From assembly GCA_937951675.1 (NCBI GenBank), contig CALFBI010000026.1:1-38176 (forward strand): a stretch of DNA of 38,176 nt, written 5' to 3'. The position numbers were made by a program, and so were the translations under genes. Positions 1 through 38,176 of the stretch are shown here, in pieces (position 1 is the stretch's first letter; each line of letters starts with the position of its first letter). Under the pieces are notes generated by a model. It worked only from the letters and a program-made list of their open reading frames with translations, made no database searches and was not told where the DNA came from. This DNA comes from an uncultured Verrucomicrobiales bacterium. GTDB taxonomy: Bacteria; Verrucomicrobiota; Verrucomicrobiia; Verrucomicrobiales; Akkermansiaceae.

Positions 1-52
1 CATTAGGAACGGTAAAGGAAAATGGGTTCTTGCGGGCTAAAAATTAAATTAA

Positions 53-457
53 ATGTTGGATTTTCAAACATTACAAAAATTTCTTTTAGTTTTTATAGTA
101 TTTTCTATATTTGGAAGCTGCAAAACAGCTTCCAAATATACGAAAAAAGAATTTTATTCTAAAGCTGAATTAAGTTCTAAGGATCTTAAAAAGGAAATAG
201 ATAAAGTTGTTATTCCGATAGTTAGATTTAAAAATGTCAATCTAACAGAAAGCATAGCATTCATTGTGAAAGTAGGAGCGGAAGCTCATCCAGTCCCCCC
301 TTTCTATTTTCCTTTTGATGTTAGGTGCGAACTTTCTGAAGATATAGAAATCTCTCTTTCTGAGGATGATATTCCTTATAGTGCTTTAATTTCTATTGTT
401 TGTTCTGAATTTGGTGTTGCATGGTATGTCGAAAATGGCGTTGTGATTATTAAATAA
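53..457 (+). CDS. Small secreted lipoprotein with possible STN-like domain
   Basis: This 134-residue protein has a hydrophobic N-terminus followed by a lipobox-like FGSC with Cys23, so it is probably exported and lipid-anchored. The remaining roughly 110 residues have the rhythm of a secretin/TonB short N-terminal (STN-like) domain: a segment VVIPIVRFKNVNLTESIAFI, then a region that reads as 'short beta strands plus a helix', ending in VAWYVENGVVIIK. Such domains are common in PVC secretin-related and small secreted proteins, but this assignment is by pattern only. The gene is more AT-rich than the core genes of the window and sits in a decayed accessory strip. No partner gene is adjacent. 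The start ATG lacks an obvious ribosome binding site. Confidence 0.6.
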   Translation: MLDFQTLQKFLLVFIVFSIFGSCKTASKYTKKEFYSKAELSSKDLKKEIDKVVIPIVRFKNVNLTESIAFIVKVGAEAHPVPPFYFPFDVRCELSEDIEISLSEDDIPYSALISIVCSEFGVAWYVENGVVIIK

Positions 458-495
458 AATAGAACCGCTAGAGGTCAGGCCTCGCATTGTAACAG

Positions 496-672
496 ATGAT
501 AATTGGGGCCGGTCTTCGCGCTACAACATTTTGGATGAGTGAGAGGGTAGTTGTCGTTGCACCCTGCCGGAGAATTCACGAAAAAAATGGGAAGCCTGAG
601 GAACAAACACCGTTCCTCTTGGCTCCTGATCCCCTCGATGCGGATGGAAACAATCTGACCAATAACAGGTAA
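496..672 (+). pseudogene. Open stretch resembling RHS/YD-repeat remnant (very tentative)
   Basis: A 58-codon open stretch begins at ATG 496 and ends at TAA 670-672. Its C-terminal part reads PLDADGNNLTNNR, which recalls the DADGNLTNDGR phrase common in RHS/YD-repeat proteins of this phylum. The rest shows no recognisable repeats. The following stretch (699-827) continues in another frame, which would fit a frameshifted remnant. This is weak pattern resemblance only, and the whole 460-820 strip could equally be non-coding. Confidence 0.2.
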
Positions 673-698
673 GAAAAACTATAGAAGAGGTAAATGGT

Positions 699-827
699 AT
701 GGTGGATGAAGCTACTGATTTGGGTGCTCTGAGTGGACCTCCTCCAGGGTTGCCAACAACGCCTGTCGATGTTACTGTTGATATAAAATCGGAAGTAACT
801 AATAAAATTTCACAATATATAATATGA
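699..827 (+). CDS. Small ORF overlapping the next gene (ATGA)
   Basis: A 42-residue open frame starts at ATG 699 (the frame is open back to 666) and contains the proline-rich stretch GPPPGLPTTP. Its TGA stop at 825-827 overlaps the ATG of the next gene at 824-826 in an ATGA arrangement, typical of translational coupling. It may be the C-terminal end of a larger, now broken gene upstream. No domain can be named. The overlap is the main argument that it was, or is, translated. Confidence 0.3.
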   Translation: MVDEATDLGALSGPPPGLPTTPVDVTVDIKSEVTNKISQYII

Positions 828-1045
828 AAAAAGCTTTAATTTATGCGTATTTAGCGGGAGGGATGACAGCTTCTTTATTTACTATCTTAGGGAGTGTTTA
901 CCTTCTTAATAAAGAAAGCTCGGTGGAGTATGTTTCGATAGACCACTTTAGGAAGGGATTGAAAATTATGCTTATATTTTGTATATTCTCTTTTATTAAT
1001 GCAATTCTTTTTCTTGCGAAAAGCTATGTTATAAACGAAAAATAA
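824..1045 (+). CDS. Small two-helix membrane protein, unknown function
   Basis: This 73-residue protein has two hydrophobic segments, about residues 5-28 and 46-66, with a short polar loop between (NKESSVEYVSIDHFRKG). It is therefore a predicted inner-membrane protein with both ends on the same side. It is coupled to the short upstream frame by an ATGA overlap and has no Shine-Dalgarno of its own. Small membrane proteins directly after a toxin-like or RHS gene end are often immunity proteins, but here the upstream gene is not convincingly identified, so no function is assigned. Confidence 0.5.
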   Translation: MKKALIYAYLAGGMTASLFTILGSVYLLNKESSVEYVSIDHFRKGLKIMLIFCIFSFINAILFLAKSYVINEK

Positions 1046-1075
1046 AGGGAAATCAACGGTGTCCAAAGCATCTCA

Positions 1076-1470
1076 TCAAAACCTTTCGTAGATGGTGATT
1101 AATCGCTGCTGAGCAACTCCCCAAGGAGCCTCGTTGTGAAGGTGGGCTCTGAGCCACCGATAAAACTTAGCGCTTAGCTGACTTGGTTTCTGGTAGATTT
1201 CCCGCAAGAGCGGAAGTTGTTTGATGTGACCTTCAGCTTTGGTTTTGAGCTCTTGTAAGCTTTTTTATTTTTTCTTCGCGTTCGGTGGATCCATCGGTCG
1301 CTTTTCTTGATCTCCAGGCCCTTCTATTTTCTCATGCAGTAGCTGAGCCAAATTATAAGCTAAGATGATGAAGGCGGCTTGCATCCTTTTGGCATTTGGG
1401 CTCACCGCCCAAGCTTTACTTTCGTAAAGCTTGTTCTTTAATTCATCGAAGCTCTTTTCAATTCTCCAAA
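1076..1470 (-). pseudogene. IS4-family transposase, C-terminal remnant with in-frame stop
   Basis: Reading the minus strand from about 1470, the frame gives WRIEKSFDELKNKLYESKAW and then NAKRMQAAFIILAYNLAQLL. This is the region around the last catalytic Glu of IS4-family DDE transposases and the helix that follows. An in-frame TAA at 1265-1267 interrupts it. Past the stop the same frame continues with QLSAKFYRWLRAHLHNEAPW to a TGA at 1076-1078, matching the usual IS4 C-terminus. The N-terminal two thirds, including the first catalytic residues, are absent. At its upstream side the frame continues without a break into an IS3-type sequence. It is certainly non-functional. No terminal inverted repeats were identified. 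Confidence 0.8.
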
Positions 1471-1740
1471 TTTTCTTGTGATTAGATTGATCTCAATGTG
1501 GAGGTATCCAATAGAAATATTCCCAGAACCCTCAACGACTATGTTTTGGGATGACTTCGTTGAGTCACTCAATAACGGGAGCATCGCTGACAGATCTGTT
1601 TATACCATTTCGATAGAATGGAGGAGCGACTTAGGCTCAAGAGCATTGCAAGCCCGAGATATGGGATAAGCCTGTTTCTTTCATTAACCAGTCTACGGCT
1701 TCTTTCTTTTCGACTGGTTTCAGGGGGTGCTTACAAGATC
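1456..1740 (-). pseudogene. IS3-family OrfB (transposase) N-terminal remnant
   Basis: On the minus strand the pieces are, in order: KHPLKPVEKKEAVDWLMKET, then (after frameshifts) RACNAL and LSRSS, then DAPVIE-stop-LNEV, KHSR-stop-GFWEYF and NHKKIWRI. This is the typical order of IS3-family (IS2/IS407-like) OrfB N-termini: helix-turn-helix RACxxLGLSRSS, the DxxVIxxLxE helix, GF/YW/RK and NHKRVxR. The spacing from the G of GFW to the N of NHK is 16 residues, as in intact relatives. At least two frameshifts and three in-frame stops are present. The catalytic rve domain is missing: the sequence changes to IS4-type transposase at about 1456-1470. Confidence 0.7.
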
Positions 1741-1874
1741 TTAGTTAAAGGTATTCGTTTGTTCTTTTTTGAAATAAGTGAAATAAGAAGGGGTTATGGA
1801 GGATTTTTAAAGATTAACTCGCCGTAGGGCAGACCAGTTGGTAAGAATGCTTTCAACAGGCGACGCTTATTATT

Positions 1875-2987
1875 TTGACCACATTTAAAGAACTCGGAAT
1901 TGCACCAGATTACATCAAAGGACTTCAAGAATTGGGAATTGAAGTTCCGACGGAGATTCAGAAGAAAGTGATTCCTTTCTTGATGCAAGGGGGAGGTGAC
2001 CTCATTGCCCAAGCTCAAACAGGGACAGGAAAAACAGCAGCTTTTGGGTTGCCTTTATTAAGCCGAATTGACCCCGAAGCGAAAGAGATTCAAGGTCTAG
2101 TTATCGCGACGACCCGAGAGCTTGCCAAACAAATTAGTAAGCAGCTTTTCCGCTATACGAAATATACTTCGAAAATTTTTACAGAGGTGGTCTGTGGAGG
2201 TGATGATATTGAGCGACAGGTGGCCTCCCTAAGAAGACCCACTCACATTGTAGTGGCGACTCCGGGAAGGTTGATGGATTTACTGAAGCGCAAGGCGATC
2301 TCTCTCGATTCGGTGAAGCATTTGGTTTTAGATGAAGCTGATGAAATGCTGAGCATGGGCTTTAAGAAAGAGCTCGAAAGTATTTTTCTTCAGACTAAGA
2401 AAAGAGAAACGACTTGGTTGTTTTCTGCGACAATGCAGAAGGGTGTTCGGCAAATGATCGAAGGAAATATTTCCGCATCCGCTCATATGGTGAGGATTGA
2501 TGAGGCACATACTGTGAACCGTAATATCGAACATTATTTCTCCTATTGTCAGCGAGATAAGAAGTTAGAATTTATTAATGATTTTTTAAGACAGCGAGGG
2601 GCAGAAAGAGGGCTCATCTTTTGCCGGACAAAGGCTGGCGCCGTAACGCTCTGTAAAGAGTTAAGTGAAAAGGGGATTTCGATCGATGTCCTGCAAGGCG
2701 ATTTGACTCAGAAAGAGCGCGATAAAGTGATGCGCGCTTTCAAGAAAGAACGGGTTCAGTTTCTTATCGCGACGGACGTGGCAGCTCGCGGGATTGATAT
2801 TCCAGGACTCTCATTTGTAGTTCATCACCAGCTTCCAGATGAATTAAAATATTATACGCATCGTAGCGGAAGGACGGCGCGAGCAGGTAAGAAAGGGATT
2901 TCGATCGCTCTGATCGAGCAAAAAGAAAAACAACGACTTGGCAAGTTTGCAAGTGAGCTTGAAATTTCCTTCAAGCCCTTATTCTAA
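1875..2987 (+). CDS. DEAD-box ATP-dependent RNA helicase (RhlE-like core)
   Basis: This is an RNA-dependent ATPase that remodels RNA duplexes or RNPs, for example in ribosome assembly or mRNA decay. The 370 residues hold a Q-motif region (PTEIQ, about 26-30), Walker A AQTGTGKT (47-54), PTREL-like TTRELA, GG, ATPGR, DEAD (153-156), SAT (about 184), FCRT, and the C-terminal motifs ATDVAARGID and HRSGRTARAGKKG. It stops soon after motif VI with no basic tail, so it is a minimal two-RecA-domain core. The initiator is TTG at 1875. The frame is open only back to a stop at 1842-1844 and contains no ATG or GTG, and no Shine-Dalgarno is evident. The insertion-sequence scar ends just upstream, so the native 5' region may have been disturbed. 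Its 3' end overlaps the convergent tatD-like gene by 9 bases. Confidence 0.9.
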   Translation: MTTFKELGIAPDYIKGLQELGIEVPTEIQKKVIPFLMQGGGDLIAQAQTGTGKTAAFGLPLLSRIDPEAKEIQGLVIATTRELAKQISKQLFRYTKYTSKIFTEVVCGGDDIERQVASLRRPTHIVVATPGRLMDLLKRKAISLDSVKHLVLDEADEMLSMGFKKELESIFLQTKKRETTWLFSATMQKGVRQMIEGNISASAHMVRIDEAHTVNRNIEHYFSYCQRDKKLEFINDFLRQRGAERGLIFCRTKAGAVTLCKELSEKGISIDVLQGDLTQKERDKVMRAFKKERVQFLIATDVAARGIDIPGLSFVVHHQLPDELKYYTHRSGRTARAGKKGISIALIEQKEKQRLGKFASELEISFKPLF

Positions 2988-3743
2988 AAAGAGAGTCGTG
3001 TAGTTACGAAGAAGTTGCTCGTCGGTCACTTTGAAAATGTCCGTCGCAACCTCGTAAATAGTGCGGAGGTTCTGAGGGTGGTTTGCGGTCTCAGAGCCGG
3101 GACGCATCGATTGGGGAAGGAGCATGTCTGGGGCATCTGTTTCAAGTAAGAGACGGTCCTTAGGGACATCATGAAAGGCATTCAAAGAGGCCTGTTTGCG
3201 GTCATGGAAGAAATAACCAGAGCATGAGAAGTAGGCTCCTTTTTCAACAAACCAAGGAATCCAATCTCGAGGACCTGCGTAAGAGTGAAGTAAGAATCCC
3301 TTAGGAAGTTCGTATTCGGAGAGGATTTCCCGAAGGCTGCCCCAGGCTTTTAAGCAGTGAATCGTAGCCACTCGTTGATGTTTCTGAGCGAGAGAGAGCT
3401 GTTGGGTGAAGAGCGACTTTTGAAGGTCTAAATCGTGTCCTTGGATCCATTTGTCTAATCCACACTCTCCGATATGAGCATGAGGGTTGGCGAGGAGTTC
3501 GTTTTCTAGTTTTGTGATCCAGTTTTTGCTAGCGCTAGTCGTTTTCCAGGGGTGGAGACCGTAAGAGGCCGTGACAATATCGGGAAATCGAGCCGCGATT
3601 TCTCGAACTTCGGTCCAGTCGTTTTCGGAGGTCGCGTTGACCATAGCATGTTTGATTCCATGCTTCACTGGGCAAAAGTCGTTTAAAACTTCTGTGAGGC
3701 GAGGGTCCTGCCAATGGCAGTGCGCATCACAGAGAAGTTCCAT
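2979..3743 (-). CDS. TatD-family metal-dependent hydrolase
   Basis: This is a TIM-barrel hydrolase of the TatD DNase family (3'-5' exonuclease or amidohydrolase-like, cytoplasmic). The 254 residues carry the N-terminal metal motif DAHCH (Asp6, His8, His10), the bridging acid in GECGLD (Glu93), His129, His153 and the late metal ligand in ETDAPD (Asp203). Length and motif order are standard. It is the last gene of a minus-strand series: 176-residue protein, M23 peptidase, RidA, TatD. It follows ridA by 21 bases. Its stop lies inside the 3' end of the opposing helicase gene. Substrate within the family cannot be told. Confidence 0.88.
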   Translation of the reverse strand: MELLCDAHCHWQDPRLTEVLNDFCPVKHGIKHAMVNATSENDWTEVREIAARFPDIVTASYGLHPWKTTSASKNWITKLENELLANPHAHIGECGLDKWIQGHDLDLQKSLFTQQLSLAQKHQRVATIHCLKAWGSLREILSEYELPKGFLLHSYAGPRDWIPWFVEKGAYFSCSGYFFHDRKQASLNAFHDVPKDRLLLETDAPDMLLPQSMRPGSETANHPQNLRTIYEVATDIFKVTDEQLLRNYTTLFLE

Positions 3744-3764
3744 CAGCGAAAGAAGAAGCTGATG

Positions 3765-4223
3765 TTAAGCGAACTCAACGATGAGGCTGATTTCGACCGA
3801 AACATTAAGAGGAAGAGCTGCCGCTCCGAGCGCAATCCGGGAGTGCTTCCCTGCTTCACCAAAAATTTCGAGGAGAAGGTCCGATGCTCCATTAATAACT
3901 GCAGGATGTTGGTAGAAGTCTGCCTCTGAGTTGACAAAACCTTGTAGGGAAACAATCCGAGTCACACGATCAAGATCGCCAATTTCGGATTTTACGACTG
4001 CGAGCCGGTTCAGGATAATCATACGGGCAGCTTCTTGAGCTTCCTCTACCGAGATGACGGTTGGAACTTTTCCGATGATTTTTTTGTCTCCGTCAATAGG
4101 GAGGCCTCCGGAAAGGTGAATCAAGTTTCCAGTGACGACTGCATTCACATACGAAGCAACAGGAGCTGGAACTTCAGGGAGAGAGAGGCCAAGGCTGGTG
4201 ATTTTTTCTTCAATTTTAGACAT
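3765..4223 (-). CDS. RidA/YjgF family protein (enamine/imine deaminase type)
   Basis: Members hydrolyse reactive enamine or imine intermediates formed by PLP enzymes. Some are annotated as endoribonuclease-like. This 152-residue protein is of the longer RidA subgroup. The C-terminal signature HSRIALGAAALPLNVSVEI contains the conserved Arg (Arg129) that binds the substrate carboxylate, followed by the trimer-interface strand VEISLIVEFA. The ATG overlaps the stop of the upstream M23 peptidase gene by one base (TGATG), so translation is probably coupled. No regulatory sequence of its own is visible. The function of coupling a cytosolic RidA to a secreted peptidase is unclear and may only reflect operon packing. 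Confidence 0.85.
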   Translation of the reverse strand: MSKIEEKITSLGLSLPEVPAPVASYVNAVVTGNLIHLSGGLPIDGDKKIIGKVPTVISVEEAQEAARMIILNRLAVVKSEIGDLDRVTRIVSLQGFVNSEADFYQHPAVINGASDLLLEIFGEAGKHSRIALGAAALPLNVSVEISLIVEFA

Positions 4224-5278
4224 CAGTTTTTTGCTTTTTGAAATGAGTTTGAAATAAGGGCAATGAATCGTTTCCCTGAGCCAGACAGGCTCGCTTTTCC
4301 GTTGCTACCAGAGAGGTAACCTTTGGTAAGGTCTGCGTAGGAAAGGGGAGAATGTTTAATGAATGAAACGGTGGGCTGTGTGACCTGGCGTTGACTACAG
4401 CGAATGGAAAGAGGAATGCCTGCCGCGGAAAAAGAGAGTTCCCAAGAAGGGGACGGGAGAGTCAGGTTTCCTTTTTGGAGCCACGGGTATCGTTGTGCGA
4501 TATTGAGGGGAGAGGTGCGAGGAATTGTGATGGAATAAAAAAGAGGTTCATCCTGAATGAATTTAACAAGATTAACATGTGGATTAGATTCTTCTGCGAC
4601 AAGAAGCGCGGCCACATTAATTCCGATCATGTTGATTCCATTGTAGTTACTATGCATATTTGCCGACTTAAGAAAGTGCCGGTGCCAGGCATCGAAATTT
4701 TCAGAAAGCATCATATTGAACTCAAGATGAAGGTGAGCCCTCTTGCGGTTAATGCCTCGTCCTGTGTAGCCGAGTAGTCCGAGAGGGATACGAGGGTCTA
4801 CTTCCTGACCTAGCTGGCAGTCGATGCGGTGTAAATGTGCGTAAAGTGAATAAAAAAGCCCCGCGGGGAAAAGGTGTTCAACGACAACGTATTTTCCGTA
4901 ATTACTTCGCTTGGACTGATTATTAATATAAACGACTTTCCCTTTCGCGATACTGCTGACGAGATCAGTAGGTTTTTGATTAGAATCCCGGTAAAGAGGC
5001 TTGATATCAATGCCTTCATGGAATCTGGTTCCAATCACTCCTTGAGGAGTTCTTTTAAGGTTACGAATAAACCCATATTGCCCCGCCTGCCAAGGGGTAG
5101 AGGTGGCTCCTTCGAAATTTCGGTTAGTGTGCATGTAAAATTTCTCATACTCACCAGTGAATAAATGTCTATTTTTAGTAGGAAGCTCGAGTTGAAGCGG
5201 TTCAGCAGTTACCTCTAGAGTGATTAGGGTTGTGATGCAAACGATGACTTGAGAGATACGGGACAGGGTTGTCAGCAT
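4223..5278 (-). CDS. Secreted M23 (LytM-type) peptidase
   Basis: This predicted exported zinc metallopeptidase probably cleaves peptidoglycan cross-bridges or acts as a murein hydrolase activator. The 351-residue protein begins with a signal peptide (hydrophobic about residues 9-23, then TAEP). The M23 core has the metal motif HEGID (His87, Asp91), YAHLHRI around residues 146-152, and HLHLEF (His182, His184), so all catalytic positions are present. The C-terminal 150 residues are unfamiliar. It follows the 176-residue secreted protein by 18 bases and overlaps ridA by one base, so these genes are likely one transcript. Confidence 0.85.
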   Translation of the reverse strand: MLTTLSRISQVIVCITTLITLEVTAEPLQLELPTKNRHLFTGEYEKFYMHTNRNFEGATSTPWQAGQYGFIRNLKRTPQGVIGTRFHEGIDIKPLYRDSNQKPTDLVSSIAKGKVVYINNQSKRSNYGKYVVVEHLFPAGLFYSLYAHLHRIDCQLGQEVDPRIPLGLLGYTGRGINRKRAHLHLEFNMMLSENFDAWHRHFLKSANMHSNYNGINMIGINVAALLVAEESNPHVNLVKFIQDEPLFYSITIPRTSPLNIAQRYPWLQKGNLTLPSPSWELSFSAAGIPLSIRCSQRQVTQPTVSFIKHSPLSYADLTKGYLSGSNGKASLSGSGKRFIALISNSFQKAKN

Positions 5279-5296
5279 GATCGGGGAAGTGAAATA

Positions 5297-5827
5297 TTAT
5301 GATTTCTTTTTGAGGCTTTTCTTTAATTCTTTGCGGCGCTGCTTCCATCTTTCTGGAGATTCGCCAATACGGGGTAAAGCCCAATCAAGAGAACGAATAT
5401 CGGCGAGAGTCGCATTTTTCCAAATAACAAGAGTGCCGTCCGTCACCCCTCGATCGATCATGACAGCATCGCACAAGCGGCCGTTAACAAGGCAGAGCAT
5501 CCAACTTCCACGCTTATCGGTGGTGATGCTACGAAGGCGTATGTGAGAAGATTTTTTTAATTGAAAAATAAGCCCGTATCCTTGGTTTTTATCTGCGGGG
5601 AAGCTCCGAAACGCCGCGACATCTTTCAGGCTGAAATAAGGCGCTATTTGGAAATAGCGGGTTTGGCCATAGATTTCGCGACCAATAACCAGTTTATTTC
5701 CATCGGTTCGGTGCCCTTCGAAGTGGAAACCAATTCTGGCAGGTGGTGGTTTTTTGCCACCTGCCTGGAGGGTGGGGAGGAAAAGAAAGAAAAGTGCGAT
5801 GAAGCAAGGCAAGATTCGGAATAGCAT
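5297..5827 (-). CDS. Secreted protein resembling the SecD periplasmic head
   Basis: The 176-residue protein starts with a clear signal peptide (MLFRILPCFIALFFLFLPTL, cleavage probably after LQA). The mature part contains QGYGLIFQLKK, then a helical stretch, GSWMLCLVNGRLCDAVMIDR, GVTDGTLVIW and a final helix ADIRSLDWAL. That order (substrate-like strand, 'LaIvLdGkv.saPvI', 'i.Gg..I.g.ft.eeA') parallels the P1 head region of SecD, here without any membrane domain. This is inference from pattern. The C-terminus is strongly basic (RKELKKSLKKKS). It is the first gene after the transaldolase terminator and lies directly upstream of the M23 peptidase, so a cell-envelope role is plausible. Confidence 0.6.
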   Translation of the reverse strand: MLFRILPCFIALFFLFLPTLQAGGKKPPPARIGFHFEGHRTDGNKLVIGREIYGQTRYFQIAPYFSLKDVAAFRSFPADKNQGYGLIFQLKKSSHIRLRSITTDKRGSWMLCLVNGRLCDAVMIDRGVTDGTLVIWKNATLADIRSLDWALPRIGESPERWKQRRKELKKSLKKKS

Positions 5828-5862
5828 TGTTTTAATCTGAGTGAGGATAAGACCAAGGTAAA

Positions 5863-5892
5863 GAAAAACGGAGTGCGAAACCGCACCCCGTT
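5863..5892 (-). terminator. Rho-independent terminator after transaldolase
   Basis: On the minus strand a GC-rich stem (CGGGGTGCG / CGCACTCCG, 4-base loop GTTT) is followed by a T run (GTTTTTC). It separates the transaldolase gene from the downstream 176-residue gene. A second hairpin (AGAGGGTTCC / GGAACCTCTC type) lies just before it at about 5908-5931. Confidence 0.75.
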
Positions 5893-5944
5893 GAAATCAA
5901 TGATGAAGAGAGGTTCTGTGAGGAACCCTCTTTGGAAAAGCAAC

Positions 5945-6901
5945 TTAAAGCATTTCACCGATCAGCTTCTCAAGCTTCACGATATCAGCAGAGAAGGCAC
6001 GAATCCCTTGCGCTGTTTTTTCAACAGCCATGGCGTCTTCATTGTAGAGGAAACGGAAAGCTGCTTCGTCGAGAGAGACTTTCTCTTCGCCTTTTGCTGC
6101 TGCTGTTTCTGCTGAAATGGTTGGTGTGAGTGCTTCTTCGCTTGCCGCAAGTTCAGCAAGAAGCTTAGGGCTGATGGTCAAGAGATCACAACCTGTGAGC
6201 TCAGTGATTTGACCTTTGTTACGGAATGATGCTCCCATAACCTCAGTTTTGTAACCGTGCTTTTTGTAGTAGTTGTAGATGCGTTGAACAGATTGAACAC
6301 CTGGATCTTCTGCGCCAACATATTCTTGACCTGACTGCGCTTTATACCAGTCGTAGATACGACCAACGAAAGGAGAGATGAGTTGGACGTTCGCTTCTGC
6401 ACATGCAACGGCTTGAGCGAATGAAAAGAGGAGAGTGAGGTTACATGTAATGCCTTCTTTCTCGAGTTCTTCAGCGGCTTTGATTCCTTCCCAAGTCGAA
6501 GCGATCTTGATGAGGATGCGAGATTTATCAATGCCTTCAGCGGCATAATCGGCAATGAGTTTTTTTGCTTTAGCGACGGTTGTCGGAGCGTCGAAAGAAA
6601 GACGTGCATCAACCTCCGTCGAAACACGACCGGGAACGATGTTGAGAATCTCAAGTCCGAAGAGAATGAGGATACGGTCAATGATTGATTCAATCAGCGC
6701 GTCGCCAGTAAGATCGGAACCTTTATGCTCATCAATCGCCTTTTGAACGATCGGACGGTATTCTGCTTTTTCTGCAGCTTGCAGAATAAGAGAAGGGTTG
6801 GTCGTGGCATCCTGAGGGAGAAACTCCTTCATAGATTCGAAATCACCGGTATCTGCGACAACGGTCGTAAACTTTTTAAGCTGTTCCAATTGGTTGCTCA
6901 T
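5945..6901 (-). CDS. tal: Transaldolase
   Basis: This pentose-phosphate-pathway enzyme transfers a dihydroxyacetone unit between sedoheptulose 7-phosphate and glyceraldehyde 3-phosphate in the cytoplasm. The 318-residue protein aligns by eye with the E. coli TalB subfamily. It has [10 protein letters not shown] (31-40), the Schiff-base lysine Lys132 in [15 protein letters not shown], and CNLTLLFS just after. Length is typical of TalB. It follows sufE in the same direction with about 70 bases between, and a terminator lies immediately downstream. No strong ribosome binding site precedes the ATG. Confidence 0.95.
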
Positions 6902-6970
6902 AGGCCTAGAAACTGAGTGTTTGAGAGCTCAGGTGCGAGTAAAAATTCCGAAAAATTGAAAAATTTCCTG

Positions 6971-7393
6971 TCATGAGGGAGAACTTGAAGCCTTTAGAGC
7001 GAGTTTTTTCATTTCTGTTGCCATTAAATTAAGAGCATTGGCTCGAGTTGGGGCGAGATGCTCCTTTAGGCCTGTGCGGTCGATAAAGCTCAAGTCCGCC
7101 TGTAAAATGTGGTCGGGGGACTCCCCATCGAGGACTTTTACGAAAAGTGAAATCATTCCTTTGGTGATAAGGGAGTCAGAATCAGCATGAAAATGCATCA
7201 AGCTTCCATCAAAATCAGCATCAACCCAAACTTGAGACTGACAGCCCTTGATAAGTTTATCGCTGGTTTTTTGAGCTTCATCCATCTCGGAAAGTCGTTT
7301 GCCCATTCCGATGACGTATTCGTAACGCTCCGTCCAATCTTCAAAGAAAGAAAGCTCTTCGATGAGGTGATTTTGTTTTTCGGCAATCGTCAT
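6971..7393 (-). CDS. sufE: SufE-family cysteine desulfuration protein
   Basis: SufE accepts persulfide sulfur from the cysteine desulfurase SufS and hands it to the SUF scaffold for Fe-S cluster assembly. The 140-residue protein has the characteristic DKLIKGCQSQVWV with the acceptor Cys51, the same position as in the E. coli protein, and a C-terminal helix rich in Leu/Ala. Length is normal. No sufS, sufB, sufC or sufD is in the window, so it is separated from its partners. It is divergent from the CbiX-like gene across about 140 bases that must hold both promoters. Confidence 0.9.
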   Translation of the reverse strand: MTIAEKQNHLIEELSFFEDWTERYEYVIGMGKRLSEMDEAQKTSDKLIKGCQSQVWVDADFDGSLMHFHADSDSLITKGMISLFVKVLDGESPDHILQADLSFIDRTGLKEHLAPTRANALNLMATEMKKLALKASSSPS

Positions 7394-7535
7394 GAGAGAA
7401 GAATCGTTGAAGTCCGTAAACAGTGCAAGCTCTGCGATCGAAAAAGAGGGACGGGAAGTGTGTTTCTAAAGGGGAATCAAATGAATCGAGCTTCAATCCC
7501 TTTTCTTTTATCAAGTTCGTGCTAAATTCCCCCTC

Positions 7536-8426
7536 ATGTCATCAGCTCCATGCACCCTTCTTGTCGATAATGGCTCTCACCGGGCCACTTCTACCTTGAA
7601 TTTAAGGCGTTTGGCAGGGGAACTCAGTGATGTTGTGAATCACCATGTTCATCCTGTTTCGCTCTTACATTCGACGAGGGTAAGCCCCGAAGAGTTAGGG
7701 GGAGTTCCCGCTGAGATTTTTGAGCCATTCATTAAAAAGCAGCATGAGGAGCATGGCACGAATTCATTCCTAGTAGTGCCTTTGTTTTTCGGCCATTCAG
7801 CGGCGATTTACGAATACATTCCACAGCGCATGAGAGAGCTTCAAGTGAAGTGGCCGGAGTTAGAGATTCGCCTAGCTCCTTGTTTAGTGAATCTCGATGA
7901 CCCCTCTGACCGAGATGTGGCGGAAGCCTTGGCTACTTTGGTTTCTAAAAAAGCAGAGGAAAAAGGGATAGAGAAACCAGCGGTGGCCCTGGTAGATCAT
8001 GGCACACCTCGTATTGCGGTGAATCTTGTGCGTAATTTTTTAGGGAAACAATTAAAAGAGATTTTAGAAGGAAAAGCTTCAAAGGTCGAAGTGTGCTCGA
8101 TGGAGCGCCGTGAAGGGGATGAATATGCCTTTAATGAACCTCTTTTAGAGAATTTACTGGGGTCCGAAGGGTTTGATAAAGAAGTGATTTTATCGATGCT
8201 CTTTCTTTCTCCTGGACGTCACGCGGGTCCAGGTGGAGATATTGCTGAGATTTGTGAGGAGAGTGAAGAGAAGCATCCTACGCTTCAAACTCACATGAGT
8301 GATCTCTTTGCGACTCATGACCTCATTATTGATCTCCTTGCAAAGCGTTTCACTCAAGGGGTTGATTCTTTACCTGTCACCTCGGAAGTTGCACCACCCC
8401 TTGTCGTGCAATCTCTGTCTTCATAG
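7536..8426 (+). CDS. CbiX/SirB-like two-domain protein (putative chelatase family)
   Basis: The family inserts Co or Fe into sirohydrochlorin. This 296-residue protein carries two repeats of the fold. The first has LLVDNGSHR at residues 9-17 and FLVVPLFFGHSAAIYEYIP near 80-97. The second has VALVDHGTPR near 150-159 and MLFLSPGRHAGPGGDI near 221-236. In active chelatases the first strand ends in HGS and the second motif has a metal-binding His in GGH. The second repeat keeps both His residues, while the first has Asn in place of the first His. No other corrin or siroheme genes are near. It starts a plus-strand gene train ahead of mdh. The exact metal and substrate are unknown. Confidence 0.7.
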   Translation: MSSAPCTLLVDNGSHRATSTLNLRRLAGELSDVVNHHVHPVSLLHSTRVSPEELGGVPAEIFEPFIKKQHEEHGTNSFLVVPLFFGHSAAIYEYIPQRMRELQVKWPELEIRLAPCLVNLDDPSDRDVAEALATLVSKKAEEKGIEKPAVALVDHGTPRIAVNLVRNFLGKQLKEILEGKASKVEVCSMERREGDEYAFNEPLLENLLGSEGFDKEVILSMLFLSPGRHAGPGGDIAEICEESEEKHPTLQTHMSDLFATHDLIIDLLAKRFTQGVDSLPVTSEVAPPLVVQSLSS

Positions 8427-8496
8427 GCGAGTAAATGCGCCTCGCGAGGAGTATCACTTGACTCTGCCTCACCGTCTTTTTAGTAATTAAACCATC

Positions 8497-9486
8497 ATGA
8501 ATCCAGCTATTACTGTTTCGGTGACTGGGGCTGCCGGCCAAATTGGTTACGCTCTTCTTTTTAGAATCGCCTCAGGTGCCATGTTTGGTCCTGATCAACC
8601 AGTAAATCTACGCTTAATAGAAATCGAGCCAGGGATGAAGGCTCTAGAGGGAACCGTCATGGAAATCGAAGACGGAGCCTTTCCTCTCGTGCAGCATATC
8701 ACGGCTACGAGTGACTTAAATGAAGGCTTTAATGGTTCGAACTGGGCTCTGCTTGTAGGATCAGTTCCTCGTAAAGCGGGTATGGAGCGGGCCGATCTAC
8801 TCGGAATCAATGGGAAAATTTTCATTGGCCAAGGCCAAGCCATCGCAAACAACGCTGCCGCTGATATCAGAACTCTCGTCGTTGGTAACCCCTGTAATAC
8901 AAATGCTTTTATAGCTAAAGAAAGCGCGAAAGAGATCCCTTCTGATCGCTTTTTTGCAATGACACGTCTCGATGAAAATCGAGCGAAATCTCAATTGGCA
9001 AAAAAAGCAGGGGTTCATGTCAGTGATGTGACGCGTATGACGATCTGGGGGAACCATTCAGCGACTCAATACCCTGATTTCGCAAATGCCTTAATTAAAG
9101 GTAAGCCTGTAGAGGCTGTCATTAATGACCGTCCATGGCTTGAAAATGAATTTATCTCGACTGTGCAACAACGTGGTGCCGCGATCATTCAAGCACGAGG
9201 TGCCTCTTCTGCGGCTTCTGCGGCGAACTCAGTGGTCGATACGGTAGCAAGTCTCGTGAATCCAACTCCAGAAGGAGATTGGAACAGCGTCGCTGTTTGT
9301 TCAAAAGGGGACTACGGTATTGATGAGGGTCTCATCGCGTCCATGCCGATCCGCACGACGGACGGAAAGTCTTGGGAAGTGGTTCCGGGGCTAGAATTAG
9401 ACGAATTTGCCGAAGCTAAAAAAGAAGCCTCGGTTCAAGAGCTACGTGAAGAAAAAGTAGCCGTTTCAGGGCTTCTTCCAGTCTAA
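8497..9486 (+). CDS. mdh: Malate dehydrogenase (NAD-dependent)
   Basis: This TCA-cycle enzyme interconverts malate and oxaloacetate. The 329-residue protein shows the nucleotide-binding loop GAAGQIGY (11-18), the mobile-loop arginines in [13 protein letters not shown] (about 90-102), NPCNTNA, Asp159 in TRLDENRA and the catalytic His187 in [10 protein letters not shown]. These features place it with the 'type 2' MDH (Thermus or plant-chloroplast-like) rather than the lactate-dehydrogenase-like type. The start is preceded by no evident ribosome binding site. thiG begins 10 bases after its stop, suggesting a shared transcript. Confidence 0.95.
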
Positions 9487-9496
9487 TTATAGAGAA

Positions 9497-10279
9497 ATGA
9501 GTTTATTACAAATTGCCGATCGCTCTTTTCAATCTCGCCTCATGTTGGGAACTGGAAAGTTTCCTTCCAATGAGTCGATGAAGGATTCACTTGAGTCTTC
9601 TGCTACCCAGATCGTCACAGTCGCTTTGCGTCGTGCGAACCTCTCTGGAGAGCACGACCCTTTTGCGAACATTCTTGATTTTGTCGACCCAGAGAAATAC
9701 CTTATTTTACCGAATACGAGTGGCGCGATGAACGCGGAGGAGGCCGTTCGCTTAGCAAAATTGGCAGCTGCGGCGGGTCTTCCTAAGTGGGTGAAGCTTG
9801 AGATTCATCCTGATCCGACCTATTTACTTCCTGATCCGATTGAGACTTTAAAAGCTGCTGAAGAACTTGTGAAAGAGGGGTTTACGGTTCTTCCTTATAT
9901 CAATGCAGATCCTGTTTTAGCAAAACGCTTACAAGAGGTAGGCACCGCAACCGTGATGCCCTTAGGCGCTCCGATTGGATCAAACCAAGGAATTACAACA
10001 CGGGACCAAATTCGGATCATTATTGATCAAGCAACGGTTCCTGTAGTGGTCGATGCGGGGATTGGTTCGCCAAGTCACGCTGCCGAGGCGATGGAGCTAG
10101 GAGCCGATGCAGTTCTTGTTAACACCGCGATTGCGATCGCGAGTGATCCAGTGAAGATGGGGGTCGCGTTTAAAAAAGCGGTTGAAGCAGGAAGAGAGGC
10201 TTACGAGTTAGGGTTACCTCAACCTGAGCTCAAAGCTTCAGCGACGAGTCCCTTAACGGGCTTTTTGAATCAAGCATGA
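9497..10279 (+). CDS. thiG: Thiazole synthase ThiG
   Basis: ThiG builds the thiazole phosphate of thiamine from deoxyxylulose 5-phosphate, dehydroglycine and ThiS thiocarboxylate. The 260-residue protein has the family landmarks: LMLGTGKF at the N-terminus, TVALRR (41-46), the Schiff-base Lys100 in [32 protein letters not shown] and [12 protein letters not shown]. No thiS, thiF, thiH/thiO or thiC lies next to it and no thi-box riboswitch is recognisable upstream. That fits its position inside a train led by mdh. Its stop overlaps the start of the next gene (ATGA at 10276-10279). Confidence 0.95.
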
Positions 10280-10797
10280 GTTTGTTTCAGCTTCATCTGG
10301 TTTGTGGGCCGCCGGCGGTAGGTAAAACGACCTATGGGCTGAAGCTCGCCAAACAGCTTGGAGCTTGTTTCTTGGATAGTGATCAAGTCACAGAGCTTTT
10401 GATTCAATCTGGAATGAAAGCGGCAGGGCTAGATCCAGATGACCGTGATTCGGATGACTATAAGGCGATCTATCGCCGCCCGGTTTATGAAACCCTCTTT
10501 CGGCTAGCGGAGCAAAATCTGGCGCTGACTTCAGTCGTGGTAGCGGGGCCTTTTACTTCAGAAATAGGAAATCCGAACTGGAAAGAAGAGCTTGAAGTTC
10601 GGTTCCAGCAAAAAGTGGAGCTTCATATCTTACATTGTGAACCAAAAGAGCGAAAGCGACGAATGAAAGTTCGAGGAGAAGCTCGAGATCTGGCGAAGCT
10701 TGCTCATTGGGAAGAATACCTGATAAAAACGCAGCCCTCAGAGCCTCAATTTGATTGTTATTTCGGTCTAGAAAGTCCTCCCGTGATCGTTCTTTAA
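10276..10797 (+). CDS. P-loop AAA-type kinase (zeta-toxin/CPT-like family)
   Basis: The 173-residue protein has Walker [10 protein letters not shown] at residues 11-19, an acidic segment [11 protein letters not shown] in the place where small-molecule kinases bind the phosphate acceptor, and a basic lid region [18 protein letters not shown] near residues 115-135. This is the layout of small ATP-dependent kinases of the AAA_33/zeta-toxin-like superfamily. The substrate is not evident. The start codon overlaps the thiG stop by four bases, so translation is coupled. No antitoxin-like partner is adjacent, which argues against a toxin role. Confidence 0.75.
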
Positions 10798-10850
10798 ATT
10801 TTTTTATTTTTTTGTGACTAAAGTGCGCCTTTGTTTCGTCTTACAAGACA

Positions 10851-11081
10851 ATGAAGGATGGAAGCGACGATAATCAAAGCCCAACGATGGAGCCGTGTGT
10901 CGCACCGAAGCCACCTTCCTTCACCTTGAAAGAGATGGCTCGTAGCTGGCAGATGAGCCCAAGTCGGGCCTTAGTTATGGCGACTCGCTTGACCGAAAAG
11001 GGTCAGTTACAAAAAGTCGGATCGAAAGGAGCGTTTTGGCAAGATCAGAAATATTGCTTCGTCAGAACCTTAACGAACTAA
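10851..11081 (+). CDS. Small winged-helix-like hypothetical protein
   Basis: The 76-residue protein has a polar N-terminal tail and then a segment FTLKEMARSWQMSPSRALVM followed by ATRLTEKGQLQKVGSKGAFW. It reads as helix-turn-helix plus wing, the pattern of small winged-helix DNA-binding proteins. No ligand domain is present. It follows the kinase by about 50 AT-rich bases and precedes a minus-strand terminator that overlaps its stop codon. The gene call depends on this pattern and on its position, so it remains moderate. Confidence 0.55.
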   Translation: MKDGSDDNQSPTMEPCVAPKPPSFTLKEMARSWQMSPSRALVMATRLTEKGQLQKVGSKGAFWQDQKYCFVRTLTN

Positions 11082-11110
11082 AAAAACGGGAATAAGCTTG
11101 GGCTTTCCCG
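11079..11110 (-). terminator. Rho-independent terminator after the SurA-like gene
   Basis: Stem CGGGAA / TTCCCG (11087-11092 with 11105-11110) with a 12-base loop. Read on the minus strand it is followed by a run of seven Ts. It lies just past the end of the surA-like gene and overlaps the last codon of the plus-strand 76-residue gene. Confidence 0.6.
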
Positions 11111-11127
11111 GAACCAATTAAGGATCC

Positions 11128-12108
11128 TTATTTCAAGCGGACTTCAACCATCGCATTTTCGCGTTGCGTGCTGATCCACTTTTTAAATTTGGCATTCCGC
11201 TTTTGTTCTAAAGCGCGGCGTTTCATGAGAGGTTTTACTTTACTGAAAGGTTTCGCTGGCCCAAGGATCTTTTTGTTTACTTTGCAGATCGTGTAACCAC
11301 GCCCATCTTCAAGAATAGGGGTGACTTGACCGGGTTCATACTCCATGACGAAAAACGCAAAATTAGGATGTAGGTCTTCACGGGAGGTGAGAGGCCATTG
11401 CCCTCCTTCTTTTGCGTAGGCATCCGCAGAATGTTTTTTAGCTAACTCTGAGAAGTTGCTGCCGTTGACGGCCTTTTTATAGATCGTATTGGCGAGTTTT
11501 GACTGCGTTGCAGGATTAATAGAAGGGTCTGTATCGTGGTTCTTAAGAATATAGATTTTCTGGTATTGGATCTGATCTTTGGAGAAATCACGCGTTTTTT
11601 TACGGTAGTCACGATATTCTTTCTTGAGGTCCGCATCAGTAGGTTCAGGGACTTCTCGGAATTTATCTCCTTTGAAAGCTTGGATCAGGATTTTTTCTCG
11701 TTGAGATTCCCGGAAATCAGCCCAGCGCACGCCGTCTTCTTTGAGTTGTTTTCGGAATTCAGATTCAGAGCCTTTATAGTTTTCACGAATGATTCGGCTG
11801 ATTTCCTGATCTACAATATTATCTGGAATTTGAGCTCCCTTTTGTTGGAGTTCAGTGATGATGAGCTTGTTGTTGATCAGTTCTTCGAGAATCTTGCTTT
11901 CAAGTTTTTTGATTTCTTGAATAAAACGAGGGTTTTTTTCTCCATATTCGAGTTTGAGAGAATGAATATGAGGAATCATTTGAGCACGGAGTTCGTGCTT
12001 AGTGATGGCCTTTCCATTGACTTTAGCAATGATACTCGTGATTTCTTGTGCTGCAGGAGCAGCTGCGAGGAAGGCAAAGAAAAGAAGGATGCTAGGAAAT
12101 CTGATCAT
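11128..12108 (-). CDS. SurA-like periplasmic chaperone / peptidyl-prolyl isomerase
   Basis: This predicted exported folding factor would act on outer-membrane proteins. The 326-residue protein begins with a signal peptide ending in APAAQ. An N-terminal SurA-type chaperone module follows (IIAKVNGKAITKHELRAQM, then helices with LINNKLIITELQQKGAQI). A parvulin-type rotamase domain occupies about residues 185-285, with the recognisable pattern FSELAKKHSADAYAKEGGQW and FFVMEYEPGQVTPIL. A basic C-terminal helix ends the protein. It is downstream of mfd by only 6 bases, same strand, so the two are co-transcribed. A terminator follows. Confidence 0.85.
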   Translation of the reverse strand: MIRFPSILLFFAFLAAAPAAQEITSIIAKVNGKAITKHELRAQMIPHIHSLKLEYGEKNPRFIQEIKKLESKILEELINNKLIITELQQKGAQIPDNIVDQEISRIIRENYKGSESEFRKQLKEDGVRWADFRESQREKILIQAFKGDKFREVPEPTDADLKKEYRDYRKKTRDFSKDQIQYQKIYILKNHDTDPSINPATQSKLANTIYKKAVNGSNFSELAKKHSADAYAKEGGQWPLTSREDLHPNFAFFVMEYEPGQVTPILEDGRGYTICKVNKKILGPAKPFSKVKPLMKRRALEQKRNAKFKKWISTQRENAMVEVRLK

Positions 12109-12114
12109 AATTTT

Positions 12115-15100
12115 TCAGTAAGATTCGAGCCATTGGACGGCTTCGCAGAGTTTAGTATTCGATTGATCAGAACTCAAGCGAGGAAAACGATTCCCTTCGA
12201 GCATGATGTAACTGCCATGGCGTTTAATCATGAGGCGGCGGTTTTGAATCTCTACCATTTCTGATCCGATGAGCGAAGCTGCGAGCCGAAGTCGTCTGAC
12301 TTGAACTATATTCTCGATTTCTTTTGGGGAGCCTCCATAGCGATCTCGCCAATGATCTTGAAGTCGGTTCAAGCTTCCCTGGTCAGAAATAAGGGCAAGT
12401 TCACGGTAGGCTGCCACTCGTTCGTTAGGTTCGGAAATATAAGAGCTAGGGATAAAGGCCGGTAAGAGGTCTTTATCTTTGCGACGAAGAAAGTCTGTTT
12501 CGCTAAAGGCAATAAAATCAGCGCGGAGCACGACATCTTGCGTTGGTTGGTTGGTCTTTCCCTGTAAACGGTCGATCGATTGGCGGAGAAGTTGGCAATA
12601 AAGTTCGAAACCAACAGCGGCAATGTGTCCAGACTGTTTGGTTCCTAGGAGGTTTCCAGCCCCCCGGATTTCTAAATCCCGCATCGCGATTTTGAATCCA
12701 GAGCCAAGTGCGGTGTATTGTTTAATAGCGTTGACGCGCTTTTGAGCATCACCACTCGTGACCATATCACGAGGGAGCAGCAGAATCGCATAGGCTTGTC
12801 GTCCCGATCGTCCCACTCTTCCTCGAAGTTGATAAAGGTCAGCGAGACCAAAGCGATCAGCTCGGTCAATGATGATGGTATTAGCATTGGGGATATCGAT
12901 TCCGCTTTCAATGATAGTGGTGGCGAGAAGAACGTCCGCTTTACCTTTCACGAAGGTGTGCATTACGGATTCGAGTTCGATTTTATCCATCTGTCCGTGT
13001 CCGATCACGACTCGGGCACTAGGGACCAGAGATTCGATTTTATCCCGCATCATCTCGATCGTTTTAACCCGATTATGTAGGAAGAAGACTTGCCCCCCTC
13101 GTTTGAGCTCTCGTTCAATGACATCGCGGATCAGTCGGTCGTCGTAAGCACAGACCGAAGTCTGCACGGGGATTCGATTGGGAGGAGGAGTGTCGATCGT
13201 CGACATCTCACGTGCTCCCATGAGGGAAAGGTAAAGCGTTCTCGGGATCGGGGTGGCGGAGAGGGAGAGAACGTCGATATTACGGAAGCGTTCTTTGAAG
13301 GCTTCTTTATGCTTCACTCCAAACCGCTGTTCTTCATCAATGACAACGAGGCCAATGTTTTTATAAATGATTTGGGGGGAGAGTAGTCGGTGTGTGCCAA
13401 TCACGATGTCGACGGTCCCGTTGGCGAGACCCGTGATGATTTTTTTCGCTTCAGTCGCTTTTTGGAAACGGCTAAGAAGTTCAATCCGAACTGGAAAGTC
13501 GCTCATGCGCTCTTTGAAAGTTCTCCAATGTTGTTCTGCTAAGACTGTTGTGGGGGCGAGAATGGCAACTTGTCGGTCAGAGGTCGCCGTTTTAAAGGCC
13601 GCTCGGATCGCGATTTCTGTTTTGCCGAATCCGACATCTCCGCAGATGAGTCGGTCCATAGGAGTGGGGGATTCGAGGTGAGCTTTGACATCCAGGATCG
13701 CCTGCTGTTGATCAGGGGTTTCATGATACGGAAAGGCATTTTCAAATTCCCACATCCATTTCGTATCAGGGGGGCAGGGGTTCCCTTCGTGAGACTCTCG
13801 TTCGGCTTGAATTCTGAGCAGGCGGGCTGCGTAATCGAGGATGGCTCCTTCTGCCGCTTTTCTTGTTTTACTCCATTTGCCGTCGCCAAGCTGGTTTAGC
13901 TTTGGAGTCGGGCCGCCCATGCCAACATAACGTGCCACGAGGTGGGCTTGATCGATAGGGACTTGGAGGGTCGCACCCCCTCGGAACTCGAGGAGGATTT
14001 CGTCTTCCCCTTCATCACCGGTGCGAAGGCCTAGAAAGAGGCTGATCCCGTATTCGGCATGGACCACGAAGTCACCGTCTTCCCATTCATCGATTCGGGT
14101 ATGTGATCTAACCGCTCGATGCTGATCGAGTTTCTTCTGTCTCTGAGTCAGAGCGCTGCTGTGTGATCGACCTAGTAGCTCTGTGAGTGAAATGATGGCG
14201 ATGCGCTTTTGGGGGAGAACAAGCCCGCGGGGGAGGATTCCTAGACTCCAGTTTTCCTCGGCAGATTGTGGGGTGAGCTCTAAGAATCGCTCTTTCTCTC
14301 CTTTCGACCCTGCGATGAAGTAGAGGCTCCAGTCATTTGCTTTCCATTCTTGGATTTGAGCTTGAACCCGTTTTTGGCGGGCTTCTTGAATGACAAAGTC
14401 TCCCGCTTCAAACCCATCAAACGGGGTGCTGAGAGCGAGAAGTTCACTGTCATTTTCAGGTCGGGAAGTGAGAGAAAGGTCGACTTTTTCGTCTGGGTCG
14501 AAGCTCACTCTAAGATCGTTTTCTGAGATCCAGTCCGAGAGAGAAGTTTGGTCGGGTCGGGCCCGTTTGAGAATCACTCGAAACTGTTCATGTTTCCGGA
14601 CCGAGCTTTGTGTGTGTAAGTCGAACTCACGGATAGAGTCTATTTCAGTGTCGAAGAATTCGAGCCGAAGAGGGTTTTTCCCCTGGGGAGGGTAAAGGTC
14701 TAGAATACCTCCTCGTCGCGCATACTGGTGACGGCCGTGGATCATGGAGACACGTTCATACCCGAGGGATTCGAGACGTTTTTCAAAAGGTTCAGGATCA
14801 AGCTCGGCTCCTATTTTGAGGTTGAGTTGCTCGCTTGCTTCAGGTTGGAGAGAGGGGGCGGGGCCAGTCAGGGCTTCAGGGTCGGTTAAAACGATTCTGA
14901 TTTCCTCATTTTCCCGGATCGACTCGATTTGGCTCAGGCGTTGGATTTCGGCTTCTGGGTCATCAATTTCCCCACGGAGATGAATCTGTTGGGGCGGAGA
15001 AACGAGAATGGAGGGAGTTTGCCAAAAGTCTAATTCAGCTAAAAGGGAATCTCTTTCCCGAGGAGGTAAGCCTGTCACCCAGAGTCGTTTTTTTTGGGCT

Positions 15101-15288
15101 AAAACCGCGAGGGTAAAGGCTCGCCCCGCCACTTCGATCGGGCCAATGCTCCCACAAAATTCTTTAGGAATGCTGGTTTTATATTGGCTGATGACTTGGT
15201 TTCTCCAAGCCGCTGAGGTTTGACGATCCATGAGCGATGGGTTTACCCATACCTCAATCTCAGGAACCGACCAGAGTGAATCTGTCAT
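12115..15288 (-). CDS. mfd: Transcription-repair coupling factor Mfd
   Basis: Mfd is an ATP-driven translocase that removes RNA polymerase stalled at DNA lesions and recruits UvrA. The 1057-residue protein has, in order: a UvrB-homology region with YARRGGILDLYPP, the RNA-polymerase-interaction domain DGDFVVHAEYGISLFLGL, the RecG-like motor with Walker A CGDVGFGKTEIAIRA, VIDEEQRFGVKHKEA, LSATPIPRTL, ESGIDIPNANTIIIDRAD and QLRGRVGRSGRQAYA, then a C-terminal TRCF domain (SGFKIAMRDLEIRGAGNLLG and later). It is slightly shorter than the E. coli protein. It is divergent from fumC, with only about 50 bases shared upstream. Confidence 0.97.
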   Translation of the reverse strand: MTDSLWSVPEIEVWVNPSLMDRQTSAAWRNQVISQYKTSIPKEFCGSIGPIEVAGRAFTLAVLAQKKRLWVTGLPPRERDSLLAELDFWQTPSILVSPPQQIHLRGEIDDPEAEIQRLSQIESIRENEEIRIVLTDPEALTGPAPSLQPEASEQLNLKIGAELDPEPFEKRLESLGYERVSMIHGRHQYARRGGILDLYPPQGKNPLRLEFFDTEIDSIREFDLHTQSSVRKHEQFRVILKRARPDQTSLSDWISENDLRVSFDPDEKVDLSLTSRPENDSELLALSTPFDGFEAGDFVIQEARQKRVQAQIQEWKANDWSLYFIAGSKGEKERFLELTPQSAEENWSLGILPRGLVLPQKRIAIISLTELLGRSHSSALTQRQKKLDQHRAVRSHTRIDEWEDGDFVVHAEYGISLFLGLRTGDEGEDEILLEFRGGATLQVPIDQAHLVARYVGMGGPTPKLNQLGDGKWSKTRKAAEGAILDYAARLLRIQAERESHEGNPCPPDTKWMWEFENAFPYHETPDQQQAILDVKAHLESPTPMDRLICGDVGFGKTEIAIRAAFKTATSDRQVAILAPTTVLAEQHWRTFKERMSDFPVRIELLSRFQKATEAKKIITGLANGTVDIVIGTHRLLSPQIIYKNIGLVVIDEEQRFGVKHKEAFKERFRNIDVLSLSATPIPRTLYLSLMGAREMSTIDTPPPNRIPVQTSVCAYDDRLIRDVIERELKRGGQVFFLHNRVKTIEMMRDKIESLVPSARVVIGHGQMDKIELESVMHTFVKGKADVLLATTIIESGIDIPNANTIIIDRADRFGLADLYQLRGRVGRSGRQAYAILLLPRDMVTSGDAQKRVNAIKQYTALGSGFKIAMRDLEIRGAGNLLGTKQSGHIAAVGFELYCQLLRQSIDRLQGKTNQPTQDVVLRADFIAFSETDFLRRKDKDLLPAFIPSSYISEPNERVAAYRELALISDQGSLNRLQDHWRDRYGGSPKEIENIVQVRRLRLAASLIGSEMVEIQNRRLMIKRHGSYIMLEGNRFPRLSSDQSNTKLCEAVQWLESY

Positions 15289-15339
15289 TTTTTGAATTGA
15301 GACTTTTCCATTTTGAGGAAATGCAGTCAGATTACGAGC

Positions 15340-16746
15340 ATGTCCGATACTCGTATAGAACGTGATTCAATGGGGGAAATGTCTGTTCCTGCTAAAGCTC
15401 TTTATGGGGCATCGACCCAGCGCGCGGTGCTCAATTTTCCGATTTCTCATCGTCCATTGGATGAGGGAATGGTAAAGGCTTACGGATTAATCAAATGGGG
15501 AGCGGCTCGTATTAACGGGAAACTTGGGCACGTAGCAAAGGAGAAGACAGATTTGATCGAGAAAGCAGCAGAAGAAGTGAGTCTTGGGCAGCACACGGCT
15601 CATTTTCCGGTCGATGTTTATCAAACCGGCTCGGGGACTTCGACTAATATGAATGCGAATGAGGTCATTGCAAACCGCTGCGCGGAGATTGCAGGAGTCT
15701 CGATTGATGCTAGCCGGGATGAAAAGCCGGTGCACCCGAATGATGATGTGAACCAGGGGCAATCTTCTAATGATACTTTCCCTACCGCGATGCATATTGC
15801 CGCAGGGCTGGCTTTGAAAGAAGAGCTTCTTCCGGCTCTTGAGCATTTACAAAAATCTCTCGAAGCGAAAGCGAGCGAGTTTCATGATGTTTTAAAAATC
15901 GGAAGAACGCACCTCATGGATGCCACTCCAGTGCGATTGGGTCAGGAGTTTGGGGGATATGCTCGCCAAGTGGAACTTTCGGTTGACCGTGTTCATAAAG
16001 CGATGAAAGCCCTCTACGAATTACCGCTCGGAGGCACCGCAGTGGGTTCAGGGCTTAACTGTCATCCTGATTTTCCTTCTCAAGTTATCGCGTTTATTGC
16101 GGAGCAGACCGAAATTCCCTTCGTAGAAGCCAAGAACCACTTCGAAGCACAAGCCGCAAAAGATTCTCTCGTTGAGGTTCACGGGCAACTTAATACCATC
16201 GCAAGCTCTCTCTTTAAAATCGCTAATGACGTTCGCCTTTTAGGTTCAGGCCCTCGCTGTGCCATTGGTGAGATTAATCTTCCTGCCACGCAGCCTGGTT
16301 CTTCCATCATGCCAGGGAAGGTGAATCCTGTGATGTCAGAGGCCACGACGATGGTGGCGGCACGCGTTTTTGGAAATCAAACTACTGTGACCACCTGTGG
16401 CGCGAATGGACATTTCGAGCTGAATGTTTTTATGCCCGTGATGATTGAAGCTGTTTTAGAATCGATACATCTGCTCTCTAATGTTGCGGGCGCCTTCGAC
16501 GAGAAATGTGTGCAAGGAATTGTCGCCAATAAAGATCGCTGCAATGAACTCATCGAATATTCATTGAGTATGGTGACCTCGCTCGCCCCTGTGATCGGTT
16601 ATGACCCTGCAAGTAAAATAGCAAAGGAATCCGTAGCGACTGGGAAAACAGTTCGAGAACTTTGCCAAGAGCAGTTAGAGGAGCTGGGAATCACAGAAGA
16701 ACAGCTTACGACCGCTCTCGACGCTGCCACGATGGCAGGAGGTTAA
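15340..16746 (+). CDS. fumC: Class II fumarate hydratase
   Basis: This Fe-S-independent fumarase hydrates fumarate to malate in the TCA cycle. The frame is open from a TTG at 15313, but the ATG at 15340 (MSDTRIERDSMGEM) matches the usual N-terminus, giving 468 residues. Signatures are TGSGTSTNMNANEVIANR, the SSNDTFPTAMHIA region, KIGRTHLMDATP and the fumarase/aspartase signature GSSIMPGKVN (320-329). It is monocistronic between divergent mfd and a strong bidirectional terminator. Confidence 0.95.
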   Translation: MSDTRIERDSMGEMSVPAKALYGASTQRAVLNFPISHRPLDEGMVKAYGLIKWGAARINGKLGHVAKEKTDLIEKAAEEVSLGQHTAHFPVDVYQTGSGTSTNMNANEVIANRCAEIAGVSIDASRDEKPVHPNDDVNQGQSSNDTFPTAMHIAAGLALKEELLPALEHLQKSLEAKASEFHDVLKIGRTHLMDATPVRLGQEFGGYARQVELSVDRVHKAMKALYELPLGGTAVGSGLNCHPDFPSQVIAFIAEQTEIPFVEAKNHFEAQAAKDSLVEVHGQLNTIASSLFKIANDVRLLGSGPRCAIGEINLPATQPGSSIMPGKVNPVMSEATTMVAARVFGNQTTVTTCGANGHFELNVFMPVMIEAVLESIHLLSNVAGAFDEKCVQGIVANKDRCNELIEYSLSMVTSLAPVIGYDPASKIAKESVATGKTVRELCQEQLEELGITEEQLTTALDAATMAGG

Positions 16747-16776
16747 TTCGGGTAAGAGAGTTCTATTCGTTTTTTG

Positions 16777-16810
16777 AAAAAAGCCTGATCGGGATTCCGA
16801 TCAGGCTTTT
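16777..16810. terminator. Strong bidirectional terminator
   Basis: Perfect stem AAAAGCCTGATCGG / CCGATCAGGCTTTT around a 4-base loop with A run and T run on the two sides. It serves fumC on the plus strand and the large lyase-like gene on the minus strand. Confidence 0.9.
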
Positions 16811-16829
16811 CAAAGAGAGAGGGGCGCCT

Positions 16830-19800
16830 TTATTTAGATTCGAGTAGAACCTTTCCTTGGCGACTAATGCTGAATTGAGTGCGGTGGTCTTTGTTTTTCT
16901 TGAATTGAATGGTATCAGTTTGGTCTTTCCACTGAACTTGAGCTGTTTCTTTCTCGCTATTGTAAGTGACCTTAGGAAGCGGTTCACCATGGTAAAAAGG
17001 GATCATGAGCACGCGGAACTGACCTTCTTTTCCTTTGGTGTTGATACAAACCTGATCAAAAAATCGTTGAGTGCGACGACGTTTGTCGTAGGGCCCTTCG
17101 GTGACACGAGCTTGAATGAGAGGGGTCCCAAATTCAGGATCCTCTTGATGGTTAAGAATGCAAACGAGGAGTTGTGCGGATTGAGCTTTCCCTCGAATTG
17201 CGGCTTGGCGGTGAGCATGGTGAGGAGCTTCACCTTTTTCCCATGATTCGTGGGTGAGGATGAGTTGGTTATTAGGGAGGTTTTTATCTTTAGACCAAAG
17301 TTCAGAAGTCCAGACGCCTCGACCAAGTGCGGCTGTCCATTGATATTCTCGTTCTTGATCGTCTTTTTTAGCATCATCAACAATGATTCCGTAGGCATGT
17401 TTTCCTCGGACGAGTCCGCTACTCCGGTAAACGTATTCAACGGGGTTGTATGCAGCTCTGACTGTAGGAAACCAGTTAGAATAAGTGTAACTTGGCCACC
17501 AAGGTCTCATTTTTCGATGTTGTGTTCCTTTAAAAATGTCGATGATACTTGGGCTTGGTTCAAATTCGTAATGGTAATCGACAGGGGCTTTGCTTCCCCA
17601 CCAGCCTGCCTTATCCCATAAGACAGTTTGAGTCGACCAGCGCCAGCTGTAGGCATAGCCAAGATCCGCAGAGCCAACCGCTCCGTATTCATTGGTATTA
17701 GCTCCGAGATAAGTCGTAGCGGCAGAAGGCCCATCTGCCATCGATTTACCATCGATGAGAACGCTGTTATGAATTTCTCCATTATAAGCCGTCGTAATGG
17801 GGCTTTCGGTGAACCAGTTCACACCATGCCCACCAAAGATGAAGATGCCGGAGTCGGCATGATGGTGGCCAGCTCCAAGATAATGGTTTGGACGCACCTG
17901 CATGAGCATCCACTCCGCATCAGCACCTGGTTTACTGAAGGCAGATAAGATGCCTTGAGTGGTGTCATTTATGACTTCTGCATTGGAAATATCAGACCTT
18001 TTCGTTACTTCCCATTCACTCTCGTAGAGCCCACCATGAGGACTCAATGGGTTATTAAGAATAGGGAGGCGTTTACGGTGGTAGCTTTTTTCAAGATCTT
18101 GGCGGTAAGCATCGAAATCGAAAGTATCCCAGTTAATGTTAGGGAAGTGGGAAGTGAGGATGAAATCCGCAGCCTTATTATCAGGGAAAAAAGTTTTATA
18201 AGTTCCGGTCGTCATAGGATCAAACTTTACACTGGAATAGGTGCCACTCGTGAAAGTGAGTTCGCCGTTAGGACTGGTAGACATCATTTGGGAATCCATT
18301 AACTTCCGGAAATGAGGGTGGCCAAAGTAGTTAGAACCTCGGCGTGCAAAAGCGACCATATTAGTGGTCTGGAATTGGAATCCTGCCCCGCTTTTTCCGT
18401 TACTTTCAAAGACCGTTCCATACTCATTAATGCCAAATTGGCAGAAAGACTCTGTGACGTGACGCACTCGTTCGACACATTCAGGGTCATGCCCTTCGAG
18501 TCCTTCAATTGCCATTGCGGCGAGGCCAATCGTAGTGTGCCAGGTGCAATGGTTATTATCAATCCAGCGGGCAGGCCCGGAATGGTGAGATTCGGCTTTG
18601 CCATACGTCGCTTTGGCGATGAGGCGAGCCATTTGCGCCTTCTGAGCGTCATCCATCCAGTGTCCTCCAAAGTCAAGAAGCCAAGGGAGATCCATATGAC
18701 CAGAAGAGGTTGCAAAGGCACGCCAGGCGGTTCGCCCTCCATTTGCTCGGTTATGATCAATGCCCCACTCAGAATCGGACCAAGCATTGTATTCATCCAT
18801 GAGTGTTTCAGTGAGGGCGGAATAATTACAGATGGCTTTGGCAACTTTTTGACCAAGTTCAGAATCGTTTGTAATAAGAGAGTAGTAAGCGATCGCAACG
18901 AGGCAGTGTCCATTATAACTGACATGAGAATTATAAACTCTTCCTTTTTGTCCTCGCAGTTCGTGAGCGGTGCGCACAAGGGGTTGTTGAAGTTCTTTCT
19001 TTTTCATTTCTTCCTTGGTGAGAGGACCTCCTTCGACGAGGCGGAGAAAGGTTTTTCCGTCCGAAGTTTTTGGATCAAGCCAGGTTTTGTTTAGAAGAAA
19101 TTCGAGTAGGATGAAGGACTTCTTCATCGCTTTATCAGTTTCAAAACGTTTGCGAAGAGTCGGTAGATCTTGAGGGCTAAAAAGAATGCGAGGGTAGACC
19201 CCAGGAGCAGGAACAGCCGAACCAAGCATTGCTTTGTTAAAACCATCGAATTGATAGCTCTCAGGAGGAGCCATTTTCCATTCGGTTTCCTCTCCCTCAT
19301 AGAGCTTGAGCTGTTCGTCGCTGATGTTGACATAGTCGGTCCACGCTCCTTGTCGCTTAAGTAATGGGATATACTTTTGAGCAATGGCAGGGTCGGCGAT
19401 GGTATCAGGAGTATCAAAGAGAGATTCTAAAGCGTCGGTCAATGGAGGGCTTGAAAGAATGGCTTGGGGTAACTCTCCTAAAAAAATGAGATCATTTTCG
19501 AGAACGTGCAGTGGTAATTGAAGGTAGGAAGCGAGATCGGTTAAAGAGATGTAAGGTTGGCCCTGGTAATCTTGTGCTTGTAAACTGGGAGGGAAGACCT
19601 CTTTTGAAATCGTAAATTGGTGAACGTAACGATCGCTTAAATATTCGGGCGCTTCATCAGCCTTTTTGGTTTTGGCACACATGAGTTGTGCAAAACTTTG
19701 AGGGATATGTAGAATTCCATCGATTAATTGAGGCTCCCCTTTGAGGATACGTTGTTGATCGAGACGGGTTCGAGTTCCGTGAAAGTAGACGTAACGACTG

Positions 19801-19985
19801 TGCTGATGGAGTGCGATCGTATTTTGAAGGTGAGGGAGGCACTTTTCGAGTGCGGAGCGAGTGTAAGCGAGCCCTTGGTCTTGTGCTGGAATGGGAAGCG
19901 GAAACTCGTTTGCAGAGCTCGCCACCGAACTTAGGATGAGAAGGCTTCCTATAAGCGATGGTATTTTTGGAATAAAAAACGACAT
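16830..19985 (-). CDS. Large secreted heparinase II/III-type polysaccharide-degrading protein
   Basis: The frame is open to 20066, but the ATG at 19985 precedes a good signal peptide (MSFFIPKIPSLIGSLLILSS...VASSANE), giving 1051 residues. Domains in that numbering: a copper-amine-oxidase-like N-terminal module of small beta repeats (about 60-175, with YVYFHGTRTRLDQQ and PYISLTDLASYLQLPLHV); an alpha-toroid region with YNAWSDSEWGIDHNR and DNNHCTWH (477-482); and a heparinase II/III-like beta domain with GHHHADSGIFIFGGHGVNWF (707-724). The Asn-His and His-rich motifs fit a lyase active site. No carbohydrate-binding module is attached. The substrate is unknown. No susC/D-like or sulfatase gene is adjacent. 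The gene is divergent from asnS across 186 bases. Confidence 0.7.
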   Translation of the reverse strand: MSFFIPKIPSLIGSLLILSSVASSANEFPLPIPAQDQGLAYTRSALEKCLPHLQNTIALHQHSRYVYFHGTRTRLDQQRILKGEPQLIDGILHIPQSFAQLMCAKTKKADEAPEYLSDRYVHQFTISKEVFPPSLQAQDYQGQPYISLTDLASYLQLPLHVLENDLIFLGELPQAILSSPPLTDALESLFDTPDTIADPAIAQKYIPLLKRQGAWTDYVNISDEQLKLYEGEETEWKMAPPESYQFDGFNKAMLGSAVPAPGVYPRILFSPQDLPTLRKRFETDKAMKKSFILLEFLLNKTWLDPKTSDGKTFLRLVEGGPLTKEEMKKKELQQPLVRTAHELRGQKGRVYNSHVSYNGHCLVAIAYYSLITNDSELGQKVAKAICNYSALTETLMDEYNAWSDSEWGIDHNRANGGRTAWRAFATSSGHMDLPWLLDFGGHWMDDAQKAQMARLIAKATYGKAESHHSGPARWIDNNHCTWHTTIGLAAMAIEGLEGHDPECVERVRHVTESFCQFGINEYGTVFESNGKSGAGFQFQTTNMVAFARRGSNYFGHPHFRKLMDSQMMSTSPNGELTFTSGTYSSVKFDPMTTGTYKTFFPDNKAADFILTSHFPNINWDTFDFDAYRQDLEKSYHRKRLPILNNPLSPHGGLYESEWEVTKRSDISNAEVINDTTQGILSAFSKPGADAEWMLMQVRPNHYLGAGHHHADSGIFIFGGHGVNWFTESPITTAYNGEIHNSVLIDGKSMADGPSAATTYLGANTNEYGAVGSADLGYAYSWRWSTQTVLWDKAGWWGSKAPVDYHYEFEPSPSIIDIFKGTQHRKMRPWWPSYTYSNWFPTVRAAYNPVEYVYRSSGLVRGKHAYGIIVDDAKKDDQEREYQWTAALGRGVWTSELWSKDKNLPNNQLILTHESWEKGEAPHHAHRQAAIRGKAQSAQLLVCILNHQEDPEFGTPLIQARVTEGPYDKRRRTQRFFDQVCINTKGKEGQFRVLMIPFYHGEPLPKVTYNSEKETAQVQWKDQTDTIQFKKNKDHRTQFSISRQGKVLLESK

Positions 19986-20171
19986 ACAGATAAGTAATAC
20001 TCTGCAGAAGTGATGAAAATTACAACAAATACTCAGATAAGTTACAGATCGGCCTCCCTTACTCAAGTGGTGGGCGGGCCAAAAAGAAGTCTAAGAGAGA
20101 CTTAAAAAGTTTGCTCGCGAGTTCCGAGGTTTGACCTTCCTGAAAAGAGCACTCAAAGTGTTTATCGTTTT
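19986..20171. promoter_or_regulatory. Divergent intergenic region with repeated CAGATAAGT and an AGTAATACT palindrome
   Basis: This 186-base gap separates the lyase-like gene from asnS. CAGATAAGT occurs twice in the same orientation (19987-19995 and 20034-20042). The palindromic 9-mer AGTAATACT is at 19993-20001, within 16 bases of the lyase start codon. The same palindrome (as AGTATTACT) occurs upstream of the second lyase-like gene. These are candidate operator sites, by inference only. Confidence 0.35.
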
Positions 20172-21524
20172 ATGAGCATTCAGACCTTATTACAAGAAAA
20201 CCAGCCTTTGGGGGTGCAAGTGGAAGTGTCCGCATGGGTGCGAACACGACGTGATGCTAAAAGCTTTTCATTTTTAGAACTTAATGACGGTTCCTGCCTT
20301 TCGTCTCTACAGGTGGTCGTCGATCAGGGGGTTCCAGGTTCTGAGCAGCTTTCTCAAATGCTGACGGGAGCGTCTGTGCAGGTGAAGGGGACTTTAGTGG
20401 AGTCACAAGGCAAACAGCGCTGTGAATTACAGGCTAGTGAAATAGTGCTTTTGGGGGGAGTTGCAGATGATTACCCCTTGCAGAAAAAGAGGCACGGGGT
20501 AGAGTTTCTACGAGAAATAGCGCACCTTCGCCCGCGAACCAATTTATTTGGGGCGGTCTTTAGAACGCGAAGCCGCCTTTCTTTTGCGGTGCATCAGTTT
20601 TTTCAGGAACAAGGTTTTCATTATGTTCATACCCCTATTATCACGGCGAGTGATTGCGAGGGAGCGGGAGAGATGTTTCGAGTGACGACTTTAGATGACC
20701 TTTCAAAGCCTTCGAGCGAGGATTTTTTTGCCAAAGAAAGTTACTTAACCGTCAGTGGTCAGCTGGAAGGAGAGACTTATGCCTCGGCATTAGGTCGGAT
20801 TTACACCTTTGGCCCAACTTTTCGGGCTGAAAATTCGAACACAAGTCGCCATGCTTCAGAGTTTTGGATGATTGAGCCAGAGGTCGCCTTTTGTGATTTA
20901 AATGGAGATATGAATCTAGCAGAAGATTTTGTGAAATATCTGCTACGTGATGTTTTAGAGAATCAGAAAGAAGATCTCGCCTTTTTTAACCAGTTTGTAG
21001 AAAAAGGTCTCACGGATAAATTGAAACACATTGTAGAGTCAGAATTTGTGCGGGTGAGTTACGCCGAGGCGGTTGAGATCCTCATAAGCAGTGGGCAGAA
21101 GTTTGAATACTCTGTCCAAGATGGAGCCAATTTACAGTCCGAGCACGAACGTTATTTGACGGAACAACATTTCAAATCTCCGGTGATTGTTTATGATTAC
21201 CCAAAGGAAATTAAGCCGTTCTACATGCGTAGAAATGAGGACGGAAAGACCGTTGCCGCAATGGATTTACTAGTTCCTGGAATAGGGGAACTCATTGGAG
21301 GGAGCCAGCGAGAAGAACGGTATGAGGTCTTAAAAGAGCTCATGGATAAAGAGGGCTTAAGCCAAGAAGACTATGGCTGGTATTTAGACCTACGTAAATA
21401 TGGAAGTGTTCCGCATGCTGGATTTGGATTGGGGTTTGAGCGGCTTTTAATGTTTGTAACAGGTGTTTCTAACATTCGAGATGTCATCCCTTTCCCAAGA
21501 ACTCCAAATTCTTGTAAATTTTAA
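20172..21524 (+). CDS. asnS: Asparaginyl-tRNA synthetase
   Basis: This class IIb aminoacyl-tRNA synthetase charges tRNA-Asn. The 450-residue protein has the N-terminal OB-fold ([20 protein letters not shown]), motif 2 region [20 protein letters not shown], and the motif 3 [20 protein letters not shown] near the C-terminus followed by [11 protein letters not shown]. These sequences distinguish AsnRS from AspRS. Start ATG at 20172 gives the canonical N-terminus. The 3' end converges with the minus-strand repeat protein, with only 18 bases between stops and at most a weak hairpin. Confidence 0.96.
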
Positions 21525-21542
21525 TCATTTTTTTGAAATGAA

Positions 21543-22472
21543 TTAAAAGGAAACTTGCTCCTGATCAATTTGGCTCAAGGCATACGATTGGATGTCAGGG
21601 TGTTCAATAAACTCAACCCAGGTCATGGCAACACCAGAGTCAAAAGTTTTTATTTCTTCGATATAAGCTAAGATTCCGAGATCTTTATTGCGGGAAGAGG
21701 GCGCTTCTTGGATCCATTCTCCAAACTCATTGGGAGAGTGTTTCGCCCAGGTTTGGTAAAGAGTTTGCAGGTAGCTTTCTTTTAATGATGGCTGGTTAGA
21801 AAAACGAGCTGCTAGGTTCGCTGTTCTTTGGCCTCCATGGTTGAGATAGTCGTATTGAGCAAGACTTTCAGTAAATAAGGTCAATGCAGAATGTGTCTCC
21901 TGCTGCTGGTGTCGTTGAGTAAGCCAGTCCCGAGCCTCAGAAGGAGAATTGTTGAGCCATTTTTGAAATTGAAGCTCACTTATTCTTTGGTGAACTTCAA
22001 TGAATGGTTCGAGTAATTGGATGTATTTCAAAGCTTCTTTTGCTTCGAAATGTTCACCAATACTAGAATTAACAAGCTCTACGAGAAGAGAGGTGTCTTT
22101 AAGTTGAGGGTTTTGTGAAATCCAGATGAGAGCTGTTTTGATGTCACGGTGAAGCCAGTTTCTTAATGTTTCTCGAGCCTCATGTCTCCTCCCGTTAGCA
22201 AAGGCGGAAATGATTTGAGATTCTTCTTGAGTCGCTTCGAGTTTATCTGATTCCGCATCAGGGTCATTCACCTCTAAAGAAAGAAGTTGTCTCGATACCG
22301 TAAGAAGGCGTTCTTTTGATTTACCTCTTGGTAAGAGAGGCGTCTGAAAAGCGCTTTCATCATCTAGGAGAGGTCCAGTGGGGCCTTGTTCATTAAGTAG
22401 AGGTTTCCATTGAACAAAGAGTAATACACTGAAGAGGCCTAAGCATAAAATGATGAGAGGAAAGCGCTTCAT
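21543..22472 (-). CDS. Membrane-anchored repeat protein, unknown function
   Basis: The 309-residue protein has an N-terminal hydrophobic anchor (about 5-22) and a body of degenerate helical repeats marked by a recurring A..W pattern: IKTALIWISQNP, SPSEARDWLTQR, SPNEFGEWIQEAP and SGVAMTWVEFIE. Proteins with this pattern are common and mostly uncharacterised in Verrucomicrobiota and related phyla. They resemble TPR/HEAT-like scaffolds. The gene begins 6 bases after the stop of the second lyase-like gene and so is probably co-transcribed with it. A role in the same polysaccharide process is inferred from position only. Confidence 0.6.
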   Translation of the reverse strand: MKRFPLIILCLGLFSVLLFVQWKPLLNEQGPTGPLLDDESAFQTPLLPRGKSKERLLTVSRQLLSLEVNDPDAESDKLEATQEESQIISAFANGRRHEARETLRNWLHRDIKTALIWISQNPQLKDTSLLVELVNSSIGEHFEAKEALKYIQLLEPFIEVHQRISELQFQKWLNNSPSEARDWLTQRHQQQETHSALTLFTESLAQYDYLNHGGQRTANLAARFSNQPSLKESYLQTLYQTWAKHSPNEFGEWIQEAPSSRNKDLGILAYIEEIKTFDSGVAMTWVEFIEHPDIQSYALSQIDQEQVSF

Positions 22473-22478
22473 AGAGCC

Positions 22479-25400
22479 TTATTTGGTAAAGACTTTGAAT
22501 TCTCCAAGTCCTAGGTTGGACCCTCCACCAGAAGAGGTTATTTGGAACCGGATCTTTTTCACGCCGTCTCGTGGATGACTCCAACGTCTTCCGGTTTTAC
22601 CATCTCGGGGCATACCACCCGAGAACTGGAAGGAGCTAAATGCGTTCCCTTGACTATTGTAATAAGTGAATTTGCCGTTTTGAATATATTCGGAAGTCGC
22701 CCGGTTAAAGATTTCGACTCCTGAAACATTTTGAACAGTAGGGAATTCAAGTTCGATCCATGGAGTGCGCTCTCTACTGGAAGCCCAGCTCCCTCGGTTT
22801 GGGATACCGGTGACACCATCGAGCACATTACTGGCTCTATAATTCGTATTATATGATGAGGAAGCTCTTGCTGTGGCGAGAGGCGCGATATTAGTGCCTG
22901 GGCTAGGAGCTGGAGCAGTAGAAGTTCTCCTGATTTCGATCCAGTTGAAATTAGATCCATTTCCAATAAACTCCGTTCTTAATTTTAAATCATTTCCCTG
23001 GTTGAGTTGAACATTAGGAATCGTGATCGTTCGCCATGACTGCCAACCATTTGTTTTAGGAATAGAAGCGGTGCCCAAGTTCGTCCCATTGAGGCTCCAC
23101 TGGATTTTATTCTGATCACTGTTTTTTGCGGCAACACGCGCGATGAGGTCATATCGACCGCTAGTTGGGATGTTCACCCGGTATTCAAGCCATTCTCCGG
23201 TGTAAACCCATCCTACATTATAGCCGCCTCCCGTATCACCGGTGCTTTCGATATCAACAGCGTCATTACGATATTTGCCGCCACGATTAGCGGGATCGGT
23301 ATCATTAAAGCTCGTATAGTCTTCAGACTGAATCCTCGCCGGTAGAGTCGGCAAGTTATTCACAGGGGGAGGAGTTGCAACAGACCCTTCAGAGAAGGTC
23401 GAACGGCCGCCCGTATTTTGAACATTGATTACTTTGCGAGTGATTCCTTGCCCTGCGATAGTGAGTTGAGTTTTATTAGCATTCCAAACAGTTTGTGGTT
23501 TTGACATGTTGGAATAGTGAGGCCAGAGAAGGACTTTAAGTTGAGGGTCGACCGCGTTGAGGCGAATACGAAGTCTGCGGGCGTCTTTATTTGTTAAAGA
23601 AGTCTTATAAGTTTCATTAGCAAAACTTACGGACCCAGAAGAAGTCTCTCCTTGTAGGACGCGAACGAGTAAACGTCTGTTTTCAGGATCACTACTTGAC
23701 CAAAGAGTGGCATCGTTTCCGGATACGGAAATGCGATCGATGTCGTTAGAAATTTGGAAATAACTGTCGTAGCGATGCTGATTATTATCTTTTTTGATAT
23801 CATCAGCGATGATGATGTATGGGAATTGCGATTTCCCATAGCAGATACTGCGAAATGCTTTTTGAACCGGCTGGTTTGGGCGCTTCCACATCCACATTCC
23901 AGGGTATCCAATGTTGGGCTGATTCCAGAGCGAGGTAGGGAGCCAACTAGGGTGTTGATTAGAAGGGTAGAAGCTACGAGGATTAATCGTTTCTTGCTGC
24001 CAATCACTTGCGGCAGGCCGAGGGGGATGACTTGCGCTTGTTGTCCAAGGCTCACTCCACTGCCAATCATAAGCATATTTCAAATCTGCAGCAGCGGTAA
24101 TAAGACCGTTTTGGTCCGCAGGGCGGCCAATCATTTTAACGGAAGGTGATTTGTAGGCCTGTCCTTTTCCATCAATAACGACCGTGCTGGATTCATCTGC
24201 GTTGCGAACTTCACGGAAATTATAATGAGAAATCCAACGTTTCCCAAGAGCGTTAAGGTTCACATACCCTCGGCCAGCTTTATCATGCCCAATGTTGAAC
24301 GCATCTGGTCGAGCATCAAAAGTCAGCTGTGTAGCGGTATTTGTGAAATCATTTCTGATAATCGTTTTACCTCTTTGAGGGTAGTATTTAATAAGAGAGG
24401 CACCTTTGCCTTCGAGGGTGTTAACTCCATTCGATGAGGCTCCTCCTAAATAAGCGTATTCGATAAGAGATTGCCCTCTCAAGCTTCGAAAATAATCATC
24501 TCCTAGGCGCCAGCGGTAAGCGTAATCAACAAGCGGTTCATCTTTATATATGTATTTTAAGCTAATAATAGAGCTAGGGTAAAAGATTCCATTATCACCA
24601 TCGTTAGGAAATGAGGTGTTCCCTCCGGACTCTCCTCCAATCAGGTCACCGTCCGGGATCGCTTCGGAATCATAAGCGATGTATTTTGGGATCTCTACCA
24701 TTTGAGCGCGATTTGTCGCAAAGTAGTTATCGCCATGACGCGCCATAGCGATGAGACCGCGAAGTCCTTCTCGCAGCCCTAGATTAGGCCCGTAGGTGTC
24801 TTCAATACAGTAGCCATTGGTGGTGAAACCTACTTTAATGTAATTTTTGAGAATTCTGCGAATTTGATTCCAGGCATCAGGATCAAACCCCGTTTCTCCA
24901 TAAATAGCAGCAAGCATGACCGCCACTTCACCGCAGTATCCGTAGTGATTTGAAACAGCGTTTCCATTGAGTCCTACGGGCTCTTGATCTGCACCAAAAA
25001 CTTTCCAGCCTCTTGTGGATAGTGAGATTGATTGACGGAGATCTGCCCGTTGCGAGTTATCCATATCAGAATAAAGCATGTCATAAACAAGAGCTAGACC
25101 GACTCCTCCAGCCTGGTGGATAAAGGGGAGTGCGATTTCATAAGTCGTTTTTCGACTCCAATAACGTTGAATCGCAGAGCGGCTTGCGTCACTGAGGCCT
25201 GAATAATTGTTGGTGCGATAGCGGAGTTCCGTAAAAGTATAAATGCGGGCGTAATTCACTGCCGATTTAATAATGATGTCTTTCAGGCCTGGAACGTGGC
25301 GGGCTTCTCCATTTGTGTAGAGTTTGGACCACAGCGCTCCTGCTGACCAATCATAAGAACGAAACTCATCTGCCTTGAAGTGCTTTTCAATGACCGCATT

Positions 25401-25697
25401 GGGAACATTGGTAGATGAGATATTAAGTCTGGAAAGCTCTACGAAGGATCTATTAGTTGTCGCTGAGCTTCTGGCTATAGCGTGAATCCAGTTACTTACT
25501 TTTTGGTATCTTGTGTCATCAAGGCGGCTTTTAATTTGAGGGAGCTCGCTAGCATTACAGAAGACTCTGGGGTGGGTGTAAGCTGGCAGGGTTGATGGAA
25601 AGGAGCGGTCAGCAGCTTCGGATAAAGCCGTGAAACTCAAAAAAGACAAAGTGCTGAAACACACCCCCAATAGGCACCTGTTTAATCGTATCTTCAT
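22479..25697 (-). CDS. Large secreted heparinase-like enzyme with CBM6 and discoidin domains
   Basis: The 1072-residue protein starts with a signal peptide (to about residue 29, ALSEAAD). An alpha-toroid-like region covers about 35-400, with GNAVSNHYGYCGEVAVMLAA (244-263). A heparinase II/III-like beta region covers about 410-770, with NIGHDKAGRGYVNLNALGKR (468-487). A Pro-rich linker at 775-787 leads to a CBM6-type module (about 788-925: RIQSEDYTS, YTGEWLEYRVNIPTSGRYDL, FNWIEIRR). A second linker APAPSPG precedes a discoidin/F5-8 type C module (about 936-1071: APLATARASSSYNTNYRASN, DGVTG, WIELEFP). The domain order points to a secreted polysaccharide lyase bound to its substrate. The polymer is not identifiable. 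Confidence 0.75.
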   Translation of the reverse strand: MKIRLNRCLLGVCFSTLSFLSFTALSEAADRSFPSTLPAYTHPRVFCNASELPQIKSRLDDTRYQKVSNWIHAIARSSATTNRSFVELSRLNISSTNVPNAVIEKHFKADEFRSYDWSAGALWSKLYTNGEARHVPGLKDIIIKSAVNYARIYTFTELRYRTNNYSGLSDASRSAIQRYWSRKTTYEIALPFIHQAGGVGLALVYDMLYSDMDNSQRADLRQSISLSTRGWKVFGADQEPVGLNGNAVSNHYGYCGEVAVMLAAIYGETGFDPDAWNQIRRILKNYIKVGFTTNGYCIEDTYGPNLGLREGLRGLIAMARHGDNYFATNRAQMVEIPKYIAYDSEAIPDGDLIGGESGGNTSFPNDGDNGIFYPSSIISLKYIYKDEPLVDYAYRWRLGDDYFRSLRGQSLIEYAYLGGASSNGVNTLEGKGASLIKYYPQRGKTIIRNDFTNTATQLTFDARPDAFNIGHDKAGRGYVNLNALGKRWISHYNFREVRNADESSTVVIDGKGQAYKSPSVKMIGRPADQNGLITAAADLKYAYDWQWSEPWTTSASHPPRPAASDWQQETINPRSFYPSNQHPSWLPTSLWNQPNIGYPGMWMWKRPNQPVQKAFRSICYGKSQFPYIIIADDIKKDNNQHRYDSYFQISNDIDRISVSGNDATLWSSSDPENRRLLVRVLQGETSSGSVSFANETYKTSLTNKDARRLRIRLNAVDPQLKVLLWPHYSNMSKPQTVWNANKTQLTIAGQGITRKVINVQNTGGRSTFSEGSVATPPPVNNLPTLPARIQSEDYTSFNDTDPANRGGKYRNDAVDIESTGDTGGGYNVGWVYTGEWLEYRVNIPTSGRYDLIARVAAKNSDQNKIQWSLNGTNLGTASIPKTNGWQSWRTITIPNVQLNQGNDLKLRTEFIGNGSNFNWIEIRRTSTAPAPSPGTNIAPLATARASSSYNTNYRASNVLDGVTGIPNRGSWASSRERTPWIELEFPTVQNVSGVEIFNRATSEYIQNGKFTYYNSQGNAFSSFQFSGGMPRDGKTGRRWSHPRDGVKKIRFQITSSGGGSNLGLGEFKVFTK

Positions 25698-26000
25698 AAA
25701 ACTTAACCCGGGGTATATTTAAATCATATTTAACCTTCAACTTAAATCTTATGGTCCTTGTTTTGTTTTCTCTGTTAGAACTTATACTAAAAAGTATTAC
25801 TGTTTATGAGTTTAATATAAATAAGAGTGTTTTAAGGTGGGGTTTTAACGTTAAAAAAAAGACGTATCTTGAGTTTTTTCTGAGCGTTTTCAGACTTTGT
25901 TTTAAGCTGTAATCATTTTATTAAAAGTGAGTTAATGGTTTTTTGTCGGGTTCTAATACTGCTATTCAAAATAGTAAACCCGCTACCTGTTAATACTGGT

Positions 26001-26023
26001 TTCAACTTTTTCGAAAAGTTGAA
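26001..26023. repeat. Perfect 10-base inverted repeat (3-base loop)
   Basis: TTCAACTTTT-TCG-AAAAGTTGAA, second of three closely spaced inverted repeats. There is no T run on either side long enough for a standard terminator. Confidence 0.7.
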
Positions 26024-26056
26024 TGTCGACCTATAAGTAATAGTATATACGTAATA

Positions 26057-26086
26057 AATTAAAGTATAGGTTGTTATACTTTAATT
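26057..26086. repeat. Perfect 12-base inverted repeat (6-base loop)
   Basis: AATTAAAGTATA-GGTTGT-TATACTTTAATT. The half-site AGTATA/TATACT also occurs near 25782-25796. It may be an operator or an RNA hairpin. Confidence 0.7.
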
Positions 26087-26369
26087 GTATTGGTCACTGG
26101 AAAACGCAAATCTTTGGAGGTGCAGATACGTTGAATTGATATTTCAAGACCTCTGCGGGGATCTTCGGTTTTTGTTAGAGAGCGCGCGAAGGGCTCTTGA
26201 GGCTGTCACCGATGTGATTCTCGCGATTATTGAGGAGAGTTTGCTAGTGAAAGGATTCCCTCATCTCAGCTGAGGAATAGATGCGAGTCCTTTGCCCTCA
26301 GAGCTCACATAAAAAAGTGTGATATTTGTAGTGGTGCTTTTCTTTGTAAAAAAAGATAAGAGGTTCCCT

Positions 26370-27176
26370 TTAGGCTGGAGGCCCGAGATTTTTCCGCTTT
26401 TTGTAAACCTTGAGAAGGATGATAATGCCGACAAGGACAAAACCAAAGAAGCCCGCCACTCCGAGGAGTTGAGGTTTTTCAGATTTTTGAGTTGCTGCAA
26501 CGATCGCCGAAGCTTGTGCCGGATCGTGCTGAAAGAGTAAGGCTCCATTTTCGTGAGAGATAGAAGTGACCCCCCTTAAAGTGGTATTGATCGGCTCATA
26601 TTCTCGGTATTTAATAGCGATCCGGTAGTTTTTAAAGAATGCGTTTTCTTGAAATTCTTGCGGGATTTCTCGTCCGGCATGGTCAGTGATGTTACTGATT
26701 TTAAGCACGATCTCACCATTTTCGAGAGCTGCTTTTGCAGTCATTTTCCCATTGAGATGAGGTCGATCTTTACTGAAGGGTTTCTTATTCAATGGCCATG
26801 AAATCTGCGCCGTGAGTTCCTCGGGAGTGATAGAGAGAAGGTGGAAGTTTTTCGCGAGTTCGTTATTTTCAGGGTAATGCGAAAAAACCTGATTTAATTC
26901 TTCGCGAGTGAGGCGAATCTCACCAGGTTGCTGAGTTTTTTGAGCCTGTGTGAAGGCTTTGAATTGAGTTTCAACCTGCTGAATTGAAGACGGGTTTACG
27001 GTGGTGGTGGGAACTTCTAAAGGCTCTAAATCAGTAAACTCTTTAATGGCGTCACCCATTTTGAGACCACTCCAGATGCCAAAGATCCCTAAAAACCCCA
27101 TGACGGAAAAACTGATCATAACGAGGAGGCAGCCTGCAAAAGGGCTGTGCTTAGGAGCATTCTCAGGTGAACTCAT
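26370..27176 (-). CDS. Two-helix membrane protein with extracytoplasmic domain
   Basis: The frame is open to a GTG at 27200. The ATG at 27176 (MSSPENAPKHSPF) is preferred because AGGA stands 6 bases upstream, giving 268 residues. Predicted transmembrane helices lie near residues 14-38 (GCLLVMISFSVMGFLGIFGI) and about 234-257 (LLGVAGFFGFVLVGIIILL), with a roughly 190-residue domain between them and a basic C-terminal tail KVYKKRKN. The middle domain contains LTREELNQVFSHY and strand-rich stretches. Its function is not recognised. It is divergent from mnmA over about 125 bases. Confidence 0.7.
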   Translation of the reverse strand: MSSPENAPKHSPFAGCLLVMISFSVMGFLGIFGIWSGLKMGDAIKEFTDLEPLEVPTTTVNPSSIQQVETQFKAFTQAQKTQQPGEIRLTREELNQVFSHYPENNELAKNFHLLSITPEELTAQISWPLNKKPFSKDRPHLNGKMTAKAALENGEIVLKISNITDHAGREIPQEFQENAFFKNYRIAIKYREYEPINTTLRGVTSISHENGALLFQHDPAQASAIVAATQKSEKPQLLGVAGFFGFVLVGIIILLKVYKKRKNLGPPA

Positions 27177-27301
27177 AAGGAGTCCTTTAACGATTTTCAC
27201 AAGAATGTCAAAAGTTCACGCGATTTGTATTCAAATTCTGCAGAAAAGGAAAATTGAATTCCTCTTGGCAGCTTAGAGGTCTCGCGGCATGTTCAAAGAA
27301 T

Positions 27302-28384
27302 ATGGCACGTATCTTAGTTGGTCTTTCCGGAGGGGTTGATTCTTCCGTCGCGGCAGCCATGCTCTTGGAGCAGGGGCATGAGGTCGTCGGAGGGTATATG
27401 AAGAATTGGATTAATACGGATGAGATTCCTGGAGATTGCCCTTGGGAGAAGGATCTTGATGATGCTCATGCGGTGGCCAAGCATTTGGGGATTGAGTTCC
27501 GAGTGGTCGATTTAATTGATCAGTATAAATCTAGAATCGTCGATTATTTGTTAGAAGGCTATCGAGATGGCATCACTCCGAACCCTGATGTGTATTGTAA
27601 TCGAGAAATGAAGTTTGGGGTGTTTTTAGATTACGCTCTCGAGCAGGGCTTTGAGTCAGTGGGCACAGGGCATTATGCCCGCCAGCGCACGCGGGAAGAT
27701 GGTTCAGGTCGTATTTTAAGAGGCGCAGACCCTAATAAAGATCAAAGTTATTTTCTTTCGATGATGACACAGAGACAGGCCGCGCATGCGCGCTTTCCAG
27801 TGGGTGAGATGATGAAGCCACAGGTGCGCGAAGCGGCTCTGCGTTTTCAACTTCCCACTGCGGATAAGAAAGACAGCCAGGGAATTTGTTTTATCGGAAA
27901 TATCAGAATGTCTGACTTTCTTAGTCATTACGTTCCAGACCGTCCTGGTCAGATTGTTGATGTTGAAGGTGTTGTTAGAGGAGAACATCGAGGACTCCAT
28001 TTATATACATTGGGCCAACGAAAGGGACATGGAGTGGCCTCTCCAAGAGAGGGGATGGCATATGTGGTGGTCGGCAAAGATGCTAAGAAAAATCAACTTA
28101 TCGTCGGGTGGGACCAAGCTGATACACCAGGGCTTTATACAAAGGAGTGTGTGGTTGGTTCATTATCTTTCATTGAAGGGCGTCCGAGTGCTCTGACTAA
28201 GTTGGAGGCACAGCCACGTTATCGAGCGAAAGCGGAGCCGGTAATTGTAGATCCGATTGAAGAAGGGACCAAGCTGGCTTTGACCTTTGACAGACCGCAG
28301 CGAGCGGTGACTCCTGGGCAGATCTGTGCCTTTTATGAGGGCGGAGTTTTACTTGGAGCGGGAGTGTTTGAGTCGGTTCAGTAA
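27302..28384 (+). CDS. mnmA: tRNA-specific 2-thiouridylase MnmA
   Basis: MnmA thiolates U34 at the wobble position of Lys, Glu and Gln tRNAs, using sulfur relayed from a cysteine desulfurase. The frame is open from a TTG at 27254, but the conserved start is ATG 27302 (MARILVGLSGGVDSS), giving 360 residues. The PP-loop SGGVDSS is at 9-15, the first catalytic Cys99 is in NPDVYCNREMKFG and the second Cys196 is in DSQGICFIG. The C-terminal beta-barrel ends with TPGQICAFYEGGVLLGAGVF. It is followed by a strong bidirectional terminator. Confidence 0.95.
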   Translation: MARILVGLSGGVDSSVAAAMLLEQGHEVVGGYMKNWINTDEIPGDCPWEKDLDDAHAVAKHLGIEFRVVDLIDQYKSRIVDYLLEGYRDGITPNPDVYCNREMKFGVFLDYALEQGFESVGTGHYARQRTREDGSGRILRGADPNKDQSYFLSMMTQRQAAHARFPVGEMMKPQVREAALRFQLPTADKKDSQGICFIGNIRMSDFLSHYVPDRPGQIVDVEGVVRGEHRGLHLYTLGQRKGHGVASPREGMAYVVVGKDAKKNQLIVGWDQADTPGLYTKECVVGSLSFIEGRPSALTKLEAQPRYRAKAEPVIVDPIEEGTKLALTFDRPQRAVTPGQICAFYEGGVLLGAGVFESVQ

Positions 28385-28413
28385 ACTTACTCGATTAAGA
28401 TCCATGTGAATCT

Positions 28414-28450
28414 AAAAAAAGACGCTCTTTCTTGAAGAGCGTCTTTTTTG
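28414..28450. terminator. Strong bidirectional terminator
   Basis: Stem AAGACGCTCTT / AAGAGCGTCTT with A and T runs extending the pairing on both sides. It serves mnmA (plus) and the class V aminotransferase gene (minus). Confidence 0.9.
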
Positions 28451-28477
28451 TTTTAAAAGTGCAGAGTCTTATTTAGC

Positions 28478-29560
28478 TCATCCGAGGAAGTCTGGAATAA
28501 CCTCGTCGAGGGCGTTGAGGAGTTCGGTCATACTCGCTTCGGTTTCATTCCCCATGTTAGAGATACGGAAGGTCGTGCCCTTGATTTTTCCATACCCGCC
28601 ATTGATGAGAAAGTTGTGCTTTTCACGCACTGCTTTCACGAAACCAGAGACATCGATATCGAGGTTGTTTTTAAAGGTGACGAGAGATTTTGATTGATAC
28701 CCTTCAGGGGCAAGGTTTTCGAACCCGTGTTTTGTTCCCCAAGCTTTCACCATCTCATTGAGTTTAGCGTGGCGTGCATAGCGGTTTTGAAGTCCTTCCT
28801 CAACGATTTCGTCTACCTTTTGCTTCAGAGCATAGAGGAGTGCGATTGCAGGAGTTGATGGAGTATTGTTCTTCTCATCATTCTTAGCGAATTCGCAGAA
28901 GTCAAAATAGTAGCCACGGTCAGGAGTGGTTGCGGCACGTTCGAGTGCCGCTTCTGAAACCGCAAAAATGGTAAGACCAGGAGGAAGCGCGAGAGCTTTT
29001 TGGACTCCACCGAGCATCACGTCAGCTCCAAGTTCATCGAAGGATGTTTCTACGACCGAGAATGATGATACCACATCAACGACGAGGAGCACCTCAGGAT
29101 AGCTTTTAACAATTTCAGCAATTTCCTTGAGAGGGTTAAGAACTCCCGTGGAGGTCTCATTGTGAACGAGAGTAACCACATCGAAGCCTCCTTCGTCGAG
29201 TTTCGCTTTCACGGTAGCAGGGTCGATTTGCTCACCCCATTCGACTTGAATTTTTTCGGCTTCTTTTCCGCAAGATTTAGCGACGGAGAACCATTTATCA
29301 GAGAAAGCCCCACAGCAGAGGTTAAGCACTTTTTTCTGAACCAGATTACGAATGGCTCCTTCCATGACACCCCAAGCAGAGGAAGTCGAAAGGTAGACAT
29401 TGCGGGAACTTCCAGCAATGGTTCGAAGGTTAGGTTGAATGGAGGCATAAAGCTCCTCAAAATCTTTTCCTCGGTGACCAATATTTGGGCCGGACATGGC
29501 CGCATAAGTGGCAGGAGAAATGTCGACGGGACCTGGGATATAAAGCTTCGGTGAAGACAT
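28478..29560 (-). CDS. Class V PLP-dependent aminotransferase
   Basis: This aminotransferase is of the alanine-glyoxylate / serine-pyruvate / phosphoserine-like group. The 360-residue protein has the N-terminal PGPVDISPAT typical of the group, GHRGKDFEELY, the cofactor-binding Asp162 in LLVVDVVSSFSV and the Schiff-base Lys188 in LGGVQKALALPPG, followed by RGYYFDF. The substrate cannot be fixed from sequence alone. Serine-glyoxylate, alanine-glyoxylate and atypical phosphoserine aminotransferases are all possible. It is monocistronic, with a terminator at its 3' end, and is divergent from the thioredoxin-like lipoprotein gene. Confidence 0.85.
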   Translation of the reverse strand: MSSPKLYIPGPVDISPATYAAMSGPNIGHRGKDFEELYASIQPNLRTIAGSSRNVYLSTSSAWGVMEGAIRNLVQKKVLNLCCGAFSDKWFSVAKSCGKEAEKIQVEWGEQIDPATVKAKLDEGGFDVVTLVHNETSTGVLNPLKEIAEIVKSYPEVLLVVDVVSSFSVVETSFDELGADVMLGGVQKALALPPGLTIFAVSEAALERAATTPDRGYYFDFCEFAKNDEKNNTPSTPAIALLYALKQKVDEIVEEGLQNRYARHAKLNEMVKAWGTKHGFENLAPEGYQSKSLVTFKNNLDIDVSGFVKAVREKHNFLINGGYGKIKGTTFRISNMGNETEASMTELLNALDEVIPDFLG

Positions 29561-29680
29561 GACGAAACCATGCTCGATTTCGGGAGGCTGTCTAGTCTGA
29601 AAGGTATTTTTGAACCTCTAAAGATGGAATTTTTTCTTCTACAGTTGCTATCTCAAGAGCTCTTTGGTTATGTCGGAGGG

Positions 29681-30616
29681 ATGAGACAATTCTGGACTAT
29701 GTTACTAATCCCGGTGTTTGGGTCTTGTAGTTTCAATAAGAAAGAAAAAGATTTCACCAAAAATCTTGCCCAGGTGCCGAAGCACTTAGCGGTGAACCCA
29801 GAGCAAGATTTGCAAAATGCAGTGGTGACTTATGGAGGGGAGCAAAAGCCGACTTCGGAATCTCCGCAGGGCGGTTTAGCTTCTTTAGGGATTCCAGCTG
29901 GGTTACCAGGGATACCAAAGGAGTCCGACATTATCTGGACGGACGCTGATGATCCAGATGCCGTCATTCCAGAATTGGAAGACCGGTTAGCAAAAGGGAA
30001 AGTTCAGACCTGGTATCGCAGCTATAAAGAAGCGAAACGGGCTGCAATGCGTCAGTCGAAGCCGCTACTTTTATGGTTTACAAATTCGCGCGGGCAGCCG
30101 AATTGCCAAAATCTCGCAGAAGAATGCTTCGGAGATAGTGATTTCGAATCGTGGGTGATCGAGAAAATGATTCGCTGTCGTCTCGATTTTAATATCTCAG
30201 AGAAAGATATCGATTTGCGCCTCGATCAAAAATTTTACCTAGAGAGATTAAAGAAGCAATACGGAGTAAGGGGTTTACCCGCGGTGGTTATTTTGACTCC
30301 GAGTGGAAGTAATGTCGCTCATTATCGGGGTTATCGGAAAGGTAACTCCGCTTATTACTTAGGACGTATTCAGCAGGCTCATCGCATTGCTGAGAGCCGG
30401 CACGAGCAGTGGGAGAAAAAGATGAAAAGTAAAGGTTACCGTCGTTGGCAGGATCGCAAGGGGCGGGCAGTTTTTGCAAAGCTTAAAAAGTATTCAAAAG
30501 GAGTGCTCTGGATTATCGAACCGGATGGAACGCGTTCTAAAATCACAGAAAGTAAGCTCTCCAATACGGATCAAATTTGGATTGCGGAACAAAAACTCGC
30601 TCGAAGCATGGAATGA
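29681..30616 (+). CDS. Thioredoxin-like lipoprotein with C-terminal SHD1 domain
   Basis: The frame is open from 29570. ATG 29681 is chosen because the following MRQFWTMLLIPVFGSC is a short lipoprotein signal with Cys16, giving 311 residues. However, the only purine-rich site (GGAGGG) abuts it too closely, so the start is uncertain. A Pro/Gly linker follows, then a thioredoxin-like domain (about 110-235) with KPLLLWFTNSRGQPNCQNL, a single Cys in place of CxxC, and the cis-Pro motif RGLPAVVILTP. The last about 55 residues form an SHD1-type domain (RRWQDRKGRAVFAKL, GVLWIIEPDGTRSKI, SKLSNTDQIWI), a domain characteristic of Planctomycetes and Verrucomicrobia. It probably faces the periplasm. trxB follows 72 bases later. 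Confidence 0.75.
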   Translation: MRQFWTMLLIPVFGSCSFNKKEKDFTKNLAQVPKHLAVNPEQDLQNAVVTYGGEQKPTSESPQGGLASLGIPAGLPGIPKESDIIWTDADDPDAVIPELEDRLAKGKVQTWYRSYKEAKRAAMRQSKPLLLWFTNSRGQPNCQNLAEECFGDSDFESWVIEKMIRCRLDFNISEKDIDLRLDQKFYLERLKKQYGVRGLPAVVILTPSGSNVAHYRGYRKGNSAYYLGRIQQAHRIAESRHEQWEKKMKSKGYRRWQDRKGRAVFAKLKKYSKGVLWIIEPDGTRSKITESKLSNTDQIWIAEQKLARSME

Positions 30617-30688
30617 TGGACAATAACTCAATCGTGCGTCACTTTATCGGGAATTAATTTCTAAACAAATACTCATATCAACGAATCA

Positions 30689-31621
30689 ATGGAAAACGTT
30701 ATTATTATTGGAACTGGTTGCGCGGGATGGACTGCCGCAATTTATACGGCTCGTGCAAATTTAAACCCGCTTGTTTTCGCTGGAGAACAGCCGGGAGGCC
30801 TTCTCACCACCACCTCAGAAGTGGAGAACTTTCCGGGTTTTCCGGAAGGAGTGGACGGCTTTGAGTTAATGACTAGAATGCAGAAGCAGGCTGAAAAATT
30901 CGGGGCGCGCACTCAATTTAAAATCATCGAATCGATCGAGAAAACCGAAGAAGGTCATTTCGAAGTTCAAGTTCGAGGGGGAGATTTGCTGCAAGCAAAA
31001 ACGGTGATTGTGGCCACGGGAGCCTCTCCTCGCCTTCTAGGGTTGGAGAATGAGCAAGATTATTATGGGAAAGCAGGAGTCACCACTTGTGCCACCTGTG
31101 ATGGGGCCTTTTACCGTGATGTTCCTGTGGTCGTTGTTGGCGGAGGAGACTCGGCGGCAGAAGAGGCGATTTTCTTAACTCGTTTTGCTTCTAAAGTTTA
31201 CCTGGTTCATCGCCGTGATGAGCTTCGCGCTTCTAAAATCATGGCAGACCGAGCCGTGAACCATGAAAAAATTGAGATGATTTGGAACACGGCTTTGACT
31301 GAATATGTTCCTGGGGAAAATAATCGAATGAAAGCGGTTAAAACCCAAAACTTGGTCACCGGAGAAGAAGGTGAGCTTGAAGTAGAAGGGGTCTTTATTG
31401 CGATTGGTCATATTCCTAATAGTCAATTTCTTGGAGACCTTATCGACCGAGATGAAAATGGTTATATTCTTCGGAAACCAGGCTTTGCAGTGACGAAAAC
31501 AGAAGGCCTCTACGCTGCTGGCGATGTTGCTGATCACGTTTACCGCCAAGCTATTACTGCTGCGGGACAAGGCTGTGCGGCAGCAATCGAAGCCGAAAGG
31601 TTCTTAACGGAACAAGAATAA
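30689..31621 (+). CDS. trxB: Thioredoxin-disulfide reductase
   Basis: This flavoprotein moves electrons from NADPH to thioredoxin in the cytoplasm. The 310-residue protein has an FAD-binding [12 protein letters not shown] (8-19; usual GSGPAG has become GTGCAG but the glycines are kept), [19 protein letters not shown], the redox-active CATC (134-137) in [11 protein letters not shown], the NADPH loop [18 protein letters not shown], and the C-terminal [15 protein letters not shown]. Length is typical. A hairpin terminator follows. The neighbouring thioredoxin-like lipoprotein may be chance proximity, as that protein lacks CxxC. Confidence 0.95.
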
Positions 31622-31640
31622 GTCTTTCCGACGCTCTTAA

Positions 31641-31680
31641 AACATGGGTAAGTATTGAAGCACTTACCCATGTTTTTCAT
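31641..31680 (+). terminator. Terminator after trxB, abutting the gspE start
   Basis: A perfect 13-base stem AACATGGGTAAGT / ACTTACCCATGTT with an 8-base loop is followed by TTTTCATTTT. It ends only three bases before the gspE ATG at 31684. Confidence 0.85.
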
Positions 31681-31683
31681 TTT

Positions 31684-33405
31684 ATGACGGCACCTCTTTT
31701 TCTCGAACCAGCTCAAGTGGCAGGATGCACAGATCTGGATCAACTTGCGTCAGTTGTGAAGAATGCTTCGCAGCTGCAACGATCTCCGCTGAATGATATT
31801 TTAGATGCGGGAGTGGTTTCGGAAGATGCTTACCTCGCAGCGTTAGCTGAAAAGCTAGGGTTTGAATTTTTAGAAGAGATTCCAGACTTAGATCAGGTGG
31901 AGAAGATTCGCGAGGTTTGTGGCCCGAACATCGCATTGAAGCATCAAATTTTACCGATTTCTTACCGGGCGGCCGAAGGTGATCAAGAAGGTGAAATTGT
32001 TTTTGCAACTTATGATCCCTTTGACCTCATTGCAAGGCAAGCGGTCGCGCGTGAATTAACGGTGCCAGTGAAGTGGGTCATGACTTCTCGGCGCACAGTA
32101 TACGATTCACTTCGTGGTATTTATGGCGTTGGAGCGGATGTTTTTGAAAAGATTTTAGATGGTCGAGATCTCGATTTTGATAATCTTGAATCTGGAGATG
32201 AGGCTAATGTGATTGATGAAGATCTCGATGAAGAGGCTTCCGTCATTAAGTTTGTGAATCAGATCATTCGGGAAGCTTTAGATATTAGTGCCACTGATAT
32301 TCATGTAGAACCTCTTTCTGATCATTTACGGATTCGGTATCGGGTTGATGGAGAGCTCATTGATATTGCCGTTCCTGAAAATATCAAAGCCCTTCAGAGT
32401 TCTGTCATTGCACGTTTGAAGATCATGTCGAAGCTCGATATTGCAGAGAAACGGCTTCCTCAAGATGGCCGGATTAATTTGCAGTTCGAAGGCAGGGGGA
32501 TTGATGTGCGGGTTGCTACTGTCCCGACCGTTGAGGGAGAGAGTGTGAGTCTCCGTCTTTTGAACCAAGAGCGTTATAATCTCGACCGTCTAGGAATGGT
32601 TGATCATGTGCGCCAAAAGGTTGAGAAATTATTAAATTTATCAAACGGGATTATTCTCATTACGGGACCAACAGGCTCCGGAAAGTCGACGAGTCTCTAC
32701 ACTTTTCTGAGTGAGCTCAATAAAGCTGAAACCCGGATTGTGACGATTGAAGACCCAGTGGAAAATAAACTTCCAGGTGTGATGCAGATTGCGGTTCGCT
32801 CCGAGATCGGGCTCACTTTTGCAAGCGGGCTGCGTTCTGTGTTACGAGCAGACCCCAATATTGTGATGGTTGGGGAAATCCGAGATTTAGAAACGGCTGA
32901 AATCGCGATCCGAGCATCCCTAACAGGTCATTTGGTTTTTAGCACTTTGCATACGAATGATGCCCTTGGTGGGATTAGTCGCCTGGTTGACATGGGGGTC
33001 GAACCTTTTTTGGTTTCAGCTTCAGTGCGAGCCTTTATTGCGCAGCGTCTTGTTCGTAAACTCTGTGAGCGGTGTAAAGCTCCGACTGAGATTGCAGATG
33101 AAGACTTAAGAAGTTTGGGGGTAGAGAAAGGGATAGGACAACTGGTCTATCAGTCTAAAGGGTGTGAGTATTGCCGAAATACAGGCTACTCAGGCCGATT
33201 GGCTATTTATGAATTGGTTGCTCTAACGAAACCGATACAGGATTTAGTGTCTCATCAGGCCCCTATTTCCGAAATTAATGAGCAAGCGAAAAAAGAAGGC
33301 TATGTTCCAATGCGTGAATATGGCTGGATGAAAGTTTTGGAAGGAGTTACTAGCGTGGAAGAGGTCATCTCGGCAACAAGTAGCGATCTAGGAGATGTGG
33401 TTTAA
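31684..33405 (+). CDS. gspE: Type II secretion / type IV pilus assembly ATPase (GspE/PilB)
   Basis: This cytoplasmic hexameric ATPase drives pseudopilus or pilus assembly. The 573-residue protein has an N1-type domain (1-150), Walker A GPTGSGKST (328-336), the Asp box and Walker B (VMVGEIRDLETAEIAIRASLTGHLV, 395-419), the His box STLHTNDA, and a zinc-binding CERC...CEYC pair (Cys461, 464, 494, 497) as in PilB/GspE assembly ATPases. The ATG stands three bases after a terminator hairpin and has no Shine-Dalgarno, so an internal or leaderless start is possible. gspF follows 17 bases downstream. Confidence 0.9.
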   Translation: MTAPLFLEPAQVAGCTDLDQLASVVKNASQLQRSPLNDILDAGVVSEDAYLAALAEKLGFEFLEEIPDLDQVEKIREVCGPNIALKHQILPISYRAAEGDQEGEIVFATYDPFDLIARQAVARELTVPVKWVMTSRRTVYDSLRGIYGVGADVFEKILDGRDLDFDNLESGDEANVIDEDLDEEASVIKFVNQIIREALDISATDIHVEPLSDHLRIRYRVDGELIDIAVPENIKALQSSVIARLKIMSKLDIAEKRLPQDGRINLQFEGRGIDVRVATVPTVEGESVSLRLLNQERYNLDRLGMVDHVRQKVEKLLNLSNGIILITGPTGSGKSTSLYTFLSELNKAETRIVTIEDPVENKLPGVMQIAVRSEIGLTFASGLRSVLRADPNIVMVGEIRDLETAEIAIRASLTGHLVFSTLHTNDALGGISRLVDMGVEPFLVSASVRAFIAQRLVRKLCERCKAPTEIADEDLRSLGVEKGIGQLVYQSKGCEYCRNTGYSGRLAIYELVALTKPIQDLVSHQAPISEINEQAKKEGYVPMREYGWMKVLEGVTSVEEVISATSSDLGDVV

Positions 33406-33422
33406 AGGAAAGTAAAAAAGCG

Positions 33423-34721
33423 ATGGCAAATTTTTCCTATAAAGCACTTCAAAAAGACGGCTCTCTTACGAAGGGGCAGATCAAGGCATCTGACCGAGGG
33501 GAGGTGATGCGTTCGCTCGAGCGCCAAGGTTTTCAACCTGTAAAAGTTTGGGAAGAAGTGGTTTCTGGGACCGTTGGCAGTTCGTCTGATAAACAGGAAT
33601 CAAAAGAGGGGGGTAAATCTTTCGCTTGGTTCTCTAAGCCCCATTCAAATAAAAAAGTTTCAGAAGGTCCTGTTAAATTAAAGAAGGCTCAAGTTGTTTT
33701 ATTTACTGAAGAGCTTAGCGATATGCTTGAGGCAGGTTTACAACTGGAACCTGCTTTAAAAGCGATGGAGTCGAGGAGTGAGCTTGGCCCGCTTAAAGAA
33801 TTGGCAACTAGAGTGAGGCAGCTTGTGCGTGATGGAATGAGTTTTTCTCACGCCATTGCTCGGGTCAGCCCTAGTTTTGGAGGGCTCTATTGTTCACTTG
33901 CTCATGCGGGGGAGGCTGCGGGAGCTTTAGATGTGATTTTAGCGAGACAAGCAGAGTATCTGAAAAATTTGCATGAGATGCAGGGCCGAATTACTACAGC
34001 ACTTATTTACCCTGCTTTTTTAGTGGTGACTGCGATTATTGTGGCGGTCATTTTCGTGACCAGCCTCATTCCGGAGCTCATCAATATTGTAGCAAGCTCT
34101 CCGGGGGCGGAGGTGCCAGCGATGGCTAATGTTTTGATGGGGTTTAGTTCCTTCGTAAAGCAATGGTGGGTCGTTATGCTGCTTTTCATTTTGGCTTGTG
34201 TTTTTCTTTTTAAAGCATGGAGAGATAATGAGGCTAATCACCCTAAATGGGATGAGATCAAAGCAACGTTTCCATTAGTAAAGGGAGTAGTGAGAAGTCG
34301 TTTTTACGTGCAGTTCTTAGAAACGATGTCGAACTTAACAGGGAACGGACTCACTTTAGTGCGGGCTTTAGAGCTCACTTGTGAAGCAACGCCGAATCTG
34401 TTTTTCAAACAAAAGCTTGAAGAGGTTTTAAAGGAAGTCGGCGACGGCCGGTCTTTTTCTCGTTCCTTGGTTCGTTGTGGGATCTTTCCGTCATTGTTGA
34501 CGGATATGGTTGCGGTAGGAGAGCAGATTGGGGATTTGAGTAAGTCTCTTCGACGAGCCGCAGAGAGATTCGATAAAGAGTTAAATAAGGCCCTGCAACG
34601 AGTGATGGCCTTTATCATGCCTGTGATTCTCTTTTTGATGGCTATTTTGGTAGGAACGATGCTCTGGTTAATGGTCTCGGCTTTATTCCAGACGATGGAG
34701 AATTTAGGAGGTGTAAGGTAA
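33423..34721 (+). CDS. gspF: Type II secretion / type IV pilus inner-membrane platform protein (GspF/PilC)
   Basis: This polytopic membrane protein couples the ATPase to the pseudopilus. The 432-residue protein begins with FSYKALQKDGSLTKGQIKAS, the standard PilC/GspF opening. It then has an unusually polar, Ser/Lys-rich insert (about residues 44-82) and the two T2SSF domains: LFTEELSDMLEAGLQLEPAL through YLKNLHEMQGRI, and FYVQFLETMSNLTGNGLTLV through ERFDKELNKALQRV. Transmembrane stretches are near 193-218, 247-265 and the C-terminus (VMAFIMPVILFLMAILVGTM). It is co-transcribed with gspE. No secretin or pseudopilin gene is in the window. Confidence 0.9.
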   Translation: MANFSYKALQKDGSLTKGQIKASDRGEVMRSLERQGFQPVKVWEEVVSGTVGSSSDKQESKEGGKSFAWFSKPHSNKKVSEGPVKLKKAQVVLFTEELSDMLEAGLQLEPALKAMESRSELGPLKELATRVRQLVRDGMSFSHAIARVSPSFGGLYCSLAHAGEAAGALDVILARQAEYLKNLHEMQGRITTALIYPAFLVVTAIIVAVIFVTSLIPELINIVASSPGAEVPAMANVLMGFSSFVKQWWVVMLLFILACVFLFKAWRDNEANHPKWDEIKATFPLVKGVVRSRFYVQFLETMSNLTGNGLTLVRALELTCEATPNLFFKQKLEEVLKEVGDGRSFSRSLVRCGIFPSLLTDMVAVGEQIGDLSKSLRRAAERFDKELNKALQRVMAFIMPVILFLMAILVGTMLWLMVSALFQTMENLGGVR

Positions 34722-34740
34722 TCATTGAATTTTCAAGATC

Positions 34741-35409
34741 ATGTCAAAGGTAGTAATTAAAGGGAATAATTTGAAGCGGTCCTATCAAATGGGAAATCGT
34801 GATATTGAAGTGCTTAAAGGGCTTAATTTAGAAATATCAGCAAAAGAGAGAGTCTTTTTATGTGGTGCAAGTGGCGCTGGGAAAACCACTTTGATGTATA
34901 CTCTGGCTGGGTTAGAGAAACCGCAAGAAGGCTCAGTTGAGATTGATGGGATAGATCTCTATAGCCTTTCTCGTAAAAAGCAGGCCGCCTTTCGTAATGA
35001 AAAAATGGGATATATTTTTCAGAACTACTTTCTTCTTCCAGAATTAACCGCTTTAGAGAATGTCATGGTGCCTTCTTATATCAGTGGGAAAAAAGGTCAA
35101 AAACGAGCAGAAGAGCTTTTAGAAACGGTTGGATTAGCTCACCGTTTGGGTCATCTGCCGACCGAGTTAAGTGGGGGAGAGCAGCAGAGGGTTGCAATTG
35201 CGCGTTCCTTAATGAATCAGCCTAAGATTTTATTCGCAGATGAGCCAACGGGGAATTTAGATTCCAAGAACGGATCAGAAGTCATAGATCTCCTTTTGCG
35301 ATTGGTAGATGAAAATGATAGCACGCTGGTAGTGGTGACTCATGACCAAGAATTGTCCCAAAGAGGTGATCGACGCCTTTTAGTGAAAGATGGCCGCATC
35401 GATCTCTAA
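34741..35409 (+). CDS. ABC transporter ATP-binding protein (LolD/MacB type)
   Basis: The 222-residue nucleotide-binding subunit has Walker A GASGAGKTT, a Q-loop in IFQNYFLLPELTALENVMVP, the signature LSGGEQQRVAIARSL, Walker B ILFADEPTGNLDS and the H-loop VVVTHD. FQNYFLLPELTALENV and DEPTGNLD are typical of the LolD/MacB/FtsE group, which works with LolC- or MacB-type permeases in lipoprotein export or efflux. No permease gene follows, so it is separated from its partner. It starts 19 bases after gspF and probably shares its transcript. The functional link with secretion genes is unknown. Confidence 0.88.
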   Translation: MSKVVIKGNNLKRSYQMGNRDIEVLKGLNLEISAKERVFLCGASGAGKTTLMYTLAGLEKPQEGSVEIDGIDLYSLSRKKQAAFRNEKMGYIFQNYFLLPELTALENVMVPSYISGKKGQKRAEELLETVGLAHRLGHLPTELSGGEQQRVAIARSLMNQPKILFADEPTGNLDSKNGSEVIDLLLRLVDENDSTLVVVTHDQELSQRGDRRLLVKDGRIDL

Positions 35410-35440
35410 GAAAAGAGAGGTCTTGTCGTTTTAAGAGATC

Positions 35441-35851
35441 ATGAAACGTTCATTGGGGCTTTGGTTAGGAATGATCCTGTTTACCGTTTTTGCGGCTTTG
35501 CAGGTGAATGATATTGATCCTGATATTTACGAAACTCCTTCAAGTCTTGATGCTTTAATTTGGGTTTTTACCTACCTACTGGTCTCTTTGTCTTTCTTCG
35601 GAGTCTGGAAAGGGTGGCCAGTGAAGTGGCTGATGAGGGGAGCTGTTCTGGTTTTACTCATTCAGCTCGTGATGGCCGCCCCTGGACTGATTTCGAATCT
35701 TTCAGGGGAGGGAGAAATGATCCTCGAAGGAGCTAAGATGTCACCTCAACAACCAGAAATTGAAACGAGCCGAGAGTTCTTGGGGGCGGTGATAGGGCTT
35801 TTGGGTCTTTTTGTTGTGAAGATTTTGAAAACCAAACCGCTGCAGAAATAA
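35441..35851 (+). CDS. TMEM220-family membrane protein
   Basis: The 136-residue protein has four predicted helices and the family opening TVFAALQVNDIDPDIY with the conserved N-D-x-D-P motif after the first helix. Helices are at about 7-22, 37-57, 63-83 and 114-131. A polar loop (about 85-112) separates the last two. Function is unknown for the family. It follows the ATPase gene by 31 bases and may be the last gene of the gspE transcript. Confidence 0.75.
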   Translation: MKRSLGLWLGMILFTVFAALQVNDIDPDIYETPSSLDALIWVFTYLLVSLSFFGVWKGWPVKWLMRGAVLVLLIQLVMAAPGLISNLSGEGEMILEGAKMSPQQPEIETSREFLGAVIGLLGLFVVKILKTKPLQK

Positions 35852-35864
35852 GCCTTTGCTAGAA

Positions 35865-35882
35865 TGTGACGTTTTTGTCACA
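35865..35882. repeat. TGTGAC-GTTTTT-GTCACA palindrome upstream of porin gene
   Basis: A perfect 6+6 palindrome with a 6-base loop lies 93 bases before the porin ATG. It looks like a Crp/Fnr-family half-site pair (TGTGA/TCACA) but with 8 instead of 6 bases between the pentamers. No T run follows, so a terminator role is less likely. Confidence 0.35.
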
Positions 35883-35974
35883 AAAGACTTTTAGGTGTTT
35901 GAAAGCAGAGGTGAAATATTCCGAGCATAATTCTTACGCGATATGCGACAGAGTTATGATTAACTGAATAACAC

Positions 35975-37180
35975 ATGCAAATGAATCAAATCATTAAGTC
36001 CACTATCGGAATTTCTGCGATCTTGAGTTCTTCAGCATTCGCTGGAGGAGAAAATCAAGAAGCAGCTCTCCCTGCTCAACAACCCATTACCCAAACGATT
36101 GGTTGGGGTGATCTCCTCGATTCTTTAGGCACTCCGATCTATAAAAATAAGGAAAATCCCTTCGTGCAAGAGATTGACCTCTTTGGCCGCTTACAGTGGC
36201 AGTATGGGTATGTGGACGGTGAAGATGTCAATGGCGACGACTTCACTGAAGATCTGAGCACTTACCGTCGGAGCCGGGTGGGAGGAAAGATTAAGTTTTT
36301 GGATTATTTCACCTTAAAGACCAACATCAATGTCGTGAGTGATAACCGCTTCCGAGGTAGAGACCTTGACTGGGGGTATCAATCTTTTGATGAAGCTAAG
36401 CTGACTTTTGATCTGGGGAAAGCCGTTGGAGAAATCGGTCCACTCGAAAGTGTCAAGGTGACTTATGGTCGTCAAAAAGTGAAAGCGGGCAAAGAAGTTC
36501 ACACCTCTTCGAAAAAGATTAAAACCGTCGAGCGTTCTGCTCTTTCAAATATGATTTTCCCAGACCGTGCGACCGGACTTCTGGTCGAAACGAAGTCTGG
36601 TGGTTGGAAAGGTGCTTTAGGAGTTTATTCTAATGAAGGGTCTGACTTCATTGCAGATTGGGATCAAGGCGTGACTGCGTATGCCTCGACCTCTTTTGAA
36701 GTGAATGGAGGAGATGAAGTCCTTCTTGATTTCTACACAAATCTCGATAACGAAAACACAGACGCTTTTGGTAATAAGTGGGCTGTATCAGCTGCTTACA
36801 CTATGGAGCGAGGTCGCTTTGGTCTCGTGACAAACTTGATCGCGGCGGAAGCTGATGACTTATACTACGGTTTAATTGTTCTCCCAACTTACGAGTTAGT
36901 GGAAGATAAAATCGAATTAGTAGGTCGCCTTACTTATGCTCGTGCCGAAGGCACCGATAATTTACAGCTCAACTCCCGCTTTGTCCGAAGCGGAAACCAT
37001 GGTGGAGCCGTTAATAGCGGAAGAGGTGATGAGCATTACAGTGCTTACGCAGGTCTTAATTTTTACCTTCACGGTGATAAGTCTAAAATCATGACCGGGA
37101 TCGAGTATGATAATCTTGATACCTCAGCTGGTGATGTGAAAGCCTTGACGACTTGGCTTGCTTACCGAATGTATTTCTAA
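35975..37180 (+). CDS. OprP-like outer-membrane porin
   Basis: The 401-residue protein begins with a signal peptide (IIKSTIGISAILSSSAFAGG, cleaved after AFA). The remainder is rich in alternating strands with aromatic girdles and acidic turns: LFGRLQWQYGYVDGEDVNGD, YRRSRVGGKIKFLDYFTLKT, LTFDLGKAVGEIG, VTYGRQKVKAGKEV and a terminal strand KALTTWLAYRMYF ending in Phe, the usual outer-membrane assembly signal. The pattern RRSRVGGKIKF and GRQKV fits the phosphate-selective porin O/P family. Ion specificity cannot be stated. It is single, with its own terminator. Confidence 0.85.
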   Translation: MQMNQIIKSTIGISAILSSSAFAGGENQEAALPAQQPITQTIGWGDLLDSLGTPIYKNKENPFVQEIDLFGRLQWQYGYVDGEDVNGDDFTEDLSTYRRSRVGGKIKFLDYFTLKTNINVVSDNRFRGRDLDWGYQSFDEAKLTFDLGKAVGEIGPLESVKVTYGRQKVKAGKEVHTSSKKIKTVERSALSNMIFPDRATGLLVETKSGGWKGALGVYSNEGSDFIADWDQGVTAYASTSFEVNGGDEVLLDFYTNLDNENTDAFGNKWAVSAAYTMERGRFGLVTNLIAAEADDLYYGLIVLPTYELVEDKIELVGRLTYARAEGTDNLQLNSRFVRSGNHGGAVNSGRGDEHYSAYAGLNFYLHGDKSKIMTGIEYDNLDTSAGDVKALTTWLAYRMYF

Positions 37181-37217
37181 ATTTCTGAGAGAAATTTCAG
37201 TCTCACTAATTAGCACT

Positions 37218-37248
37218 AAGCGTATCTCTTTGGAGATACGCTTTTTTT
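37218..37248 (+). terminator. Rho-independent terminator after the porin gene
   Basis: Stem AAGCGTATCTC / GAGATACGCTT with a 4-base loop followed by a run of Ts. Confidence 0.9.
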
Positions 37249-37375
37249 ATAGATGGGGAGACGATGATAGAAAGAGGACTCATTGATTGGTGTGATAATT
37301 AAAAAATTTTGTGAAAATGACGCCTTGTTCTTAGAGAGGGGTTATGTTGTTCTCAAAGTCATAATACCATTAAAA

Positions 37376-37738
37376 ATGACACCACCTTCATTAATGATTC
37401 CCAAAGCTGAAAGGGACTGGGCGATGTTTTCCCATTTATCAACTTTATTGTCATTCTTAGGGTTGCCTTTAGTCAATATCATCGCCCCTTTGGTGATGTG
37501 GCAGATGAAGAAAGAAGAAATGCCCTTTGGTTCATCGCAAGCCAAAGAATGTTTAAACTTTCAAATCACAGCAACCTTAGCGATCTTGATTTCAATTCCT
37601 TTGTGCTTTGTTATTATTGGTTTTCTATTTTTGATTCCAATCGTGATTCTTGATCTTGTTTTCACGATTATAGCTGCGGTTAAGGCTAATGAGGGAGTGG
37701 AATACCGATACCCATTGACGATTCGATTTATCAAATAA
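37376..37738 (+). CDS. DUF4870-like (Tic20-type) small membrane protein
   Basis: The frame is open from a TTG at 37283. ATG 37376 gives 120 residues starting MTPPSLMIPKAERDWAMFSH. The pattern W-x-M-x-x-H-L at the first helix (HLSTLLSFLGLPLVNIIAPL), then MKKEEMPFGSSQAKECLNFQ and a long double helix ending ILDLVFTIIAAVKANEGVEYRYP, is that of DUF4870 proteins: three helices, an amphipathic QA.e.LNFQ stretch, and a C-terminal IKAA.G..YRYP motif. The alternative start is ATG 37394. Function is unknown for the family. No ribosome binding site is visible before the chosen start. Confidence 0.8.
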   Translation: MTPPSLMIPKAERDWAMFSHLSTLLSFLGLPLVNIIAPLVMWQMKKEEMPFGSSQAKECLNFQITATLAILISIPLCFVIIGFLFLIPIVILDLVFTIIAAVKANEGVEYRYPLTIRFIK

Positions 37739-37892
37739 AGGATCTGAAGCGCATCCTAGTCGTGCGGCTTTGAGGTCGATGAACCAACAAGCTTTGTAGG
37801 CTCTTATTACAAGAAGATTTCCCTTCAGATTTCTCTTTTCACACGGGCTTAACTGCCTATGATCCCCACCCAATCACAGGTGGTTAAAAAAT

Positions 37893-37933
37893 GGGGCTGT
37901 AGCTCAGTTGGTTAGAGCAGGGGACTCATAATC
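37893..37933 (+). pseudogene. Truncated tRNA, 5' half with CAT anticodon
   Basis: The sequence GGGGCTGTAGCTCAGTTGGT continues through AGAGCAGGGGACTCATAATC. It forms an acceptor 5' strand, an intact D-arm, the anticodon 5' stem GGGGA and loop CTCATAA. The 3' anticodon stem, T-arm and acceptor 3' strand are missing: after 37933 the sequence is unrelated. It resembles a Met or Ile2 tRNA (anticodon CAT) and cannot be functional. Confidence 0.85.
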
Positions 37934-37998
37934 TTCTCGCTAAAACTGCTAGAGACGGCTTCAAAAAACAGTTAATCAATTTATCGAAAATCTTATAA

Positions 37999-38074
37999 GG
38001 GCCTGTAGCTCAGTGGTTAGAGCAGTCGACTCATAATCGATTGGTCGTGGGTTCAAGTCCCACCGGGCCCACCA
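37999..38074 (+). tRNA. tRNA with CAT anticodon, probably tRNA-Ile2
   Basis: A 76-base cloverleaf: acceptor GGGCCTG / CGGGCCC with one G-U pair, D-stem GCTC/GAGC, anticodon stem GTCGA/TCGAT (G-U closing pair) with loop CTCATAA, T-stem GTGGG/CCCAC with TTCAAGT loop, and encoded CCA. The D-loop (AGTGGTTA) and the stretch GCAG..GACTCATAATCG.TTGGTCG closely follow the bacterial tRNA-Ile2 (lysidine-modified CAU) pattern rather than elongator Met. It lies 65 bases after a truncated tRNA copy. Elongator Met remains possible. Confidence 0.9.
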
Positions 38075-38085
38075 AGATTTTCGCC

Positions 38086-38154
38086 ACTGTCCGGTTACTG
38101 TCCGGTTTTTGGCTTCCAACCCTGTCTCGCTCTGTCCGGTTCTTGAACCGGACA
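38086..38154. repeat. Cluster of TGTCCGGTT repeats beside the tRNA 3' end
   Basis: ACTGTCCGGTT occurs twice in tandem (38086-38096 and 38097-38107). A third direct copy CTGTCCGGTT at 38132-38141 is followed after CTTG by its inverted copy AACCGGACA (38146-38154). The group begins 12 bases past the tRNA CCA. This layout resembles arm-type binding sites of a tyrosine recombinase at a tRNA attachment site, but no integrase gene is in the window. Confidence 0.6.
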
Positions 38155-38176
38155 TTTGCTTTTCTATCCCCCGCCG

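Follow-up and report, generated by a model that had tools for sequence, protein, structure and literature searches.

The window analysed here, a stretch of 38,176 nucleotides, corresponds to contig C26 of an assembly of 2.05 Mb in 28 contigs with a completeness of 96.8%, and its right edge at 38176 is the contig end, 102 bases past a complete tRNA gene. The right edge holds the 5' half of one tRNA gene, a spacer, a second and complete tRNA gene, and four copies of a 9-base motif, arranged as follows:

37836 to 37863, plus strand: promoter-like site TTTTCA-16-TATGAT upstream of the host tRNA 5' half (promoter scan; weak, 0.5 expected by chance).
37893 to 37933, plus strand: 5' half (A5) of a host tRNA-Ile2(CAT) gene, cut after the anticodon loop, assigned by its pairing with the half on contig C25; it duplicates the start of the complete tRNA.
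37924 to 37933, plus strand: 10-bp core ACTCATAATC, common to both junctions by sequence comparison (other copy at C25:10044-10053).
37934 to 37998, plus strand: spacer, the proposed first island DNA (Rfam tRNA match and spacer shuffles).
37985 to 37994, plus strand: left arm of a 10-bp inverted repeat around tRNA B, from a repeat search (right arm 38074-38083).
37999 to 38074, plus strand: complete tRNA B, anticodon CAT, tRNA-Ile2 by elimination, the proposed island-borne replacement (ARAGORN and Rfam, pairing, search of the genome for CAT tRNAs).
38088 to 38096, plus strand: putative arm-type site 1, TGTCCGGTT (copy search and pair search in genomes).
38099 to 38107, plus strand: putative arm-type site 2, TGTCCGGTT, 11 bp after site 1 (same searches).
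38133 to 38154, plus strand: third direct copy and inverted copy together as one hairpin, terminator-like or an extra arm pair (repeat, hairpin and terminator scans).

The initial annotation had described three direct copies and one inverted copy of a 9-base motif within 70 bases after the tRNA, and we confirmed all four copies of TGTCCGGTT (direct at 38088-38096, 38099-38107 and 38133-38141 on the plus strand, inverted at 38146-38154 on the minus strand), which span 67 bases and begin 13 bases beyond the tRNA 3' end. The expected count in the window was 0.18, and at least 4 copies were present in 0 of 100 dinucleotide shuffles. Genome-wide, 13 copies were counted versus 15 for a reversed control, so the single 9-mer is not enriched and the clustering alone is unusual. 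The tandem pair TGTCCSGYTNCTGTCCSGYT occurred at two places in a search of the whole genome, 38088-38107 of the window and C25:10183-10202. The third direct copy and the inverted copy formed a perfect hairpin with 10-nt arms and 2 nt between them, followed by TTTGCTTTTC, which the terminator scan also picked (1 found versus 0.7 expected by chance). Instead of being two independent sites, these copies could serve as a terminator or as one additional arm pair. This perfect hairpin with its T-rich tail would suit an explanation in which the repeats are a transcription terminator or a regulatory hairpin after the tRNA and unrelated to recombination; however, the direct pair 38088/38099 lies outside the hairpin and recurs in relatives at integrase starts and after tRNAs, with the matching variant at the other end, which makes such an explanation hardly plausible. 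The same recurrence supports the earlier reading of the repeats as arm-type sites for a tyrosine recombinase, and, judged by comparison of sequences, the direct pair is most likely the docking place for the enzyme that inserted an island here.

The other side of this island looks to be at the end of contig C25 (10369 bases, same assembly), which carries the same tandem pair, the beginning of a gene resembling an integrase and, severed at the anticodon loop, the 3' half of a tRNA. Tandem pairs of putative arm-type sites, as expected of a tRNA-targeting tyrosine-recombinase island, were thereby found at both contig ends as well as in relatives. Read from the contig end on the minus strand, C25 begins with the start of a 66-codon open frame, which lies on the opposite strand and runs off the contig and has TGTCCGGTTTCTGTCCGGTTTTT inside its first codons; about 130 bp later come ACTCATAATC and the tRNA 3' half with CCA, followed by frames for GNAT and TetR proteins. 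The 3' half (A3, C25:10008-10043) is the displaced fragment characteristic of a tRNA-targeting island, and ARAGORN called no complete tRNA at the C25 end. The first 66 codons at this end represent the integrase-like gene, whose catalytic part would lie beyond the contig end. The 66-residue piece had no Pfam match. Of 284 other genomes (285 including its own), 7 encode frames whose N-terminus it matched, these frames being 458-514 aa long in six genomes and 63 and 325 aa in the seventh. An integrase gene and a duplicated tRNA 3' end, which the initial annotation had named as the check on its island, are thus both present at the C25 end, and the layout recurs in relatives. An IS-element end, suggested by the terminal repeats at the contig break, was ruled out by the tRNA half and the integrase-like start at the other end. 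A partial integrase at C10:5505 was also rejected, being a fragment elsewhere with no tRNA within the 5 kb read and no TGTCCGGTT there; it is another tyrosine recombinase fragment (G000:C10:5505-5606, L036) directly after an apparent transposase start. Separately, the arm pair in the first integrase codons reads KNRTETGQ in C25 (10183-10202) and in the relatives L054 and L056, and AAAAACCGGACAGAAACCGGACAG is identical in DNA in all three despite a protein likeness of only about 38-47%, a pattern that suggests a constraint on the DNA.

To decide which tRNA gene had been split, we counted paired positions (G-T counted). A5 joined to A3, which gives a gene of 77 nt, paired at 7/7 positions of the acceptor stem and 5/5 of the anticodon stem, as did tRNA B on its own, versus 6/7 and 3/5 for the mixed joins B5 with A3 and A5 with B3. 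ARAGORN called the mixed joins tRNAs too, so it is the pairing count that carries the argument. The window and C25 junctions share only ACTCATAATC, and the 3' halves B3 and A3 are unlike in both the anticodon stem and the acceptor stem. Because the A halves pair fully and the junctions share only this core, the most likely original gene of the host is A, and the most likely first position of the island is 37934. The prediction of an island at the right edge of the window therefore stands, but since tRNA B itself seems to be island DNA, the left boundary of the island most likely shifts to 37934, ahead of this gene. The core is present in tRNA B as well, so a crossover within that gene is formally conceivable. 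The host tRNA is not rebuilt at the junction as in a canonical tRNA island: A5 runs into the spacer, B5 misfits the C25 half, and A5 plus spacer gave no tRNA by ARAGORN and only a borderline Rfam match. A 10-bp core such as ACTCATAATC corresponds to the short core of tRNA-dependent integration (about 10 bp, insufficient to rebuild the tRNA), and A and B are of the same isotype, as in that mode, both having anticodon CAT and Ile2-type loops, with B presumably island-borne.

A search with a CAT-type tRNA pattern returned seven places in the genome, namely tRNA B, the fragment A3, one elongator-like gene on C4, two places on C23 (an initiator-type gene that is complete and a 3' fragment of an initiator), and two ARAGORN-negative places. 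Because the other intact CAT genes are elongator-like or initiator-type, B is the sole intact CAT tRNA of the third type, and hence the only intact tRNA-Ile2, found in the assembly; at a completeness of 96.8%, the assembly may lack another tRNA-Ile2 gene. A tRNA of family member G005 has a stem like that of B (GTCGA/TCGAT), and for this reason B may derive from a related host. These counts also bear on the explanation that the two contig ends come from different islands or that one of the junctions is misassembled, with an accidental fit of the halves. The contigs are indeed unjoined, C26 ending so soon after its tRNA and C25 inside the integrase gene; however, both ends carry the same arm variant, no third tandem arm pair was found in the genome beyond the C26 and C25 ends, and A5 and A3 are the only tRNA-Ile2 fragments found in it and match at 12/12 pairs, so we consider this explanation quite improbable and infer a single island between the two ends. 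The initiator-type gene and fragment on C23 belong to a second, fully assembled island-like stretch of the same genome (L137, G000:C23:28000-40500, about 1440-11060), in which the complete tRNA and its 3' half occupy opposite ends and a single copy of ACAAGCGTTGCAACAAA lies close to either end (1520 and 10884). Its genes include an integrase-like one and those for an AAA_25 protein and a small subunit of the Terminase_2 type, a content that recalls a phage satellite.

The 5' half upstream of tRNA B scored 60 for likeness to the start of the complete tRNA versus a maximum of 21 in 200 shuffles, and among 17 tRNA ends of relatives the 250 bp upstream of the complete tRNA showed 5'-half likeness above shuffles in 0/17. 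The Rfam tRNA model matched 37893-37963 at 29.9 bits, borderline to its gathering score of 29; the match comprises A5 and a following stretch that keeps the anticodon and acceptor pairing and lacks a normal T arm. Both stems were kept in 43 of 20000 spacer shuffles, a result that is suggestive only because the test was chosen after the match had been seen. The likeness suggests that 37934-37963 is a decayed tRNA 3' half, a possible fossil. If so, the island or an ancestral form of it was formerly able to rebuild the host tRNA, an ability that disappeared after B had been gained, and loss of rebuilding after gain of a tRNA is one route discussed for tRNA-dependent lysogeny (PMC10865867). The perfect 10-bp inverted repeat around tRNA B (37985-37994/38074-38083) could pair the leader and trailer of a precursor, or mark a small inserted cassette.

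Three of the five full-length relatives of the integrase that were tested (L054, L055 and L057) passed the Phage_integrase cut-off, L056 was just under it (26.5 versus 27.1 bits) and L058 well under (E 0.007). An alignment of five relatives, scanned against genome contigs, gave 16 loci, on contigs with Verrucomicrobia, Opitutaceae, Opitutia, Limisphaerales, Pedosphaera, Geminisphaera or Akkermansia in their titles, all of which we take to be Verrucomicrobiota. With the C25 end (L053) and six relatives (L054-L057, L060 and L061; L058 and L059 were left out), these made 23 integrase starts, or 22 distinct ones, L056 and L084 being the same sequence (contigs of 136014). Tandem repeats with a period of 11-13 bp and a run of at least 8 were present at 20/23 integrase starts (C25 included) versus 20/598 control windows, and with a run of at least 9 at 20/23 versus 12/598, where the cut-off of 8 was picked after the repeats had been seen and the control windows came from the same loci and may include the far arm pair. 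The remaining starts had runs of 7 (L072 and L078) and 6 (L085). Upstream of the integrase, a tRNA 3' half starting at the anticodon loop was found by script at 18 of the 23 starts and by eye at the other five, the displaced halves being, by anticodon, of the Asn, CAT (Ile2-type), Lys, Phe and Arg kinds. The arm word itself varied among elements (TGTCCGGTT, TGTCCCGTT, TTGGCCACTT, TGGGCCATT, TGTTCCACTT and others). Among viral contigs, 110 stretches fitted a pattern for integrase relatives and 0 were confirmed, and a 47-residue N-terminal integrase query found no match in plasmids.

The arm pattern was met in two viral contigs, L062 and L063, as CGGACAGAAAC repeats with an 11-bp period at about 2219-2260 and about 2193-2240, respectively. 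By reading of the frames, the repeats in L063 are beside a recombinase-like frame and those in L062 are inside a phage-like gene, in its coding frame, and neither a tRNA nor an integrase was seen in the 7 kb covered; L062 speaks against perfect specificity of the arm motif. As for cargo, a scan of 20 proteins (a subset of the frames) in relatives revealed type I restriction genes and a protein with a reverse-transcriptase domain in L087, an HTH_17 protein and a Toprim/AAA protein in L072, TPR and HEAT proteins in L081, and an HsdM-like and a Schlafen/AlbA protein in L092.

When the arm pair was searched in 384 genomes of the class, it was found at 9 places, spread over 7 genomes, versus 0 for the reversed control; each of these places adjoined a tRNA or an integrase end, and the four newly found places were all 47-86 bp after a complete tRNA. 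A loose arm pattern gave 34 places in 10 of 11 genomes versus 19 for the reversed control, chance-like matches included, and from these we followed the ones with family-like words. The tRNA-to-arm gap in 17 tRNA ends of relatives was 47-86 bp in 16 and 324 bp in L131; the 17 ends were gathered for having a tRNA near the arm pair, and therefore their number is no test of the association, which the four new places are. The distance from the proposed core to the arms was 153 bp in the window and 83-122 bp in 16 of the 17 relatives, with 360 bp in one, a difference that speaks against an island start at 37934. In L131 (G398), an extra stretch at 1177-1500 between the tRNA and the arm pair is bounded by an inverted repeat (GTGCGGCGATTCATCGCC) and resembles a small REP- or MITE-type insertion. 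Six elements had both ends on one contig (L072, L081, L087 in G239, L092/L093 in G098, L082/L124 in G399, and L075/L119 in G394), the shortest being L081 at about 6 kb and the longest, provided that it is a single element, L075/L119 at about 54 kb. In 6/6 of them the arm words at the two ends were of the same variant class, and at the far end stood a complete tRNA matching the displaced half in type. Compared with each other, the displaced 3' half and the rebuilt one were identical at 36, 36, 36, 36, 34 and 31 of 36 positions, and the joined site paired fully in all six. The 17 tRNA ends of relatives look like the canonical kind, in which the host tRNA is rebuilt. No empty site was found in a close relative: the 20 relatives searched held no same-genus genome, and none of the seven flanking proteins was encoded within about 2 kb either side of the tRNA loci of 11 relatives.

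The main alternative is an ordinary tRNA island, the rule in the family. In such an island the crossover would have been in tRNA B, rebuilt as usual, and the 5' half upstream would be a remnant of some earlier insertion; all 17 tRNA ends collected from relatives are of this type, the arms directly follow tRNA B, and islands leaving a 5' fragment exist (159/3919 in the Islander set, PMC4383910). However, the C25 3' half fits the 5' half of A fully and misfits that of B, which is itself fully paired, and the stem differences between B3 and A3 are set against near or complete identity of the 3' halves in the six two-ended relatives. We consider an ordinary island unlikely.

The locus is best explained as tRNA-dependent integration, to which we assign a probability of roughly three in four. 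In this proposal, 37934-38176 of the window would be the left end of an integrated island and its right end would be on C25. A tyrosine recombinase of a family present in Verrucomicrobiota would bind tandem 9-bp arm sites at both ends and recombine the 10-bp core with the host's tRNA-Ile2(CAT) gene at its anticodon loop, splitting that gene into the 5' half in the window and the 3' half on C25 at a junction that would not rebuild it. The different, complete tRNA-Ile2 gene between core and arm sites would take over, with its transcription probably starting at the former promoter of the host gene and running through the stranded 5' half. Further, we suspect, with somewhat less than even confidence, that a Verrucomicrobiota island family that rebuilds tRNAs gave rise to one member that does not, having a foreign whole tRNA-Ile2 between core and arms, driven by the stranded host promoter, with a decayed 3' half alongside.

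Guerrero-Bustamante and Hatfull (2024, PMC10865867) described tRNA-dependent lysogeny and tested it genetically in temperate actinobacteriophages, with tRNA-Ile2-CAT among the cases and putative arm-type pairs flanking the core. The present locus would work in the same way, judged by analogy with what that paper describes; it differs in the host group (here Verrucomicrobiota, as we infer), in that the island is known from its ends alone, and in the position of the tRNA, here between core and arm sites and beside a stranded host half. Replacement of tRNAs is so far known mainly from phages of other bacterial groups, and outside actinobacteria it has already been reported for phage-related sequences of Sinorhizobium meliloti (PMC11476347, PMC12429752) and for Lactobacillus johnsonii prophage Lj965 (as cited in PMC10865867). 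These elements of other phyla are said to replace or compensate a disrupted host tRNA, a likeness to our locus that is one of description. In the open-access literature searched, we found no report of tRNA substitution in Verrucomicrobiota. Canonical anticodon-loop islands, represented by an anticodon-centred site in 2083/3919 islands of the Islander set (PMC4383910), have in common with the present locus the integrase, the anticodon-loop crossover and the displaced tRNA 3' fragment, whereas they rebuild the host tRNA; the junction of the present locus leaves that gene split, and another whole tRNA accompanies it. Tycheposons were weighed as a parallel and set aside, as the part of their description drawn on gives no attachment-site detail for comparison (PMC10872708).

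The prevalence of tRNA-dependent lysogeny beyond actinobacteriophages and its relation to the canonical kind were left open in the account of the actinobacteriophages (PMC10865867), and the present locus is a candidate case in another phylum beside canonical relatives and may preserve an intermediate step. The relatives themselves form a set of integrases whose arm words differ at a constant position (TGTCCGGTT, TGTCCCGTT, TTGGCCACTT, TGGGCCATT and others), which is useful for the specificity of the arm-binding domain; if the locus were an ordinary tRNA island after all, it would have little importance beyond this set. If the proposal is true, the carried tRNA-Ile2 would free the island from the need to match the stems of the host tRNA, and the island would be hard to lose, because the host's only AUA-reading tRNA would sit inside it.
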